Notes: generated by a model not told the origin, from the letters alone. A stretch of 64,000 nucleotides of DNA from Andreprevotia sp. IGB-42 (GCF_009848685.1 NZ_WXTX01000008.1:124001-188000); one strand, 5' to 3'. Shown: positions 1 through 64,000, counted from the first letter of the stretch. Translations and numbers: made by a program.

Positions 1-332
1 CAGCACGATGGAAAAGCCCAGTACCGCGTAGCCGGTCCATTTCAGCCATGGCCGGGTGGCGCGCACTGCCGGCCGTGCGCGTTCACGCCTGGCCTTGTTG
101 ATTTTCAGGTGATCAAGCGCAAACTGCAGCACCAACCGGCCTGTGAACATGGTGACCGCGAAGGCGATCAGCCACGGCCAGCGCGTGGCTACGGCCAGCA
201 CGCCGCCCACGTCCACCGTGTGCAGTGCGATCATCGGAATGCCCAGGAACAGCGATACCACGGCAACGCCGGTTGCATCCTTGAGCCGTGCGGTCATGCC
301 GGGGCCGCTGTGATCGGGAATGAATGCGGTCA

Positions 333-333
<1 letters not shown>
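1..333 (-). CDS. livM: Branched-chain amino acid ABC transporter permease LivM (5' part, runs off left edge)
   Basis: Only the N-terminal 111 residues are in the window. This is an inner-membrane permease that pairs with LivH to form the channel of a HAAT-family importer. The visible part has a short polar leader, two hydrophobic segments (about residues 24-43 and 51-68), a basic loop rich in Arg and a third hydrophobic segment at the edge, as expected for LivM N-termini. Its ATG overlaps the livH TGA by one base (TGATG), which indicates translational coupling in one operon. The ATPase genes livG and livF would be expected further left, outside the window. Confidence 0.85.
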
Positions 334-1247
<914 letters not shown>

Positions 1248-1327
1248 CGCTCTCTCCTTGAAGGACGATCCGGCTGCCACGCAGGCTTGCCTGCCATTGC
1301 GGCGCTTCCGGTCGCTTCTGTTATCAA

Positions 1328-1349
1328 GGGGCCTGCTGCTGCAGGCCCC
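1328..1349 (-). terminator. GC-rich hairpin between putA and livH
   Basis: A perfect 9-bp stem (GGGGCCTGC / GCAGGCCCC, loop of 4) starts a few bases after the putA stop codon. No long U tract follows on the minus strand, so it is more likely a partial terminator or mRNA-stabilising hairpin between putA and livH than a full stop. Confidence 0.5.
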
Positions 1350-1354
1350 GCTCT

Positions 1355-4300
1355 TCAGTTGTTTTCTGCCATCGACATCAGGCTGGCATTGCCGCCCGCT
1401 GCCGTGGTATCGACCGATACCGTGCGCTCGCACGCAAAGCGGTACAGGTAGTGCGGGCCGCCCGCCTTGGGGCCGGTGCCGGACAACCCCTCGCCACCGA
1501 ATGGCTGCACGCCGACTACCGCGCCGATGATGTTGCGGTTCACGTAGGTGTTGCCCACGTGCAGGCGGCCGGTGATGCGGCGCACCGTACTGTCGATACG
1601 GCTGTGTATGCCCAGCGTGAGCCCATAGCCAGTGGCGGCAATGGCATCGCACACGGCATCGAGTCCGTCCGATTTCCAGCGGATCACGTGCAGGATGGGG
1701 CCGAACACTTCGCGCTCCAGCCGTGACAGGCTGTCGATCTCGTACGCGCGCGGCTCGAAGTAGGTGCCGTGCAGCACATCGGCAGCGCCCACATCGGTCA
1801 GCTCGCAGCGGTGGATCAGCTTGCCGAAACCATCGAGTGCGGCGGCGTGCCTGATCAGCAACTGGCGTGCTTCTTCATCGATCACCGGGCCGACATCGGT
1901 GCGGATATCGGCCGGATCGCCGATGCGCAGCTGCTGCATCGCGCCGCGCAGCATGCCGATCACCTTGTCGGCCACGTCGTCCTGGATGAACAGCACCCGC
2001 AACGCAGAGCAACGCTGGCCGGCCGAGTTGAAGGCGGATGCCAGCACATCGCGCACCACCTGTTCGGGCAGCGCGGATGAATCAGCGATCAATGCGTTCT
2101 GGCCGCCGGTTTCGGCAATCAGCGGCACGATGGGGCCGGGCTTGGTGACGAGTGCCTGCGCAGTCAGCCGCGCCACCTCGGTGGATCCCGTGAACGCCAC
2201 GCCGCCACAGCGCGGGTGGTTGACCATGGCCGCGCCGACGTTGCCGGCGCCGGGCAGGAAGTGCAGCACATTGCCCGGTACGCCCGCCTCGTGCAGTAGT
2301 GCCACTGCCAATGCACCGCACAGCGGGGTCTGCTCGGCAGGCTTGGCCACGACCGCATTGCCGGCGGCCAGCGCCGCAGCAATCTGGCCGGTAAAGATGG
2401 CCAGCGGGAAATTCCACGGGCTGATGCAGACGAACACACCACGGCCATGCAGCGACAGCGTGTTCTGCTCGCCGGTCGGGCCGGGTAGCGTGATCGGCGC
2501 GGCAAATTTCTCCAGCGCCTGGGCGGCGTAGTAGCGCAGGAAGTCCACGGCCTCGCGCACTTCGGACAGCGCATCGGCCTGCGTGCGGCCGCCTTCGCGC
2601 ACTACCAGCGCCACCAGTTCCAGCACGCGTGCTTCCATCAGGTCTGCGGCGCGGTTCAGCGCGGCTGCACGGGTGGCCGCCGGGGTTTTTTCCCAGCCGG
2701 GGAAGGCCGCTGCAGCGCTTTGCATGGCCTGGTCGACCTGCGCTGGCGTGGCATCGGCTACCTTGCCGACGATCTCGCGGTGGTTGGCCGGCGCCGGGAC
2801 ATCGGCAAACTGGCTGCCAAGAGCAACGCCGTCGATGACGGGCTGCGCGGTATAAACGGTGGTCTTGCTGCGGGCAATCGCTTCCGCCTGTGCGTGCAGC
2901 GTGGGGGTATCGAACATATCCAGTCCTTGGCTATTGGCGCGTGTGGCGCCAAACAGATCGCGTGGCAGCGCAATGCGCGGGTGGCGGCTGGCGCCTTGCA
3001 TCACCAGCTCGGCCGCCCTGGCTACCGGGTCGGCCAGCAGTTGTGCAACCGGCATGCCGGCATCGGCAATGCGGCTGACGAAAGAAGTATTGGCGCCGTT
3101 TTCCAGCAGCCGCCGCACCAGGTAGGCCAGCAGGTCTTCGTGGCTGCCGACCGGGGCGTATACGCGGCATGCGCGGTGCCATTTGTCCGCGCCAACCACT
3201 TCGCGGTACAGCTCTTCGCCCATGCCGTGCAGGCGCTGGTATTCCCAGTGCGGGTTGTTGCTGCCGATGGCGGCAATGGCGGCCAGCGTGTGCGCGTTGT
3301 GGGTGGCAAACGCAGGGTAGAAAGCAATCGGGTCTGCCAGCAGGCGGCGTGCACAGGCTATGTACGAGGTATCGGTATTGAGCTTGCGGGTGAACACCGG
3401 GTAGTCGGATAGGCCACGTTCCTGCGCCATCTTGATTTCCGCATCCCAGTACGCGCCCTTCACCAACCGCACCATCAACTGGCGGCCGGCGCGGTGTGCA
3501 AGGTCTGCCAGCCAGTCCAGCACCGGCAGTGCACGCTTCTGGTACGCCTGCACCGCCAGGCCCAGGCCGTTCCAACCGGCCAGGTCGGCATCGAGCGCCA
3601 GTGCTTCGATCAGGTCGAGCGAAATTTCCAGCCGGTCCACTTCTTCGGCATCGATGGTGAAACCGATATTCAGCCCCTTGGCCTGCAACGCCAGCGTTTT
3701 CAGGCGGGGCAGCAGCTCATGCATCACGCGTTCCGCCTGCCACACCTCGTAGCGCGGGTGCAGCGCAGACAGCTTGATCGAGATCGACGGCGCCTCCAGC
3801 GCTGGCAGCCCGGCGCCGGCCTTGCCGATTTCGTTGATGGCGTTGGTGTAGGAATCGAAATACTTCTGCGCATCGGCAGCGGTGCGCGCGCCTTCGCCCA
3901 GCATGTCGTAGGAATGGCGGTAGCCGATTTTTTCGGCCGGCCGGGCGCGTTCCAGTGCTTCGTTGATGGTGCGCCCCATCACGAACTGCTTGCCAAGGAT
4001 TTTCATCGCCGTGGCAACGGCCTGGCGGATCACCGGCTCGCCCACGCGGGCCAGCAGGCGGCGGAAAATGCTGGCGCCTTTGCCGTCTTCATCATCGTCG
4101 CCGTCGATGCCGACGATCTTGCCGGTGAGCATCAGCCCCCAGGTGGAGGCGTTGACGAACAGGCTTTGCGATGCGCCCAAGCGCTTTTCCCAATCGGCAG
4201 AGCCGATCTTGTCGCGGATCAGCAGGTCTATGGTGTCGGCGTCCGGGATGCGCAGCAGTGCTTCGGCCAGGCACATCAGCACGATGCCTTCGTGCGACGA

Positions 4301-4552
4301 CAGATCGTAGGTATTCATGAACGCATCAATGCCACCACTGGACAGGCGCTGTTCGCGCACCGATTCAACCAGCGGGGTGGCAAGGCGGCTGATGGTGGCC
4401 TGCTCGGCGCCGGAAAATTGCGCGAGGGCGGCCAGCTCGGCCACGCAAGCGGCTTCGTCCATGCGCAGGCGTGAGCGGATGCGGCTGCGCAGTTCGGCCG
4501 CCGTGGCCGGTGGGCCAGATGGATCGATGGCAGGGGTGGGTTGCGTATTCAT
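1355..4552 (-). CDS. putA: Bifunctional proline dehydrogenase / delta-1-pyrroline-5-carboxylate dehydrogenase PutA
   Basis: This enzyme oxidises proline to glutamate in two steps, with FAD in the first half and NAD in the second. It is 1065 residues from the ATG at 4552; an in-frame GTG at 4564 would add four residues, and neither has a clear SD. The N-terminal half has the proline dehydrogenase barrel with VRLVKGAYWDAEIK. The C-terminal half is an aldehyde dehydrogenase with the ETGGQNA segment and the catalytic Cys848 in NSAGQRCSALR. At this length it lacks the ribbon-helix-helix DNA-binding domain found at the N-terminus of the 1320-residue E. coli protein, so it should not repress its own gene. 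It lies between livK and livH on the same strand. The Lrp-type regulator upstream is a plausible controller. Confidence 0.95.
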   Translation of the reverse strand: MNTQPTPAIDPSGPPATAAELRSRIRSRLRMDEAACVAELAALAQFSGAEQATISRLATPLVESVREQRLSSGGIDAFMNTYDLSSHEGIVLMCLAEALLRIPDADTIDLLIRDKIGSADWEKRLGASQSLFVNASTWGLMLTGKIVGIDGDDDEDGKGASIFRRLLARVGEPVIRQAVATAMKILGKQFVMGRTINEALERARPAEKIGYRHSYDMLGEGARTAADAQKYFDSYTNAINEIGKAGAGLPALEAPSISIKLSALHPRYEVWQAERVMHELLPRLKTLALQAKGLNIGFTIDAEEVDRLEISLDLIEALALDADLAGWNGLGLAVQAYQKRALPVLDWLADLAHRAGRQLMVRLVKGAYWDAEIKMAQERGLSDYPVFTRKLNTDTSYIACARRLLADPIAFYPAFATHNAHTLAAIAAIGSNNPHWEYQRLHGMGEELYREVVGADKWHRACRVYAPVGSHEDLLAYLVRRLLENGANTSFVSRIADAGMPVAQLLADPVARAAELVMQGASRHPRIALPRDLFGATRANSQGLDMFDTPTLHAQAEAIARSKTTVYTAQPVIDGVALGSQFADVPAPANHREIVGKVADATPAQVDQAMQSAAAAFPGWEKTPAATRAAALNRAADLMEARVLELVALVVREGGRTQADALSEVREAVDFLRYYAAQALEKFAAPITLPGPTGEQNTLSLHGRGVFVCISPWNFPLAIFTGQIAAALAAGNAVVAKPAEQTPLCGALAVALLHEAGVPGNVLHFLPGAGNVGAAMVNHPRCGGVAFTGSTEVARLTAQALVTKPGPIVPLIAETGGQNALIADSSALPEQVVRDVLASAFNSAGQRCSALRVLFIQDDVADKVIGMLRGAMQQLRIGDPADIRTDVGPVIDEEARQLLIRHAAALDGFGKLIHRCELTDVGAADVLHGTYFEPRAYEIDSLSRLEREVFGPILHVIRWKSDGLDAVCDAIAATGYGLTLGIHSRIDSTVRRITGRLHVGNTYVNRNIIGAVVGVQPFGGEGLSGTGPKAGGPHYLYRFACERTVSVDTTAAGGNASLMSMAENN

Positions 4553-4701
4553 GGTTGCAAGCACTCGAAAGGGCAGCAGGATGGCTGCTGGCGATAAACC
4601 CGCGTTCTGTCCGGGTTGCCCGGAAGTGCTTCATCACGATGTGTGATGCACTGCCCAGCGCGATTGCGGGACAGCGCAGGCGGTAACGAAGTGCTTCCGG
4701 A

Positions 4702-4733
4702 GTGCATGCCGGGCGGGTAAACCCGGCATGCAC
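4702..4733 (-). terminator. 12-bp perfect stem-loop downstream of livK
   Basis: The inverted repeat GTGCATGCCGGG / CCCGGCATGCAC has a loop of 8 and begins 30 bp after the livK stop. It has no U tract. It is suited to protecting the 3' end of the livK mRNA, so that the binding protein outnumbers downstream putA-livHM products, as in many ABC operons (inference). Confidence 0.55.
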
Positions 4734-4763
4734 GGCCGTACTGCAAGTAAACGAGCCTGGTGC

Positions 4764-5867
4764 TTACTTCACCACGTCGTACTTGTTGCCCTTCCACTGG
4801 TAAACCACGAAGCCGGGTGCTTTCAGATCGCCCTTGGCATCGAATGCCATCTTGCCGGTCACGGTATTGAACGTGCCGCCAGCCAGTGCCTTTTGCAGAT
4901 CGGCGTATTTCACGCTCTTGGCCTGGGTAGCCGCTTGCTGGAACAGCTGCATGGCGGCATAGGCGAACAGCACGTAGCCATCCGGTTCCACCTTGGCATC
5001 GCGGAAGCGCTTCACCACGCTGGCGGCTTCCGGGTTGGCGCGCGCATCCGGTGCAAAGGTGAAGAACACGCTGTCGGCATTGCCACCGGCTGCGGTAACG
5101 AGTTCGTTGTTGCTCATGGTGTCGCCACCGACGACGGAGAGCTTGAGGCCCACTTGTTGCGCCTGGCGCAGGATCAGCGCCACCTCGGTGTGGTAACCGC
5201 CGTAGGCCAGTACTTCGATACCGGCAGCCTTCAGCTTGGAAACCAGTCCGGAATAATCCTTCTCGCCCGCGGTGATCGATTCGCGCAGCACCGGTTTCGC
5301 ACCCTTGGCCTGCATGCCCTTGGCGGTTTCATCCGCCAGGCCCTTGCCGTAGGCACTCTTGTCGTCCACCACAGCCACTTTCTTGCCGGCGAACTTGCTG
5401 GCGATGAAGGCCCCGGCCACGCTGCCCTGCTGGTCGTCACGGCCCATGATGCGGAAAATATTTTTCAGGCCGCGCTCGGTCACCTTGGGGTTGGTGGACA
5501 CGGTGGCCATGGGGATTTGTGCTTCGTTGTAGATATCCGAAGCCGGGATGGTCGAGCTGGAACACCAGTGGCCATGCATGAAGACGATCTTCTTGTTGAC
5601 CATGGCATTGGCCACCGAGACCGCCTGCTTGGGGTCGCATGCATCGTCACCGATTTCCAGCTTCAGCTTCTGGCCCAGCACGCCGCCCTTGGCGTTGATG
5701 TCGGCTATGGCCATTTCGGCGCCGCGCTTGATCTGCTCGCCGGCGGATGCGTATTCACCGGTCATCGGGCCGGCAATGGCTACCGAGTAATCGGCATGCG
5801 CCTGCGCTGCAAAGAGCGCCGCCATACACAAGGCGGGCATGGCGAACTGTTGTTTCATCGACTTCAT
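4764..5867 (-). CDS. livK: Periplasmic substrate-binding protein of the LivK family
   Basis: This is the periplasmic binding protein of the HAAT-type importer made with LivH and LivM. It is 367 residues, with a signal peptide ending in AQAHA and then YSVAIAGPMTGEYASAGEQ, the usual start of the mature LivK fold. The motifs GDDACDPKQAV and GHWCSSSTIPAS also fit the family, with paired cysteines near the N-domain. The ATG at 5867 has AGGAG eight bases upstream; the longer frame to 5951 is rejected. It precedes putA in the same direction. Which amino acid it binds cannot be read from sequence. Confidence 0.92.
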   Translation of the reverse strand: MKSMKQQFAMPALCMAALFAAQAHADYSVAIAGPMTGEYASAGEQIKRGAEMAIADINAKGGVLGQKLKLEIGDDACDPKQAVSVANAMVNKKIVFMHGHWCSSSTIPASDIYNEAQIPMATVSTNPKVTERGLKNIFRIMGRDDQQGSVAGAFIASKFAGKKVAVVDDKSAYGKGLADETAKGMQAKGAKPVLRESITAGEKDYSGLVSKLKAAGIEVLAYGGYHTEVALILRQAQQVGLKLSVVGGDTMSNNELVTAAGGNADSVFFTFAPDARANPEAASVVKRFRDAKVEPDGYVLFAYAAMQLFQQAATQAKSVKYADLQKALAGGTFNTVTGKMAFDAKGDLKAPGFVVYQWKGNKYDVVK

Positions 5868-6044
5868 GACGACATCTCCTGATCTGATTTGGGTGGTGTA
5901 CACCGCTGTTGACGCGTTCGGCTGTGCCCAAGGCACGCACCGGTTTGCCACTGCGTCGGTTCTAAACGGCCGGCCCGGTTGGGGCTGGCTGCCGGCATTG
6001 CTGGTTCTGATCTCTGTTGGCCGTTACGCCGCCCGGCGTGGCGG

Positions 6045-6530
6045 CTATTCGCTTTTGCTGGCCAGATGGTTGAGCGAGACCGCGGAGGATTCCTTCACCG
6101 CTTCCATCACCGTGTAGCTGTGGGTGACGCGAATGCCGGGGATGCCGCTGAGCACCTTGCCAAGGAAGGAGCGGTACGAGGCCATGTCGGGCACGCGGAT
6201 TTTCAGCAGGTAATCGAAGCCGCCTGCCACCATGAAGCACTCCTGGATTTCCGGTACGCCCAGTACCGCCACGCGGAAATCCTCGAATGCGGCTTCCGAA
6301 GTACGGTCGAGCGCCACCTCGATGAACACCATCAACCCCAGCCCGACCTGCTCGGCAGAGAGCTGCGCCGCGTAGCTGCGGATCACACCGGTTTCTTCCA
6401 GCGAGCGCACGCGCTCCAGGCATGGCGTGGTGGACAGCCCCACCTGCTTCGCCAGTGCCACATTGGTCATGCGGCCCTGCTGTTGCAGCGCTTCAAGAAT
6501 GGCGACATCGATCTGGTCAAGCTTGGCCAT
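6045..6530 (-). CDS. Lrp/AsnC family transcriptional regulator
   Basis: This 161-residue feast/famine regulator has an N-terminal winged HTH (AKLDQIDVAILEALQQQGRM...LAKQVGLSTTPCLERVRSLE) and a C-terminal RAM/AsnC ligand-binding domain (VAVLGVPEIQECFMVAGGFDYLL). The chosen start gives the standard family length; upstream in-frame residues are not Lrp-like. It is transcribed towards livK-putA-livHM with a 177-bp gap, so a role in amino-acid uptake and proline catabolism is likely (inference). A near-perfect 21-bp dyad lies about 75 bp upstream of its start and may be an autoregulatory site. A GC hairpin (6028-6045) coincides with its stop codon. Confidence 0.9.
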   Translation of the reverse strand: MAKLDQIDVAILEALQQQGRMTNVALAKQVGLSTTPCLERVRSLEETGVIRSYAAQLSAEQVGLGLMVFIEVALDRTSEAAFEDFRVAVLGVPEIQECFMVAGGFDYLLKIRVPDMASYRSFLGKVLSGIPGIRVTHSYTVMEAVKESSAVSLNHLASKSE

Positions 6531-6603
6531 GCATTTTTCCGCTCTGGTTACCGGCCCCCCTGCATATGCCGGTGGGAGAATGTTCTGTGAGTCATTGAGC
6601 TGC

Positions 6604-6624
6604 AAAATGTGCAATGCACAATTT
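6604..6624. promoter_or_regulatory. Palindromic operator candidate upstream of the Lrp-type gene
   Basis: The site reads AAAATGTGCA-A-TGCACAATTT. Nine of ten positions match in the two arms around a central A. It sits in an AT-rich patch between the regulator and the DMT transporter gene, upstream of the regulator's start. Its symmetry and size suit a dimeric regulator; that Lrp itself binds here is inference. Confidence 0.5.
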
Positions 6625-6728
6625 GTTATGTCTTGATTTCAAAATTACAGCAGAACAAAATTCTTCTATGTAGGTATTTTCCAGCATATGCGCCGTTTGT
6701 CGGTCGACGGGTATGACAGGGAACAGGC

Positions 6729-7676
6729 TTAGCCAGCATGCCCGGGTGGGGGCGCTTGCGTGGCATGTACCCACGACGATGCGGCCACGCCGCCCAGCAG
6801 CAGCACGATGGCAGCGATTTCCAGCGGGCGCGGCAACCGGCCCTCATGCAGAAAACCGTAGAGCAATGCAAAAACCGTTTCGAAGATGATCATCTGTCCG
6901 CCCAGCGTGAGTGGCAGGCGGCGGGTGGCGGCGTTCCATAGCCCGGTGCCGATCACGGACGGGCCGATCGCCAAGCCGATCATCATCAGCGTGAACACGC
7001 CCCAGCTGCGCGCGGGGGCCGCTGCTGATGCACCGGGCAGCAGCAAGGGCAGCGCGGCGATCAGCGCCAGCGCACCGGTGATCACGCCGGTCAGCAACGA
7101 CCAGTCGTGGCTGCTCAGGTCCGGGCGTTTTGCCAGGTGGCGCGCATTGCCGACCGCGTAGGCACTCCATGCCACCAGTGCGCCGGCAGCAGCCAGCAGG
7201 CCGATGGCCTTGCTACCTGCATCCTGCGCAAGGTCGGCCGGCAGCGCGGCGGAAAAGACGTCATGGCTGGTGCATGCCACGCCGGCCACGATGGCCAGCA
7301 ATGGCAGTGCAAGTTGGCGGATAGGGATGGCGTTGTGCCCGGTGACGCCTACCAGGGTAACCAGCACCGGCAGCATGCCGATCACCAGCGAAGTTGGCGC
7401 CACGCCCACGCGCTGTACGGCAACCGACAGCAGCAGGTAGTAAACCAGGTTGCCGGCAACGGACAGCCACAGCAGCGTGATCCAGTCGTGCCGCTGCAGT
7501 TGCGGCAGCACCCGTTTGAGTACCGGCAACAGCAGCAACAGCGATACCAGCCCGTACGCCACGTAGCGCCCGGTCATCAGTTCCAGCGGGCTGAAATCGG
7601 CAAGGATTTGCGGCACCAGGAACACGCCACCCCATACGGCGCCAGCCAGTGCGCCGCAGGTGATTCCCTTGATCAT
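6729..7676 (-). CDS. DMT-superfamily (EamA-like) transporter
   Basis: This 315-residue inner-membrane protein has ten hydrophobic segments in two repeated halves, as in drug/metabolite transporters. It opens with KGITCGALAGAVWGGVFLVPQ and has a typical EamA second half (GVFTLMMIGLAIGPSVIGTGLWNAATRRLPLTLGGQ). The ATG at 7676 follows GGGAAAG; a TTG start at 7703 is less likely. It is a probable exporter of amino acids or small metabolites, substrate unknown. It stands alone between the Lrp-type regulator and an MFS gene, all on the minus strand. Confidence 0.85.
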   Translation of the reverse strand: MIKGITCGALAGAVWGGVFLVPQILADFSPLELMTGRYVAYGLVSLLLLLPVLKRVLPQLQRHDWITLLWLSVAGNLVYYLLLSVAVQRVGVAPTSLVIGMLPVLVTLVGVTGHNAIPIRQLALPLLAIVAGVACTSHDVFSAALPADLAQDAGSKAIGLLAAAGALVAWSAYAVGNARHLAKRPDLSSHDWSLLTGVITGALALIAALPLLLPGASAAAPARSWGVFTLMMIGLAIGPSVIGTGLWNAATRRLPLTLGGQMIIFETVFALLYGFLHEGRLPRPLEIAAIVLLLGGVAASSWVHATQAPPPGHAG

Positions 7677-7913
7677 CTTTCCCGCCCTGCGGTCGGGTTG
7701 CAATGAGGCCGCAACATACGCCCGTCACGCACGCGGGGCTGTTGGCGTTTCCATCATTGCGGTTTTCCGTTATGCAGGTGGGGCGCGTAGGCAGCACTGG
7801 TTTAGTGCGTGCTGGTGGATCATCCTCTTGCGGCGGCGGATTACCATGCTGCTGGATCTATCGCATGCAAGGGGACCGGGCTGTTGCTCAGTCTCGACCC
7901 CCTGCGTTGCTAA

Positions 7914-9464
7914 TTACTCGCCCGCATTGGCCTGCAAGCTGGCTTGCACCGGCTCAGGCAAGGCACTGTGCGCCGCATGCGCACGGCGCAAGGTCAGGAA
8001 GGCGATCAGGCCGGAAACAAAGGTCAGTGCAGCCAGTGCCAGCGTCATGTGGTGGAATGCATTGCCGTAAATCTGCAGCCAGCCGGCATGGCTGACGCCG
8101 GCCTGCAATGCCTGCGCTTGCGGGATATCGGCTGCGGCCAGCGCGTTGGCGATTTCCACTAGCGACGCCGCGTTGCCGAGCTGCCGCGCCAGGCCCGCTT
8201 GCAGCAGACCCACCAGGATGGCGCCCACCACCGCCAGCGACAGCGATTCACCCGCCACGCGCACGGTGGCGAAGAAGCCGGTGGCCATGCCGGCACGCTC
8301 CTTGGCTACCACGCTGATGGCCAGGTCATCCATCAGCCCCCACGGCAGGCCGGCGCCCACGCCGATCAGGAACATCGGCCAGATGAAATCGGCAGCAGGT
8401 GCGCCGGGGGCAACCGTAGCCAGCCACAGCAGCGCCAGCGCAGAGGTGGCAAAGCCCACCGCACATAGCGTGCTGGCTGCAAACCAGCGCGTGAGCAGTG
8501 CGCCGAGGAAGGGCACGAACAGCATGGGGGCAGACAGCGGTACCATCATCAGGCCGGCCTTGACCGGTTCGTAACCTTCGATGCCGATGAAGCGGATCGG
8601 CAGGATGATCAGCGGCACCACGAAGCTGAATGCGGTACCCAGCGGCAACGCCTGCGCGCCCAGGAAGCGCTGGTTGCGGAACAGGCTGAGATCCAGCATC
8701 GAGCGCGGGTGCAGTTTTTCTACCTGGATGAAAATGGCCAGGAACGCCGCCGCGCCGATCAGCAGGCCGATCACCAGCGGGCTGCCCCAGCCGCTTTGCG
8801 GGCCCTGCATGATGCCCAGCGTGAGCAGCAGCAACATCACGGTAAAGGTGATCGTGCCCCAGATATCCACGCCCTTGGCACCGGGATCCCGCGATTCCTG
8901 CATGCGTGGCACGCCAAAAATCAATACCAGCACGCTGAGCACGGTGCTGGTGAGGAAGATGCCGCGCCAGCCAAATTGCTCGATCACGAAGCCCGCCCAC
9001 ACCGGCCCCGCCGCCAGGCCAACGCCAAAGCTGGTGCCCAGCAGGCTGTATGCATGCGTGCGCGATTTGCCGTCGAATGCATGTGCCAGTGAGGCCGATC
9101 CGCCCGCCATGGCGGTGGCGGCGGCAATGCCCTGCAATGCGCGTAACGCGATCAGGCTGCCCAGGTCGGGGGCAAACACCTGCAGCAGCGACAGCAGGCC
9201 GAACGCAATAATGCCGTTGCGGAACATTTTCTTGCGGCCAAAGCGGTCTGCCAATGCGCCGGCGGCCATCACTGCGCTGCCAAAGGCCAGGATGAACCCG
9301 TTCACCACCCAGGCCAGCGTCAGCGCGCTGCCGCCCAGATCCTTGCTGATGGCGGGGATGGCGATCCCCGGTGCGGTAAAACTGAGCGGCATCATCATGC
9401 CGGCCAGGCAAACGGCGGCAAGTACCAGCCATTTGCCTGATGGGTTGGATTGGACGTGCGGCAT
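7914..9464 (-). CDS. MFS transporter, DHA2-like drug/metabolite exporter
   Basis: This 516-residue inner-membrane permease has about 14 predicted helices. It starts with a short polar N-terminus, then KWLVLAAVCLAGMMMPLSF. It has MFS motif A (GALADRFGRKKMF) and the DHA2-style LDLSLFRNQRFLGA stretch between the two halves. The ATG at 9464 has GGAG six bases upstream; the extension to 9743 would run through the divergent promoter and is rejected. The gene is divergent from a TetR regulator with a 220-bp shared control region that holds a TetR-like dyad, so it is probably induced by its substrate. Confidence 0.88.
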   Translation of the reverse strand: MPHVQSNPSGKWLVLAAVCLAGMMMPLSFTAPGIAIPAISKDLGGSALTLAWVVNGFILAFGSAVMAAGALADRFGRKKMFRNGIIAFGLLSLLQVFAPDLGSLIALRALQGIAAATAMAGGSASLAHAFDGKSRTHAYSLLGTSFGVGLAAGPVWAGFVIEQFGWRGIFLTSTVLSVLVLIFGVPRMQESRDPGAKGVDIWGTITFTVMLLLLTLGIMQGPQSGWGSPLVIGLLIGAAAFLAIFIQVEKLHPRSMLDLSLFRNQRFLGAQALPLGTAFSFVVPLIILPIRFIGIEGYEPVKAGLMMVPLSAPMLFVPFLGALLTRWFAASTLCAVGFATSALALLWLATVAPGAPAADFIWPMFLIGVGAGLPWGLMDDLAISVVAKERAGMATGFFATVRVAGESLSLAVVGAILVGLLQAGLARQLGNAASLVEIANALAAADIPQAQALQAGVSHAGWLQIYGNAFHHMTLALAALTFVSGLIAFLTLRRAHAAHSALPEPVQASLQANAGE

Positions 9465-9517
9465 CGGGGTCTCCGGTGGGGTGGGTGGACAAAACCGTTG
9501 TGCGGGTGTCCAATATC

Positions 9518-9533
9518 TGTATCGTTCGACACA
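9518..9533. promoter_or_regulatory. TetR-type operator candidate
   Basis: The 16-bp site TGTATCGTTCGACACA is an imperfect palindrome (12 of 16 positions symmetric, TGTxTCGxxCGAxACA). It lies 54 bp upstream of the MFS start in the shared control region of the MFS and TetR genes. The layout matches TetR-family control of a divergent exporter. Confidence 0.5.
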
Positions 9534-9684
9534 AATATGATCGTGGCAGTCAAATCGGGGTGTCAACCATTTTCTGTGATGATCGTTACAAAAATGCGAT
9601 GCGCAAAATGGCTGAACCGGGGCAAGGCCGCAGCGCAGCTTGGTTTGCACAGGTCTTACGTATTTTTTTCTTTGCGAGGATGGA

Positions 9685-10314
9685 ATGGCGGAAAGAGGGC
9701 GCCCGCGCTGCTTCGACCGGGCCGAGGCATTGCACCGGGCCATGGATGTGTTCTGGAAATACGGCTATGAAGGCTCGTCGCTCGCCAACCTGACCGAGGC
9801 GATGGGCATCAACTCGCCCAGCCTTTACGCCGCCTTCGGCTCCAAGGAAGGGCTCTTCAAGGAGGCGCTGGATCAGTACGACCGTGAAGAAGGCGCCGCC
9901 ATCCAGTCGGTACTGCAAAGCCAGCCGCATGTGCGCGATGCGGTGTCCGCCATGCTGGGTGCCAGTGCACTGTGCTTTTCGGAGCCCGGCCGCCCGGCCG
10001 GCTGCATGGTGTTGCTGTCTGCGGTGAACTGTACGCCGGAGAACGCCGGCGTATGGCAGCACCTGCACGAGCGCCGTGGCCGGTCTATGGCGATATTGCG
10101 CCAGCGCTTCGAGCGCGGCGTGGCCGACGGCGATCTGCCGGCCGATGCCGATATCGACGCACTGACCGCGTTCTATGCCGGCATCCGGCAGGGCATGTCG
10201 ATGCAAGCGCTCGATGGCGCTGATCGCAGCGTGCTGCAGGGTTTGGCGCGCTCGGCCATGCTGGCGTGGGATGTGCTGGTGCAACCTGTGCCTGTTGCGG
10301 CCTCGCAGCACTGA
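9685..10314 (+). CDS. TetR/AcrR family transcriptional regulator
   Basis: This 209-residue repressor has an N-terminal HTH (FWKYGYEGSSLANLTEAMG, then INSPSLYAAFGSKEGLFKEAL) and a helical ligand-binding domain that starts near residue 80, with RPAGCMVLLSAVN. The ATG at 9685 is preceded by GAGG at a 5-base gap and gives the usual MAERGRPR N-terminus; the frame from 9640 adds a hydrophobic stretch that does not fit the family. It probably represses the divergent MFS exporter. Confidence 0.9.
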   Translation: MAERGRPRCFDRAEALHRAMDVFWKYGYEGSSLANLTEAMGINSPSLYAAFGSKEGLFKEALDQYDREEGAAIQSVLQSQPHVRDAVSAMLGASALCFSEPGRPAGCMVLLSAVNCTPENAGVWQHLHERRGRSMAILRQRFERGVADGDLPADADIDALTAFYAGIRQGMSMQALDGADRSVLQGLARSAMLAWDVLVQPVPVAASQH

Positions 10315-10719
10315 GCCTGCGCAGCAACGCATAACGCTGCATAGCGGTGTTTGCTGACGCCACTCTGTTATTCGAAACATGCGCTTCGGAGAATCCCGGG
10401 CGCGTACAGCCCGGTCCTGCATATCGCCATGAATCCGGCTGCAACAGCGGTTTCCCTCGTTCCTGCCTGCTGACTTACCCCGCATAGCCCTCCCGCTGGC
10501 CTTGGTGTTGCTTAGTGCTGCCCGTTTTTTTCATCTATAAACAGGAAAGAAAAAGACATTGTTGTCTTGGTTGATTCTTTCTTGATTTAACTGTTCGTTG
10601 AAAACATGCGGATGCAGCCATGGGATGTGCCGCGAACGGCACGGGTGCGGCGCTGCGTGGCAGCGGTCACCAGAGCGCGGCATACCCGGCGCGGACGCGT
10701 ATTGCAGTGAGGAGGTGCA
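10315..10719. other. Intergenic control region upstream of the LOV-GGDEF-EAL gene
   Basis: No gene is supported in these 405 bp. An in-frame ATG-to-TGA stretch of 34 codons (10606-10710) ends just before the next gene's SD but has no SD of its own. A TATAAA box (10536-10541) with TTAGTG 18 bp upstream (10512-10517) is the best promoter candidate. The first half is GC-rich and unremarkable. Confidence 0.4.
10512..10541 (+). promoter_or_regulatory. Possible sigma-70 promoter of the LOV-GGDEF-EAL gene
   Basis: The boxes are TTAGTG at 10512-10517 and TATAAA at 10536-10541, separated by 18 bp. The -35 match is weak. The leader to the start codon would be about 170 nt. Confidence 0.3.
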
Positions 10720-13700
10720 ATGCTGCATGGCGTGGAAGTACTGATCGTTGAAGATAGCCCCACGCAGGCAACGCTGTTGAGCGGCCTGCTGGAAACGCAT
10801 GGTTGCGTGGTACGCACGGCCAACAACGGCTTGGTGGCGCTGGATCTGGTGGCCGAGCGCCGCCCCACGCTGATCATCAGCGATGTGGTGATGCCGCGCA
10901 TGGACGGCTACGAGCTATGCCGCCACCTCAAGCTCGACCCGGCATCGCAGGGCATTCCCATCCTGCTGGTCACCAGCCTGTCCGACGCGCGCGACGTGGT
11001 GCGCGGCCTGGCCTGTGGCGCGGATGGCTTCATCCTCAAGCCCTACGAAGAAAAATACCTGATCGCGCGCGTGCGTTACTTTCTGGCCAACCAGGAGGTA
11101 CGCCATAACGATGCCGCCAACCGGGGCGTGGAAGTGGTGCTGGGGGGCGAGCGCCACCTGATCACCGCGCACCGCCAGCAAATCCTGGACTTGCTCATTT
11201 CCACCTATGAGCAGGGCATACAGCTCAACAGCCAGTTGCGCACCAAGCACAGCGAGCTGATGCAGTCGTACTCGCTGCTCGACAGCCTGTTCCATTTTTC
11301 CACCAGCCTGACCGACAAGCAGAACGAACATGAAGTGATCGAGAAAGCGCTGGCCACCCTGATCCGCTTTCCGCACCTGCGCAGCGGCTGGGCGCTGCTC
11401 TCGGAAGAAAATGCGCTGCCCGGCGAATACCGGCTGGCCGGTATCTGCGGTGATCTGGCCGAAAGCACGCTGCAGAAGCTGCAGCAGCCCGATTGCCCGT
11501 GCGGGCACGTGCAGCCCAATGACGATGCCCATTCCGCATTCAATGTGACCAGCTGTGAGGTATTGCCGGGGGATCAGCAGCACGCATGCGTGCCGATTCG
11601 TGTCGGCAACGACATCCTGGGTTTTCTCAATGTGGTGCGCGATGACGCTGGCGCGTGGCAGGATGCAGAGCTGGAAGCGCTGACCACGCTGGGGCAGCAA
11701 TTTGCCACCAGCCTGGCGCGCGTGCGCTTTTTCAAGCGGCTGGATAACCTCGTCAACGAGCGTACTGCTGCATTGCGTATCGAAGTTGCCGAGCGCGAGC
11801 GTGCCGAGGTGGCATTGCGCCACAGCGAGGCGCTGATCGGCCAGGTGCTCAATACCCTGCCGGTGGGCATCTGGGTGACCGATGCACGCGGTGGGCTGAT
11901 GCTGCACAACCCGGAGGCCGTACGGATCTGGGGCGGCAGCATTCCCCAGCTGGAGGTCGACAAGACGGTAACGCCCCCTCAGGTGGAAGCAGGCGATGCG
12001 CTGTCGGCGCTGCGCTATGCATTGCATTCGGCGCTGACGGTGGGCAAAACCACGCTGCACGAAACGTTGCAGGTGGTGGCACTGGATGGCGAGGCACGCA
12101 AGGTGCTGAGTTCGGTAGTGCCGCTTACCGATGAGCGCCAGCATATCCAGGGCGCCATCCTGGTGATGCAGGATGTGACCGCGCAGCAGGTGGTGGACCT
12201 GGAGCTGCGGCTGCGCGAGCGGGCGATCGCAGCCAGCGTCAGCGCGATTGCCATTACCGATAACCTCGATCCGCAGCAGCCGCTGATCTACGTGAACCAG
12301 GCGTTCGAGCGCATCACCGGCTACACGCGGGATCAGGTGCTGGGGCGCAATTGTCGCTTCCTGCAAGGCGATGATCATGATCAGCCAGGCTTGCTGGCAA
12401 TCCGGCGGGCTGTTGCACAGGGCATCGAGGGCAAAGCGGTGCTGCGCAACTACCGGCGCGATGGTTCCATGTTCTGGAACGACCTGCGCGTGGCGCCATC
12501 GTTCGATGGTGAAGGCAATGTCAGCCACTTTGTCGGCGTACTCAGCGATATATCCGATATCAAGCGCTACCAGGATGAACTCGAGCATCAGAACAACTTC
12601 GATACGCTGACCGCATTGCCCAACCGCACGCTGCTGCTCGATCGCATCCAGCAGGCGGCCGTGCAGGCCAACCGCAAGCACGAGCAGTTTGCGGTGGCCT
12701 TCCTCGATCTGGATAACTTCAAGTACGTGAACGATAGCCTGGGCCACTCGGTGGGGGACCGGCTGCTGGTGGAAGTGGCCAACCGCATCCAGACCTGTGT
12801 GCGTGAATTCGATACTGTTGCCCGCCTGGGGGGCGACGAATTCGTGCTGCTGCTGCCCGAGGCGCAGCGCACCGAAGATGTGGAAGGCGTATTGCAGCGC
12901 ATCCGCCAGAGCCTGGCGGAGCCGGTCGAGCTGGCGGGCGACGTCAAGGTGTATGCCAGCGCCAGCGTGGGCTACTGCTTCTACCCGGGTGATGGCGAAA
13001 AGGCCGAAGACCTGCTGCGCAACGCAGATACCGCGATGTACCGGGCCAAGGAGCAGGGCAAGAGCCAGGCTAGCCGCTTCGAATTGCCGATGAACGAATC
13101 GATCCAGCGGCGCGTGGCGCTGGAGCGCGACCTGCGCCATGCCATTGCCAATGCCGAGCTGGAAATGTACTACCAGCCGCAACTGGAGCTGTCGTCGTCC
13201 ACGCTATGCGGCTTCGAGGCGCTGATCCGCTGGTCGGTCAACGGCCAATTCATTCCCACCATCGAGTTCATCCGCGTGGCGGAGGAAACTGGGCTGATCA
13301 AGGAGCTCGATTACTACGTGATCGAGACCGTGATGCGCCAGGTGGCCACGTGGCTGCAGGCCGGGTACGACCCGGGCGAGGTGGCGATCAATGTATCGGC
13401 GCTCAGCATGCAGGACCCGGCCATCGTCGAGTTCGTGACCGGTGCGCTGGCCCGCCACGCCATTCCGGAAGGCCGCATCAAGCTCGAAGTGACCGAAGGC
13501 CTGCTGATGAAGAATGTCGACGTGGCGCTGAAGATCATGCAGGACCTGAAAACGGCCGGCATACGCTGGTCCATTGATGATTTCGGCACCGGTTATTCGG
13601 CGCTCAGCTACCTGCGCCGCTATCCGTTCAGCCAGCTCAAGATCGACAAGAGCTTCATCGATGATGTGCATCTGAACGTCGAAAACGCGTCGATGACGCG

Positions 13701-14295
13701 CGCCACCATCAGCATGGCGCATTCGCTGGGCATCAGCGTGGTGGCCGAGGGCGTCGAAACCGTCGAGCAACTGAGCTTCCTGCTGCAGGCCGGGTGCGAG
13801 CAGATACAGGGCTATTATTATTCGCCGCCGCTGCCGGTCAGCAGCTGCGCGCAACTGCTGGCGCATGATGGCAGCCTGCAATTGCCCAAGGTGGTACTCA
13901 ACCGCAATCCGCGTACGCTGCTGGTGCTCGATACCGATCTGCGCGTGCATTCCTACCTGTTCCGTGATCTGAGCGAGCAGGGCTACCACATCCTCAATGT
14001 GGACAGCACCGAGGCGGCGCTCAATGTGCTCGCCATCAACGAAGTGGGCGTGATCATGGTGGACCCCAGCCAGCGCAGCAGCGCGGATGCGGACCTGCTC
14101 AGCCGCCTGAAGCGGCTGCACCCGAACGTGGTACGCGTGGCGATGAGCAGCTATATCGATGTGGAAACGGTATTGCAGGCGATCAACGAGGGGGCCGTCT
14201 TCCGTTACCTGACCAAGCCATGGCAACCCGAGCAGCTCAAACACCAGCTCAGGGATGCGTTCCGCCAGTTCGATCTGCAACTGCAGACAGGCTGA
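10720..14295 (+). CDS. Multidomain c-di-GMP enzyme: REC-GAF-PAS-LOV-GGDEF-EAL-REC
   Basis: This 1191-residue cytoplasmic signalling protein has a strong SD (GGAGGT, 5 bases before ATG). Residues 1-120 are a receiver with phosphoacceptor Asp55 (SDVVMPRMDG). Residues 195-345 are a GAF domain with Cys259, Cys261, Cys279 and Cys290. A coiled segment and a PAS domain (about 375-495) follow. Residues 505-620 carry the LOV flavin signature GRNCRFLQG with candidate photoactive Cys545, plus Asn577 and Asn587 (NYRRDGSMFWN). The GGDEF motif is intact at 704-708 with the inhibitory RxxD site REFD just upstream. The EAL domain is intact (E833AL, EVTEG, DDFGTG at 953-954, AEGVET), so both synthesis and breakdown of c-di-GMP look possible. 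Residues 1063-1190 are a second receiver with probable Asp1115. No transmembrane segment is seen. It is convergent with the MSHA pilus locus. Confidence 0.93.
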   Translation: MLHGVEVLIVEDSPTQATLLSGLLETHGCVVRTANNGLVALDLVAERRPTLIISDVVMPRMDGYELCRHLKLDPASQGIPILLVTSLSDARDVVRGLACGADGFILKPYEEKYLIARVRYFLANQEVRHNDAANRGVEVVLGGERHLITAHRQQILDLLISTYEQGIQLNSQLRTKHSELMQSYSLLDSLFHFSTSLTDKQNEHEVIEKALATLIRFPHLRSGWALLSEENALPGEYRLAGICGDLAESTLQKLQQPDCPCGHVQPNDDAHSAFNVTSCEVLPGDQQHACVPIRVGNDILGFLNVVRDDAGAWQDAELEALTTLGQQFATSLARVRFFKRLDNLVNERTAALRIEVAERERAEVALRHSEALIGQVLNTLPVGIWVTDARGGLMLHNPEAVRIWGGSIPQLEVDKTVTPPQVEAGDALSALRYALHSALTVGKTTLHETLQVVALDGEARKVLSSVVPLTDERQHIQGAILVMQDVTAQQVVDLELRLRERAIAASVSAIAITDNLDPQQPLIYVNQAFERITGYTRDQVLGRNCRFLQGDDHDQPGLLAIRRAVAQGIEGKAVLRNYRRDGSMFWNDLRVAPSFDGEGNVSHFVGVLSDISDIKRYQDELEHQNNFDTLTALPNRTLLLDRIQQAAVQANRKHEQFAVAFLDLDNFKYVNDSLGHSVGDRLLVEVANRIQTCVREFDTVARLGGDEFVLLLPEAQRTEDVEGVLQRIRQSLAEPVELAGDVKVYASASVGYCFYPGDGEKAEDLLRNADTAMYRAKEQGKSQASRFELPMNESIQRRVALERDLRHAIANAELEMYYQPQLELSSSTLCGFEALIRWSVNGQFIPTIEFIRVAEETGLIKELDYYVIETVMRQVATWLQAGYDPGEVAINVSALSMQDPAIVEFVTGALARHAIPEGRIKLEVTEGLLMKNVDVALKIMQDLKTAGIRWSIDDFGTGYSALSYLRRYPFSQLKIDKSFIDDVHLNVENASMTRATISMAHSLGISVVAEGVETVEQLSFLLQAGCEQIQGYYYSPPLPVSSCAQLLAHDGSLQLPKVVLNRNPRTLLVLDTDLRVHSYLFRDLSEQGYHILNVDSTEAALNVLAINEVGVIMVDPSQRSSADADLLSRLKRLHPNVVRVAMSSYIDVETVLQAINEGAVFRYLTKPWQPEQLKHQLRDAFRQFDLQLQTG

Positions 14296-14384
14296 CACGG
14301 CAAACGGGATGAGCGGCGCTGGTTGCTACATGCAGCTGGGTGCTTGTGCCACCGCCAGCCAGGCGTGGATTGCAGCGTGGAAAT

Positions 14385-14419
14385 GAAACAGGGGCAGCCT
14401 GCCGGGCTGCCCCTGTTTC
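14385..14419. terminator. Bidirectional terminator between the LOV protein gene and mshL
   Basis: A perfect 15-bp stem (GAAACAGGGGCAGCC and its complement, loop TGCCG) lies between two convergent genes. It has T-rich flank on the plus side, so it should end both transcripts. Confidence 0.8.
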
Positions 14420-14443
14420 GTTCTTCACTGTGACGGCTGCCGT

Positions 14444-16150
14444 TCAGGGTGCCGGGGCAGGTGCTGGCGCAGCTGGCACCGATATTGACGGCGACAGGGA
14501 CAAGGACAGCGAGTTCGGCCCGGTATCGAAGGTGGATAGCCGCTCGCTCACTTGCTGCAGTGTGCTGCTGTCGTCATCGGCAAACGAGGTCTTGAGCAGG
14601 ATCACCAGTTCCTGCTTGGTGGAGCTGGTGGCATCGTTGCTGAATAGCGCCCCCAGTAGCGGTACCTGGCCGAGGCCCGGCACCTCGTTGCGGTTGCGTG
14701 ATGAGGTGCGGCTCATCAGGCCGCCGATGGCGATCACCTGGCCCAGGCTGGCGCGCACCACGCTATCCGTTTCCTTGATCGAGCTCGACGCCAGCGGCAG
14801 CGTGAAGGTGCCGGCAGCACCCAGATCGATCTGCTTGTTGACGGTACTGACGTCGCTGACCGATGGATGGATGTGCAGGATCACATGGCCTTCGCCGTCG
14901 ATGGTGGGCGTGACATCGAGCGCCACGCCGGAAAAGAACGGCTGCGTGGTGAAAGATGGCGAATAGGTGGTGGTGACGCCATTGCTGGTGTTGTTGGTGG
15001 TTACGCCGGTCACGAAGAATTCATCACGCCCCACCTTGAGGACGGCCTGCTGGTTGTTGAGCGTGGCGATGCGCGGGCTGGACAATACTTCCACCGATCC
15101 CTGGCTGCCCAGAATTTGCAGCATCGCGCTGAAGTCCGTGGTTTGCAACGCCATGGCAAACAGGCCGCTGGCAGTACGGCCCTGTGCACCCGTCAACCCG
15201 CCACCCAGCGCCAATGCCTGCGTGGCGTTCACCGTATCTACGCCGGGAAACTTCAGCGCGTTGCCATTCACCCCCACGCCAAAGCCGAACGGGTGGCCGT
15301 TGATGGCGCCCAGCGCATTCCAGTTGATGCCGCTCTGGAAACCGTCGCTCAACTGCACTTCGAGGATTTTGGCCTCCAGCACCACCTGCCGGATCATGCT
15401 GCCCTGGACGATTCGCATGTAATCCTCCACTGCGCGGATTTCTTCGGGCATCGCGCGGATCAGCAGCACATTGGCATCCGGGTTGACGACCACGCTGCGC
15501 CCCTCACCGGGCGGTACCAGCGTGGCCAGCGATGCGGTAAGGCCTTCCCAGAAATTGTTCTTCTTGCTGGTGCGGATGCGCGTGCTGTTGACGATGGTTT
15601 CGCTGGCGGTACCGGTGCTGGAATTGGCTGCGTTGTTGTCGGTGATCGAGCCGGAAATCACCCGCACTTCCGATTCGCCATTACGTACCGATGTGGGCAC
15701 GTTGATCTGGAAAATGCGCGTGCGCAGGCCGGGCGACAGCACCGTCACGCGGTTACCATCGATGCGGTAGTCGTAACCATACAGATCACGCAATGCCTGC
15801 ATCACCTCGGGTACGCTCACGTTCTTGAGCTGCAGGGTAACGGTACCCTTCAGATCGGGGTGCGCGATCATGTTGTACGGCGTATCGGCCACCATGCCCA
15901 TCAGTACCTGCTGGATGGGGGCGTTGTTGACCACCAGATCGAAGCGCGGCGAGGCGATTTCGCGTGCTGGTGCCGGGCGTGGCGCGGCTTCCACTACCGG
16001 GGCAGGTGGCGGCACAGCAGCGGCGCGGCTGGCTGCGGCCGCAGTGGCTTCTGCCACGGCCTGGCGAATTTCGCTGAGATTGGCTTGCCGGTCCGCGGTG
16101 GAAGCGCACCCTGCCAGGCAGAGGGCGGCTAGACTGATGATCTTGTTCAT
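14444..16150 (-). CDS. mshL: MSHA pilus secretin MshL
   Basis: This 568-residue outer-membrane secretin forms the pore for the MSHA pilus. It has a lipoprotein signal (LAALCLAGC, lipidated Cys16), an Ala/Pro-rich spacer, an STN/N-domain near residues 75-140 (IQQVLMGMVADTPYNMIAHP), a secretin N1-like region and the C-terminal secretin domain (LDVTPTID, VPGLGQVPLLGALFS, VILLKTSF). A Pro/Ala tail closes it. Its ATG overlaps the mshK stop (ATGA). In this locus it is the last gene of the transcript, ending at a bidirectional terminator. Confidence 0.92.
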   Translation of the reverse strand: MNKIISLAALCLAGCASTADRQANLSEIRQAVAEATAAAASRAAAVPPPAPVVEAAPRPAPAREIASPRFDLVVNNAPIQQVLMGMVADTPYNMIAHPDLKGTVTLQLKNVSVPEVMQALRDLYGYDYRIDGNRVTVLSPGLRTRIFQINVPTSVRNGESEVRVISGSITDNNAANSSTGTASETIVNSTRIRTSKKNNFWEGLTASLATLVPPGEGRSVVVNPDANVLLIRAMPEEIRAVEDYMRIVQGSMIRQVVLEAKILEVQLSDGFQSGINWNALGAINGHPFGFGVGVNGNALKFPGVDTVNATQALALGGGLTGAQGRTASGLFAMALQTTDFSAMLQILGSQGSVEVLSSPRIATLNNQQAVLKVGRDEFFVTGVTTNNTSNGVTTTYSPSFTTQPFFSGVALDVTPTIDGEGHVILHIHPSVSDVSTVNKQIDLGAAGTFTLPLASSSIKETDSVVRASLGQVIAIGGLMSRTSSRNRNEVPGLGQVPLLGALFSNDATSSTKQELVILLKTSFADDDSSTLQQVSERLSTFDTGPNSLSLSLSPSISVPAAPAPAPAP

Positions 16151-16560
16151 GGCGCGGGTTCCCCGGTTATCGTTGGTCTGGCTCGCGTTGGTTTGCTGGC
16201 CGCTGCTGCGGCACGTTTGATCTTTACCGGCGGGGTGATCGCCAGGTATTCGCGCTGGCCGTCACGCTGCAAGGTGACACCGGCCAGGTCGATGGCGGTT
16301 ACGGTGGCGCCTTCCATGCGGTCACCCACGATCAGCGGGCGGTCGTTGATCCACGCGGTGCGCTGCGTGCCGCGCAGCCTGATAAGCGTCAGCACCAGCG
16401 GTGCGCGCTGCATCGCCGCGCTGCTGGCACTGCTGGCGGGGGCTGCTGCGGCCGGCATGCGCATCGGGTCGGTTTCGGCATGCGCTGCCGGCATGCACGG
16501 CAGGACCAGCGCGAGCAGTACGAGGCGGGCCAGCCACCGGGGCATCACAGATCCAGCCAT
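16147..16560 (-). CDS. mshK: MSHA biogenesis protein MshK (PilP-like)
   Basis: This protein is about 137 residues and secreted or periplasmic; the leader MPRWLARLVLLALVLPCMPAAHA is a signal peptide. The C-terminal part (LTLIRLRGTQRTAWINDRP, VGDRMEGATVTAIDLAGVTL) is the small beta domain of MshK/PilP proteins that links the inner-membrane PilNO-like complex to the secretin. Two starts are possible: ATG 16560 with GAGGA six bases upstream (chosen) and ATG 16545, which overlaps the mshJ stop as TGATG. It ends four bases into mshL. Confidence 0.82.
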   Translation of the reverse strand: MAGSVMPRWLARLVLLALVLPCMPAAHAETDPMRMPAAAAPASSASSAAMQRAPLVLTLIRLRGTQRTAWINDRPLIVGDRMEGATVTAIDLAGVTLQRDGQREYLAITPPVKIKRAAAAASKPTRARPTITGEPAP

Positions 16561-17189
16561 TGTTCGTCCTCGCTCAGTGAGGAAAACGTCAGCGTGGCGC
16601 GCGCGGGGCCGCGCCCGTCGCTGTCGAGGCGGATTTCCTGCCAGAAGATCGGCCAGTCGCTCTGCTCCAGCGCACGCAGGTAGTTGCGTACCACGAAGTA
16701 ATCCCCCTGCAGCGTCATTCGCTGGCTGTGCTGCCACAGCGCATTCTGTTCGTTGGCCAGCGGGTCCAGCTTGGCAGGGGGCAGCGTTTCCATGCTGACC
16801 AGCGTCAGCTTGGGTTCTGCACTGATCAGGCCCCGCAGCATTTCGGCAGTCTTGTAGGGCGGAATGAACTTCTTGCGCAGCTCGGCAAGCTCCGCAGTGC
16901 GCGCGGCGATGTCGCTCTCCATTTTCCGGATGTCGGCTTTCACCAGCCCGCTTTGCATGTCGATCTCCAGGCTGCGCAGGTTGTCGTAATAGATGAGTTC
17001 CTCGCTGACCCCACCCAGTGCCTTCTGCAAGCGGGCCCGCTCTTTCTGCACCGGCCGCAGCAACAGGTTGTCGCCCAGCAGCACCAGCACCATCACCGCA
17101 ACGCCCAGCATCAGCAGCCGCTGGCGCATGGTCTGCGCGTCGATGTAGTAGCTGAGCTTGGCCCATTGCGTGCGCAGGAAGGGCGTCAT
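16545..17189 (-). CDS. mshJ: MSHA biogenesis protein MshJ (PilO-like)
   Basis: This 214-residue bitopic inner-membrane protein has a short cytoplasmic N-terminus (LSYYIDAQTMRQRLLML), one transmembrane helix near residues 24-41, a coiled coil (residues 45-100) and a ferredoxin-like periplasmic domain. This is the PilO layout. It forms the alignment complex with the PilM-like MshI and the PilN-like neighbour. Its ATG overlaps the previous stop (TGATG), and the next gene overlaps its own stop. A GTG three bases upstream is an alternative. Confidence 0.88.
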   Translation of the reverse strand: MTPFLRTQWAKLSYYIDAQTMRQRLLMLGVAVMVLVLLGDNLLLRPVQKERARLQKALGGVSEELIYYDNLRSLEIDMQSGLVKADIRKMESDIAARTAELAELRKKFIPPYKTAEMLRGLISAEPKLTLVSMETLPPAKLDPLANEQNALWQHSQRMTLQGDYFVVRNYLRALEQSDWPIFWQEIRLDSDGRGPARATLTFSSLSEDEQWLDL

Positions 17190-17785
17190 CACTTCTTCTC
17201 CTTGCCAGGGCCGCTATCGACGTTCTGCAGCTCGAAGCGGATGGCATTGCTGCCAGCCACGCTGCCCAGTTGCAAGGCGCCGAATTGCTGGCCGGTGAAC
17301 ACGCGTTGCTGCTTGAGAGCGTCCAGATAGGCTGGGATCAGCGGTGCCGACAGCGCCTGGCCTTCCAGCGACAGTTTGTCGGCCTTGATATCGATGACGG
17401 TCAGCCACACGCCGCTGATCTGTGCGCCGGCAAAACCATCCAGATAGGCGGAAAACGATCGGGAGCTCGACTGGAACTTGCTCATGGTCATCTGCCGTTC
17501 GAGCAGCGTCTTGTTGACCTCGGCAAGGTGGTTGGCCACTTGCTGGTTTTCCGCCGTTTCACCGGTCTTGCCGCTTTCGGCATTGCGGTTGGCGGCAAGC
17601 TTGGCCTTGCTCTCTTCGAGCACCTGCAGTTGCTGCGTCAGCCGGTAGACCTGGTAACGTGCAGTGCCCCACGCCAGCAGGCCCGATACGGTCAGTATCG
17701 CCAGTGTCAGGCCGATGAAGTTCGCGCCGAAGATCTTGGTCTTCTTGCGGAACAGCGGATTGAACAGGTTGATCTGCTGGGTCAT
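17189..17785 (-). CDS. PilN-like MSHA biogenesis protein (MshI2)
   Basis: This 198-residue bitopic membrane protein begins with MTQQINLFNPLFRKKTKIFG, the conserved cytoplasmic INLxNP motif through which PilN proteins bind PilM. A transmembrane helix (about residues 22-42), a coiled coil with a Glu/Asn/Lys-rich stretch and a PilN-like C-terminal fold follow. In Vibrio msh nomenclature this is MshI2. The ATG overlaps the mshI stop by four bases (ATGA), so it is coupled to it. A longer upstream frame is an overlap artefact of mshI. Confidence 0.87.
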   Translation of the reverse strand: MTQQINLFNPLFRKKTKIFGANFIGLTLAILTVSGLLAWGTARYQVYRLTQQLQVLEESKAKLAANRNAESGKTGETAENQQVANHLAEVNKTLLERQMTMSKFQSSSRSFSAYLDGFAGAQISGVWLTVIDIKADKLSLEGQALSAPLIPAYLDALKQQRVFTGQQFGALQLGSVAGSNAIRFELQNVDSGPGKEKK

Positions 17786-18705
17786 CGCAAGTCGTCCGTC
17801 ACGCGCAGTGCCGCGCCAATCAGCGGCAGCAGCGCCATCTGCTGCACCGGATCGGGCAGCTGTTCTTCCAGTCCGTCGATCAGTGTTGCCGGGTGTGCCA
17901 GTTCGATGGGCAGGTCCAGCGTGCGCTCCAGCCCGGCGACGAGATCCGCGCTGTCCTCGGCCGATAGGATGGCCAGGTGGCTGAGCGACAGTTCGCTGAA
18001 GTGCCGGTCCACATGGTCGAGCGTGCGGACGATTTCGCGCACGGTGCGGTCCACGTAGCTGTCGTGGTCGCTGGCAATGCCATAGCGGCCGCTGCCGGTT
18101 TCCAGGTTGCGCCACATGAAGAGTTCGCCGTGGTGAACCACCAGCAACAGGCCCTGGCCGTTGCCGAACCACACCATGCCCACCGCCTGGCCCGGTTTCT
18201 CCAGCAATGCCGCCACATTGCGCAGCCCCAGTTCGGGGATATCGATCACGTCCAGCGGGATGCTGGCGTCGCGCAGCACCTTGATGCGGGACTGGATCGC
18301 ATCGTTGTTGGCAGCCACCACCATCAGCATGGGCGTGCGTACCACCTCGCGGGAAATGGGGATATCGATCACGTCGATGGTGATGTCATCGATATGCCGG
18401 TCCAGCATGTCCTTGATGCGCCATTTCACTGCGGTGCGCAATTCATCCGGGGCGGCATTGGGGGTGTCGATTTGCAGCAGCCGGTATTGGCCGGGATCAA
18501 GCAGCGTGGTGACTTTATCCTTGCCGGTGCGCAATTGCTGCAGATCTGCGGCATTCAATGTGGAGAAAGCGGTCATCCGCGGCTTTTTGCCCAGCATCGA
18601 TATGCTGAGCGCCGTGTATTCCTGCATACCGAAGCCGATTGCAGTCCAATTCAGATGGCGGCTGCGGCGCTGTATCAATTTCAGCATTCTGTGCAGTATG
18701 GTCAT
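17782..18705 (-). CDS. mshI: MSHA biogenesis protein MshI (PilM-like)
   Basis: This 307-residue cytoplasmic protein has an actin-like/PilM fold. The stretch SISMLGKKPRMTAFSTLN and the central EVVRTPMLMVVAANNDAIQS match MshI proteins. It should bind the INLFNP tail of the next gene product and connect the assembly ATPase to the inner-membrane complex. AGGG lies eight bases before the ATG. It follows mshQ after 25 bp, whereas in Vibrio mshI is upstream of the pilin genes, so the two halves of the locus are swapped here. Confidence 0.85.
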   Translation of the reverse strand: MTILHRMLKLIQRRSRHLNWTAIGFGMQEYTALSISMLGKKPRMTAFSTLNAADLQQLRTGKDKVTTLLDPGQYRLLQIDTPNAAPDELRTAVKWRIKDMLDRHIDDITIDVIDIPISREVVRTPMLMVVAANNDAIQSRIKVLRDASIPLDVIDIPELGLRNVAALLEKPGQAVGMVWFGNGQGLLLVVHHGELFMWRNLETGSGRYGIASDHDSYVDRTVREIVRTLDHVDRHFSELSLSHLAILSAEDSADLVAGLERTLDLPIELAHPATLIDGLEEQLPDPVQQMALLPLIGAALRVTDDLR

Positions 18706-18730
18706 CGTGGCAATCCCTGCGCATGGGCCA

Positions 18731-21565
18731 TCAGTAATTTTCCCTCAGGTAAATCATGGGCTGCCGGCTTGCATACAGGCCGAATGCCGCCCGTGCCCAT
18801 GGCATCAGGCTGGCATTGAAATTACCCGCGGCCAGAATGCCTTTTAGATAGGAAAACCCGTTGGCAGCAAGGTCTATGGTGATGTCCACGCTGCCTTTCA
18901 CCGTGCCTGCCGGGCGCAGTAGCGACAACGCCACCTTGCCCTGGATTGCCCGCGCCGGCGCGGTACCGAAATTGATATGCGATGCGCCCATATTGCCGGC
19001 ATTGAGCCCACCGGTGTAATTGCCAAGGCTGGCTACGCCAATGCCGGATGGCAATACCACCGTGCAATTGTCATCACGGTTTTGCGTAAAGCCGTTATTC
19101 CAGCTTTCCAGTATTGCCGGCACCGGCAAATCGAGCTGATCCGAACCCAGTGCATTGGATAATTTCAATCGGCCATAGCGCAATATGGTGCTGCCCAGAC
19201 TGGCGTGATTGGCGCTGCCACTGCTTTGCGTATCGATATTGAGTGCACTGCTGGCCAGTGCTGTCATGTCACTGTCGCCGGGTGCAGTACCAATATAGCT
19301 GTTCAGGTACGGTCCGTCCGGATTTGCTGCCCGGGCAATTTTCAGTGTGGGGCTCACGTTGGCTACGCCGGAAGACCAGTTGACGGTTTGCGCGGTGACG
19401 GTCAGCCGGCTGTTCAGCGGCTGCACGCTGCCGCCGGCGATATTGGCTGCTGCCAGCCCCAACGAAGTGGTGCTGACCAGCTTGGCAAAGCCCAGCGTGC
19501 TGTCGTAGTTGCGGGTGGTCTGGTTGGCGGCAGCTTGCGCGGTCAGCTGGAACTGTGCGGACAGCGGTTCATCCAGATAGGTAAAGGTGGATGCCGGGCT
19601 GCAGCTCAGGTCGGCCCGGTTGGTCAATGTTGGCGTGCCCATGGCAAAGTGGTGCGGCGCAAAGCGGCCCAGATTGGCCGACGGCGTCTGTACCGAGCCA
19701 TCGCCGCTACCCAGGTCCCCCAGCGTGAAGTAACCCAGGCCGGATGCATTGGCCACGTGCGGCACCAGTTGCATGATGCCCACCTCGTTCCAAACCAGGT
19801 CCGTCAATGTGACGGCGCCACCGCTGAAACCGCTGTTGAGGTAATAGCCGCCGAACTGGCTGCTGCCGCTGGCCGGCAGCACCGCAGGGTTGGTGCCGGC
19901 TGCCGGCGCTACCAGGGTGGATGTCAGCACCACACCTTGCGCCGGGGTTTCCTTGCCGAAATTGGGTGTGGCCTGGCCGGCGAAGTTTTTCGCCGTCACC
20001 GTCATGGTCAGCGCATCGCCAGCGCGGGCGAACAGCGCGGATGAAGGCCCGGTGGGGTTGCTGGGCGGGCTGCTGTTATCGCTGGTGCGCTTGATGTTGC
20101 TCAGCGCCAGCGTATAGGGCTTGGTATAGAAGCTGGCGCTGCCGGTGAGGCTCAATCCCAGGTCCGCAGTGGCGACGCTGCCCACATAGCTCGTGTTCAG
20201 CCCCACTTGGCCCACATCCGGATAATTGAGCTGGATCTGCGCCTGCCCGCTGGCGTTGAAGGTCAGCAGCACGGGCGTGCCGGGGGAAATGCCCAGCAGC
20301 GTATTGGTGGTGGCCGCGCCGTTGGGATTGGCAATCAGCGTAAGCGCCCTGGTGCCGCTGGCCGGGTTGAGATAGCTGCTCCAGAACGACACCGTGCGGG
20401 TGACATTGGCCAGGGCCGGTATGCACTGCTTGCTGGCGGGATCGCTGCCCAACGCAGCCACGGTGATGGTGGCGGAGTTGATGCCCGATACCAGATTGGG
20501 CAGCACATAAGTGGGCGGGTTGAACACCAGCCCCGAGTTGTAGATCTGTATGGTGCAGGTGCCGTTGCCCCCGGTGGGGCAGGTGGTAGCACCCACTGCA
20601 GTGGGATTGGACGACAGCACCGATAAGGTATAGCTACCAGGTATCAGTGGCTGGAATGCATAGGTGCCGGTGCCATTGGAGAGCGTTTGCGACGACGCAC
20701 TGCCCCAGGCGCTGGCAGGGCCGAGCGTGACCGATACCGAGCCGCTGTAGAGGCTGGTGCACGCGGTATCCATGCACGCCTTGACGGTGATGTTCTGCGG
20801 CTGGCAGGTAATGCCGGTGGTGGGCGGGTTCAGCTCGAAGTGATCGATGGTGACGGGCACCACTGCAGGCCTGAGCACCACTTGCTGGGCAACGTTGGCG
20901 GTGACGCTGACCGCCAGCGTGGTGACCGCCGGGCAAGTACCGGCAGCGCCCATGACATTGCCGCCGTTGACGATGGTGACACCCAGCACCGGGTTGGTGG
21001 TGGTGGACGCGTACGGAAACAGCCCCACGCCGATGGTTAGCCCCAGTGCGCCGGTATTGAAGCCGAACAGGCCCACCTGCATGGCGCCGACCGGGCACGA
21101 TGCCACCGCGGGCGCAGTGGCCAGCAGCAAGACGCCCCCCTGACCGCTATGGCCAAAGATCGGGGAGCTGGTGCTGACGCCACGGAAGTTGATCATGCTG
21201 CCCGCCACCCAGGTGGGGATGGACACGCCAAAGCTGTACGACGCGCTTTCGGTGCCGGTGGCCACGCGGTAGTACAGTGCCTGCGTCATGCCGGCGCCGA
21301 GCAGCGTTGCGGTTTCGCTGCGGATCAGTGTCCAGCCCGCTGGCGGCGTAATGGTTTCGCTCGCCTTGGATGCGCTGATCTGCACCAGCAATACATCATT
21401 GGCCAGCGTGCCGGCCGGCACCGCTATCGAGAGCGAGGCCGTGGTGCCATTGGCACCGATCGCGGTGGTAGCGGCGACTTCGGTAATGGCCGCCCGCAGC
21501 GGATTGGCCACCAGCAGCAACAATGCCAGCAGCATGCACCGCAACAGGTTTCCGCGTGGGCTCAT
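18731..21565 (-). CDS. mshQ: MshQ-like large secreted pilus-associated protein (DUF6701)
   Basis: This 944-residue exported protein has an N-terminal signal peptide (LLRCMLLALLLLVANPLRA) followed by beta-rich, Ser/Thr/Ala-rich sequence. A cysteine-bearing central region contains CQPQNITVKACMD. The C-terminal half (LSAQFQLTAQAAANQTTRNY, LPVPAILESWNNGFTQNRDD) is the DUF6701 domain found in MshQ. MshQ proteins are encoded with MSHA minor pilins and may be tip adhesins; that role is inference. ATG 21565 overlaps the mshP stop (ATGA). It is somewhat shorter than Vibrio MshQ, from memory. Confidence 0.8.
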   Translation of the reverse strand: MSPRGNLLRCMLLALLLLVANPLRAAITEVAATTAIGANGTTASLSIAVPAGTLANDVLLVQISASKASETITPPAGWTLIRSETATLLGAGMTQALYYRVATGTESASYSFGVSIPTWVAGSMINFRGVSTSSPIFGHSGQGGVLLLATAPAVASCPVGAMQVGLFGFNTGALGLTIGVGLFPYASTTTNPVLGVTIVNGGNVMGAAGTCPAVTTLAVSVTANVAQQVVLRPAVVPVTIDHFELNPPTTGITCQPQNITVKACMDTACTSLYSGSVSVTLGPASAWGSASSQTLSNGTGTYAFQPLIPGSYTLSVLSSNPTAVGATTCPTGGNGTCTIQIYNSGLVFNPPTYVLPNLVSGINSATITVAALGSDPASKQCIPALANVTRTVSFWSSYLNPASGTRALTLIANPNGAATTNTLLGISPGTPVLLTFNASGQAQIQLNYPDVGQVGLNTSYVGSVATADLGLSLTGSASFYTKPYTLALSNIKRTSDNSSPPSNPTGPSSALFARAGDALTMTVTAKNFAGQATPNFGKETPAQGVVLTSTLVAPAAGTNPAVLPASGSSQFGGYYLNSGFSGGAVTLTDLVWNEVGIMQLVPHVANASGLGYFTLGDLGSGDGSVQTPSANLGRFAPHHFAMGTPTLTNRADLSCSPASTFTYLDEPLSAQFQLTAQAAANQTTRNYDSTLGFAKLVSTTSLGLAAANIAGGSVQPLNSRLTVTAQTVNWSSGVANVSPTLKIARAANPDGPYLNSYIGTAPGDSDMTALASSALNIDTQSSGSANHASLGSTILRYGRLKLSNALGSDQLDLPVPAILESWNNGFTQNRDDNCTVVLPSGIGVASLGNYTGGLNAGNMGASHINFGTAPARAIQGKVALSLLRPAGTVKGSVDITIDLAANGFSYLKGILAAGNFNASLMPWARAAFGLYASRQPMIYLRENY

Positions 21566-22011
21566 GCGCAGGCCCCCCCGCTGGTGTCGAGGCATTTGGC
21601 CACCGTGGCGGAAATCTGCCTTTCCACATAGTTGGGGCTGCGCTGTGCCGGGCCGCAGGTGGCGGTGATGCCCAGATTGCACGCGGTGGCAGTCAGCTGG
21701 TACACGGTGATGGTATTGCCGGCCTGGTTATGCGTGCTGCGTGTGCATTGCACATTGATCACGAAGTCGGCCAGCAACCCGCCCACGCTGATGCTGGCGC
21801 TGGTGCAGCTATCGCTGGTCAGCGCCTGGAAGGCCGCGTATTCGATGCCGGCCCGTGCCGCCTGGTAGGCGCGGCTACCCTGGAAATCGAGCGTGGCGCT
21901 TTGCTGCGATGTGGTCGACAACGTCATCACGAAGGCACCCAGCGCGCTCAGCACTACCAGCAGGAACAAGGCGCTGATCAGCGCAAAGCCGTTACGGCAC
22001 ATTGCTGACAT
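21562..22011 (-). CDS. mshP: Minor pilin-like protein MshP
   Basis: This 149-residue membrane-anchored pseudopilin has a short leader ending RNG, cleaved before FALISALFLLVVLSALGAF. Position 5 of the mature sequence is Ser rather than Glu, as in GspK/PilX-type subunits that cap the pilus tip. The C-terminal part has paired cysteines (LTATACNLGITATCG) suggesting a disulphide. The start is either ATG 22011 or ATG 22002; both lie inside the end of mshO, so translation is coupled. Confidence 0.85.
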   Translation of the reverse strand: MSAMCRNGFALISALFLLVVLSALGAFVMTLSTTSQQSATLDFQGSRAYQAARAGIEYAAFQALTSDSCTSASISVGGLLADFVINVQCTRSTHNQAGNTITVYQLTATACNLGITATCGPAQRSPNYVERQISATVAKCLDTSGGACA

Positions 22012-22888
22012 GCACCGCGTTGTAGAGGCTGACCGATTCGCCACCGCGCGTCAGTGTCAGCTGCAGTGTGGCAACGCCATTGCGCTGCGCTGCGCCAACC
22101 GGATCCGGATCGTACTGGAAGCTGCAGGCGCTGACGTTGCTGGCCAGCAGCGCTGCAGTCCCTGTTGCCGGCTGCACCAGCGGTTGCGTGGTCTGTATCG
22201 TGTAGTTGCGCCACATCCTGAGCGTACCGGTGCCGTTGCCGGCGCTGTCGGCCGCGCCGGGCGTGCACGAAAAGGTCAGCGCGCCGCTGATCACCTGGAA
22301 ACGTGCACCGGGGGACGACAGCGGGAAGGTTGTTGCATCGAAGGTGATATGGGTTTCGTCGGCCAGCGCACCGGCCGATACCGTGCGGATCAGGCTGCGG
22401 TTCTGCCCCGCATACGCATCTTGCGGGCCGAAACCCAGGTTGAAGATCACCAGTTGATCCTGATTGGGCACGATGGCGGTATTGCCGCTGGCGGGCAGGC
22501 TGCCCAGGGTATCGAATGCGCTGTCGCCCTCGAAGCGGAGCGGATCACCAGTGCCGGCACTGCTGCTCTGGTCGCGGTACATGCCGCCGTTGCGGGTTTG
22601 CAGTATTTCCAGCAGTACGGTGCTGCCGCTGCTGGCAAGGCGGATGCTGTTGGGCAGGGCCAGATGCAGATCGCGGCTGATGCGGCGCATGCTGGCGTCG
22701 GCAGTGGCTACCAGCTCTGCGCGCTGCCGGTTCAACAGGTAGGCGCGGATGGGGCCATCCAGAAAGATGGCCACTGTGGCGGAAATGATCGCCAGTATGG
22801 TCAGCGCCATGATCATCTCGACCAGCGAAAAACCGTGCTGCAAGCGGGGCAGGGGGCGACGGGGCGTGAGCAGCTTGCGGCTATGCAT
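21992..22888 (-). CDS. mshO: Minor pilin MshO
   Basis: This 298-residue minor pilin has a 19-residue leader ending in QHG. The mature N-terminus FSLVEMIMALTILAIISATV has the Glu5 needed for pilus assembly. The globular part is large (about 260 residues), as in PilW/GspJ-like minor pilins, with one Cys in FSCTPGA and another in NVSACSFQ. The ATG at 22888 overlaps the mshD stop by eight bases. Confidence 0.88.
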   Translation of the reverse strand: MHSRKLLTPRRPLPRLQHGFSLVEMIMALTILAIISATVAIFLDGPIRAYLLNRQRAELVATADASMRRISRDLHLALPNSIRLASSGSTVLLEILQTRNGGMYRDQSSSAGTGDPLRFEGDSAFDTLGSLPASGNTAIVPNQDQLVIFNLGFGPQDAYAGQNRSLIRTVSAGALADETHITFDATTFPLSSPGARFQVISGALTFSCTPGAADSAGNGTGTLRMWRNYTIQTTQPLVQPATGTAALLASNVSACSFQYDPDPVGAAQRNGVATLQLTLTRGGESVSLYNAVHVSNVP

Positions 22889-23474
22889 AATTGAACCGGT
22901 AGCCGGTCAGCCGCGTGCTGGCGCCGGCCCCGTCCGTCACCGTGACGGTGATCACCCAGATATTGGCCGGGGTGACCCCGCCGATGGCCGCAGCCGGTGC
23001 CTGCACCGTTACCGCCAGCGTATAGGCGCTGAGGCCGGGCAAGGCGGTGCCGTTGAGATCCCTGATGCCGGTGATGGTATAGCCGTTGTACGCGGCCACG
23101 TGATCGAACAGGCTGCGGCTAGTGCCGCTGTAGGGCGTGGATGATGCGGCAAATGGCTGCAGCTCGATTTCTTCCAGTAGCGACTCGGCAATCATCAACG
23201 CCTGCTTGCGCAGCATCGGGTCGCCGCTGGCGCGGACTGCCACTGCATAAACCTGTGTGACGCCGGCCACCGCGATGCCGACGATCAGGATGAAGAAAAT
23301 CAGCTCGAACAGGGTGAAGCCGCGCTGCCGGAGGCAGGACGGGCGAACCGGCAGACAGGGCGCGTTCGCCCGGGTACTGGCTGGATAAATCTGGAAGCCG
23401 GGTGCGGCAGCGCGGGTCTCCCCGCTGGTCAGCGGGGTGGATTGCGCAGGGCGGCTGGCTGTATCAGTGCACAT
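22881..23474 (-). CDS. mshD: Minor pilin MshD with unusually long leader
   Basis: This 197-residue minor pilin has the class III signal RQRG/FTLFELIFFILIVGIAVAG with Glu5 and a PilV/GspI-type globular part (MLRKQALMIAESLLEEIELQPF). The only usable start in frame is ATG 23474, which overlaps the mshC end by 11 bases and gives a roughly 52-residue leader rich in Pro, Arg and Ala. No ATG, GTG or TTG occurs closer to the cleavage site. Leaders of this class are commonly under 30 residues, so this is odd. Confidence 0.83.
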   Translation of the reverse strand: MCTDTASRPAQSTPLTSGETRAAAPGFQIYPASTRANAPCLPVRPSCLRQRGFTLFELIFFILIVGIAVAGVTQVYAVAVRASGDPMLRKQALMIAESLLEEIELQPFAASSTPYSGTSRSLFDHVAAYNGYTITGIRDLNGTALPGLSAYTLAVTVQAPAAAIGGVTPANIWVITVTVTDGAGASTRLTGYRFNYA

Positions 23475-23946
23475 AGCCGGTATCCGCTTCGATGGTGATG
23501 ATCTGCCCCACGTCGCCCACCAGGCTGAGCGTCATGGGGCTGGCCAGCGTCGCGGCGCCCAGCGCATCGAAGGCAAAGTTGCCGCTGCCGGCGATGCTCA
23601 CGCTGCCGGGCGCACTGACGATATACGGGCTTTTGCCATCCGCTCCGGTCGCTGGCAACGTGCACGCCGCATCCAGGCAAAAACGCACCTGGTTGCCACT
23701 TACCTGCACGTAGACGGGCGCGCGCTGGGCAATGGCAGTTTCACGCGCAAAGCGCAGGCTGGCTATCAACTGATCGGCAAAGCCACGCACGGTGAACTGC
23801 TGCGTGTTGAACATGCGGGGTGCCAGCATGGCCAGCAAGATGGCCATGACCGACATCACGATGATCAACTCCACCAGCGTGAAGCCCCCATGCCGCAGCG
23901 GGCGGCATGGTACAGGCGCTGGCAGTGTGCGGGCTGCCGATATCAT
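23464..23946 (-). CDS. mshC: Minor pilin MshC (GspH/FimT type)
   Basis: This 160-residue minor pilin has a leader ending in HGG and the mature N-terminus FTLVELIIVMSVMAILLAML with Glu5. The globular domain has the GspH/FimT pattern (QLIASLRFARETAIAQRAPVYVQ) and one Cys pair (CLDAAC). It starts six bases after the mshA stop. It probably primes pilus assembly together with MshD, O and P. Confidence 0.88.
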   Translation of the reverse strand: MISAARTLPAPVPCRPLRHGGFTLVELIIVMSVMAILLAMLAPRMFNTQQFTVRGFADQLIASLRFARETAIAQRAPVYVQVSGNQVRFCLDAACTLPATGADGKSPYIVSAPGSVSIAGSGNFAFDALGAATLASPMTLSLVGDVGQIITIEADTGYVH

Positions 23947-23952
23947 GCCGGC

Positions 23953-24360
23953 TCACTGTATGACCGTCAGCACCACACTGCCGTTGTTGCCGTTGGCGGT
24001 GACTGTGCAAGTGAATTGCGAGCCCACCGTGGTCGGAATCGTGGCAGGAGGGGTCATCACGTAGCCGGCAGGTTGCGTCGCTGCGCCAGTGCCGATCAGC
24101 TTCCACGCATCGTCACAATTGGCCACTGCCACGCCGCGCCGTGATGCCACGGCCACGCCATTGGCAACGTCGATGCTGCGTGCACCATAGTTGATGGTAT
24201 TGCCGGAGTTGATGGCGGCTACCGTACCGGCCAGCGACGATTTGTTGGCATCGCCGGACAGATCGAAAAACCGCGGCAGCGCCACGGCGGCCAGGATGCC
24301 CAGAATCACGATCACCATTACCAGTTCCAGCAAGGTGAAACCAACTTGTCGCCTGTCCAT
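23953..24360 (-). CDS. mshA: MSHA major pilin MshA
   Basis: This is the major structural subunit, 135 residues, with a short 7-residue leader MDRRQVG cleaved before FTLLELVMVIVILGILAAVALPRFFDL (Glu5 present). The C-terminal disulphide loop is formed by the two cysteines in VANCDD and QFTCTV. GGGGA lies eight bases upstream of the ATG. A hairpin between mshG and mshA suggests that mshA has its own promoter in the AT-rich 24361-24450 stretch, fitting a subunit made in large amounts (inference). Confidence 0.92.
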   Translation of the reverse strand: MDRRQVGFTLLELVMVIVILGILAAVALPRFFDLSGDANKSSLAGTVAAINSGNTINYGARSIDVANGVAVASRRGVAVANCDDAWKLIGTGAATQPAGYVMTPPATIPTTVGSQFTCTVTANGNNGSVVLTVIQ

Positions 24361-24447
24361 TTCTGCTTCCCCTGTTCAGAAAAATGCCCTAGCGCTCCGG
24401 TATTTGCTTACCCGTATATGACGCTAATTTTATTGATAATGGAATTG

Positions 24448-24494
24448 CCGGGAAAAAGCTACCGATGCGAACCATTTTGTCGGTAGCTGCCCGG
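24448..24494. terminator. Stem-loop between mshG and mshA
   Basis: Nested inverted repeats are CCGGG / CCCGG outside and AGCTACCGA / TCGGTAGCT inside (24457-24465 and 24480-24488), followed by CTCTTTT on the plus side. It lies between mshG and mshA on the minus strand and may partly end the mshE-mshG transcript, separating pilin expression from motor expression. Confidence 0.6.
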
Positions 24495-24521
24495 CTCTTT
24501 TGAAGGGGCGGTTTCCGCCGC

Positions 24522-25751
24522 TTACTGACCGCCATGCATGGCTACCTTGCCCAGATCCCAGATCGGCAGGAACACCCCCAGCGCCAGCACCAGCACCACC
24601 CCGGCCAGCATCATGATCATCAAGGGCTCGATGCGCGCCCCCAGCGTGGCCACGCCATAGTCCACCTCGCGCTCGTACATGTCGGCAATCTCGGCCAGCA
24701 GCTCGTCCAGTTCGCCGGTTTCCTCGCCGATGGCGATCATCTGCAGCACCGCAGGGGTGAATACCCCGGCGGTGGTGGCCGCTTGGGTGACGCTCTCTGC
24801 GCGCTCTATGCCCAGGCGCATCTGGTCGATGCGCAGCGCGATGTAGTCGTTGTCCACCACGCGGCTGACAACGCCCACGCCCTGCAACACCGGCACCCCG
24901 CTTTTCATGGTGATGGCAAGGCCCCGCGCAAAGCGCGACATGGTGGCCTTGTGCACGATCTCGCCCACCACCGGCAGCCGGAGCTTGAGCTTGTGCCAGC
25001 GGTAGCGGCCACCCTGTGTTTTCAGGTAGTAACCGATGCCCAATACCAGCGCGACGAAGGCAATGCCGATGGCGGCACCGTATTCGACGGTAAAGTCCGA
25101 GATGCCGATCAGTACCTTGGTCAGCAGCGGCAACTCGGCATTGAAGCCCTTGTAGACCTTGGCAAAGGCCGGGATCACGAATACGTTGATGGTGGCAATG
25201 GCGATCATCACGCCCACCAGCACGAAGCTGGGGTAACGCAGCGCGGAGGAAATCTGCCGGCGCGTGCTGTGCTCGAACTCCAGGTAGCGGAACAGCCGCA
25301 GGAAAATTTCATCCAGCCGTCCGGTGAGCTCCCCTACCTGAATCAGGCTGACAAAAAACACCGAAAACACGTCTGGCCGCTGGCGCATGGCCTGCGAGAG
25401 CTCACGCCCTTCATCCAGGCCGTTGCGCAACGCCTGGATCACCTTGGCCAGTGCCGGGTTGGCGCTGGACTGCTGCAGTGCGGCCAGCGAGCGCATGATG
25501 GGAATGCCGGCCTTGAGCATGGCGTGCATCTGGCGGGTGAACAGCAGCATGTCTTCAGTGCTGATGCGCTCCAGCCGCAACAGCGCGCGTAGCGTGTTGC
25601 CATTCTGCTCGCTGCGGTCTTCCTCGATCATCACCGGCACGATGCCGTTGTTGATCAGTTGCGTGGCAAGGCTGGTTTCGCTGCGCGCCTGCTGTTTGCC
25701 GGTGACGAGCTCGCCGCGCAGGTTGCGCCCGCGGTATTTGTAGGTGAGCAC
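24522..25751 (-). CDS. mshG: MSHA inner-membrane platform protein MshG (PilC/GspF family)
   Basis: This 409-residue polytopic inner-membrane protein has two T2SSF domains (about residues 70-195 and 275-395), each followed by hydrophobic helices. The motifs LLFTRQMHAMLKAGIPI and MIAIGEETGELDELL are typical. It starts at GTG 25751, five bases after the mshE TAA, with GGAGGA inside the mshE end as its SD. It works as the rotor or platform driven by MshE. Confidence 0.92.
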   Translation of the reverse strand: MLTYKYRGRNLRGELVTGKQQARSETSLATQLINNGIVPVMIEEDRSEQNGNTLRALLRLERISTEDMLLFTRQMHAMLKAGIPIMRSLAALQQSSANPALAKVIQALRNGLDEGRELSQAMRQRPDVFSVFFVSLIQVGELTGRLDEIFLRLFRYLEFEHSTRRQISSALRYPSFVLVGVMIAIATINVFVIPAFAKVYKGFNAELPLLTKVLIGISDFTVEYGAAIGIAFVALVLGIGYYLKTQGGRYRWHKLKLRLPVVGEIVHKATMSRFARGLAITMKSGVPVLQGVGVVSRVVDNDYIALRIDQMRLGIERAESVTQAATTAGVFTPAVLQMIAIGEETGELDELLAEIADMYEREVDYGVATLGARIEPLMIMMLAGVVLVLALGVFLPIWDLGKVAMHGGQ

Positions 25752-25755
25752 CGGC

Positions 25756-27459
25756 TTATTCCTCCAGCAGGTTGTTGAGGCGGATCACTTCCTGCACCGT
25801 GGTGCGGCCCGTTTCCATCAGCCGCACCGCCTGATCGAACAGGCTGGTGCCGCGGATCTGCTGCTGCGCTTCGTTGATGAAGGGCTGTGTTTGCCCCTGG
25901 CTGATCAGCGCTGCCAGCGTGCTGTTCATTTCCAGCATCTCGTAGATGCCCACGCGGCCCGAGTAACCGGTGTTATGGCAATGGCTGCAGCCGGCACCAT
26001 GCTTCAGTTGCAACTGCGCTACGGCATCGCCCAGCGTCTGCTTCAGCCATTCCTGCTCTACCGGCGTGGGCTTGGCGCGCTCCTTGCAGTGATCGCAGAT
26101 CAGTTTTACCAGCCGCTGCGCGATCACCGCTTGCAGCGATACGCCCACCAGGTAGGGCGGAATGCCCATGTCGATCAACCGTACCGGCGTGCTGGCCGCA
26201 TTGCGGGTGTGCAGCGTGGTCAGCACCATGTGGCCGGTCATGGCGGCGCGCATGCCCACTTGCGCGGTTTCCTGGTCGCGCATTTCGCCCACCAGGATCA
26301 CGTCCGGGTCTTGCCGCAGTACCGAGCGCAGCACGCGCGCAAAGCTGAGCTCGATCTTGTCATTGACCTGGATCTGCGTGATGTCGGGCAGCCGGTATTC
26401 GATCGGGTCTTCCACGGTGACGATCTTGCTGCGCACGTCGTTGATCTCGCTCACCGCTGCGTACAGCGTGCTGGTCTTGCCACTGCCGGTGGGGCCGGTG
26501 ACCACCAGCATGCCGCTGCTGCGCCCCAGCAGCGTGCGCAGCTTGCGCAGGATGGCTTCGGGCATGCCCAGCTTGTCCAGCCGCAGCGCATGGCCGGCCT
26601 GGCTGAGCAGCCGCATTACCACCGATTCGCCATAGGGCGTGGGCATGGTGGAAATCCGCACATCCAGCGGCCCCTGCTTGACCTCGATCTGGAAGCGCCC
26701 GTCTTGCGGCAGGCGGCGCTCGGAGATATCCAGCCCGGCAATCAATTTCAGCCGCTGTGCCAGCGCGGCGGCAATGCGGATATCGCCAACGGTTTGCAGC
26801 TGCAGCTCGCCATTGATGCGGAAGCGGATGTTGATGCTGCTTTCCTGCGGCTCGATATGCACGTCCGATGCCTGCACCTGGCTGGCATCTTCAAACAGCG
26901 ACTGCACCAGCCGTGCCACCGGCGCATCTTCCTGCGTGCGCGCCAGTTCCACCACCGGCGTCGCCGCGTCGACATCGCCCAGATCCTGCTCCAGCGCGCG
27001 TGCATGGCCGCTGATTTCCTCGGTGCGCCGGTACACATGATCCAGCGCGGGGATCAGCTCGTTTTCCATCACGATGGCAACGGAGATTTCCTGCTTGAGT
27101 GTGCTGGAGATTTCATCATAAAGATAAATATCGCTGGGGTCGCACATGCCCACCAGCAGGTGATCAGAGCGCTCTTCCAGCAACAGCGCCCGTGCGCGGC
27201 GCGCCAGCGCTTCGGGCAGCCGGCGGGACAAAGACGGGTTCAGATCATAGTGGGCCAGGCTGATGAAGGGGATGTTCAGCTGCACTGCCATGGCCTGGCA
27301 GATGTCCTGCTCGCTGGCATAGCCATTCTCGATCAGCACCTTGCCCAGCCGGCGGCCGGTGGCATGCTGCTCGTCCAGCACCTGCTTGAGCTGATCCTGC
27401 GAAATCACCCGATGCTGGATCAACACCTCACCCAGCCTTAGCTTGCCGTGCTTGGCCAC
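25756..27459 (-). CDS. mshE: MSHA assembly ATPase MshE with c-di-GMP-binding N-domain
   Basis: This 567-residue cytoplasmic hexameric ATPase extends the pilus. GTG 27459 was chosen because AAGGGGG lies at proper spacing; GTG 27465 and GTG 27516 are alternatives. The N-domain has two 24-residue MshEN motifs, residues 8-31 (RLG...Q) and 37-60 (RLG...Q), separated by five residues. This is the arrangement that binds c-di-GMP in Vibrio MshE. Walker A GPTGSGKTST, the Asp box, Walker B (DPDVILVGEMRD) and a CxxC pair x 2 (ICDHC, CSHCH) for zinc are intact. It is the first gene of the cluster, with an AT-rich promoter-like stretch at 27500-27560. Confidence 0.94.
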   Translation of the reverse strand: MAKHGKLRLGEVLIQHRVISQDQLKQVLDEQHATGRRLGKVLIENGYASEQDICQAMAVQLNIPFISLAHYDLNPSLSRRLPEALARRARALLLEERSDHLLVGMCDPSDIYLYDEISSTLKQEISVAIVMENELIPALDHVYRRTEEISGHARALEQDLGDVDAATPVVELARTQEDAPVARLVQSLFEDASQVQASDVHIEPQESSINIRFRINGELQLQTVGDIRIAAALAQRLKLIAGLDISERRLPQDGRFQIEVKQGPLDVRISTMPTPYGESVVMRLLSQAGHALRLDKLGMPEAILRKLRTLLGRSSGMLVVTGPTGSGKTSTLYAAVSEINDVRSKIVTVEDPIEYRLPDITQIQVNDKIELSFARVLRSVLRQDPDVILVGEMRDQETAQVGMRAAMTGHMVLTTLHTRNAASTPVRLIDMGIPPYLVGVSLQAVIAQRLVKLICDHCKERAKPTPVEQEWLKQTLGDAVAQLQLKHGAGCSHCHNTGYSGRVGIYEMLEMNSTLAALISQGQTQPFINEAQQQIRGTSLFDQAVRLMETGRTTVQEVIRLNNLLEE

Positions 27460-28017
27460 GCTCACCCCCCTTGTGCTTGCCGGGTAGCACGGCACCACTG
27501 CAGTGCCTATGACCACCCTCTATCAACTTACAAGAAAATAACCAAAATGGAATTGGTTTCTTCATCCGGTTGATATGACGGGTAATTTTTCTTGTTGCAG
27601 GAATGAGGGTGTCGCCGCTGTCTGTTGCGCTACATCGCGTGCAGCCACTGGCGCATTTTCAAGCCGGTCTGCGCGGCTGTGCAGAGCGGCGGTCTGGCGC
27701 GCGGTTTTTTGCCATACCTGGCATCCCAACCGGAACGATGCAGTTTTGGCGAAGGCTGAACGCATCGATGAACAGGTTGATTGGGCAACCCGAGGCCGGG
27801 AATTCCGAGACGGGAATGGGCCGAATCCGGCGTAGGCCGCCGCTGACCGGACAGGCGATGGAGGCGAACACAAGGCCATCCCAGAGTAGATGCACCGTGT
27901 CCTGGCGCTGTTTTGCCTGGCCACTCAGGCGAATGTGCGCTGCATCACAAACGGAAAAATACCGGCTTCCGCAGCGTTGATCCTGCGTGATGCATCACCA
28001 AGTGACAGGAGACGGCG
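27460..28017. other. Gene-poor region between the pilus locus and the small-ORF cluster
   Basis: The first 100 bp are AT-rich and should hold the mshE promoter on the minus strand. From about 27600 to 27980 open frames of 80-125 codons exist on both strands, but none has an SD, a recognisable domain or a consistent partner. I see no supportable gene here. It may be remnant sequence. Confidence 0.4.
27987..27998. promoter_or_regulatory. 12-bp perfect palindrome upstream of the small-ORF cluster
   Basis: The sequence GTGATGCATCAC lies 20 bp before the first small ORF. A downstream gene encodes a ribbon-helix-helix protein, a class that binds short palindromes, so autoregulation is possible. 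Confidence 0.35.
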
Positions 28018-28101
28018 ATGAAAACAGCACCGCATCCGTGCGGATATCAACCCGGGGGTGTTGCTTGCCGCCTGCATTCCCACTTGGAAAGGAGAGGGTA
28101 A
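28018..28101 (+). CDS. Possible 27-codon leader peptide
   Basis: ATG 28018 is preceded by AGGAG at a 6-base gap. The peptide MKTAPHPCGYQPGGVACRLH... is 27 residues and ends in TAA that overlaps the ATG of the next small ORF (TAATG). No family is recognised. It is supported only by the SD and the coupling geometry. Confidence 0.3.
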   Translation: MKTAPHPCGYQPGGVACRLHSHLERRG

Positions 28102-28256
28102 TGAACATGCCAGATCGTTTCCGGCCCACGGCCGGTCATCCGCAGTGCGGCATGGCTGACCTTGCCAGCCGTTGCCAGATGCCGCAGATGGCAATTCTTT
28201 GTAAGTTAGTGGCGAGCCGTCACTATACGAACCACTTATATACACGTCAACATTAG
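28101..28256 (+). CDS. Possible 51-residue small protein of unknown function
   Basis: ATG 28101 has a strong SD (AAGGAGAG, 4-5 bases before) and overlaps the stop of the upstream mini-ORF. The product begins MNMPDRFRPTAGHPQCGMAD and has three Cys and three His, with no recognised domain. It ends three bases before the ribbon-helix-helix gene, so it could be its leader or a co-translated partner. Confidence 0.35.
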   Translation: MNMPDRFRPTAGHPQCGMADLASRCQMPQMAILCKLVASRHYTNHLYTRQH

Positions 28257-28259
28257 GTA

Positions 28260-28562
28260 ATGAGTGACATGTATCGCAGTCAATTCCGTTTGCCATGGGC
28301 GTTGTACGAAACGCTGAAAGCCGCCGCCGACAAGGAAAACCGGTCGTTGAACCGGGAGGTGGTGGTGCGCCTGCAGGAAAGCTTCCAGCCCGGGGCGTTC
28401 GATACGCTGGTGCGTATCGAAGAAACCCAGCGCCACCAGACCGAGGCCCTGGTGGCCGTGATTTCTTACCTGCTGGAAGTGGATGGTGTATCGCTGGCTA
28501 TCGTGCGGAAGAAGCTGCTCGATAGCTTGCCTCATGCCACACCCTTTCCACCGGTGCCTTGA
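28260..28562 (+). CDS. Arc-like ribbon-helix-helix DNA-binding protein
   Basis: This 100-residue protein has an N-terminal Arc-type ribbon-helix-helix: strand YRSQFRLPWALYETLKAAAD, then KENRSLNREVVVRLQESF (residues 4-41). A predicted helical C-terminal part contains RIEETQRHQTEALVAVISYLLE. The start MSDMY is preceded by TTAGGTA, a weak SD, which fits coupling to the small ORF that ends three bases earlier. It could be a repressor of its own cluster, an antitoxin-like protein or a plasmid/phage-derived regulator. No toxin partner is visible. Confidence 0.75.
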   Translation: MSDMYRSQFRLPWALYETLKAAADKENRSLNREVVVRLQESFQPGAFDTLVRIEETQRHQTEALVAVISYLLEVDGVSLAIVRKKLLDSLPHATPFPPVP

Positions 28563-28889
28563 TGGGTGACCGGGTGACGCGTACCTGTTTCTCTTGCTGC
28601 GACAGGACAGTTCGCCCGGAAGCCTCTTTGCGCCTTGATCGGCGTGACGGTGTACTCGCGCAAACGGTTGGGCGCATGCGGGTTACGGCGCAATCGATCA
28701 AGTAGAGTATGTCCAAGCGTGCTGTTGGCAAGCCTGCAAAGCAGGTGCTGATCAATGCAGAGCGGGTAAGGCTGCCCACAACAGAAAACCCCGCCAGTCA
28801 TCGCATTGCGGGGTTTTCATTTCTGGCTGGACGCGGTGTTTGACCTGCGTCGATGACAAGAATCGGGCTCCGACAGGCATGGCGCACTG
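28563..28889. other. Region without a supported gene
   Basis: This stretch lies between the ribbon-helix-helix gene and the convergent orphan. Open frames of about 90 codons on the minus strand have no SD or recognised domain. A terminator occupies 28785-28817. The rest may be a decayed gene. Confidence 0.35.
28785..28817. terminator. Bidirectional terminator
   Basis: The 10-bp stem AAAACCCCGC / GCGGGGTTTT has a 13-base loop. It has T runs on both strands and sits between convergent genes. Confidence 0.75.
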
Positions 28890-29282
28890 TCAACCGGCTC
28901 GGCTGCGTACACTCGCCATGTTGGCAAAAATGTTGTCGACAACCAGACGCCGGTCTTTGACGCCGAAGTAAGAGTGGCCCACTCCAATCAGTTCGTGATT
29001 GCCCGGGTGGTGAGCCTTGTCGGATGCGGAAAGGCTGGCTTCCGCGACCAGACCTTCGCTCCACTTCCCGGCCGCACCAACCGTATCGGTGAAGCACCTC
29101 TGAACGGCCGCATCAATGTCTTCAATATCGAGCATCATTACCATTCGACCGACAGCCAGCGCATACCCATAGAGCAGCATGCCGAGCACTGCGACGTCCA
29201 GCGTTTCGTTCGTCCAGCGTTTGTCGTCAACTACAGCTTGTGATAGCCCGCTCACCTGTGAAGCGAGTTCGTTCTGATTCAT
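28890..29282 (-). CDS. Hypothetical protein, 130 residues
   Basis: This family was not recognised. The product begins MNQNELASQVSGLSQAVVDD, has a moderately hydrophobic segment (VAVLGMLLYGYALAVGRMVMML, residues 31-52), an acidic stretch and a C-terminal part VGHSYFGVKDRRLVVDNIFANM. Composition and amphipathic pattern look like a real protein. The SD is poor. It lies downstream of the GvpU-like gene on the same strand and ends 72 bp before a terminator, so the two are probably co-expressed. Confidence 0.6.
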   Translation of the reverse strand: MNQNELASQVSGLSQAVVDDKRWTNETLDVAVLGMLLYGYALAVGRMVMMLDIEDIDAAVQRCFTDTVGAAGKWSEGLVAEASLSASDKAHHPGNHELIGVGHSYFGVKDRRLVVDNIFANMASVRSRAG

Positions 29283-29310
29283 TGCTGGCCCCCGGCGCCT
29301 GACAGCTTAA

Positions 29311-29334
29311 TAGACTGATGCCTTTGCCAGTCTA
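29311..29334. repeat. Inverted repeat TAGACTG-N10-CAGTCTA
   Basis: Perfect 7-bp arms lie just upstream of the 130-residue hypothetical gene. It could be an operator or a small hairpin in the transcript from the GvpU-like gene. Confidence 0.35.
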
Positions 29335-29441
29335 GCCACAGTCGTGCAGCCAGTAAAAAATCATTTGTATTCAACTGAAACAACCGAAGCCCTGACTTGC
29401 GTCACGGCCACGGATACAAATTGTTGGCGATGGATGGGGCA

Positions 29442-29918
29442 TCATCCGTCGCTTTTGGGCGAAGTACGCACCGAGCCCAAGGAAAAGCCGATCACCTCAT
29501 CAATGCGGCCGCGCCACAGCAGGCCCGCATCGGGAATCGCGCCGGCATTGTCAACGAAGCGTGCGTTCTTCAAATGGATGAACGCGTGGCGCGTCATGCC
29601 GGCCTGATCAGTGTTGTTTTCCGTGGGGCCATAAACCGTTTCGCCGTGGCCGGCGAAGTGGCTCGCCAGCTGTGCGCCGATCTGGTTGCCGTCAGCAGCA
29701 GGCGCAGTCGCAAACATGTCACCGATAGCAGCGAAATACTCCTTGCCGCTGATCAGATCACCACTGACCAGACCGCCGCCCAGCGTAAGCGTTACCGGCA
29801 CCCGCAGCGCCGTGGTGTTGACCATGCGCACGATGGTTTGCAGGAACCAGTCGCCGTTCTGTGATGCGGCATGCGTAACGTCATCCAGTGGCGGTGTGCC
29901 GGGTTTGATCTGGGTCAT
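29442..29918 (-). CDS. GvpU-like protein
   Basis: This 158-residue soluble protein has a central stretch (DWFLQTIVRMVNTTALRVPV, then TLTLGGGLVSGDLISGKEYF) that resembles the GvpU family, known as accessory proteins of gas vesicles. ATG 29918 has AAGGAG nine bases upstream; the longer frame to 30023 is rejected. No gas-vesicle shell protein (GvpA/B) or other gvp gene is visible in the window, so a different role for this paralogue is likely. The family call is from memory of the motif and is moderate. Confidence 0.55.
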   Translation of the reverse strand: MTQIKPGTPPLDDVTHAASQNGDWFLQTIVRMVNTTALRVPVTLTLGGGLVSGDLISGKEYFAAIGDMFATAPAADGNQIGAQLASHFAGHGETVYGPTENNTDQAGMTRHAFIHLKNARFVDNAGAIPDAGLLWRGRIDEVIGFSLGSVRTSPKSDG

Positions 29919-30123
29919 GGTCGGTGGCTCCTTCAATGCGGATGAACCAAGGATGGTCGTCGATTGCCAGGAAGTCATCGGTCGCATTACCAAAGCTGCC
30001 AAGTACACTGCACTCTTTGGCAATGACCGTTGGATATCTCCTGGAGTTCATCTTTATCCAGCATGATTTGCCGGAATGCGCTGGCATCGGGGCCGCTGAG
30101 CCCGCCTTCATTTCAATCGGCAA
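29881..30123 (-). CDS. Small hypothetical protein, possibly frame-disrupted
   Basis: An 80-codon frame ends 38 bases inside the GvpU-like gene. Its second half (VIAKECSVLGSFGNATDDFL, AIDDHPWFIRIE) looks protein-like. The adjacent frame just upstream contains MLDKDELQEIS, a credible N-terminus, followed by a stop after 25 codons. A one-base frameshift around 30045-30060 would join them. The start and reality of the gene are uncertain. Confidence 0.4.
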   Translation of the reverse strand: MPIEMKAGSAAPMPAHSGKSCWIKMNSRRYPTVIAKECSVLGSFGNATDDFLAIDDHPWFIRIEGATDHDPDQTRHTATG

Positions 30124-30371
30124 TGCGCGCCGGATCTACCGCGCGCGGGGCTACTGGCGCTGTGGAATGGCAACTGCGTAGACCTGAGTGCAAGGGATGC
30201 AACTGCAAAGGATTGTTCCGATGCTATGACGTTGCGCCAGTCGGTATCGGGTAAGAGGCGCGATTGCGCGCGGCTTGGGTATATCGGGGCAGATCTTCGA
30301 TTCGGTATACCTAAGCGTGTACCTAAAATCGCTGACTGCCCATGGACAATAACGGACTACGGCGGACGTGA
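30124..30371. other. Region without a supported gene next to tRNA-Leu
   Basis: I see no coding sequence with start and SD, and no integrase fragment that can be recognised. Sequence is less GC-biased around 30285-30350. It should hold the promoter for the minus-strand GvpU-like cluster. Confidence 0.3.
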
Positions 30372-30404
30372 AAAACCCCGCAAGCCTAAGCTTTGCGGGG
30401 TTTT
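30372..30404 (-). terminator. tRNA-Leu terminator
   Basis: The 12-bp stem AAAACCCCGCAA / TTGCGGGGTTTT (loop of 9) lies 34 bp after the tRNA 3' end, followed by U residues on the minus strand. Confidence 0.8.
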
Positions 30405-30438
30405 CTGGGCTTCCTTGAACTTGTTCAGGAAGCCTGAT

Positions 30439-30523
30439 TGGTGCCCAGGGTCGGACTCGAACCGACACGTATTTCTACGGGGGATTTTGAATCCCCTGCG
30501 TCTACCGATTTCGCCACCCGGGC
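30439..30523 (-). tRNA. tRNA-Leu (anticodon CAA)
   Basis: This is an 85-nt class II tRNA with encoded CCA. The acceptor arm GCCCGGG pairs with CCTGGGC (one G-U). The anticodon stem GGGGA / TCCCC carries the loop TTCAAAA, anticodon CAA. A long variable arm and the T-loop GTTCGAGTCC follow. It lies 44 bp downstream of rsmI with its own promoter. Confidence 0.95.
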
Positions 30524-30535
30524 GGTAGAGGGCGG

Positions 30536-30564
30536 ATTATGCGGCACCACCGTGCTGATGACAA
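30536..30564 (-). promoter_or_regulatory. tRNA-Leu promoter
   Basis: On the minus strand, -35 TTGTCA (30559-30564) and -10 CATAAT (30536-30541) are separated by exactly 17 bp. The -10 box is 12 bp upstream of the tRNA 5' end. Confidence 0.75.
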
Positions 30565-30567
30565 GTG

Positions 30568-31440
30568 TCAGTCATCCTGCGCGGCGTTTTTCAGGGTCAG
30601 TGCGCGTTCGTACAGCGCATTGCGCGGTGCGCCGGTGATCGCTTGGGCCAGCGCTACGGCCTGCTTGACCGGCAGCTCGGCCACCAGCGGGGCCAGTACC
30701 TTGTCGTGCTCGTCGGCTTCGTCCAGCGGGGCGGGCGGGGCGGCGTCCAGCACCAGCACGAATTCGCCGCGTTGCTGGTTGCTGTCTGCTGCGACGAAGG
30801 CGACGATTTCATCCAGCGTGCCACGGCGGATGGTTTCAAAGGTTTTGGTCAGCTCGCGTGCCAGCGCAATCTGCCGGGTGGCGCCGAATACATCACGGAT
30901 ATCGGCCAGGCATTCCACGATGCGGTGTGGCGCTTCGTAGATCACCACCAGGTAGGGCAGCACGGCGAGTTCGGCCAGCGCATCGCGGCGCTGCTTGGTC
31001 TTGGGGGGCAGAAAGCCGTAGAACAGCGAATGCGCACAGACAAAGCCGCTGGCAGACAGCGCGGTAGTCAATGCGGATGCGCCGGGCACCGGCACCACGG
31101 TGATGCCGGCGGCGTGCGCGGCGGCGGCCAGCTGTGCGCCGGGATCCGAAATGCCGGGGGTGCCGGCGTCCGATACTTGGGCGATGATTTCGCCGGCCTG
31201 CAGCCGTGCCACCAGTTTTTCCGCCATCGCATGTTCGTTGTGCTCGCGCAGGCTGACCATGGGTTTGCTGATGCCGAAGTGCTTGAGCAGCAAGCCGGTA
31301 ACGCGGGTATCTTCGGCGGCGATGACGTCGGCTGCAGCCAGGATATCCAGCGCGCGCGGCGTGAGGTCCCTTAGATTACCGATGGGGGTGGCCACCACAT
31401 ATAATGTGGACTTGGCAGGGATATAAGGGTCGGTATGCAT
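30568..31440 (-). CDS. rsmI: 16S rRNA (cytidine-1402-2'-O)-methyltransferase RsmI
   Basis: This 290-residue SAM-dependent methyltransferase modifies C1402 in the ribosomal P site. Tetrapyrrole-methylase fold motifs are clear: LYVVATPIGNLRDLTPRAL (residues 13-31), AEDTRVTG, SDAGTPGISDPG, VPGASALTTALSASG and EAPHRI. The C-terminal small domain is present. The start ATG at 31440 is part of an ATGCAT sequence shared with the divergent lpoA start codon. This arrangement (rsmI divergent from lpoA-yraN-diaA-dolP) is conserved in many Gammaproteobacteria and Betaproteobacteria. Confidence 0.95.
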   Translation of the reverse strand: MHTDPYIPAKSTLYVVATPIGNLRDLTPRALDILAAADVIAAEDTRVTGLLLKHFGISKPMVSLREHNEHAMAEKLVARLQAGEIIAQVSDAGTPGISDPGAQLAAAAHAAGITVVPVPGASALTTALSASGFVCAHSLFYGFLPPKTKQRRDALAELAVLPYLVVIYEAPHRIVECLADIRDVFGATRQIALARELTKTFETIRRGTLDEIVAFVAADSNQQRGEFVLVLDAAPPAPLDEADEHDKVLAPLVAELPVKQAVALAQAITGAPRNALYERALTLKNAAQDD

Positions 31441-32577
31441 ATTCGGATTCCACGGGGCTGGCGGGCGCTACTATACGGCGCTGCGCTCACCTTCGTCAGC
31501 TTGTGTAGCACAGCAGTGCGGGCAGAAAACGCTGCAAGCGGCGTGGCTGCTGCCGTTGTGGCCGAGCCCGCTGCTGCCGCAGCCGACAGCGGGCAGCGTT
31601 TTATCGCCTTGCTGCTGCCATTGAACAGCAAGGCGTTCAAGCCGGCGGTCACGCAGCTGAAGACCGGTGTGCTGGCGGCTGAAAAAGCCTATGGCGATGG
31701 CAGCGAGCCGCCGGTGCGTGTATTCGACAGCGGCGAAAAAGACGAAGACGTGCTGGCGCAATATAACAAGGCCGTCAACGAGGGCGCCGCTGCGGTGATC
31801 GGGCCGCTGACGCGCAGCGCGGTCAACTATCTGGCCGACAACGGCAGCTTCCCGGTGCCGGTGGTGGCGCTCAACAGCTTTGATGAGCAGACGCTGCGCC
31901 GCCCCAACCTGTACAGCTTCAGCCTGTCGGTGGAGCAGGAGGCCGCGTCGCTGGCGCGCCAGCTGGCGGCAGACGGCGTGCATAACCCCGCAGTACTGGT
32001 CGGCGCGGGCACGCTCAACCAGCGCATGCATGCGGGCTTTGCCACCGCATGGCTGGATGCCTTGGGGAGCGATCCGCTGGTGGTGGAAGTGGGCGACAGC
32101 GTGGCCGGCTATGCCGCGCTGAAAACCCGGCTGGCGGGTGAGGGCGTGGATGCCATCTTCCTGGCCACCAATGTGCGGCAGGCGCGCAAGCTGCGCCCCT
32201 ACCTGGGCAGCGAAGTACCGATCTATGCGTCTTCGCAGATCAATGCCGGCACCATGGCCAATACCGCGCTGGTGGACCTGACCGGCGTGCGCTACCTGGA
32301 AATGCCCTGGCTGGCCAACCCGGATGATCCGATCTACGCGGTGTTTCCGCGCGTACGCACCAACTCGGCCGATCTGGAGCGCCTGTTTGCACTGGGCATC
32401 GATGCGTGGCGCGTGGCCGTAGCGCTGAGCACCACCGACGGCAATGTGGCCATCGATGGCCTGAGTGGCACGCTGAGCATCGGCGCCGGTGGCGTGGTGC
32501 AGCGGGACATGCAGTTCAAGACCATCAGCCTGCCGGGCAAGACCCCGCTGCCGGTTGCGGATACCCACCTGCCTTGA
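31435..32577 (+). CDS. lpoA: LppC/LpoA-family penicillin-binding protein activator (short form)
   Basis: This 380-residue secreted protein has a signal peptide ending near TAVRA and a periplasmic-binding-protein-like domain (RFIALLLPLNSKAFKPAV...AAVIGPLTRSAVNYLADN...VPIYASSQINAGTMAN). This is the C-terminal domain of E. coli LpoA, which activates PBP1A. The N-terminal TPR domain of the long E. coli form is absent. The only Cys in the leader (FVSLCST) does not make a good lipobox, because Leu sits at -1, so it may be a soluble periplasmic protein rather than a lipoprotein. AAGGG precedes the ATG by six bases. The stop overlaps the yraN start (TGATG). Confidence 0.85.
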   Translation: MHIRIPRGWRALLYGAALTFVSLCSTAVRAENAASGVAAAVVAEPAAAAADSGQRFIALLLPLNSKAFKPAVTQLKTGVLAAEKAYGDGSEPPVRVFDSGEKDEDVLAQYNKAVNEGAAAVIGPLTRSAVNYLADNGSFPVPVVALNSFDEQTLRRPNLYSFSLSVEQEAASLARQLAADGVHNPAVLVGAGTLNQRMHAGFATAWLDALGSDPLVVEVGDSVAGYAALKTRLAGEGVDAIFLATNVRQARKLRPYLGSEVPIYASSQINAGTMANTALVDLTGVRYLEMPWLANPDDPIYAVFPRVRTNSADLERLFALGIDAWRVAVALSTTDGNVAIDGLSGTLSIGAGGVVQRDMQFKTISLPGKTPLPVADTHLP

Positions 32578-32906
32578 TGCGGGGCCAGGATGCGGAAAGC
32601 CGCGCTGCCGTCTTCCTGCAGCAGCAGGGGCTGGTGGTGGTGGCGCGCAACTGGCGCTGCAAGGCGGGCGAGCTGGACCTGATCTGCCGCGATGGCAAGA
32701 CGCTGGTTTTTGTGGAGGTCCGGCAGCGCAGCAGTGGTACTTTTGGTGGGGCCGCCGCCAGTATCACCGCGGCGAAACGCGCTAAACTCTGGGCCGCAGC
32801 ACAGTCCTACCTGATGACCGTGCGGCCCACACCGCCATGCCGCTTCGATGCCGTGTGCATCGAAGGCGAGCGCATCGACTGGTGGAAAAACTGCATTGAA
32901 GGATAA
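32577..32906 (+). CDS. yraN: YraN family (UPF0102) nuclease-like protein
   Basis: This 109-residue cytoplasmic protein has the restriction-endonuclease-like core: GQDAESRAAVFLQQQGLVVV, ARNWRCKAGELDLICRDGKTLVFVEVRQRSSG. The E-D...E-V-R triad fits the PD-(D/E)XK fold, although the usual EVK is EVR here. The role in the cell is not settled. It is translationally coupled to lpoA (TGATG) and precedes diaA. Confidence 0.92.
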   Translation: MRGQDAESRAAVFLQQQGLVVVARNWRCKAGELDLICRDGKTLVFVEVRQRSSGTFGGAAASITAAKRAKLWAAAQSYLMTVRPTPPCRFDAVCIEGERIDWWKNCIEG

Positions 32907-32936
32907 GGTGCCTGCGTTGCTGCCAAGGGCGGCAAG

Positions 32937-32976
32937 CGGCCTGGCCGTTGCCGCGCAATGCGCGGCACCCAGGCCG
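32937..32976 (+). repeat. Nested hairpin between yraN and diaA
   Basis: The outer arms CGGCCTGG / CCAGGCCG (32937-32944, 32969-32976) enclose a 7-bp inner stem GCCGCGC / GCGCGGC with loop AAT (32950-32966). There is no U tract. It is probably an RNA structure in the operon's 136-bp spacer or a palindromic intergenic repeat. Confidence 0.5.
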
Positions 32977-33042
32977 GATGATCACGGATACCGGGCCGCC
33001 CGCGCATTGTGACTGCGGGCAAGCCACAGCAAGGATGACTGG

Positions 33043-33633
33043 ATGGAATTGAAGCAACGCGTGCGCCAGCACTTCGAGGACAGCATTGCCGCCAAGCAGG
33101 CCGCGATGGAGCGCCTGACGCCGGCGATTGCCGCAGCAGCAGAAAAGCTGGTGCAGGTACTGATCACCGACGGCAAGATACTGGCCTGCGGTAACGGGGG
33201 CTCTGCCGCCGATGCACAGCATTTTGCCGCAGAAATGGTTGGCCGTTTCGAGCGTGAGCGCCCGGGCTTGGCGGCCATTTCGCTCAGTACCGATACCTCG
33301 GCGATTACCGCTATCGCCAACGATTACGACTACGACATGGTGTTCTCCAAGCAGGTGAGCGCCATCGGCCGCTCCGGCGATGTGCTGCTGGCCATTTCCA
33401 CCTCGGGCAATTCGCCCAACGTGGTCTCGGCCATCCATGCCGCGCACGAGCGGCAGATGTCGGTGATTGCACTGACCGGCCGCGAAGGCGGGCAGATCGG
33501 TGAAATCCTCGGTGGCGAGGACATCCACCTGTGCGTGCCGGCGCAGCGCACCGCGCGTATCCAGGAAGTACACATTACCGCCATCCACGCGCTGTGCGAT
33601 GCGGTTGACTATCTGTTGCTGGGAGGCGAATAA
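33043..33633 (+). CDS. SIS-domain protein, DiaA / phosphoheptose isomerase GmhA type
   Basis: This 196-residue cytoplasmic tetramer-forming SIS protein has phosphosugar-binding motifs ACGNGGSAADAQHFAAE (residues 47-63), DTSAITAIANDYDYD and STSGNSPNVVSA, and the C-terminal IQEVHITAIHALCD. E. coli DiaA (a DnaA-binding initiation factor) occupies this exact position after yraN, while the Neisseria gene here is called gmhA, the first enzyme of ADP-heptose synthesis. Glu, Gln and His residues expected for GmhA are present (AAEMVGR, IQEVH). A waaF heptosyltransferase elsewhere in the window fits either. SD AAGGA is eight bases before ATG. Confidence 0.88.
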   Translation: MELKQRVRQHFEDSIAAKQAAMERLTPAIAAAAEKLVQVLITDGKILACGNGGSAADAQHFAAEMVGRFERERPGLAAISLSTDTSAITAIANDYDYDMVFSKQVSAIGRSGDVLLAISTSGNSPNVVSAIHAAHERQMSVIALTGREGGQIGEILGGEDIHLCVPAQRTARIQEVHITAIHALCDAVDYLLLGGE

Positions 33634-34218
33634 ATGATGAAGAAACTGCTGTTGGCAGCCATGCTGGCTGCCGGCCTGAGCGCATGTGTGCCGGTACTGG
33701 TGGCAGGCGGCGTGGCCGTGGGTGCATGGATCGGTTCCGACCCGCGCAAGAGCGATACGCAGGCGGAAGATTTCCAGATGGCCGCCCGCGTGGCCAACAA
33801 GGTATTCGACACCTATAAGGAAAAAGCGCACGTAAACGTGAACGTGTTTGCCGGCCACATGCTGCTGACGGGCGAAGTCCCCGATGAAGCCGCCCGTGCG
33901 CTGGTATTGCAGGCCGCCCGCAACGAGGCAGGGCTGAAAAAGTTGTACGATGAGCTGGTAATTGCGTCGCCATCGGGCGTGACCGATCGTGCCAACGATA
34001 CCCAGCTGACTACACGCGTGAAGGCCGCTGTACTTAATCAGGCTGGCGATGCAAACGCCATCCACATCCTGGTGACTACCGAGCGCAAGACGGTGTACCT
34101 GATGGGCATCACCACGCCGGATCTGGCCAACCGCGCTGCCACCGCAGCAGCGGGCATCAGTGGTGTTACGCAGGTGGTGAAGCTGATCCAGTACACGCCA
34201 GCTAGCAATCCGGGCTGA
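33634..34218 (+). CDS. dolP: BON-domain outer-membrane lipoprotein (DolP/YraP, GNA2091 family)
   Basis: This 194-residue lipoprotein has the signal LLAAMLAAGLSAC (Cys18). Two BON domains follow (about residues 47-115 and 125-190: VNVNVFAGHMLLTGEVPDEA and IHILVTTERKTVYLMGITT). E. coli DolP (YraP) supports envelope integrity, and the Neisseria homologue sits in the same gene order. It starts right at the diaA stop, with GGAGG seven bases upstream. It is the last gene of the operon and is followed by a strong terminator. Confidence 0.9.
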   Translation: MMKKLLLAAMLAAGLSACVPVLVAGGVAVGAWIGSDPRKSDTQAEDFQMAARVANKVFDTYKEKAHVNVNVFAGHMLLTGEVPDEAARALVLQAARNEAGLKKLYDELVIASPSGVTDRANDTQLTTRVKAAVLNQAGDANAIHILVTTERKTVYLMGITTPDLANRAATAAAGISGVTQVVKLIQYTPASNPG

Positions 34219-34240
34219 AGCACAGCCGCGGTTGCCATTG

Positions 34241-34271
34241 AAAAAGGGCGTTCCCGGGAACGCCCTTTTTT
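34241..34271. terminator. Bidirectional terminator after dolP
   Basis: The perfect palindrome AAAAAGGGCGTTCCC / GGGAACGCCCTTTTT carries A and T runs on both sides. It lies between dolP (plus) and tesA (minus). Confidence 0.85.
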
Positions 34272-34309
34272 GCGGCCATCGCAGCTGCTTGCCGTGGCTG
34301 CCCGGCCGT

Positions 34310-34927
34310 TTACAGTAACGGCGCCAGGTCTTTGGCCACCATGGCGGCGATGGCGGGCTGCGCTTGTGCGGTAGGATGCAGCTGGTCGGCCTGGAACCAG
34401 TCTGCATGGTTGATGGCGGGCGCCAGCAGAAAGGGCGTCAGGCCGGTTTTCTGTTCTTTGGCAATTTCGCCATACATGCCGGCAAAGCGTTTGGTGTAGT
34501 CGGGGCCGAAATTGGGCGGCAGCTGCATGCCGATGAGATGCACTTTTGCACCGGCAGCCCTTGCCTGTTTCACCATCGCCACAAGATTAGCCTTGGCCTT
34601 GTCGAGTGGCAGCCCGCGCAGGCCATCGTTGGGGCCAAGCTCGATCACCACCCAGCCGGGCTTATGCTGTTTGAGTGCCTGCGGGAACCTCGTCAGCCCG
34701 CCGGCGGTCGTTTCACCTGACACACTGGCGTTGATCACCTGGATATTCTTGCCTTGGCCATCGAGTATCTTGCCCAGATGTACCGGCCACGCCTGCGCGG
34801 CAGGCAAGCCGTAACCGGCCGAAAGGCTGTCACCGAATACCAGCAACACCGGCTTTTCCGCAGACCATGCGCATTGCGCCAGCACCAGGCCAGCAACTCC
34901 GACCAACCAGAACAAGAACCGCTTCAT
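34310..34927 (-). CDS. tesA: TesA-like GDSL arylesterase / lysophospholipase
   Basis: This 205-residue secreted SGNH hydrolase has a signal peptide ending AQCAWSA. Block I LVFGDSLSAGYG carries the nucleophile Ser; block II has GETTAGG; block III is IELGPNDGLRG (GxND); block V is DQLHPT with the catalytic Asp and His. It is periplasmic, hydrolysing acyl thioesters or esters. ATG 34927 overlaps the divergent ybbA start by two bases (CATG). AAAGGAG lies 11 bases upstream. The divergent tesA / ybbA-ybbP order matches E. coli. Confidence 0.93.
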   Translation of the reverse strand: MKRFLFWLVGVAGLVLAQCAWSAEKPVLLVFGDSLSAGYGLPAAQAWPVHLGKILDGQGKNIQVINASVSGETTAGGLTRFPQALKQHKPGWVVIELGPNDGLRGLPLDKAKANLVAMVKQARAAGAKVHLIGMQLPPNFGPDYTKRFAGMYGEIAKEQKTGLTPFLLAPAINHADWFQADQLHPTAQAQPAIAAMVAKDLAPLL

Positions 34928-35630
34928 GACCGATACATCTCCTTTGCTACGTACTGAAAACCTGGGCAAGCACGTGGTGGTTGCCGATGGTGAACTGGAC
35001 ATCCTGGCCGGCGTATCGTTCAGCCTGGCCCCCGGCAGCAGCCTTGCCATCGTTGGTGCATCCGGCTCGGGCAAATCCACGTTGCTGGCCTTGCTAGCCG
35101 GGCTCGATACCCCGTCACGCGGTGAAGTGTGGCTGGCTGGCGAGGCGTTGTCCAAACAGGATGAAGATGGCCGCGCCCGTTTGCGTGCCCGCTATGCCGG
35201 TTTCGTGTTCCAGTCGTTCCAGTTGCTGCCCGAGCTGACCGCGCTGGAGAACGTGATGCTGCCGCTGGAGCTGCATGCGGGCAAAGGCCAGCCGCGCAAG
35301 GCGCTGGAGGCCACCGCGCGCGAATGGCTGCAGCGTGTGGGGCTGGCCAGCCGTGTGGATCACACGCCGCGTACGCTGTCGGGCGGCGAGCAGCAGCGGG
35401 TGGCATTGGCGCGCGCGTTTGCCGCCAGGCCGCAATTGCTGTTTGCCGATGAGCCGACCGGCAGCCTGGATACCCACACCGGCGAGCAGGTGGCTGATCT
35501 GCTGTTCGAGCTGAACCGCGAAACCGGGACCACGCTGGTGCTGGTTACCCACGACAACCAGTTGGCTGCACGCTGCGGGGCAAGGCTGCGGCTGGCCGCC
35601 GGCCGCGTCACCGAACAGGAAAACCTGTGA
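34926..35630 (+). CDS. ybbA: ABC transporter ATP-binding protein YbbA (LolD-like)
   Basis: This 234-residue ATPase has Walker [10 protein letters not shown] (residues 44-52), Q-loop [20 protein letters not shown], signature [15 protein letters not shown], Walker [13 protein letters not shown] and H-loop LVTHD. It belongs to the MacB/LolD class and pairs with the FtsX-type permease that follows. The stop overlaps the permease start (TGATG). The ATG shares two bases with the tesA start codon. The SD is weak. The substrate is unknown. Confidence 0.93.
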
Positions 35631-38101
35631 TGCTGGCGCTCAGGCAGTTCTTGCGCGGGCTGCGCGCCGGCCACTACCGCACCTTGCTGGCCGCATTGAT
35701 CGTCACCATTGCCGCGCTCACCGCGGTGGGCCTGTTTGCCGAGCGCATGTCGCGGCTGATGAATACCGAATCCAACAACCTGCTGGCGGCCGATGCCGTA
35801 CTGACGGCCGATCATGCAATACCTGCCGCCACCGTGGCAACGTCCGAACAGCGCGGGTTGCAGCTGGCGCATATTGCCGCGTTCCCCAGCATGGCGGGCG
35901 CGGGCGATGCCGCCGTGCTGGCCAGCGTGAAGGCGGTGGCCGGGCCATACCCGTTACGCGGCAAGCTGGTATTGAGCGTGCCGGGCGCCGGTGGCGCGGT
36001 GCGGTCCATCAATGCATCCGGCCCGCCGCCTGCCGCACAGGTATGGCTGGACCCACGCTTGGCAACGCGGCTGCAACTGAAAGTGGGCGATAGCCTGCGG
36101 CTGGGCAGCAGCAACTTCACCGTGGCCGCGCTGATCGACAAGGAGCCGGATGCGGCAGTGGATTTTGCCAGCCTGCAGCCGCGGCTGATCATGAACGCTG
36201 CAGACTTGCCGGCCACCGGGCTGATCGGCTTTGGCAGCCGGGTGAAATACCGTTTGCTGGCGGCCGGCAAGCCGCAGGATGTTGCTGCGTGGAAGAAAGC
36301 GATTACACCCCGGCTGGGCCGCGGCGAGCGGCTGGAAGACGTGCGCGAGGCACAGCCGCAGGTAAAGGTGGCGCTGGAGCGGGCAGAGAGCTTCCTGCGG
36401 CTGGTTACGCTGCTGGCTGCCACGCTCTCCGCCGTGGCCATCCTGCTGGCTGCGCGCCGCCATGCCAGCAGCCGGGCCGATGCGGTGGCGCTGTTCGTCA
36501 CGCTGGGTGCCAATCGCCGGCAAATCCGCACTTTGTTGCTGGGCGAGCTGCTGTTGCTGTTCTTTACTGCTGCGCTGGCTGGCGGGGCGGTGGGCTGGGG
36601 CGCGCAGGAGATCCTGGCGTGGGCCATCCGCGATCAGTTGCCGTCGGCGCTATCCAGCGGTACGGCGCTGCCGTGGCTATCCGCCAGCCTGTTCGGATTT
36701 GTGCTGCTGGTGGGGGTGGCCGGGCCGTCGTTGCTGCAACTGGCCGCCACGCCACCGCTGAAGGTGTTGCGGCGCGAGCTGATGGCGCCACCGCGGCTGT
36801 GGCTATCGCTGCTGCTGTCCGGCGGTGCCGCGCTGGCGCTGTTGTGGTGGGTGGCCGGCACGCTGCAGCTGGCCGCATTGGTGGCCGGCGGTATCGTCGC
36901 TGCCTTGCTGGTTGCCGGGGTGATCGGCTGGTTGCTGGTAAGGGCATGGGCCAGCTTCGCGCAGGACTTTGCCGCGCGCATCGCCGTACGGCAGTTGCTG
37001 CGCCGGCGCTGGCTGGCCGCCGCCCAGCTGGCGGCGCTGACCGTGGGTTTGCTGGGTGTGTGGCTGCTGACCTCGGTAGAAGGTGATTTGCTGTCTGCGT
37101 GGCAAAACAAGCTGCCGGCCAATGCGCCCAACCAGTTTGCCATCAACATCCAGCCGGATCAGGCGCAGGATTTCAAGGCCGCGCTGCAAGGCATGGGTGT
37201 GGAGGCACCGGTATTGCAGCCGATGATACGCGGCCGCTGGGTGGCATTGAATGGCAAGCCCATCCTGGCCGAGCATTTTGCCGAGGATCGCGCACGCCGG
37301 CTGTCCGAGCGGGAATTCAATCTGTCGTGGGGTGAGGCATTGCGTGCGGACAATCGCTTGACTGCCGGCGTGCCATTGAAGGCCAGCGAACCCGGTTTCT
37401 CGGTGGAAAGCGGGCTGGCAGAAACCCTGGGCATCAAGCTGGGTGACCGGCTGGATTTCGACGTGGCCGGCACACTCGTCAGCGCCAAGGTGGTCAACCT
37501 GCGCCAGGTGGATTGGGATTCGTTCCGGGTCAATTTCTTCGTGGTGGGCACCGCGGAATTGTTCAAGGATGCACCTACCAGCATGATCACCAGCTTCCAT
37601 CTGCCATCCGGCAATGGCGAGCGCGTGGCCAAGTTGTCGCGGCAGTTCCCGAATATCACACTGATCGATGTGGGTGCGGTGCTGGCCGAGGTGCGCCGCG
37701 TGCTGAACCTGGTATCCGGCGCATTGCGGCTGGTGTTTGCATTCTGCCTGGCTGCCGGTATCACCGTGCTGCTGGCCGCACTGGAAACCACTGCGCCGGA
37801 GCGCCACCGCGAAATCGCCGTACTGCGCGCACTGGGTGCCACGCGCGGGCAGATCGGCGCAATCCTGTGGCGGGAAGGCGCCGCCATCGGCGCATCGGCA
37901 GGCCTCGTGGCCGGCGTGGCCGCCAGCATCTGCGGCTGGGCCATCGGCAAATACGTGCTGGAATTACCGGTTGCCATCAACTGGTTGCTGCCGGTGTACA
38001 GCACGCTGACCGGCCTGGCGCTGGCAGCATTGGTCACTGCATGGGAGCGCAGGCGTCTGGCCCGTGCCACCGCGCTGGAGCTGATCCGCGATCCGGGTTG
38101 A
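35630..38101 (+). CDS. ybbP: FtsX-family ABC permease YbbP
   Basis: This 823-residue inner-membrane permease has an N-terminal TM helix ([20 protein letters not shown]), a large periplasmic domain, two FtsX-like TM clusters (about residues 245-400 and 700-815), and central helices typical of the 10-TM YbbP type. The coupling-helix motif [19 protein letters not shown] is near residue 725. It forms a complex with YbbA and possibly with secreted TesA; a role in extracting lipophilic compounds or proteins from the membrane is family inference. It is slightly longer than E. coli YbbP, from memory. Confidence 0.92.
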
Positions 38102-38130
38102 GTGCGTGGCGATTTGCCAGCGGGCATGAA

Positions 38131-38167
38131 AAAACGGCCACCAGTGCAACAGACTGGTGGCCGTTTT
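38131..38167. terminator. Bidirectional terminator between ybbP and the BCCT gene
   Basis: The 15-bp stem AAAACGGCCACCAGT and its complement (loop GCAACAG) lies between convergent genes, with A and T runs on both flanks. Confidence 0.85.
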
Positions 38168-38199
38168 GCATGCCAACCCGGAATCAATCAGTGATGGCG

Positions 38200-39735
38200 T
38201 TAGTCGCCCAGCGTGGGCTCCCGCGTCAGCATCGCATCTACCGCGTGGCGGCGGGCTTTTTCCTTGCGCTCCAGCACGCGCTCGTCTTCTGCCAGTGCCT
38301 TGTACAGCGCCACGCACAGCCCCACCATGATCAGCGCAAACGGCAGTGCCGCCACGATGGAAAGCGTCTGTAGTGCCTTCAGGCCGCCGCTGAACAGCAG
38401 CACGATAGCCATGGCGCCAATCACCAGGCCCCACACCAGCTTGATCCAGGCCGGCGGGTTCTGCTTGCCGCGGGTGGATTGCATGGCCAGCACCAGGTTG
38501 GCGGAATCGGCCGAGGTGACAAAGAAGCTCACGATCAGCAGCAATGCCAGGATCGACAAGGTCTTGGCCAGCGGCAACGCTTCCAGCATGGCAAACAGTG
38601 TCTTGGAATAATCCTGCGTGTGCACGGCCAGCAGGTTCACGCCTTCCAGCAATTGCTGGTGGATGGCGGCGCCACCAAAGGCGGAGAACCACAGGAAGCT
38701 CACCAGGCTGGGCGCCAGCAGTACACCGACGATAAACTCGCGGATGGTACGGCCCTTGGAAACACGTGCAATGAACAAGCCCACGAACGGTGCCCAGGTA
38801 ATCCACCATGCCCAGTAGAACAGCGTCCAGTCCGCCACCCACGAGCCCTTGCTGAAGGGGGTAAGGCGCAGGCTCATGTACGACAGGTTGTCGATATAGC
38901 CACCCAGCGTGGTGGTGAACGATTCAAAAATGAACAGCGTGGGCCCCAGCACGATTACTGCGGTCAGCAGCAGCAAGGCAATGGCCACATTCAGGTTGGA
39001 CAGCCACTTGACGCCGCGCCCCACCCCCGTCATCGAGGAAATCAACGCCATCCCCATGGCTACCACGATGATGGCAACGTGCAGCGCATCGCTATCGGGC
39101 ACGCCCAGCGTATGCACCAGGCCGCCGGCAATCTGCAGCGTGCCCAGGCCCAGCGAGGTGACCACACCGCAGGCGGTGGCAATGATGGAAAGGATATCCA
39201 CCACCTTGCCGAACACGCCATCGACATGCTTGCCCAGCCAGGGGCGGAAAGCCTCGGAAACCAGTGATGGCAATTTGCGGTTGAAGCTGAAATAGGCAAT
39301 GGTCAGGCCCATCACGCTATAGATGGCCCAAGGGTGCAGGCCCCAGTGGAAGAAGGTATAGCGCAATGCAATGCGCGCGGCATCTGCGGTGAGCGGATCA
39401 CCGGACGGCGGGGTGGCAAAGTGGGCCAGCGGTTCCGCCGCGCCCCAGAACACCAGGCCGATCCCCATACCAGCGGAGAACAGCATGGCAAACCAGCTGG
39501 TGCGGCTGAATTCCGGCTCGGCATCATCGCCGCCCAGGCGGATCTTGCCGAAGCGCCCGAATGCCAGGTAAACGGCAAACACCAGAAAGCCAAAAACGGC
39601 CAGCAGATAGAACCAGCCAAAACCGCCGATGGTGGCAGACAGCATCATCTGCGTGATGGCGGTCATCGAGGCGGGGGCGATCACCCCCCAGAGGACAAAA
39701 CCGATTGCAATCGCAAGTGAGATGGCAAAAACCAT
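38200..39735 (-). CDS. BCCT family transporter (glycine betaine/choline/carnitine type)
   Basis: This 511-residue protein with 12 predicted helices belongs to the betaine/choline/carnitine family. The glycine-rich segment FSAGMGIGLVFWGAAEPLAHF and the aromatic signature WTLFYWAWWITWAPFVGLFIARVSKGRTIREF carry the substrate-cage tryptophans. The Gly-Met-Gly-Ile-Gly pattern is that of sodium-coupled betaine porters. The cytoplasmic C-terminal tail is short and charged. The ATG at 39735 has GAGGGG five bases upstream. It is probably for osmoprotectant uptake. Confidence 0.92.
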   Translation of the reverse strand: MVFAISLAIAIGFVLWGVIAPASMTAITQMMLSATIGGFGWFYLLAVFGFLVFAVYLAFGRFGKIRLGGDDAEPEFSRTSWFAMLFSAGMGIGLVFWGAAEPLAHFATPPSGDPLTADAARIALRYTFFHWGLHPWAIYSVMGLTIAYFSFNRKLPSLVSEAFRPWLGKHVDGVFGKVVDILSIIATACGVVTSLGLGTLQIAGGLVHTLGVPDSDALHVAIIVVAMGMALISSMTGVGRGVKWLSNLNVAIALLLLTAVIVLGPTLFIFESFTTTLGGYIDNLSYMSLRLTPFSKGSWVADWTLFYWAWWITWAPFVGLFIARVSKGRTIREFIVGVLLAPSLVSFLWFSAFGGAAIHQQLLEGVNLLAVHTQDYSKTLFAMLEALPLAKTLSILALLLIVSFFVTSADSANLVLAMQSTRGKQNPPAWIKLVWGLVIGAMAIVLLFSGGLKALQTLSIVAALPFALIMVGLCVALYKALAEDERVLERKEKARRHAVDAMLTREPTLGD

Positions 39736-39764
39736 GCAAACCCCTCTTTATGCTTGAGGCATGA

Positions 39765-39799
39765 ATTATAAGCGATTGATTTTGCACGCTTTGTGTCAA
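39765..39799 (-). promoter_or_regulatory. Possible promoter of the BCCT gene
   Basis: On the minus strand a perfect TATAAT (39765-39770) lies about 30 bp before the BCCT start codon. A perfect TTGACA (39794-39799) is upstream, but the spacing is 23 bp, longer than the normal 16-18. An activator or another -35 may be used. Confidence 0.4.
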
Positions 39800-39888
39800 A
39801 TGGCAATATGGCCGCGTGAACATTGCCTTGCATTGCTCGTGAGTGGCCGTTTGCCCTGCCAGATTGCAGCGCCGTGCTGCAAACAATC

Positions 39889-41061
39889 TCACAAGTCGCT
39901 TTGCAGTGGTGGCCCCACATAACGCGCGCGTGGCCTGATCAGGCGTGCGGCCTGCGCTTGTTCCATTGCATGTGCCAGCCAGCCCACGCAGCGTGCAAGC
40001 ACAAAGAGCAGCATAGGTGCGTCTGGTGGCAGATCATGAATGCGCGCCAGTGCCGCCAGGGCGAAATCGATATTGGGACGTTCACCAACCAGCCGATCTG
40101 CATCTTGGGCCAGCGCCGCATAAATCGGCGGAAGTGTGAGTGCGTCCAGCAAGATGACCGCTCGGGGATCCCCATCCGGGTAGAGCCGATGCCCGAAACC
40201 CGGCAGCCCCTGACCTTGCCGCAGCCAGCGCGTTAGCGCCGCTGGCTTTTCCTCGTGGTTGATCGCCTCCAGCAGGCGGGTGATCGCCAGTGAGGCGCTG
40301 CCATGCAAAGGGCCGCTGGCAGCGGCCAAGCCAGCCAGAACCCCGGCAGAAAGACTGGCCCCTGTGGAAATGGCAACCCGAGTGGCAAAGGTGGATGCAT
40401 TCAGCTCGTGATCCGCCAGCAAGACCAGCGCGCATCGTATTGCTGCGCTTGCATTTGGGCGCTGCCAACGTCGGGCGATCCAGCCGGCCAGATCTGGTGT
40501 GTCGATATCCGGTGTCGATTGTAGAACGGCACAGAACAAGGTCAGCAATACGTGCGGTGCTTCCAGACGCAGCGCCGCAGATGCCCGGCCGTACGACGGC
40601 AGGTCGCTGGCGCTGCGCATCGCCATGGCCGTCATGGCGCGGCATAAGGCGTCGGGCTCGGGCCGTGCAGCTGCCGCTACACATTCTGCCGGAAGTGGCG
40701 CTGATACAGCGATGGTGCCCCCACCCCATAGCAGGCTGGCAACGTATTCCAGATCGTGATCGGCAGCGAGCTTGACGGCATTCTGGCCACGAAACCACAG
40801 GCATCCCTGTGCCACAGTGGAAATGGCCGAGGGGAGGACAGGATCGCCCCAGTCGATTGCATCTGCTGCAACCTTTTCCACTTTACGCCTGCCGGCGCTG
40901 CCACCAGCCAGTTGCGCGACGTCGTCATGAAAATACAGGCTGCGCCGGGGATCAGCCGGATCTGCTTTGGCGCGGATTTTGCCGCGGCTGACATTGGCGT
41001 AGAGGGTTTGCGCTTTTACATCCAGCATTGCCAGCGCTTCTGCAGTAGAAATCCACGCCAT
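39889..41061 (-). CDS. Citrate synthase-like protein fused to an N-terminal helix-turn-helix
   Basis: This 390-residue protein starts with an excisionase/MerR-like HTH (WISTAEALAMLDVKAQTLYA...SRGKIRA...RRSLYFHDDVAQLAG, residues 3-52), then a linker and a small-type citrate synthase domain. The three catalytic positions are kept: His218 (ADHELNAST), His291 (PGFGHRLY) and Asp332 (RPNIDFAL). The combination suggests a metabolite-sensing transcription factor derived from citrate synthase, or a bifunctional protein; that is inference. It is divergent from a second citrate synthase homologue across a 101-bp control region with two inverted repeats. Confidence 0.85.
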   Translation of the reverse strand: MAWISTAEALAMLDVKAQTLYANVSRGKIRAKADPADPRRSLYFHDDVAQLAGGSAGRRKVEKVAADAIDWGDPVLPSAISTVAQGCLWFRGQNAVKLAADHDLEYVASLLWGGGTIAVSAPLPAECVAAAARPEPDALCRAMTAMAMRSASDLPSYGRASAALRLEAPHVLLTLFCAVLQSTPDIDTPDLAGWIARRWQRPNASAAIRCALVLLADHELNASTFATRVAISTGASLSAGVLAGLAAASGPLHGSASLAITRLLEAINHEEKPAALTRWLRQGQGLPGFGHRLYPDGDPRAVILLDALTLPPIYAALAQDADRLVGERPNIDFALAALARIHDLPPDAPMLLFVLARCVGWLAHAMEQAQAARLIRPRARYVGPPLQSDL

Positions 41062-41075
41062 ATCCGGCCTTTATG

Positions 41076-41092
41076 TTGATGGTTTTCATCAA
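41076..41092. promoter_or_regulatory. Inverted repeat TTGATG-N5-CATCAA
   Basis: Perfect 6-bp arms lie in the divergent control region between the two citrate synthase homologues. It is an operator candidate, possibly for the HTH-citrate synthase fusion. Confidence 0.45.
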
Positions 41093-41093
41093 G

Positions 41094-41105
41094 ATTGACG
41101 TCAAT
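41094..41105. promoter_or_regulatory. 12-bp perfect palindrome ATTGACGTCAAT
   Basis: It lies one base after the previous inverted repeat, in the same 101-bp divergent region, and overlaps a TTGAC that could serve as a -35 element. It is an operator candidate. Confidence 0.45.
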
Positions 41106-41162
41106 ATTAAACCGCTCAGAATGGCTTGGCGAACGGTTCGCAAGTTCATTGGAGAGCATGCA

Positions 41163-42251
41163 ATGGGTCTGGATGATGTAATCGCCGCTGAGACGGCATT
41201 ATCGGAAGTAGACGGGGAGCGGGGCACGCTGATCATTGCAGGCCGCAGCCTGGAAGACCTGGCGACAACGGGGACTTTTGAGCAGGTGGCCGCGCTGTTG
41301 CTGGCGGGGTTATTCGATGCGTTGCCTGAAGATGACGTGTTTGCCGATGCATTGGGACAGGCACGCCTCCAGGTATTCGAGCAACTACTTGTGGTGGACG
41401 CAACCTTGCTGCATCTGGATCCGGCCAACGCAATGTGCGCGCTGGTTGCACGCATTGGCGACGGCGAAGATCTGGATACTGCGCTGCGTTTGATCGCCGC
41501 ACCAGCCGTGTTCACGTCCGGGTTGATCCGCTTGCGCAAGGGGCTGCCACCGCAGGCCCCTGATGCCAGCCTCGGACACGCTGCCGACATGCTGCGCATG
41601 GCTGGTCTGCCCAATACGCTGGCACGCGCCCGTGCGCTGGATCGTTATCTGATAACGGTATCTGATCATGGCCTCAATGCGTCAACCTTTGCCGCGCGCG
41701 TTGTTGCGTCCACTCGCGCCGGTCTCACCTGCGCCACCCTTGCGGGTATCGGTGCATTGAAAGGCCCTCTGCATGGCGGTGCGCCTGGCCCGGTGCTGGA
41801 TATGATCGACGCCATCGGCCACCCCGAATACGCCGTTGCCTGGCTGGAGGCCGCAGTGCTGCAAGGGCAGCGGCTGATGGGGTTCGGTCACCGCATTTAC
41901 CGGGTGCGTGATCCGCGGGCTGATGCACTCAAGGCTGCACTCGGCGCGCTGGTTGCCGACGACGATTTGCCTTCCCCGCGCCTGGCATTGGCTGAAGCCG
42001 TCGAAGTTGCCGCAATCGAGGTATTGCAGCGGCTCAAGCCGGGGCGGCCATTACAGACCAATGTCGAGTTCTATACCGCCTTGTTGCTGGATATGCTGGG
42101 ATTTGACCGTGGTTTGTTCACTTGCGTGTTTGCCAGCGGCAGGGTTGCAGGCTGGATTGCGCATGCCAAGGAGCAGGTGCTGCATGGCCGGCTGATCCGT
42201 CCCCAATCGCGTTATATCGGCGTCAGGCCAGCCATCGGCCTGCCCGCATGA
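41163..42251 (+). CDS. Small-type citrate synthase / 2-methylcitrate synthase family protein
   Basis: This 362-residue protein condenses acetyl-CoA or propionyl-CoA with oxaloacetate if active. ATG 41163 (MGLDDVIAAETALSEVDGERG) has GGAG eight bases upstream; the frame from 41073 adds a non-conserved stretch. The catalytic His169 (SDHGLNAST) and His243 (MGFGHRIYRVRDPR) are present. The third catalytic position, usually Asp, is Glu302 here (TNVEFYTALLL). Some annotated citrate synthase paralogues share this Glu, so activity or substrate may differ. It is divergent from the HTH-citrate synthase fusion, which is the likely regulator. Confidence 0.88.
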   Translation: MGLDDVIAAETALSEVDGERGTLIIAGRSLEDLATTGTFEQVAALLLAGLFDALPEDDVFADALGQARLQVFEQLLVVDATLLHLDPANAMCALVARIGDGEDLDTALRLIAAPAVFTSGLIRLRKGLPPQAPDASLGHAADMLRMAGLPNTLARARALDRYLITVSDHGLNASTFAARVVASTRAGLTCATLAGIGALKGPLHGGAPGPVLDMIDAIGHPEYAVAWLEAAVLQGQRLMGFGHRIYRVRDPRADALKAALGALVADDDLPSPRLALAEAVEVAAIEVLQRLKPGRPLQTNVEFYTALLLDMLGFDRGLFTCVFASGRVAGWIAHAKEQVLHGRLIRPQSRYIGVRPAIGLPA

Positions 42252-42397
42252 GGTGCAGCAGGAGCTGTAGCTGAAATATGGCTGGCGCTACCGCCTGATG
42301 GCAGTCTTGTGCTGATACGGTGGCGTCGGCCCGATTATCGAAAGGTCTTGTTGACTGCGGGTTGTATGGCAATGCTTGGGCTTATTCGGATACGCCG

Positions 42398-43984
42398 TCA
42401 CAACAACCGCGCCACCACATCCACAAACAGTATCTTCACGATCGTCATGCCCGGGAAGATCATCGCGTAGCAGACGTCAGGCCGTTCGGTAGACGTTTGG
42501 CGGCTGGCGTACGCCAGGATGGCGGGGTTGCCGCAGGCACCGGCAACGATGCCGGCAATCTCGTCATACGGCATGCGGTATACCCACAGGCCAAGAATCA
42601 GCACCGGCAGTACCAGTGCCACCAGGATGAGCGCCCCCAGCCCCAGCATCAGCAGGCCGGTATCCGATACGGTGGCGGCAAACTTGGGGCCGGACGACAT
42701 GCCCACCTGCGCCAGGAACAGCGTGAGGCCCAGGTTGCGGATCACCAGGTTGGCGGAAAGCGGAATGCTCCAGTTCACGCTGCCGGTACGGCGTAGCTTG
42801 CCGAGGATCAGCGCCATGATCAGCACGCCGGAGAGGCCCAGCGCCAGCTTGCCCAGGCCCGGTAACGGAAACTGGATGGCGCCCAGCAAAAAGCCCAGCG
42901 CCATGCCCAGGCCGATGGAGATATAGCTGAGTTCGGCCGTACCCTTGATCGAATCACCAAAGTAATCCTGCAGTGCCCCGAAATCGCCGCGGTTGGCCAA
43001 TAGGCCGATGCGGTCGCCGAACTCTAGGATCAGATCCGGGCGCGGCAGGATGTCGGTATCGCCGCGGCGCAGCTGGGCGATGATGGCGGCCTTGTTGCCG
43101 GGCAAACTCAGCTCACCCAATGTCTTGCCGGCCACACTGGCGCGGGAGACGAATACGCGCAGGTAGTCGATATCGCTGCGGTCGCGCATCATGCGGCCGG
43201 GGGCGGCCTCGCCCAGGAAGCTGCTGGCCTGCGCGAGCATCTCCTTGCTGGGGCCGATGAACAGCAGTACGTCATCTTCCCCGATCAGCAGGTCAGGCGA
43301 TGCTGGCTGGTTATGATGCGCAGTGCGCAGCGCCACTGGCTGCATGCCGGCGGGCAGTTCCGCGGTGACTTCGCCCAGTGTCTTGCCGAACAGCGCCGGG
43401 TTGCGCACGGCGATTTCCAGTACTTCGATGCCGGCAGTGGTGGCGATATCGATCCTGGGCTTGAGCAGCGTGAACACGATGTACAGAATCAAGATAGGCC
43501 CGGCCACGCCAAACGGGTAGGACACCGAGTAGCCCACCGCCGCGTCATCGTTGCCCAGGCTGACGATGGCGGCCTGCAACGCGGCCGTGCTGGTGCCGGA
43601 GCCGGCAAATAGCCCCAGCGCAAAACCGGGCTGCAAGCCCAGCCATTTCACGATCAGCAGGCTGACGATGCCGGCACTGGCCACCCCCGCCAGCGCCATG
43701 ATGTTGGCGCGGCGGCCGGCCACGCTGGTCAGGCCGGCAAAGAACTGTTTGCCGTATTGCACCCCCACCGTATACAGGAACAACGCCAGCCCCAGCGAGC
43801 CCACCATGGGCGCTGGCGCAGATTTGGGGGCAAACCAGCCCACCACCAGTGCCACGAACAGCACCGCCCCCACCCCGAGCGAAAAGCCCTTGATGTTGAG
43901 CTCCCCCAGCAGCGAGCCGATGGCAATGGTGAGGAACATCGCCATCAATGGCTGCTGTTCGAACAGGGTTCTGATCAGGTCCAC
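42398..43984 (-). CDS. AspT/YidE-type antiporter with two TrkA-C domains (AAE family)
   Basis: This 528-residue inner-membrane transporter starts at GTG 43984 with AGGAG seven bases upstream; the frame reaching 44242 is non-conserved. It has five N-terminal helices, two TrkA-C regulatory domains (about residues 205-290 and 295-375: VLEIAVRNPALFGKTLGEV and VFVSRASVAGKTLGELSLPG) and five C-terminal helices ending ...GIVAGACGNPAILAYASRQ. This is the aspartate:alanine exchanger layout. The substrate is not readable. It is convergent with the citrate synthase gene; the 146-bp gap shows no clear terminator. Confidence 0.9.
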   Translation of the reverse strand: MDLIRTLFEQQPLMAMFLTIAIGSLLGELNIKGFSLGVGAVLFVALVVGWFAPKSAPAPMVGSLGLALFLYTVGVQYGKQFFAGLTSVAGRRANIMALAGVASAGIVSLLIVKWLGLQPGFALGLFAGSGTSTAALQAAIVSLGNDDAAVGYSVSYPFGVAGPILILYIVFTLLKPRIDIATTAGIEVLEIAVRNPALFGKTLGEVTAELPAGMQPVALRTAHHNQPASPDLLIGEDDVLLFIGPSKEMLAQASSFLGEAAPGRMMRDRSDIDYLRVFVSRASVAGKTLGELSLPGNKAAIIAQLRRGDTDILPRPDLILEFGDRIGLLANRGDFGALQDYFGDSIKGTAELSYISIGLGMALGFLLGAIQFPLPGLGKLALGLSGVLIMALILGKLRRTGSVNWSIPLSANLVIRNLGLTLFLAQVGMSSGPKFAATVSDTGLLMLGLGALILVALVLPVLILGLWVYRMPYDEIAGIVAGACGNPAILAYASRQTSTERPDVCYAMIFPGMTIVKILFVDVVARLL

Positions 43985-44824
43985 GGTGCATCTCCTTTTG
44001 ATCTTTCTAGTACAGCTTGCGTTGCATGGCCCGATCAGATGGCCTGTTTCATCTGCCAGCCACGGGGGCACGCACGCAGGTGGCCCCCGCTTTTGGGCGG
44101 TGCCAACAACCGGGCCAGTGGTGAGAAATCCGGAGGCATTTGCCCGTGTGGTGCCATATCCGCACCCGGTCAGTACAAGCTGACAGCACAGCGCATGCTG
44201 GCCGGCTTGATAGGGCAAATTGGATGCTGCACCGCAATGCACTGCCCGCCTTTACCTTCTTCAAACTTTGCGAGTGCTTGCATGAGCTTGGTGATTTCTT
44301 TGTCCTACTTTCTTCTGGTGTTGTCTTATTGAAATATTATGTATTTCTGATGTGTGACATTCCGATCAAAAAGTTCCTGAAAACTGCAAGTCTGTACAAA
44401 AATGTTTTGTAGTTTTCCAACCGGAAAATGCCCGGTTTGCGTCACCGGCAGATACAACAGCAGGTGCTTTATATTGCAATGCAGCATGCATATTTTGGCT
44501 TATTTTGCCGTTGCTATCGCATGCTGATGACATTTTATTGCGTTGCAATATCAGCTTGTTAGGGATTTCATGTAGTTCTTGTTACATGTGAAAACTGCCT
44601 GAAAACGCCAGATCAAGAAGTGATGATTTTCATGTCTTGACACGGCAAACCGCTCTGAGCAGTAATGAGCGCCATCGTGGCAAGAGCACCGGCTGCGATG
44701 CCTGGGCGGATATGCACTCAACAATGCTTTCTGTTTGCTGACTGCGTATTCCGCACCACTGGCGCAATGAGCTGGGCGCGCTGGAAACCACCCAAAAAAA
44801 TGAAGATGGACGGAGAATTGAGCA
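43985..44824. other. 840-bp AT-rich regulatory region between the AspT-type gene and chitinase
   Basis: No gene is supported. From about 44260 to 44640 base composition falls well below the neighbours in GC. This stretch should hold the promoters of both divergent genes. It contains the palindrome TATTGCGTTGCAATA (44536-44550) and, upstream, a related TATTGCAATGCA element (44472-44483). Short frames here look like chance. Confidence 0.5.
44536..44550. promoter_or_regulatory. Palindrome TATTGC-GTT-GCAATA upstream of chitinase
   Basis: Perfect 6-bp arms lie 275 bp before the chitinase start within the AT-rich region. It is an operator candidate for chitin or carbon-source control. Confidence 0.4.
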
Positions 44825-46894
44825 ATGATGCAATTCAATCGATTTACGCTGGCTGCATTGCCAGCGGCCGTACTGGCCATGAGCGCCTATGCCGCCCCGG
44901 CATGGCAGGAAGGCCAGACCTATACCGCAGGCACAGTAGTCAGCTACGCGGGTCATGACTACAAGGCACTGGTTACCCACACTGCCTATGTCGGCGCTGG
45001 CTGGACTCCGTCCAACACCCCGACACTGTGGGCCGATCAGGGTGTCAGCACCGGTACGCCGACAGCTGTTCCGACAGTTGCCCCGACCGTAGCTCCGACG
45101 GCCAAGCCTAGCGTTGTACCGACCGTTGCACCGACTACCAAGCCGAGCGCTGTTCCGACAGCCAGCCCGACTGCTGCCCCGACAGCAACACCGGTACCGG
45201 GCACCAGCTGTTACCAGGCATGGAACAGCAGCACTGCCTACAACGGCGGCGCACAAGTGACCTACAACGGCCGCAACTACTCCGCCAAATGGTGGACACA
45301 GGGCAATATCCCGTCGTCGAGCACTGGGGATGGCCAGCCATGGACCGATCTGGGTGCATGCGGTGGCTCCACACCGACAGCGACCCCGGTTCCGGGCCCG
45401 ACAGCAACGCCGAAGCCGACAGCCACGCCGGTACCAGGCCCGACAGCAACACCGGTACCAGGCCCGACAGCTACACCGAAGCCGACTGTCAACCCGACCG
45501 CTACACCGGTTCCGGGCCCGACAGCCACTCCGGTGCCGTCGACCGGCAGCAAGGAAGTGGGTTCGTACTTCGCACAGTGGGGCGTTTATGGCCGCGCGTT
45601 CGAAGTGGCTGACTTCGTCAACAACGGTTCTGCCGCCAAGATGACCTATGTCAACTACGCATTCGGCAACATCTACCAGAAGAACGGTGGCTACGAATGC
45701 GGCGCCGGCATCGACAAGCTCGAATCGGGCGCCAGCACACCGAAGGCACCGGATGCCGGTACCGGCGGCGATGCATGGGCAGACTACGGCCGCACCCCGG
45801 CCCGCCTGGTCGACCCGAGCAAGCCGTACACTTGGGATTCCCCGCTGGCTGGTAACTTCGGCGAACTGAAGGCACTGAAGGGCAAGTTCCCTAACCTGAA
45901 GATCTTCATCTCGCTGGGCGGCTGGACATGGTCCAAGTGGTTCTCGGCTGCTTCGCAAACCGATGCACTGCGCAAGCAACTGGTGTCGTCGTGCCTGAAC
46001 ATCTACATCAAGGGTAACCTGCCTGCATACAGCGGCCGTGGCGGCGCTGGTACATTGGCTGGCGTATTCGACGGTGTGGACATCGACTGGGAATTCCCGG
46101 GCGGTGGCGGTCAGCCATATAACACCCTGTCGCCTGCCGACAAGCAGAACTTCACCTTGCTGATGAAGGAATTCCGTGAACAGCTCGACGTTCTGGGCGC
46201 AGCCAATGGCAACAAGCATTACCTGTTGACCACCGCGCTGTCTGCCGGCAAGGACAAGATCGAGAACACAGAGCCTGCCAAGTACGGTCAGTACATGGAC
46301 TTCGTCAACCTGATGACGTATGACTTCCACGGCGGTTGGGAATACACCAGCACCAGCTACATGGATGCTGCTGGCGAGAACAACGCCAACCCGCTGGCGA
46401 AGACAGACTTCCACTCCAACCTGTATGCAGATCCGGCCAGCCCGAACTACCTGGATCCGAAGACAGGCGAGCGTGGCGTTGCGTCGTACTACAACACCGA
46501 TGATGCTGTGAAGAACCTTGTTGCTGCCGGCCTGCCTGCCAACAAGATCATCCTGGGCGTGCCGTTCTACGGCCGTGGCTGGAGTGGTGTACCGAACGTG
46601 AATAACGGCCTGTATCAGACCGCGACCACACCGGCACACGGCACCTACGAAAACGGCATCGAGGACTTCAAGGTACTGAAGAACGCAGCCGGCACGATCT
46701 ACGTCCACCCGGTGACCAAGCAGTCGTGGAAGTTCGACGGTTCGACCTTCTGGTCGTACGACACGCCTGATGTCATCCAGACCAAGATCAACTACACGAA
46801 GGCCAATGGTCTGGGCGGTATGTTCAGCTGGTCGCTCGATGGTGATGACAGCAGCGCAACACTGATGAACGCACTGAGCAAGATTCGCCAGTAA
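44825..46894 (+). CDS. Secreted GH18 chitinase with two chitin-binding CBM5/12 modules
   Basis: This 689-residue enzyme hydrolyses chitin outside the cell. A signal peptide ends SAYA (residue 23). CBM5/12 no. 1 spans residues 24-73 (AWQEGQTYTAGTVVSYAGHD). A Pro/Thr linker (76-126) is followed by CBM5/12 no. 2 (129-179, with Cys at both ends). A second longer PT linker (182-240) is built from repeats of PGPTATPVP. The GH18 catalytic domain (245-689) has SLGGWTWS and the active-site DGVDIDWE with acid Glu423, plus MTYDFHGGWE and a terminal GGMFSWSLDGD. GGAG lies nine bases before the first of two ATGs. It is monocistronic, with its own terminator. Confidence 0.95.
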   Translation: MMQFNRFTLAALPAAVLAMSAYAAPAWQEGQTYTAGTVVSYAGHDYKALVTHTAYVGAGWTPSNTPTLWADQGVSTGTPTAVPTVAPTVAPTAKPSVVPTVAPTTKPSAVPTASPTAAPTATPVPGTSCYQAWNSSTAYNGGAQVTYNGRNYSAKWWTQGNIPSSSTGDGQPWTDLGACGGSTPTATPVPGPTATPKPTATPVPGPTATPVPGPTATPKPTVNPTATPVPGPTATPVPSTGSKEVGSYFAQWGVYGRAFEVADFVNNGSAAKMTYVNYAFGNIYQKNGGYECGAGIDKLESGASTPKAPDAGTGGDAWADYGRTPARLVDPSKPYTWDSPLAGNFGELKALKGKFPNLKIFISLGGWTWSKWFSAASQTDALRKQLVSSCLNIYIKGNLPAYSGRGGAGTLAGVFDGVDIDWEFPGGGGQPYNTLSPADKQNFTLLMKEFREQLDVLGAANGNKHYLLTTALSAGKDKIENTEPAKYGQYMDFVNLMTYDFHGGWEYTSTSYMDAAGENNANPLAKTDFHSNLYADPASPNYLDPKTGERGVASYYNTDDAVKNLVAAGLPANKIILGVPFYGRGWSGVPNVNNGLYQTATTPAHGTYENGIEDFKVLKNAAGTIYVHPVTKQSWKFDGSTFWSYDTPDVIQTKINYTKANGLGGMFSWSLDGDDSSATLMNALSKIRQ

Positions 46895-46931
46895 TCAGTT
46901 GTCTCGCACGCTGTAGTACACAGCAGCAATG

Positions 46932-46962
46932 AAGCCCTCCCGGTTCGCCGGGAGGGCTTTTT
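46932..46962 (+). terminator. Chitinase terminator
   Basis: The 12-bp stem AAGCCCTCCCGG / CCGGGAGGGCTT has loop TTCG and is followed by TTT. The UUCG loop makes it very stable. Confidence 0.9.
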
Positions 46963-46992
46963 CATGTGTGCTGCAGCAGGTGAGGGTAGTGC

Positions 46993-48006
46993 TCAGCTGG
47001 CGCGGTAGTCGCCAAACTGCACGGCGGGGTCGAACACGCGCTGCCCATCCGCCCAATCGGCCAGGCCAAGGATCTTTTCCCCCAGGGGCGACAGCTGCGC
47101 GCGCGGGTAGCGCGTTTGCTCCCAGCCGCGCGGATCACCGGGGAAGGCATAGCCGCGCGCGGGCTCGCGCTTGTACCAGCTGCCCACGCGCCAGTCGCGC
47201 AGCTCGCTGTTGGCCTCGTCGGCCGGGGTGAAGGCGATGTACTGCGCCAGGCGTACCTGGTCGGTAGAGGTATTGGGCTTGATGCCATGCGCCAGCAGAC
47301 TGTTGAAGATCAGCAGCTCGCCAGCCTTCATCGGGATGAAGCGCGGTTGCCATGGTACGGTGGCCAGATCCGGCTGCCACGGGTTGCGGTCGGCCGGGGC
47401 GGTTTCGCGCCATGCCTGCAGGTTTTCGAACAGCTCGGGTATGCACTGGAAGCCGCCACCCTCTTCGGTGGTATCGGAGAGCGCCAGCACCCCCTGCACA
47501 TTGACCGGCAGCGGCGTGAGCGTGGTATCGGCATCCCAGTGGATGAAGCCGCCAAAGCGGCGCTGGCCGTTGTTGGGCGGGTTGAGGTTGGCGCGGTCTA
47601 TGGTCACCCACAGGTCTTCGCGATCCCAGATATCCACGAACGCATCGTAGATGCGCGGCGTTTGCCGGTTATCCCACAGCGCCTGGTTCTGGTAGGCCTC
47701 GACCATGCCGGAGCCATTGAGCTCTTTCATTTCGTTCTCGCGCAGTTGCGGGCGGCTCCAGCTTTGCGGGTCATGTTGATCCAGTTCCTGGAAGTCCCAC
47801 AGGAAATCGGTGGTGCGCCTGAGTTGCGCTGCACTGATCGCATCCTTGACGATCACATAACCGTAGCGCTGCCAGTGGGCAAAGTCGGCCTCGCTCAGCA
47901 CGCGCAGCGGCAATTGCTTGGTCAGTTCGTGCAGCTGCTGTTGCTCGATATAGGCAACGGAAGGGTTGCCCGGGCGGGCGTCGCCATAGTTGTAGCGGTC
48001 GTTCAT
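46993..48006 (-). CDS. Phytanoyl-CoA dioxygenase (PhyH) family protein
   Basis: This 337-residue Fe(II)/2-oxoglutarate-dependent oxygenase has the metal-binding HxD in GGFIHWDADTTL (about residues 180-191) and a distal His in SLLAHGIKPNTS, followed by the Arg that would bind 2-oxoglutarate (VRLAQYIAF). The substrate is unknown; PhyH members hydroxylate lipids, ectoine or small metabolites. ATG 48006 has GGAG seven bases upstream. It is divergent from an AraC regulator that probably controls it. Confidence 0.88.
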   Translation of the reverse strand: MNDRYNYGDARPGNPSVAYIEQQQLHELTKQLPLRVLSEADFAHWQRYGYVIVKDAISAAQLRRTTDFLWDFQELDQHDPQSWSRPQLRENEMKELNGSGMVEAYQNQALWDNRQTPRIYDAFVDIWDREDLWVTIDRANLNPPNNGQRRFGGFIHWDADTTLTPLPVNVQGVLALSDTTEEGGGFQCIPELFENLQAWRETAPADRNPWQPDLATVPWQPRFIPMKAGELLIFNSLLAHGIKPNTSTDQVRLAQYIAFTPADEANSELRDWRVGSWYKREPARGYAFPGDPRGWEQTRYPRAQLSPLGEKILGLADWADGQRVFDPAVQFGDYRAS

Positions 48007-48165
48007 GTGTCTGCTCCGGTATGCGCCTGTGCCGTATTGCGGTGGCAGGCTGGCTGTGTGTTCGGGATGTGCAGCCATTGTGCTGACCGGACAGCAGCCG
48101 GATATCGCCGACAATGATGTTGATTGATACGATACTGACGTTATGAAGAGGCTTGAGGGTGAGCA

Positions 48166-49020
48166 ATGCGGCCGCAGTTTGAACATGTCACCGTGCCGGG
48201 TGGCGCATCATGGGCGCTGCTATGGCGTGAGCTGCCGGTGCTGCCGTTTGAATGGCACTACCACCCCGAGTACGAGCTGACCTTTACCGTGAATGCGCGT
48301 GGCCAGCGTTACGTTGGCGATCACTTTGCCGATTTCGACGATGGTGATCTGGTGTTGGTCGGCCCCAACCTGCCACACACCTGGTCATCCAATACCCCGC
48401 TGGACGGCAGCCGCCCCATGCTGGCGGTGGTAGTTTGGTTTACCCGGGCATGGGTGGATAAGTTGGTAGACGGCATGCCGGAGCTGCAGCCGCTGCGCCT
48501 GCTGGCCAGCCACGCCGCGCAGGGGCTGGCGTTCTCGCCGGCGGTGGCGGCGCGTGTGCGGCCGCTATTGCTGTCGCTGAATGAACTCAGCGCCGCGCGC
48601 CGCATCCCGGTGCTGCTGGATGCCTTGCTGCAGCTCTCTGCAGATAGCCACGCACAAACGCTGGCCGCATTGGCCGCTACCCCTGCACAAGACAGCAGCC
48701 GGGACAGGCTGGCCCGCATCCTGGAGCGTCTGCACAGCCACTTTGCCGAGCCGCTCAGCGTAGCTGCACTGGCTGGCCACGCGGCATTGTCGGTCGGCGC
48801 GTTTCACCGTTTCTTCAAGCGGCATACCGGCAAAACGGTACTGGAATACCAGGCCCAGCTACGCATCGGCCATGCTTGCCAATTGCTGATCCAGACCGCC
48901 AAGCCAGTGGGGGTGATTGCGAGCGAAGCGGGCTGGAACAACCTTGCGCACTTCAACCGGCAATTCCTGGCCGCCAAGGGCATCACGCCCAAGGCATTCA
49001 GGGCGCAATACACGCGTTAG
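48166..49020 (+). CDS. AraC family transcriptional regulator with cupin sensor domain
   Basis: This 284-residue protein has an N-terminal cupin with HYHPEYELTFTVNARGQRYVGDH (residues 27-50) and GPNLPHTW, which may bind a small ligand. The C-terminal double HTH spans residues 180-282 (EPLSVAALAGHAALSVGAFH, GVIASEAGWNNLAHFNRQFL). GAGG lies seven bases before ATG. It is divergent from the PhyH gene with a 159-bp shared region. Confidence 0.9.
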   Translation: MRPQFEHVTVPGGASWALLWRELPVLPFEWHYHPEYELTFTVNARGQRYVGDHFADFDDGDLVLVGPNLPHTWSSNTPLDGSRPMLAVVVWFTRAWVDKLVDGMPELQPLRLLASHAAQGLAFSPAVAARVRPLLLSLNELSAARRIPVLLDALLQLSADSHAQTLAALAATPAQDSSRDRLARILERLHSHFAEPLSVAALAGHAALSVGAFHRFFKRHTGKTVLEYQAQLRIGHACQLLIQTAKPVGVIASEAGWNNLAHFNRQFLAAKGITPKAFRAQYTR

Positions 49021-49094
49021 CCTGTTTTGATTGGCAGGGGATATCGCTGCAGATCGTTCATCCTTATTTGGTGGCGTGGTATGCCAGTTTGAAT

Positions 49095-49517
49095 CTAGCG
49101 TGGGTGATCGATGCGGATACGCTGGCGCCAGCGCCGCCACAAACCGGCCAGGCTGCCGTTGTAATACCACAGCAATCCGCACAAGCAATACAGCGAGAGC
49201 GAAGCGGGAAAGTTGGCTGCGCGCATCCAGATCAGCGCCTGCGGGTCCTGATAGTGCCAGTAGATGGCGTAGCAGCCATCCACGGTGAACCAGGTGGCAA
49301 ACAGCATCACCGGCCACCAGCGCCAGCGGCGCGCCACGATCACCCGCAAGCTCCACGGCGCGGTAAGGTAGGCCAGCAGCGCCATGATGAAGCTGATGGG
49401 GATATCCCAGTCCGGCGATGGGGTGCAGATCGAGCCGGCGATCAGCAAGCCGATGCCGATTGACAGCGTGATCAGTTTCCATGGGCGGCGATATTCGTTA
49501 ATGAGCGTGCGTGTCAT
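49095..49517 (-). CDS. Small membrane protein, four predicted helices
   Basis: This 140-residue protein's family was not recognised. Hydrophobic segments lie near residues 15-31, 40-60, 68-88 and 102-120, with a Trp/Arg-rich loop (ARRWRWWPVM) and a basic C-terminus (WRRWRQRIRIDHPR). There is no good SD before the ATG. It is convergent with the AraC gene and divergent from the DUF3300 gene. Confidence 0.6.
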   Translation of the reverse strand: MTRTLINEYRRPWKLITLSIGIGLLIAGSICTPSPDWDIPISFIMALLAYLTAPWSLRVIVARRWRWWPVMLFATWFTVDGCYAIYWHYQDPQALIWMRAANFPASLSLYCLCGLLWYYNGSLAGLWRRWRQRIRIDHPR

Positions 49518-49648
49518 GGCTTGTTGCCGGTCAGTGGTCGCTATGGGGGGACGCTACAGAATCATGCGCCCGGAATATCTATCCTTGACTCGGATGGCCC
49601 GATTGCCTACCTTAAGATTACCTTGCTGTGCTCGTATGGAGAGGCTCG

Positions 49649-50878
49649 ATGTCCCGGATGTCCCGTTTGTATACTCTGTTTGGCACCCTGCTGGTCGCCT
49701 TGTGTGGCTGGCTGTACATGCCGGTTGCCATGGCCGCAGATGAGGCGGGTACCCAATCCTTCAAGACCGAAGAGATCGAAGCGCTGGTTGCGCCCATCGC
49801 GCTCTATCCGGATGCGTTGATTGCCCAGGTACTGATGGCTGCGACGTACCCGCTGGAGGTAGTGGAGGCCGCACGCTGGACCAAGGCAAACCCCAACATC
49901 AAGGACAAGGCGCTGGAAGATGCCATGCAGAAGCAGGGTTGGGATGCCAGCGTGAAATCGCTGGCGGCGTTTCCGCAAGTGCTGACGATGATGAACGAAA
50001 AGCTGGACTGGACACAAAAGCTGGGTGACGCATTCCTCGCGCAGCAGAAAGACGTGCTCGATGCGGTGCAGGTATTGCGGGCCAAGGCCAAGGCCGAAGG
50101 CAATCTCAAATCGAGCAAGGAACAGGTGGTGAGCGAGGTGGTGGAGAGCGGCACCACGGTCATCAAGGTCGAGCCGGCCGATCCACAGGTGGTCTATGTG
50201 CCCACCTACAACCCGACCGTGGTGTACGGCACCTGGCCCTATCCCTATTACTCGCCGTATTACTACTACCCGCCAGGCTATGTGGCCGGGGCGGCCATTT
50301 CCTTCGGTGTCGGCCTGGCCATCGGCTCCGCATTGTGGGGCAACTGCAATTGGGGCGGTGGCAACGTCAACATCAACGTCAATCGCTACAACAATTTCAA
50401 CCGCACCAATATCTCCAACGGCAACTGGAACCACAACGTGGACCACCGCAAAGGAGTGCAGTACCGCGACTCTGCCTCCCGCGAGCGTTACGGGCGTGAT
50501 GCTTCCCGGAACACCGCCGCATCGCGCGATGCGTTCCGTGGCCGTGCCGAGCAAGGTCGCAGCGATATTGCCGGCGGTGCAGCCAAGGATTTCAAGGGCG
50601 GCGCAGCAGGTTCGCGTGATGGTAGTGGGCGTGATGGTGCCGGCCGGCATGATGCGGCTGGTAAAGCGGGCGGGCGGTCGAACCAGCTCGGTAACACACG
50701 TCCGGATCGTTCGGGCAATGCACTGCAGGGTATGGATAACGCGGGGAGAACGCGCGATATGAGTTCGCGCGGGGCCAGCAGCCGCAACGCTGCAGCCACT
50801 CATCGCAGCAGTGCCGCACCACGCGCCCGCAGTGGTGGCGGTGGTCACACCCGCAGCGCACCGTCACGCCGGCGCTGA
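49649..50878 (+). CDS. DUF3300 domain protein, secreted, with Gly/Arg-rich tail
   Basis: This 409-residue protein has a signal peptide ending VAMAADE and the DUF3300 core (EALVAPIALYPDALIAQVLM...YPLEVVEAARW...WDASVKSLAAFPQVL), then KVEPADPQVVYVPTYNP. A Tyr-rich patch (YPYYSPYYYYPPGY) and a hydrophobic segment follow. A long low-complexity tail is rich in Asn, Gly, Arg, Ser and Asp (residues 235-409). The function is unknown; DUF3300 and DUF2950 genes are commonly neighbours, as here. ATG 49649 has GGAG seven bases upstream. Confidence 0.88.
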   Translation: MSRMSRLYTLFGTLLVALCGWLYMPVAMAADEAGTQSFKTEEIEALVAPIALYPDALIAQVLMAATYPLEVVEAARWTKANPNIKDKALEDAMQKQGWDASVKSLAAFPQVLTMMNEKLDWTQKLGDAFLAQQKDVLDAVQVLRAKAKAEGNLKSSKEQVVSEVVESGTTVIKVEPADPQVVYVPTYNPTVVYGTWPYPYYSPYYYYPPGYVAGAAISFGVGLAIGSALWGNCNWGGGNVNINVNRYNNFNRTNISNGNWNHNVDHRKGVQYRDSASRERYGRDASRNTAASRDAFRGRAEQGRSDIAGGAAKDFKGGAAGSRDGSGRDGAGRHDAAGKAGGRSNQLGNTRPDRSGNALQGMDNAGRTRDMSSRGASSRNAAATHRSSAAPRARSGGGGHTRSAPSRRR

Positions 50879-50913
50879 TACGCGCCCAACCTTTGAACCA
50901 CGAGGATGCATAG

Positions 50914-51852
50914 ATGGTCTCCCCGCATAAGCTGACAGGGCAAGGGTTGCTGGTGCTGGCGCTGTTGTTGCCCGCCGCTACGCCCATGGCATACGCTGCC
51001 GTACAGACATTCGCAACACCCGAAGCCGCCAGTGAAGCCTTGGTTGACGCATTCAGAACCGGCAACGCCAAGGCCTTGAAGCAGTTGTTCGGCCCGCAGC
51101 AGGCCTCGCTGCTGGATAGTGGCGATCCGGTGGCAGACCGCTTGGCATCCGAGCGTTTTGTTGCCGCGTGGGAGGCGGGACATACTGTGGCGGTCGATGC
51201 ATCCGGCAAGCGCGCCACGCTGGAAGTCGGCAACGAGGGCTGGCCTTTCCCCGCACCCGTCGTCAAGACCGGCAAGACATGGCGTTTTGACGGCAAGGCC
51301 GGTGTCGAGGAGCTGGCCAATCGCCGCATTGGCCAGAATGAGCTCTCCGCTATCGAGGCCGCGCGCGCGTATGTGGATGCGCAGAACGACTACTACCTGC
51401 AAAACCCGCAGCGCGATGCACTGTTTGCCTATGCGCAGCGCCTGAGCAGCTCACCGGACGAGCGCGATGGCCTTTACTGGCCAACCGCGGAGGGAGAAAA
51501 CCCCAGCCCGCTGGGACCGCTGTTTGCGGCGGCGCGCAGTGAGGGCTACAAGTTCGACGCGAGAAGCGCCCCCATTCCCTACCACGGCTATTACTACCGC
51601 GTGCTGACCGCACAGGGCCCCAATGCCAAGGGCGGCGCCTACGATTATCTGGTGCGCGGCAAGATGCTGGGCGGCTTTGCCTTGATTGCCTACCCGGCCC
51701 GCTGGGGCAGCTCGGGGGTGATGAGTTTTGTCGTCAATCATGAGGGCACCGTTTACCAGAAGAACCTGGGGGCGAAAACCACTGCCGAGGCTGTACGCAT
51801 CAACCGTTTCGATCCGGGGCCGGGCTGGACCGCGGTACCGGATCAGCCTTGA
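50914..51852 (+). CDS. DUF2950 family secreted protein
   Basis: This 312-residue protein has a signal peptide ending MAYA (residues 1-28). The body matches DUF2950: FATPEAASEALVDAFRTGNA, RIGQNELSAIEAARAYVDAQ, PIPYHGYYYRVLTAQGPNAK and GFALIAYPARWGSSGVMSF. It has no catalytic motif that I recognise. The gene starts 35 bp after the DUF3300 gene with SD GAGG at eight bases, so the two form an operon and probably work together in the envelope. Confidence 0.9.
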   Translation: MVSPHKLTGQGLLVLALLLPAATPMAYAAVQTFATPEAASEALVDAFRTGNAKALKQLFGPQQASLLDSGDPVADRLASERFVAAWEAGHTVAVDASGKRATLEVGNEGWPFPAPVVKTGKTWRFDGKAGVEELANRRIGQNELSAIEAARAYVDAQNDYYLQNPQRDALFAYAQRLSSSPDERDGLYWPTAEGENPSPLGPLFAAARSEGYKFDARSAPIPYHGYYYRVLTAQGPNAKGGAYDYLVRGKMLGGFALIAYPARWGSSGVMSFVVNHEGTVYQKNLGAKTTAEAVRINRFDPGPGWTAVPDQP

Positions 51853-51875
51853 GTGTTGCGTGGCGTTCTGAACGG

Positions 51876-51901
51876 AAAAAGCCGGCAATTGCCGGCTTTT
51901 T
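51876..51901. terminator. Bidirectional terminator between the DUF2950 gene and aroA
   Basis: The perfect palindrome AAAAAGCCGGCAA / TTGCCGGCTTTTT lies between convergent genes. Confidence 0.85.
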
Positions 51902-51971
51902 CGTAGCGAGCAGCAGGTTGTGGCTGGCTCACTGGTCAGCCAGCAGGGAGGGCTGGCCGGCAACGGCGGTG

Positions 51972-53267
51972 TTACTGGCTGATACGCGCCAGCTCATCGA
52001 AATAGGTCGGGAAGGTCTTGGCGGTGCAGCCCGGATCGAGAATGCGTACCGATGTGGCCAGTGACACCAGCGAGAAGCACATCGCCATGCGGTGGTCGTC
52101 GTAGGTGCCGATTTCCGCATTGGCGATGAAGGCGGCCGGCGGGGTGACAACCAGGTAATCCTGGCCTTCTTCCACGGTGGCGCCCACCTTGCGCAGCTCG
52201 GTGGCCATGGCGCTCAGGCGGTCGGTTTCCTTCACGCGCCAGCTTTCGATATTGCGCAGCGTGGTGGTGCCCTCGGCAAACAGTGCAGCCACGGCGATGG
52301 TCATGGCGGCGTCGGGGATATGGTTGAAGTCCATATCGATGGCCTTGAGCTTGCCCGCTGCCGGCATGCTGGCGGAAATCCAGTTGTCGCCGCGCTCGAT
52401 CACCGCACCCATCGCTTCCAATGCTTCGGCAAAGCGCACGTCACCCTGGATGCTTTGCTTGCCCACGCCGGTGACCTTCACCGGATTGGCTGCCGTGGCA
52501 CCGATTGCGCCGGCGGCAAGGAAGTACGAAGCGGATGATGCATCGCCTTCGACGAAGATCTCGCCCGGGCTGGTATAGGTCTGGCCACCGGGAATCACGA
52601 ATTCATTCCAGCCGTTGCGGGTGACCTGAATGCCGAAGCGCGCCAGCAGATTGAGGGTGATTTCGATATACGGCTTGGAGATCAGCTCGCCGATCACTTC
52701 CACGGTGAAGTCGCGGCCGGTCAATGGGAGCGTCATCAACAGGCCGGTAAGGAACTGGCTGGATACATTGCCCTTTACCGCCACGCGGTTGCCGGCAATC
52801 TGCCCGGGCTTGATCTGTAGCGGCGGGTAGCCTTCGGCACCCAGGTAATCGATCTGCGCGCCGGCCTGGCGCAGTGCGTCGACCAGATCGCCAATGGGGC
52901 GCTCGTGCATGCGCGCCACGCCGGATAGCTTGTAGCGGCCACCGGCCAGTGCCAGCGCTGCGGTCAGCGGGCGGAACGCGGTGCCGGCGTTGCCGAGGAA
53001 CAGGTCGGCATCCTTCACCGGGAAATCGCCGCCGCAACCTTGGATGCGGAAATCGCGGCTGTCTCCCTGTTGTTCCCACTGCACGCCCAGCGCGGCCAGC
53101 GCTTCGAGCATGCGTTGGGTATCGTCGGAGGCCAGCAGGCCCTTCACCAGCGTTTCGCCGCTGCTCAGTGCGGCCAGCAGCAAGGTGCGGTTGGAAATGC
53201 TCTTGGAGCCAGGCAGATCCACAGTGCCGGCAACGCGGGAAATCGGGGAAAGGTCGAGGAACGCCAT
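51972..53267 (-). CDS. aroA: 3-phosphoshikimate 1-carboxyvinyltransferase (EPSP synthase)
   Basis: This 431-residue enzyme of the shikimate pathway joins shikimate-3-phosphate and phosphoenolpyruvate. Motifs: [20 protein letters not shown] (residues 19-38), the PEP-binding [30 protein letters not shown], and [11 protein letters not shown] near the C-terminus. The GNAGTAxRPL form with Ala after Thr is that of class I enzymes. It starts ten bases after waaF ends and is the last gene of the ilvE-zf-waaF-aroA run. Confidence 0.97.
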
Positions 53268-53277
53268 GGCGGTGGTC

Positions 53278-54321
53278 TCAGCTTCTGGTCAGGTTGATGG
53301 GGTGGGGCCAGATATCGGCGCGCAACCGGGCAACGGCGGCGCCAACCAGATCCGGGCCCAGTTGGTTCAGGCAATTCATATGCCCGAGCGGACAGGTGCG
53401 CTCGAAACAGGGGCTGCAATCGAGATCGAGCGTGACGATCTGTGCCTCTGCCGACAGCGGCGGCGTGAAGCCGGGGCTGCTGGAGCCATAAATGGCCACC
53501 AGTGGCACCCGCAATGCGGCGGCAACGTGCATCAGGCCGGAATCATTGCAGATGGCCACGCTGGCAAAGCTCATCAGGTCGATCGCCTCGGCCAGGCTGG
53601 TACGGCTGGCCAGATTGTGTACACCTGGGGCCAGTGCTTCGATCTCGTCGGCTATCTCCTTGTCCTTGCCGGAGCCGAATAGCCATACCTGCAGGCCGCG
53701 AGCCAGGCACTCGCGTGCAAACTCGGCAAAATGCCGCGCTGGCCAGCGCTTGGCCGGGCCGTACTCGGCACCGGGGCAACAGGCCACGATGGGGCGGGCA
53801 AGGTTAAGGTCCAGCCTGTTCAGCGTGGCTTGCCGCTCGGCGCCATCCACATGCAGCTGCGGAAACGGGATGGGCTGCGCCGGTGGCTCGTCGGGGGCTT
53901 CGGCCAGCGCGGCAAAGCGCTCGACCATTTTCGGCAGTGCAGCGGCGTCGAGCTTGCGCAGGTCGTTGACGAGGCCATGGCGCGCCTCGCCAGTCCAGCC
54001 GGTGCGGGTGGGGATGCCGGCAAAAAACGGGATCAGGGCCGACTTGAGCGAATTGGGCAGCAGGATGGCCTGATCGTAGCCACGTTTTTTCAGCTGGCGT
54101 GCCAAGCGCCAGCGCGCGCCCAGTTTCAGCTCGCCGTGGCCGAACGGGTTGTCGAATGATTCGCTGATCTCGGCCATGCGTGCATGCAGCGGGCGCGTCC
54201 ATGCCGGCGCCAGTACATCGATCTGTACGCCGGGGTGCTGCGCCTTCAGCCGCGCATACAGCGGCTGGGCCATGATGGCGTCGCCCACCCAGGAGGGGGC
54301 GACTATCAGGATTTTTTTCAT
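53278..54321 (-). CDS. waaF: Lipopolysaccharide heptosyltransferase II WaaF
   Basis: This 347-residue GT9 family glycosyltransferase adds the second heptose to the LPS inner core using ADP-heptose. The N-terminus [19 protein letters not shown] is diagnostic. The C-terminal domain has [20 protein letters not shown] and the ligand-binding [23 protein letters not shown]. Four cysteines follow near the end ([16 protein letters not shown]). It implies heptose-containing LPS, in line with the GmhA-type SIS protein in this window. Confidence 0.95.
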
Positions 54322-54334
54322 TCACTTCAACTGC

Positions 54335-54357
54335 AAAGCGGCGCAGTGCGCCGCTTT
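54335..54357 (-). terminator. Hairpin between the zinc-finger gene and waaF
   Basis: The 9-bp stem AAAGCGGCG / CGCCGCTTT (loop CAGTG) lies just upstream of waaF. It is short of U residues, so it may act as an attenuator or processing site rather than a full stop. The 150 bp between it and the zinc-finger gene show no gene. Confidence 0.45.
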
Positions 54358-54510
54358 GGTCGTTACTTGCGGCTTGGCCTGCCACGGCCGGAGCGGCTAA
54401 AAAAATCAGTGCAACAGCGCTGGCAGGGTACCGGCCGGCGAGGTGCAGCCTGCGAAGTAGGCGAGGCCAAGCGACCCCGCGGCACAACGCAGCGATTTTT
54501 TATTGGCTGA

Positions 54511-54717
54511 TCAGTGGTGGCCCTTGATGACTTCGCCTTCGCGCAGCTTGTACAGCGTGCCGCAATACGGGCAAAGCGCCTCGCCTTTCTTTTCGATCGG
54601 CAGGAACACGCGCGGGTGGCCGTTCCAGGCAATCTGGTCCGGCGTCGGGCAGTGCAGCGGCAGGTCGGCAGCGCCAACCTCGATCACGCGCTGGGTATTT
54701 TCTTTCTGGACGGTCAT
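54511..54717 (-). CDS. Small zinc-finger protein (zf-CHCC type)
   Basis: This 68-residue protein has a likely Cys-His-Cys-Cys zinc site: Cys23 (PLHCP), a His in WNGHPRVFLPI, and CPYCG (residues 49-53). It resembles the short proteins related to the mitochondrial NDUFS6 zinc domain, found beside ilvE in many Betaproteobacteria. Function in bacteria is not established. It begins 15 bases after ilvE ends. Confidence 0.88.
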   Translation of the reverse strand: MTVQKENTQRVIEVGAADLPLHCPTPDQIAWNGHPRVFLPIEKKGEALCPYCGTLYKLREGEVIKGHH

Positions 54718-54732
54718 CGTCTGTTCCTCAGC

Positions 54733-55653
54733 TCAAACCAGCGTCAGCCAGTCTGCGTGATTGTCGTCGCGGCCTTGCACGATGTCGAAATAACGCTTCT
54801 GGATTTCCGCTGTGATCGGGCCGCGCGAACCGATGCCGATCGGACGGTTGTCGAGTTCGCGGATCGGCGTCACTTCAGCGGCGGTGCCGGTAAAGAAGGC
54901 TTCATCGGCAATATAGAGCTCATCGCGGGTAATGCGCTTCTCGATGATCTGCAGGCCCATTTCGGTGGCGATATGGAACACCGTGTTGCGGGTGATGCCG
55001 TCGAGGCACGAGGTCAGGTCCGGCGTGTAGAGCTTGCCGGCGCGGATCACGAATACGTTCTCGCCCGAGCCTTCGGCCACGTAGCCGTCCACGTCCAGCA
55101 GCAGTGCTTCATCGTAGCCGTCCTGCGCTGCTTCCTGATGGGCCAGGATGGAGTTCATGTAGTTGCCGTTGGCCTTGGCCTTGCACATGGTGATGTTCAC
55201 ATGATGGCGGCTGAAGCTGGAAGTCTTCACGCGGATGCCGCGCTCCAGACCTTCCTTGCCCAGGTAGGCGCCCCATGGCCATGCAGCCACGATCACCTGC
55301 ACGTTGTTGGCCGGCGGGGCAATGCCCAGCTTTTCCGGGCCGTAGAACGCCATCGGGCGCAGGTAGCCCGATTCGAGCTTGTTCTCGCGGATCACCGACA
55401 GTTGCGCGGCGTTGATTTCTTCCTTGGAGAACGGCAGGTTGATGCCGAGGATCTTGGCCGAATTGAACAGGCGGTTGGTATGGTCCTGCAGACGGAAGAT
55501 GGCCGCGCCCTTGCTGGTTTCATACGCGCGCACGCCTTCAAAGACGCCCATGCCGTAATGCAGTGTGTGGGTCAGTACGTGCGTGGTCGCTTCGCGCCAC
55601 GGGACAAGCTTGCCGTCGTACCAGATGACGCCATCGCGGTCAGCCATCGACAT
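54733..55653 (-). CDS. ilvE: Branched-chain amino acid aminotransferase IlvE
   Basis: This 306-residue PLP-dependent class IV aminotransferase catalyses the last step of Leu, Ile and Val synthesis. Motifs: THTLHYGMGVFEGVRAYET, the Lys of CKAKANGNYMNSILA that binds PLP, EGSGENVFVIRAGKLYTPDL and FFTGTAAEVTPIRELDNR. ATG 55653 has AGGAG seven bases upstream; ATG 55647 is an alternative. It is the first gene of the ilvE-zf-waaF-aroA run. Confidence 0.96.
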   Translation of the reverse strand: MSMADRDGVIWYDGKLVPWREATTHVLTHTLHYGMGVFEGVRAYETSKGAAIFRLQDHTNRLFNSAKILGINLPFSKEEINAAQLSVIRENKLESGYLRPMAFYGPEKLGIAPPANNVQVIVAAWPWGAYLGKEGLERGIRVKTSSFSRHHVNITMCKAKANGNYMNSILAHQEAAQDGYDEALLLDVDGYVAEGSGENVFVIRAGKLYTPDLTSCLDGITRNTVFHIATEMGLQIIEKRITRDELYIADEAFFTGTAAEVTPIRELDNRPIGIGSRGPITAEIQKRYFDIVQGRDDNHADWLTLV

Positions 55654-55729
55654 GAGTATTCTCCTAGCCAGAAATCGGTATCGCAAAACGCCAGATTGTA
55701 GCGGAAAACCCGGTGGTTCATCCCGTCAA

Positions 55730-56515
55730 TCAGCGGAAAAACGTACTGGGCGCCACACCGAAGTGGCGGCGGAACATGGCTGAAAACGCGCTCGGGCTGT
55801 CGTAACCGCAGTCGAGCGCCACGTCGACGATCTTTGCGCCGCCAGCCAGTTGTTCCAGCGCGGTCATCAACCGGGCCTGCTGGCGCCACTGGCCAAAGGT
55901 CATGCCGGTTTCGCGTGCAAACAGCCGCTGGATGGTGCGTGCATCGATGCTCAGCTGCGTTGCCCAGTGCGCAATGGTGACCGGCAGGTCTGGCGTGGCC
56001 AGCAACTGCTCGCAGATGGCCTGCAGCCGCGCATCGCGCGGGTGTGGCAGGTGCAGCGGCAAGGTGGGCAGCAGCAGGATTTCATCCAGCAGCAAGCGGC
56101 TGAGCCGGCTGGCGCGGGAGTCCTCCGGATAGGGTCGTGGCAGATCGATGGCGGCAAGGATCAGCTCGCGCATCAGTGGCGATACCGCCAGCACCGCGCA
56201 CTGCTGCGGCAGGCCGGGTGCTGCATCGGGCCGGATGAACACGGTGCGCATCTGCACCGTGCCCACCATGCGCACATGGTGTTCCACGCCAGCCGGTATC
56301 CACAGCGCACGGCTGGGTGGCACCACCCAGCTGCCGGCAGCGGTGGCGATCACCATCACGCCGCGTACCGCGTGGATCAGCTGTGCATGCGGGTGCTGAT
56401 GCCATGGCGTGGCGTGTTCCGGTGCGTAGTCCACTGCCATGGCCACCACCGGCAAGTCACTGTGATGGTATTGCAGGTAACGGGGCGGCAAGTCGTCTGC
56501 TGTCACTGTTGTCAT
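55730..56515 (-). CDS. AraC family regulator with N-terminal cupin
   Basis: This 261-residue protein has a cupin sensor (PWHQHPHAQLIHAVRGVMVI, residues 39-58; then WIPAGVEHHVRM) and a C-terminal AraC HTH (LPVTIAHWATQLSIDARTIQ, FGQWRQQARLMTALEQLA, DCGYDSPSAFSAMFRRHFG). It is divergent from an MFS gene, the usual layout for a local regulator of an exporter. No clear SD precedes ATG 56515; an in-frame extension to 56566 has no better start. Confidence 0.88.
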   Translation of the reverse strand: MTTVTADDLPPRYLQYHHSDLPVVAMAVDYAPEHATPWHQHPHAQLIHAVRGVMVIATAAGSWVVPPSRALWIPAGVEHHVRMVGTVQMRTVFIRPDAAPGLPQQCAVLAVSPLMRELILAAIDLPRPYPEDSRASRLSRLLLDEILLLPTLPLHLPHPRDARLQAICEQLLATPDLPVTIAHWATQLSIDARTIQRLFARETGMTFGQWRQQARLMTALEQLAGGAKIVDVALDCGYDSPSAFSAMFRRHFGVAPSTFFR

Positions 56516-56578
56516 TTTTGCGATGATTGCTGCCTTATTCTCGCAGGACGGACGCTTTGCAAGCAATTAGCATTGGCA

Positions 56579-56597
56579 ATTCCATTCCATTCCATTC
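56579..56597 (+). repeat. Pentanucleotide tandem repeat (ATTCC)3.8
   Basis: Three full ATTCC units plus ATTC lie 11 bp before the MFS start codon, just upstream of the SD. Change in copy number would alter leader spacing in 5-bp steps. Confidence 0.7.
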
Positions 56598-56608
56598 TGG
56601 AGTACGAC

Positions 56609-57823
56609 ATGAGTGACACGCAAAGCGCCACGCTGGCAGCGGGCGGCACACCGGCTGCCCGCACAGGGTTCAATGTGCTGGGCGCCATCAGTTTCGCGCA
56701 TTTCCTCAACGACATGATCCAGTCGCTGATCCTGGCCATCTACCCGCTGCTGAAGGGCAACTTCCATCTGAGCTTTACGCAGATCGGCCTGATCACCTTT
56801 ACCTACCAGGTCACCGCATCGTTGCTGCAGCCGCTGGTGGGTGCGTATACCGACCAGCACCCGCAACGCTACGCGTTGCCATTCGGCATGGCCTGCAGCT
56901 TGGCCGGCCTGCTGACGCTGGCGTTTGCCCCCAGTTTTGGTGCGCTGCTGGTGGCGGCAGCTTTGATGGGCACCGGTTCATCCATCTTTCACCCGGAATC
57001 GTCGCGCGTGGCGCGGCTGGCTTCCGGTGGGCGGCACGGCATGGCGCAATCGGTGTTCCAGGTAGGGGGCAATGCCGGTAGCGCCATGGGGCCGCTCTTG
57101 GCGGCGTGGGTGATCATTCCGCATGGCCAGCACAGCGTGGCGCTGTTTGCGCTGGCGGCACTGCTGGCCATGGCAGTGTTGTGGCAGATCGGCAACTGGT
57201 ACCAGCGCCAGCATCTGTCCCGCCCCCGGGCTGCACGCGTGGTGGTCGAGAATGGCTTTTCCAGCCGGCAGGTGGGTGTGGCCATGCTGGTGCTGATGGT
57301 ACTGGTGTTTTCCAAGTACTTTTACCTGACCAGCATCAGCAGCTATTTCACCTTCTACCTGATCCAGCGTTTTCATCTGCCGTTGCAGGGCGCGCAGCTT
57401 TATCTGTTCGTGTTCCTGTTCGCGGTGGCGGCCGGCACCATCCTGGGTGGGCCGATCGGTGACCGCATCGGCCGCAAGCGGGTGATCTGGTTCTCCATTC
57501 TGGGTGCCGCGCCGTTCACGTTGGCCTTGCCGCATGTGGGGCTGGCGTTGACTGGTGTGCTGACCTTCGTGATCGGCTTCATCCTGGCATCCGCGTTCTC
57601 GGCCATCCTGGTATATGCGCAGGAGTTGATGCCGGGGCGGGTAGGGATGGTATCGGGGCTGTTCTTCGGATTTGCCTTCGGCATGGGCGGCATCGGGGCC
57701 GGCGTGCTGGGCCATTTGGCGGACCTGCACGGCATCGAAGCGGTGTACCGGCTGTGTGCGTATCTGCCGCTGCTGGGCGTGCTGACAGTGTTGCTGCCGG
57801 AGATGCGCAAGCGCAAGCGATGA
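56609..57823 (+). CDS. MFS transporter, fosmidomycin-resistance (Fsr) type
   Basis: This 404-residue permease has 12 predicted helices. SFAHFLNDMIQSLILAIYPLLK, the HPESSRVARLASGGRHGMAQ loop with VFQVGGNAGSAMGPLLAA, and GPIGDRIGRKRVIW are hallmarks of the Fsr group of drug exporters. ATG 56609 has GGAG six bases upstream; the open frame upstream to 55850 overlaps the AraC gene and is rejected. It is followed by a bidirectional terminator. Confidence 0.9.
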   Translation: MSDTQSATLAAGGTPAARTGFNVLGAISFAHFLNDMIQSLILAIYPLLKGNFHLSFTQIGLITFTYQVTASLLQPLVGAYTDQHPQRYALPFGMACSLAGLLTLAFAPSFGALLVAAALMGTGSSIFHPESSRVARLASGGRHGMAQSVFQVGGNAGSAMGPLLAAWVIIPHGQHSVALFALAALLAMAVLWQIGNWYQRQHLSRPRAARVVVENGFSSRQVGVAMLVLMVLVFSKYFYLTSISSYFTFYLIQRFHLPLQGAQLYLFVFLFAVAAGTILGGPIGDRIGRKRVIWFSILGAAPFTLALPHVGLALTGVLTFVIGFILASAFSAILVYAQELMPGRVGMVSGLFFGFAFGMGGIGAGVLGHLADLHGIEAVYRLCAYLPLLGVLTVLLPEMRKRKR

Positions 57824-57882
57824 TAGTGATGGTGCGGGCTGGCGGCATGGGCCGCCGGTGCGGCAGGAATGGCAGGCAAGAA

Positions 57883-57907
57883 AAAACCCGGTCATGGACC
57901 GGGTTTT
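57883..57907. terminator. Bidirectional terminator between the MFS gene and tRNA-Cys
   Basis: The 11-bp stem AAAACCCGGTC / GACCGGGTTTT has a 3-base loop. It serves the MFS gene on plus and the tRNA cluster on minus. Confidence 0.85.
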
Positions 57908-57914
57908 CAAATAC

Positions 57915-57988
57915 TGGAGGCGCGAGCCGGAGTCGAACCGACCTACACGGATTTGCAATCCGGTGCATAACCGCTTTGCTATCGCGCC
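57915..57988 (-). tRNA. tRNA-Cys (anticodon GCA)
   Basis: This is a 74-nt tRNA with encoded CCA. The acceptor GGCGCGA pairs with TCGCGCC. The anticodon stem-loop is CCGGA-TTGCAAA-TCCG, anticodon GCA, and the T-arm is GTTCGACTCC. It is the last gene of the Gly-Gly-Cys transcript. Confidence 0.95.
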
Positions 57989-58034
57989 ATCAAGAAAAAT
58001 GGGAAAGACTGATCTTTCCCATTCATCTGGTAAC

Positions 58035-58110
58035 TGGAGCGGGATAAGAGGCTCGAACTCTCGACCTATACCTTGGCAAGGTATCGCTCTACCAACTGAG
58101 CTAATCCCGC
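58035..58110 (-). tRNA. tRNA-Gly (anticodon GCC), copy 2
   Basis: This is a 76-nt tRNA with encoded CCA. The acceptor GCGGGAT pairs with ATCCCGC. The anticodon loop CTTGCCAAG gives GCC, and the T-arm is GTTCGAGCC. It is identical to the copy 24 bp upstream in the transcript. Confidence 0.96.
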
Positions 58111-58134
58111 ATCTGAGTGCTGTGACGAAGTAGG

Positions 58135-58210
58135 TGGAGCGGGATAAGAGGCTCGAACTCTCGACCTATACCTTGGCAAGGTATCGCTCTACCAACTGAG
58201 CTAATCCCGC
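58135..58210 (-). tRNA. tRNA-Gly (anticodon GCC), copy 1
   Basis: This 76-nt gene is identical in sequence to the next one. It is the first tRNA of the cluster, 29 bp downstream of a consensus promoter -10 box. Confidence 0.96.
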
Positions 58211-58239
58211 GTCTGCTTCGTCTTGCAACAGAGGAGCGC

Positions 58240-58268
58240 ATTATGGTCAGCGGCTGGTTTTCTGTCAA
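58240..58268 (-). promoter_or_regulatory. Strong sigma-70 promoter of the tRNA Gly-Gly-Cys cluster
   Basis: On the minus strand, -35 TTGACA (58263-58268) and -10 CATAAT (58240-58245) are separated by exactly 17 bp. Confidence 0.85.
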
Positions 58269-58442
58269 CACTCATCCAGAAATAATTTACAGGATGATGG
58301 CTAATTGCTTGAACGAACGTATAAAATATCGTCACGGCGCAAACCCGGTGGGATCCATCGGGCGGGGTAGCGCGCCGGGGCTGATGTATGTTTTGCAGTG
58401 CCGCACGGGACAGCCCGGCGGGTTTTCATGGAAGGAACTGCC

Positions 58443-59360
58443 ATGGGCAAGAAAGTGGTTACGCTGGCGCATTATTATTGCCAGCCCGAAATCCAGCAGA
58501 TGGCCGACAAGGTCGGCGACAGCCTGGAACTCTCCCTGTATGCCAAGGAATGCGGGGCGGACACCATCGTGTTTGCCGGCGTGCGCTTCATGGCAGAGAC
58601 CGCCAAGATACTGAATCCGCAAGCCGAGGTGATCCTGCCCGATTCGCGCTCTACCTGTTCGCTGGTCACGCAGACCGATGTGGGCGCGCTCAAGGCATGG
58701 CGCGAAGCCCACCCCGATCACGTGCACGTGAGCTACATCAACAGCTCGGCGGAGCACAAGGCGCTGTCCGACTGGATCGTGACCAGCCGCAATGTGGACG
58801 ACATCATTGCCCACATCTACGCCGAAGGTAAGCAGGTGATCTTCTCGCCCGACCGCAACATGGGCGCCTACCTCAACTTCCAGTACGACTACGGCATGCC
58901 GCTATGGAGCGCCGTGTGCGAAGTGCACGACAAATTCAACCAGAGCGCGCTGGATGAGGCGTTTGCCGGCGTGGCTGGCGCCAAATACCTGATCGCGCAC
59001 CCGGAAAGCCCGCTGCCGGTGCTGCAGCAGGCCGATTACGTGGGCTCGACCTCCGGCATGCTGAACTGGATCAAATCCTATGCCGCCGAGCCTGACGCGG
59101 TGATTTTCGTCGCCACCGAAGACGGCATCCTCTACAACATGGGCCTCGCCCGCCCGGATCTCGACATCCGCCAGGCGCCGATCTACGCCGGCTGCCAGTG
59201 CAACTCGTGCCCGTACATGAAAATGAACAGCATCGAAGCCGTCAAACGCGCCCAGGCTGGCGAAGGCGTACGCATCGATTACCTGAGCGACGAACAAATG
59301 GAATCCGCCCGCCTGCCGATCGAACGCATGCTGGAGTTCTCCAAGCGTTACTACCAGTAA
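58443..59360 (+). CDS. nadA: Quinolinate synthase NadA
   Basis: This 305-residue enzyme makes quinolinate from iminoaspartate and dihydroxyacetone phosphate, the second step of de novo NAD synthesis. The 4Fe-4S cluster cysteines are seen in DSRSTCSLV, WSAVCEVHDKF and the C-terminal CQCNSCPYMKMN. The family motifs VTLAHYYCQPEIQQMAD and FSPDRNMGAYL are present. ATG 58443 (MGKKVV) has AAGGA six bases upstream; ATG 58428 is less likely. No nadB or nadC is nearby; the next gene on the same strand also serves NAD synthesis. Confidence 0.94.
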   Translation: MGKKVVTLAHYYCQPEIQQMADKVGDSLELSLYAKECGADTIVFAGVRFMAETAKILNPQAEVILPDSRSTCSLVTQTDVGALKAWREAHPDHVHVSYINSSAEHKALSDWIVTSRNVDDIIAHIYAEGKQVIFSPDRNMGAYLNFQYDYGMPLWSAVCEVHDKFNQSALDEAFAGVAGAKYLIAHPESPLPVLQQADYVGSTSGMLNWIKSYAAEPDAVIFVATEDGILYNMGLARPDLDIRQAPIYAGCQCNSCPYMKMNSIEAVKRAQAGEGVRIDYLSDEQMESARLPIERMLEFSKRYYQ

Positions 59361-59369
59361 TGCAGTTAA

Positions 59370-59393
59370 AAACGGGCGGTTTACCGCCCGTTT
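59370..59393 (+). terminator. nadA terminator
   Basis: The 11-bp stem AAACGGGCGGT / ACCGCCCGTTT has a 2-base loop (effectively 4) and starts 10 bp after the nadA stop. Confidence 0.75.
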
Positions 59394-59809
59394 GTCATTC
59401 GGAGCAAGATTTGGTCTTTTTTCGTGGGGCGACAGCGATGCTTGATGAGTCGCCTTCTCCCTTCCGAAGCGCCGAGCAGCACAGCACAGCACAGCACGGT
59501 GCGGGGTAGTCGGGAAGGGATGTTCTAGCCCGAAGGCAGAGTGACCTTCCCGCCGGTAGCGTGCGAAGCTTTGCTTCGCCCAGCAATGGGCGCGCAGCGC
59601 AGTGAACCCCGCAGGGGCGCTTGCAGCAGGTGATGCCAAAGCTTGGCGGCTTTGCCGCTGAGCGACGCGGGGCGGCCATCCGAGCGCGGAAGGCGCATCA
59701 AAAAAAGCGCGCCGTAGGCGCTGACCAGAATGAATGACTAAAACGGCGATATCCAATGCAGTTTCAAACGCTGCAATTGCCCCAATAGAAAAAGCGAAGG
59801 CCCGCTCTC
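59394..59809. other. GC-rich structured intergenic region
   Basis: No gene is supported. It holds a 5-bp tandem repeat (GCACA about four times, near 59477-59498) and several small hairpins (GAAGC-TTT-GCTTC near 59568; GGCGGCTTTGCCGC near 59643), then an A7 run near 59700. Open minus-strand frames have no SD or known domain. It may be a dispersed non-coding element or a decayed gene. Confidence 0.4.
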
Positions 59810-60871
59810 ATGCAACACTTCGACTACCTCGTCTTCATCGGCCGCTTCCAGCCTGTCCACCTCGGCCACCTCAAGGTGATCGAAGCGGCATTGGCCCATG
59901 CCGACAAGCTGATCGTCATCTGTGGCTCCGCACGGCAGGCGGTCAGCCCGCGCAATCCGTTCACGCAGGCCGAGCGCGAAGCCATGCTGCGTGCCGCGCT
60001 GCCGCCGGAATGGCAGGAGCGCGTGTTCGTGGTGGGGTGCTCCGACCGCATGTACAACGATCAGCAATGGGTGACCGAGGTACAAAGCCTGGTCGACAAG
60101 GTGATTGCCGTGGATACCGCCAGCCTGGGCCACCGCGCAGCCGAGTTCCGTATCGGCATCGTCGGCAGCAGCCGCAACCGCAACAACTACTACCTGGAGC
60201 TGTTTCCGCAATGGCAGCGGGTGGAGGTGCCGGATGAACCGGGCATCGACGCCGCGCAATTGCGCGACTGCTTTCTCAATGATGGGGGCGCCCGTTTTGC
60301 CCACTGTGCAGACAAGCTGCCCCCGGCGGTGTACAGCTGGATGAGCCAGTTCCAGCATGGCGAGGTCTACCCGTACATCGTCGCCGAACACCGCTACCTG
60401 CGCGATTTCCGCCAGCGCTGGGCGGTAGCACCTTACCCGCCCACTTTCGTGACCGCCGATGCGGTGGTGATCCACTCCGGCCATATCCTGCTGGTGCGGC
60501 GCCGCGGCATGCCGGGCAGGGGGCTGTGGGCGCTGCCGGGCGGCTTTGTCGAGCAGGATGAGCCGATCCGCGATGCCGTGATCCGCGAGCTGAAGGAAGA
60601 AACCCGTTTGAAGGTGCCTGCGCCGGTGCTGGCGGGGTCGATCCGCGTCAACCGGGTGTTCGACCATCCGCAGCGCTCGCTGCGCGGGCGCACCATCACG
60701 CACGCGTTCCTGATCGAGCTTACCCCCACCGGCGATGGTTTGCCCAAGGTGCGCGGCGGCGATGATGCCGATCGCGCATCGTGGGTGCCGCTATCCGAAT
60801 TCAGCCGCATGGAAGCGCAGCTGTTCGAAGATCATTTCTACATCGTGAACTGGTTTCTGGGGCAGATCTGA
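59810..60871 (+). CDS. Bifunctional NMN adenylyltransferase / Nudix hydrolase
   Basis: This 353-residue cytoplasmic protein has an N-terminal NadM-type nucleotidyltransferase with VFIGRFQPVHLGHLKVIEAA (HLGH nucleotide-binding motif, residues 8-27) and GSSRNRNNYYLELFP, the site that converts NMN and ATP to NAD. The C-terminal Nudix domain (about 210-350) has the box GGFVEQDEPIRDAVIRELKEE, whose usual Gly after EEx is Arg here (EETRL). In studied relatives it hydrolyses ADP-ribose. AAGG lies nine bases before ATG. It is downstream of nadA but separated by a terminator and 416 bp. Confidence 0.92.
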   Translation: MQHFDYLVFIGRFQPVHLGHLKVIEAALAHADKLIVICGSARQAVSPRNPFTQAEREAMLRAALPPEWQERVFVVGCSDRMYNDQQWVTEVQSLVDKVIAVDTASLGHRAAEFRIGIVGSSRNRNNYYLELFPQWQRVEVPDEPGIDAAQLRDCFLNDGGARFAHCADKLPPAVYSWMSQFQHGEVYPYIVAEHRYLRDFRQRWAVAPYPPTFVTADAVVIHSGHILLVRRRGMPGRGLWALPGGFVEQDEPIRDAVIRELKEETRLKVPAPVLAGSIRVNRVFDHPQRSLRGRTITHAFLIELTPTGDGLPKVRGGDDADRASWVPLSEFSRMEAQLFEDHFYIVNWFLGQI

Positions 60872-60969
60872 GCGGGGTGTGTGCGGTAGCGCATCAGCAG
60901 GCGTGGCGGGTAACGCGGAAGGCTGGCAGGGCAGGGGCCTGCTTGCGGCCTGCCTGCATCGGGGCGACG

Positions 60970-61473
60970 CTACTTGCGACCGCCGCCGTTGTTGGTGGGC
61001 CAGTGCGCAAACTTCCACTCGTCGTAGGTCTGTTTGTCGATGAAGCCGACATACTGCGTAGGGAAATTGGCCTGCTTGAGCGGGCGTTGCCGCGATTTGC
61101 TGTACACGCCCATGAAACCGCCACCGGGCGCGGCAATATAGCCCCAGTCCTCGTCGGTGATCGGGTCCTTGTAGGGGCGGCGCAGGAAGTGCCGTGGAAA
61201 TGGCACGCGCGGATCCTGCACCAGGTCGTCCAGCGTCTTGGGGTACTGCATCTGCTGCCCCTGCTGCTCGGTGTAGCGTTTGATGGCGACACGGATTTCG
61301 TCGCCCTGGCGCATCAGCTGTTCTTCCTTGGCGCGCAGCATGCGGGTCTGCCATGCCTCGCCGACCGCGCCGAGATAGATGCCCATCACCAGCACCATCA
61401 TCAGCGCCCACAGATAGGCAAAGCCCTGCTGCGCTGGCCGCTGGCCACTACAGCGATTTGAACGGCTGCCCAT
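60970..61473 (-). CDS. Pseudopilin-like protein of a second type II secretion/type IV pilus-like system
   Basis: This 167-residue protein has one N-terminal hydrophobic helix, QQGFAYLWALMMVLVMGIYL. The cleavage context QQG/F fits a prepilin, but position 5 is Trp rather than Glu, as in tip-type (GspK-like) pseudopilins. The rest (EIRVAIKRYTEQQGQQMQYPKTLDDL...HFLRRPYKDPITDEDWG) resembles the GspG-type periplasmic part without its calcium site being certain. ATG 61473 overlaps the upstream gene by 26 bases; GTG 61494 is possible. It is the last gene of the cluster. Confidence 0.75.
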   Translation of the reverse strand: MGSRSNRCSGQRPAQQGFAYLWALMMVLVMGIYLGAVGEAWQTRMLRAKEEQLMRQGDEIRVAIKRYTEQQGQQMQYPKTLDDLVQDPRVPFPRHFLRRPYKDPITDEDWGYIAAPGGGFMGVYSKSRQRPLKQANFPTQYVGFIDKQTYDEWKFAHWPTNNGGGRK

Positions 61474-61828
61474 CTGAACCGGTGCCGTCGGCACCGCTCT
61501 TCACGTCATAGATGCCCGCGCCGCCTTCCGGCGGGATCAGTTCCCACGAATCACGCTTGGTGGTGATCGGGTCCACCGGTACCTCGCGCAGGTAGTGTTT
61601 TTCCACCAGCTCCTGCAGGGTATTGGGGTAGCGGCCGGTATCGGCATAGAACTTGTCGACCGCATCGCGCATCGCAACGAGGTTGTGCTTGAGCACCGTT
61701 TCTGCGGCACGGTCGGTCTGCTGGAAGTAGCGGGGTACCACCAGCGTCAGCAAGGTGGCCATGATGGCCAGCACCACCAGCAGTTCAATGAGCGTAAAGC
61801 CGCGTTTGCGGTTCAACTTGCATTCCAT
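61448..61828 (-). CDS. GspG-like pseudopilin
   Basis: This 126-residue prepilin has a short leader MECKLNRKRG and the mature N-terminus FTLIELLVVLAIMATLLTLV with Glu5. The GspG-type body is KHNLVAMRDAVDKFYADTGRYPNTLQELVEKHYLREVPVDP, then IPPEGGAGIYDVKSG. It starts seven bases after the previous gene. It is probably the major pseudopilin of a T2SS-like system whose secretin is upstream. Confidence 0.88.
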   Translation of the reverse strand: MECKLNRKRGFTLIELLVVLAIMATLLTLVVPRYFQQTDRAAETVLKHNLVAMRDAVDKFYADTGRYPNTLQELVEKHYLREVPVDPITTKRDSWELIPPEGGAGIYDVKSGADGTGSDGQPFKSL

Positions 61829-61834
61829 GGGGGC

Positions 61835-62314
61835 TTACCAGTTGCGATAGGGGATGCCATTGAGGCCTACCCCGTTTGAAAGGGTGTAGACATCGTACAC
61901 GTCCCTGCCGTCGGCGGGGGCATCGGCGGGACTGGCGTAGCTGCGCAGCCCCCAGGTTTCCGCATCGCTCTTGCTTGGGCAGTCACAGAACGGGTCACGC
62001 GGAATGCGGCGCATGAAGTAGATCTTCTTGCCACTGGGGTCTTTCAGATCTTTCACGCCTTCGACCAGCGTTTTCAGCTCCGGCGGGTAGCCGGTGTCTT
62101 CCAGCGATTTATTCACGCGGCCATCGTCCACTGCCTGCTTGTAGGCATCGATGCTGCTGCGCATCTGCCACAGCGCCTGGCGCAACTGCTCTTCGCGGTT
62201 GCGCGTGGCGGCGATCTGAGACAGCGGCAAGGCAACGGATGCCAGCACGGCGAGGATGGTGAGGGTCACCATCAGCTCGATCAGCGTAAAGCCGCGCTGG
62301 CGCATTGCCTGCAT
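61835..62314 (-). CDS. GspG/GspH-like pseudopilin
   Basis: This 159-residue prepilin has leader MQAMRQRG and the mature N-terminus FTLIELMVTLTILAVLASVALP with Glu5. The body is REEQLRQALWQMRSSIDAYKQAVDDG...DTGYPPELKTLVEGVKD...YFMRRIPRDPFCDC, a GspG-like pattern with a Cys pair. ATG 62314 lies two bases after the secretin TAG; GTG 62317 is the alternative. It is in one operon with the secretin. Confidence 0.88.
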   Translation of the reverse strand: MQAMRQRGFTLIELMVTLTILAVLASVALPLSQIAATRNREEQLRQALWQMRSSIDAYKQAVDDGRVNKSLEDTGYPPELKTLVEGVKDLKDPSGKKIYFMRRIPRDPFCDCPSKSDAETWGLRSYASPADAPADGRDVYDVYTLSNGVGLNGIPYRNW

Positions 62315-62316
62315 CA

Positions 62317-64000
62317 CTAGCGGCGACCCATGCCGGCGCCGCGTGTTACTGCGGGCTGTGTTTCAGCCTTGGGTTGCTCGACCGGTGCCGGAATGGCTAC
62401 CGGTTCGACCACCACCGGTGGCGGCAGCGGTGCCGGGGCAGGTGCAGCAGGCGCTGCCCCACCACTGCCATTGCTGTTCACGTTGACCGTCGATGCATCA
62501 CGCAGACGCAGCGGTTCGGTGGTCAGCAGGCCATCGGTACCGCTGTTGAAGTTGGTCACATAGCCGCTTGGCACCTGCAGGTTGCGCACGATGCGCGGTG
62601 TGATCATCAGCATCAGCTCGGTGCGCTTGTTCTCGGTCTGCTTGGTGCCGAAAATGCGATCCAGGATCGGCAGTTCGCCCAGCCCCGGCAGGCTGGAGCC
62701 AGAGCCGGTTTCGGTGCGGTTGAGCAGGCCGGCCAGCACCTGCGTTTCACCGTCGCGCGCCGTCATGTTGGTTTCGGCACGGCGGGTACCGATGGTGTAA
62801 ACCACCGAGCCCTGCTTGGTTTCGCTCTTGTCGGTGATGTTGGACATTTCCAGCGTCACCTTGATCGAGATATCCGAATCCTGCGTGAGCAGTGGCTCCA
62901 CGTTCAACGTCAGGCCCACGTCCTGATAGGCTACCGATTCGGTGGTCACGCCGTTGGATACGGTAGAGGTGATCACGGGTACGCGGTCACCGATCAGGAT
63001 CTTGGCCTTGTCGCGGTTCTTCACGCGGATTTTCGGGTTGGCCAGCACGTTGGTGTTGCTCTTGGTGCGCAGGAAGTTGGCCGTGATGGTCGGGTCGCCC
63101 AGGTTGACCAGCACATTGCCCTTGTTGATGCTGGACAACTGCTCCAGCGTGATCTTGCCTGGCGTGAATGCACCGGTGCTGGTGGTGCTGCCATCGGCCG
63201 CCGTGGTGGTGCCACCAGCGAAGCCGCCGACCGTGGCGCTCACGCTGCTCGGGTACTTGATGCCCATGTTCAGCAAGTCGGAGCTGGTCACTTCCAGTAC
63301 TTCCACATCCAGTACCACTTCGGATTGCGGCAGATCCTGGGCAGCGATCAGGCGTTCGGCCACAGCGACGGCATCCGGCGTATCACGCATCACGATCATG
63401 CTCAGGCGTTCGTCGATATAGACGTCGCGCGTTTTCACCATCTGTTTCAACATGGCCAGCACCTGCTTGGGGTCGGCATTGTTGAGGTAGAAGGTACGCA
63501 TCACCAGATCCTTGTAGTCACGGTCTTTGTCAGGCCGTTTCGGATAGATCAGGATGGTGTTGTCGTTGAGGATTTTCTTGTCGAGCTGGTTGGTGGTCAG
63601 CAAGAGGTTGATCACGTCCTCGACCGTGGTGTCGCGCGCGTAGATGGTGGTGCGCAGCGTCGACGGTACATCACGATCGAAGATGAAGTTGACCTTGCCG
63701 ATACGCGAAATGATGTCGAACACGCTGAAGATGGGCTGATCGCGGAACTGCAGCGAAATCGGGCTTTTCAGCGCCTGCGCCAATGCCGGCTTCAGGCTCG
63801 ATTCACGCGCCTTGCGTGCTTCCAGCTCGGTCTTGAGCGTGATGGCGGCGGTGGCGCGCGGGTTTTCGGCGATGATCTGCTGCACGATGTCGAGTGCTTC
63901 GTCCGGGCGGGTGTCCTTGATCGATTGCGCATACTTGGTCTTGGAATCGAGCATGATGCCGCCCTCGATCTGGCGCAGCCCTTCCTTGGCACGCAGGTTG
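62317..64000 (-). CDS. GspD-like secretin with N-terminal repeat region (5' end outside window)
   Basis: 561 codons are present and the frame is open to the right edge, so the N-terminus is missing; an internal ATG at 63954 is not the true start. The visible N-part (EALDIVQQIIAENPRATAAI) looks like a TPR-type repeat. N0/STN (SLQFRDQPIFSVFDIISRIG, VNFIFDRDVPSTLRTTIYAR), N1 (VMRTFYLNNADPKQVLAMLK) and the secretin domain (LEVTSSDLLNMGIKYPS, VLANPKIRVKNRDKAKILIGDRVPVIT, LPGLGELPILDRIFG) follow. A Pro/Ala-rich tail (GGAAPAAPAPAPLPPPV) ends in Arg. It forms the outer-membrane pore of a system distinct from MSHA. Confidence 0.9.
   Translation of the reverse strand, partial: NLRAKEGLRQIEGGIMLDSKTKYAQSIKDTRPDEALDIVQQIIAENPRATAAITLKTELEARKARESSLKPALAQALKSPISLQFRDQPIFSVFDIISRIGKVNFIFDRDVPSTLRTTIYARDTTVEDVINLLLTTNQLDKKILNDNTILIYPKRPDKDRDYKDLVMRTFYLNNADPKQVLAMLKQMVKTRDVYIDERLSMIVMRDTPDAVAVAERLIAAQDLPQSEVVLDVEVLEVTSSDLLNMGIKYPSSVSATVGGFAGGTTTAADGSTTSTGAFTPGKITLEQLSSINKGNVLVNLGDPTITANFLRTKSNTNVLANPKIRVKNRDKAKILIGDRVPVITSTVSNGVTTESVAYQDVGLTLNVEPLLTQDSDISIKVTLEMSNITDKSETKQGSVVYTIGTRRAETNMTARDGETQVLAGLLNRTETGSGSSLPGLGELPILDRIFGTKQTENKRTELMLMITPRIVRNLQVPSGYVTNFNSGTDGLLTTEPLRLRDASTVNVNSNGSGGAAPAAPAPAPLPPPVVVEPVAIPAPVEQPKAETQPAVTRGAGMGRR

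What the first reader, a model, noticed from the sequence alone, without database searches (positions are those of the whole stretch)
10720..14295. LOV blue-light signature inside a dual-receiver GGDEF-EAL protein
Residues 543-549 read GRNCRFLQ, the flavin-binding motif of LOV photoreceptors with the adduct-forming Cys545, and Asn577 and Asn587 (NYRR, FWN) sit where LOV domains bind the isoalloxazine ring. The domain lies directly before an intact GGDEF (704-708, with RxxD inhibitory site) and an intact EAL (E833). Receivers cap both ends (Asp55, Asp1115). REC-GAF-PAS-LOV-GGDEF-EAL-REC is an uncommon layout and would merge phosphorelay, ligand and light inputs into c-di-GMP.
Basis: partly seen in the sequence, partly recalled or inferred. 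Interest (0 to 1): 0.82.

Follow-up and report, generated by a model that had tools for sequence, protein, structure and literature searches.

The report
Glutamine-less LOV c-di-GMP response regulator
This is a bacterial blue-light receptor fused to enzymes that make and break the signal molecule c-di-GMP; its whole family lacks a glutamine long thought essential for passing on the light signal, and in many relatives it is the last gene of a chemotaxis-like (Wsp-like) sensing operon.

Summary
One intact 1191-aa gene encodes REC-GAF-PAS-LOV-GGDEF-EAL-REC, with the LOV motif GRNCRFLQ (542-549), Cys545, Asn577, Asn587, GGDEF 704-708, RxxD 695-698 and EAL E833. Sequence and a predicted fold both match crystallised LOV photoreceptors.

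(1) The conserved LOV glutamine (Q513 of AsLOV2, Q123 of YtvA) is Leu608. All 26 family members aligned, from Chitinibacteraceae, Chitinimonas, Pseudogulbenkiania, Pseudomonas, Stutzerimonas, Hahella and Rheinheimera, keep the Cys and both Asn but have Leu, Ile or Val there: a Gln-less LOV lineage. Gln-less LOVs are known, and one LOV-GGDEF of this class responds to light (PMC9098866). (2) In 18 of the 26 the gene directly follows cheB in a Wsp-like operon, so the protein looks like its output regulator. In the window the gene stands alone, in a lineage without the operon.

Most likely: a blue-light-modulated, phosphorylation-gated c-di-GMP enzyme. Photochemistry is inferred, not shown; the sign of the response and net DGC or PDE activity cannot be told from sequence. 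The GAF also holds a conserved Cys-x-Cys/Cys/His set, a possible metal site. This is a new variant of known kinds.

The parts
10720..14295 (+). whole gene, REC-GAF-PAS-LOV-GGDEF-EAL-REC, 1191 aa
   Evidence: 26 family members
10710..10715 (+). likely ribosome-binding site AGGAGG, 4 bases before ATG
   Evidence: read
10738..11076 (+). REC1 (aa 7-119), E11 D12 D55 K107
   Evidence: Pfam; D55 and K107 in 26/26 family members
11317..11724 (+). GAF (aa 200-335) with C259-x-C261, C279, H288
   Evidence: Pfam; the four residues invariant in 20 aligned members; GAF fold
11827..12168 (+). PAS (aa 370-483), no cofactor signature recognised
12217..12561 (+). LOV domain (aa 500-614)
12343..12366 (+). GRNCRFLQ motif (aa 542-549) with adduct Cys545 (12352-12354)
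   Evidence: Cys in 26/26 members
12448..12450 (+). Asn577 (AsLOV2 N482)
12478..12480 (+). Asn587 (AsLOV2 N492)
12541..12543 (+). Leu608 in place of the conserved LOV Gln (AsLOV2 Q513, YtvA Q123)
12547..12603 (+). LOV-to-GGDEF signalling helix (aa 610-628)
   Evidence: read and alignment
12595..13065 (+). GGDEF (aa 626-782), active site 704-708, inhibitory RxxD 695-698
   Evidence: GGDEF motif intact in 23/26 members
13126..13830 (+). EAL (aa 803-1037), E833 N891 E923 D953 D954 E1010
   Evidence: N891, E923 and EGVE in 26/26, DDFGTGYS in 25/26 members
13909..14274 (+). REC2 (aa 1064-1185), D1115 and K1166 present but Leu1070 at one acidic-pocket position

Best explanation
The gene encodes a cytosolic response regulator that sets c-di-GMP. 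Its LOV domain binds a flavin and forms the Cys545-flavin adduct in blue light. It belongs to a lineage in which the relay glutamine is replaced by a hydrophobic residue, so the signal most likely leaves the flavin by the Gln-independent route (proposed in the literature to be water-mediated) known from other Gln-less LOVs, and travels down the LOV-GGDEF helix to change GGDEF and/or EAL activity. REC1 is the phosphorylation input: in most relatives the protein is the terminal gene and presumed output of a Wsp-like chemosensory operon (CheW-CheR-CheW-MCP-CheA:REC-CheB). Light and the chemosensory signal would thus meet in one enzyme. In Andreprevotia the gene is a stand-alone member, so REC1 must be fed by another kinase or be silent. 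Shown here: domain identity, active-site residues, the family-wide absence of Gln with Cys retained, and operon context in relatives. Inferred: flavin binding, adduct formation, light control, phosphorylation by the operon's CheA, direction of the response.
For: LOV identity by sequence and fold. Cys, R546, Q549, R562, N577 and N587 aligned without gaps to AsLOV2. Cys545, N577 and N587 kept in 26/26 members although pairwise LOV identity falls to 50%, whereas 16 of 35 related LOV-like domains of other layouts in the tree lack the Cys; loss of photochemistry would predict Cys erosion here too. Leu, Ile or Val at 608 in 26/26; these members form one clade (SH-aLRT 100). A natural Gln-less LOV-GGDEF from M. 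loti was light-responsive, and Leu and Ile are the predominant natural replacements (PMC9098866). Operon: 18 of 26 members have cheB directly upstream, with cheA:REC and, where the flank reaches, the MCP; the complete CheW-CheR-CheW-MCP-CheA-CheB order is seen in five genomes. In L054 the cheB stop and the LOV gene start overlap by 4 bases, and in L048 they lie 3 bases apart.
Against: No spectroscopic or enzymatic data. Gln loss attenuates signalling in many engineered LOVs (PMC9098866), so light could matter little. The window gene itself has no che operon, and the only full-length CheA:REC of similar kind in its genome (39% identity) belongs to a different cluster with its own REC-GAF-HK output. 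GGDEF is degenerate in a few members. The 26 members are not independent (some are near-identical) and were ranked by similarity to a Leu-bearing query.
Confidence: 0.62

Rival explanations
1. The LOV domain binds flavin but serves mainly as a redox or oxygen sensor: Cys545 and the flavin report redox state, and loss of Gln marks a move away from light sensing. The GAF Cys/His set would fit a redox sensor.
For: Gln absent throughout the family; conserved Cys/His set in the GAF; PMC9098866 suggests that LOVs descend from redox-active flavoproteins.
Against: Asn577, Asn587 and the GxNCR(F/L)LQ motif are kept in 26/26, while related domains lack the Cys repeatedly. A natural Gln-less LOV-GGDEF is a working photoreceptor (PMC9098866).
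Confidence: 0.17
2. The LOV is photochemically competent but poorly coupled; the protein is in practice a phosphorylation-controlled Wsp-like output regulator and light is a minor or lost input.
For: Operon context in 18 of 26 members; REC1 D55 and K107 invariant; weaker signalling in many Gln-less variants (PMC9098866).
Against: The LOV keeps 31 invariant residues of 115, as dense as REC1 (29 of 116), while GAF (1 of 136) and PAS (9 of 114) drift, so the LOV is under strong constraint; members outside the operon keep it too.
Confidence: 0.16
3. An ordinary PAS domain with a chance LOV-like motif.
For: Pfam places it in PAS_9, a family that holds LOV and non-LOV domains.
Against: LOV PDB hits at 1e-32, all flavin-contact residues, family-wide conservation.
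Confidence: 0.01

Closest known systems
Mesorhizobium loti Gln-less LOV-GGDEF-EAL (WP_140774521.1; PMC9098866)
   Same: LOV lacking the Gln, directly before GGDEF-EAL; its truncated LOV-GGDEF form was blue-light repressed
   Different: Met instead of Leu; described as LOV-GGDEF-EAL, without the GAF and receivers found here; no chemosensory context in the passages read
SL2 of Synechococcus elongatus (LOV-GGDEF-EAL; described in PMC8846402)
   Same: LOV directly before GGDEF-EAL; blue-light-sensitive phosphodiesterase
   Different: described there as a canonical LOV; no REC, GAF or extra PAS mentioned
WspR and the Wsp (ACF-class) chemosensory system
   Same: response regulator with a c-di-GMP enzyme, last gene after CheW, CheR, CheW, MCP with 4HB_MCP_1, CheA:REC and CheB in relatives
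   Different: WspR is REC-GGDEF only; here GAF, PAS, LOV, EAL and a second REC are added; the MCP gene stands after the second cheW; the window copy is not in the operon
LadC LOV-activated diguanylate cyclases (8c05; PMC10396304)
   Same: LOV coupled by a helix to GGDEF; fold match Z 16.7, rmsd 2.2 over 130 residues
   Different: LadC has only LOV-GGDEF

Membership tests
LOV domain photoreceptors | PAS/LOV fold | tested here: met
LOV domain photoreceptors | adduct-forming Cys in GxNCRFLQ | tested here: met
   C545
LOV domain photoreceptors | flavin-contact Asn pair and Arg/Gln residues | tested here: met
   N577, N587, R546, Q549, R562
LOV domain photoreceptors | relay Gln (AsLOV2 Q513) | tested here: not met
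   Leu608; Leu, Ile or Val in 26/26 members. It is therefore filed under the Gln-less LOV subclass, not canonical LOV
Gln-less LOV (PMC9098866) | LOV consensus residues kept, Gln replaced (Leu and Ile predominant) | tested here: met
LOV domain photoreceptors | flavin binding and reversible photoadduct | not testable with these tools
   needs purified protein
GGDEF-EAL c-di-GMP enzyme | GG(D/E)EF and EAL catalytic residues | tested here: met
GGDEF-EAL c-di-GMP enzyme | measured DGC or PDE activity | not testable with these tools
   needs assay
Wsp-like (ACF) chemosensory output regulator | REC with phospho-Asp and Lys | tested here: met
   D55, K107 in 26/26
Wsp-like (ACF) chemosensory output regulator | encoded in the che-like operon, in relatives | tested here: met
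   18 of 26 members
Wsp-like (ACF) chemosensory output regulator | encoded in the che-like operon, in the window | tested here: not met
   neighbours are TetR, MFS and secretin/pilus-type genes; no close orthologue of the operon's CheA:REC in the genome
metal- or Fe-S-binding GAF | bound metal or cluster | not testable with these tools
   only the conserved C259, C261, C279, H288 set

The most novel reading that the evidence does not exclude
A conserved beta/gammaproteobacterial family in which a Wsp-like chemosensory array, blue light through an ancestrally Gln-less LOV, and a metal- or redox-binding GAF are read as coincident inputs by one c-di-GMP enzyme, with the hydrophobic residue at the Gln site selected for function rather than merely tolerated; stand-alone copies such as the window's have been rewired to other kinases.
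Probability: 0.25. Interest if true: 0.75.

Novelty: new variant of a known kind. Interest (0 to 1): 0.55.

Why it matters
The role of the LOV glutamine is a live question: it was held essential, then shown dispensable, with one natural Gln-less LOV-GGDEF tested. Here is a family with one shared architecture in which the Gln is missing from every member found while the adduct Cys is always kept, a natural test set for whether hydrophobic replacement is neutral or selected. If the operon link holds, it also joins light to Wsp-like chemosensory control of c-di-GMP in bacteria not known as phototrophs, and gives direct experiments in soil and water strains.

Tried and rejected
Looked for a che operon next to the window gene: absent. 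Looked for the orthologous CheA:REC elsewhere in the genome: the best is a 39% paralogue in a cluster whose output is REC-GAF-HisKA-HATPase, WspH-like, so not claimed as partner. Considered a bilin-binding (cyanobacteriochrome or phytochrome) GAF: weak PDB sequence hits and shared GAF fold only, and by eye the conserved Cys do not match a bilin Cys motif; not pursued. Searched for papers on Fe-S GAF domains and on LOV with Wsp or chemosensory systems: nothing describing this combination was seen in the titles, abstracts and passages read from the open-access library; subscription papers and the list of about 350 proteins in the supplement of PMC9098866 could not be read, so single members may already be listed there. 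Functional link to the adjacent pilus-type genes (14444-21682): they are not next to the gene in A. lacus or the other relatives checked, so treated as chance neighbourhood. A second NCR-motif match in the genome (C50) is not in a LOV frame.

Full report
OBSERVATION. The ORF at 10720-14295 (+) encodes 1191 aa, with codon-position G+C of 0.68/0.38/0.80 and a clear ribosome-binding site. Pfam gives REC 7-119, GAF about 245-332, two PAS matches, GGDEF 626-782, EAL 803-1037 and a second REC.

LOV IDENTITY. Residues 499-632 hit LOV crystal structures first, at 1e-32 to 1e-27. The AlphaFold2 model of 490-640, made with 19 relatives, has modest confidence (mean pLDDT 71.7) but aligns best to LOV structures (Z up to 17.6). 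AsLOV2 aligns without gaps across the motif and core: C450=C545, N482=N577, N492=N587, R467=R562 (AsLOV2 sequence and numbering from own knowledge).

THE MISSING GLUTAMINE. In the same gap-free alignment, Q513 of AsLOV2 (Q123 of YtvA) falls on Leu608, in FVGVLSD instead of FIGVQLD. This residue is the classical relay from flavin to beta-sheet. PMC9098866 reports that it is generally dispensable though often at reduced strength, lists about 350 natural Gln-less LOVs with Leu and Ile predominant, and shows one, the LOV-GGDEF part of a Mesorhizobium loti LOV-GGDEF-EAL, to be blue-light repressed.

THE FAMILY. Genome searches and a scan of 84,980 species gave 26 distinct proteins of this family, counting the window's (one, L049, has no C-terminal REC; one, L065, has no recognisable GAF). 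All keep Cys, Asn and Asn; at 608 they have Leu (24), Ile (1) or Val (1). They form one clade (SH-aLRT 100) against 35 LOV-like GGDEF-EAL proteins of other layouts, which mix Gln and non-Gln and lack the Cys in 16 cases. Hence Gln was probably already absent in the common ancestor of the clade; the tree is unrooted and does not show the direction of change. Sampling was by similarity to a Leu-bearing query and several rows are near-copies, but the search patterns (DGSMFWN and [IV]Y[VA]N[QP]AFE) included neither the Cys nor the Gln site. Within the clade the LOV (31 of 115 positions invariant) is as constrained as REC1 (29 of 116), unlike GAF (1 of 136) and PAS (9 of 114).

ORGANISM. The genome (4,706,501 bases, 52 contigs) matches the description of Andreprevotia sp. 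(ripae) IGB-42, an anthill-soil chitin degrader (PMC7171219: 4.7 Mb, 52 contigs); the nearest relative is A. lacus. The identification is by inference. The family is absent from most genomes: 10 of 399 in the order pass the threshold, three of them by the C-terminal part alone, and none of 369 across the class except the window's own.

CONTEXT. In 18 of 26 members cheB lies directly upstream, preceded by a CheA with a C-terminal REC and, where the flank reaches, by an MCP. In five genomes with longer flanks the order is CheW, CheR, CheW, MCP (4HB_MCP_1-HAMP in the copies scanned), CheA:REC, CheB, LOV protein. In L054 the cheB stop and the LOV gene start overlap by 4 bases, and in L048 they lie 3 bases apart. 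This is the gene content of a Wsp-like, ACF-class chemosensory system, whose mark is multidomain response regulators (PMC3447774). The five Chitinibacteraceae copies, window included, form one group (100/100 support) and all lack the operon; G255 has one copy in the operon (L041) and one outside it (L045). So the window gene most likely descends from an operon-borne regulator and now stands alone, between a TetR gene and convergent secretin/pilus-type genes. Its genome has a separate Wsp-like cluster, whose output is REC-GAF-histidine kinase; cross-talk is possible but untested.

OTHER DOMAINS. REC1 keeps E11, D12, D55, K107. REC2 has D1115 and K1166 but Leu1070 at an acidic-pocket position, not acidic in the relatives listed either, and D1115 or K1166 is lost in several; phosphorylation there is doubtful. 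GGDEF is intact with RxxD, and EAL is intact; both activities are possible. The GAF has C259-x-C261, C279 and H288, invariant in 20 aligned members although GAF identity to the window is only 31-53%: a possible metal or Fe-S site, unproven.

MECHANISM AND VERDICT. Best reading: blue light forms the Cys545 adduct; the signal leaves without glutamine, passes the 19-residue helix to GGDEF-EAL, and is combined with REC1 phosphorylation. The domain and residue facts are shown; flavin, light response, kinase and direction of the effect are inferred. It works like a LOV photoreceptor, but by membership it is a Gln-less LOV, since the glutamine test failed. New variant of known kinds, of moderate to good interest because of the family-wide absence of the Gln and the operon link.

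Noticed in passing
window 11317-11724 (GAF, C259/C261/C279/H288): Conserved Cys-x-Cys ... Cys ... His set in a poorly conserved GAF across the family; possible zinc or Fe-S site. No paper found that describes it.
   Followed up: partly
L153 5318-14913 (G000:C1 about 451,300-460,900): The same genome holds a separate Wsp-like cluster CheW-CheR-CheW-MCP(CHASE3)-CheA:REC-CheB with a REC-GAF-HisKA-HATPase output, resembling the WspH type.
   Followed up: partly
window 14444-21682 (-): Secretin, a weak PilM-like protein and a DUF6701 protein in a row, resembling an MSHA-type pilus biogenesis operon, convergent with the LOV gene; not next to the gene in the relatives checked.
   Followed up: partly
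G000:C1:373891-374166 (L131): A short BLUF protein (141 aa open frame), a second likely blue-light sensor in this genome.
   Followed up: no
L037 (G013:C1:985072-988596): A fast-evolving second copy in G013 with a degenerate GGDEF (ADDEF), EAL motif residues kept, and Ile at the Gln site.
   Followed up: partly
L074, L082, L086, L088, L044: A related GGDEF-EAL group whose LOV-like domain reads GKNGRFLQ: Cys replaced by Gly while the Gln is kept, the mirror image of the family studied here.
   Followed up: no
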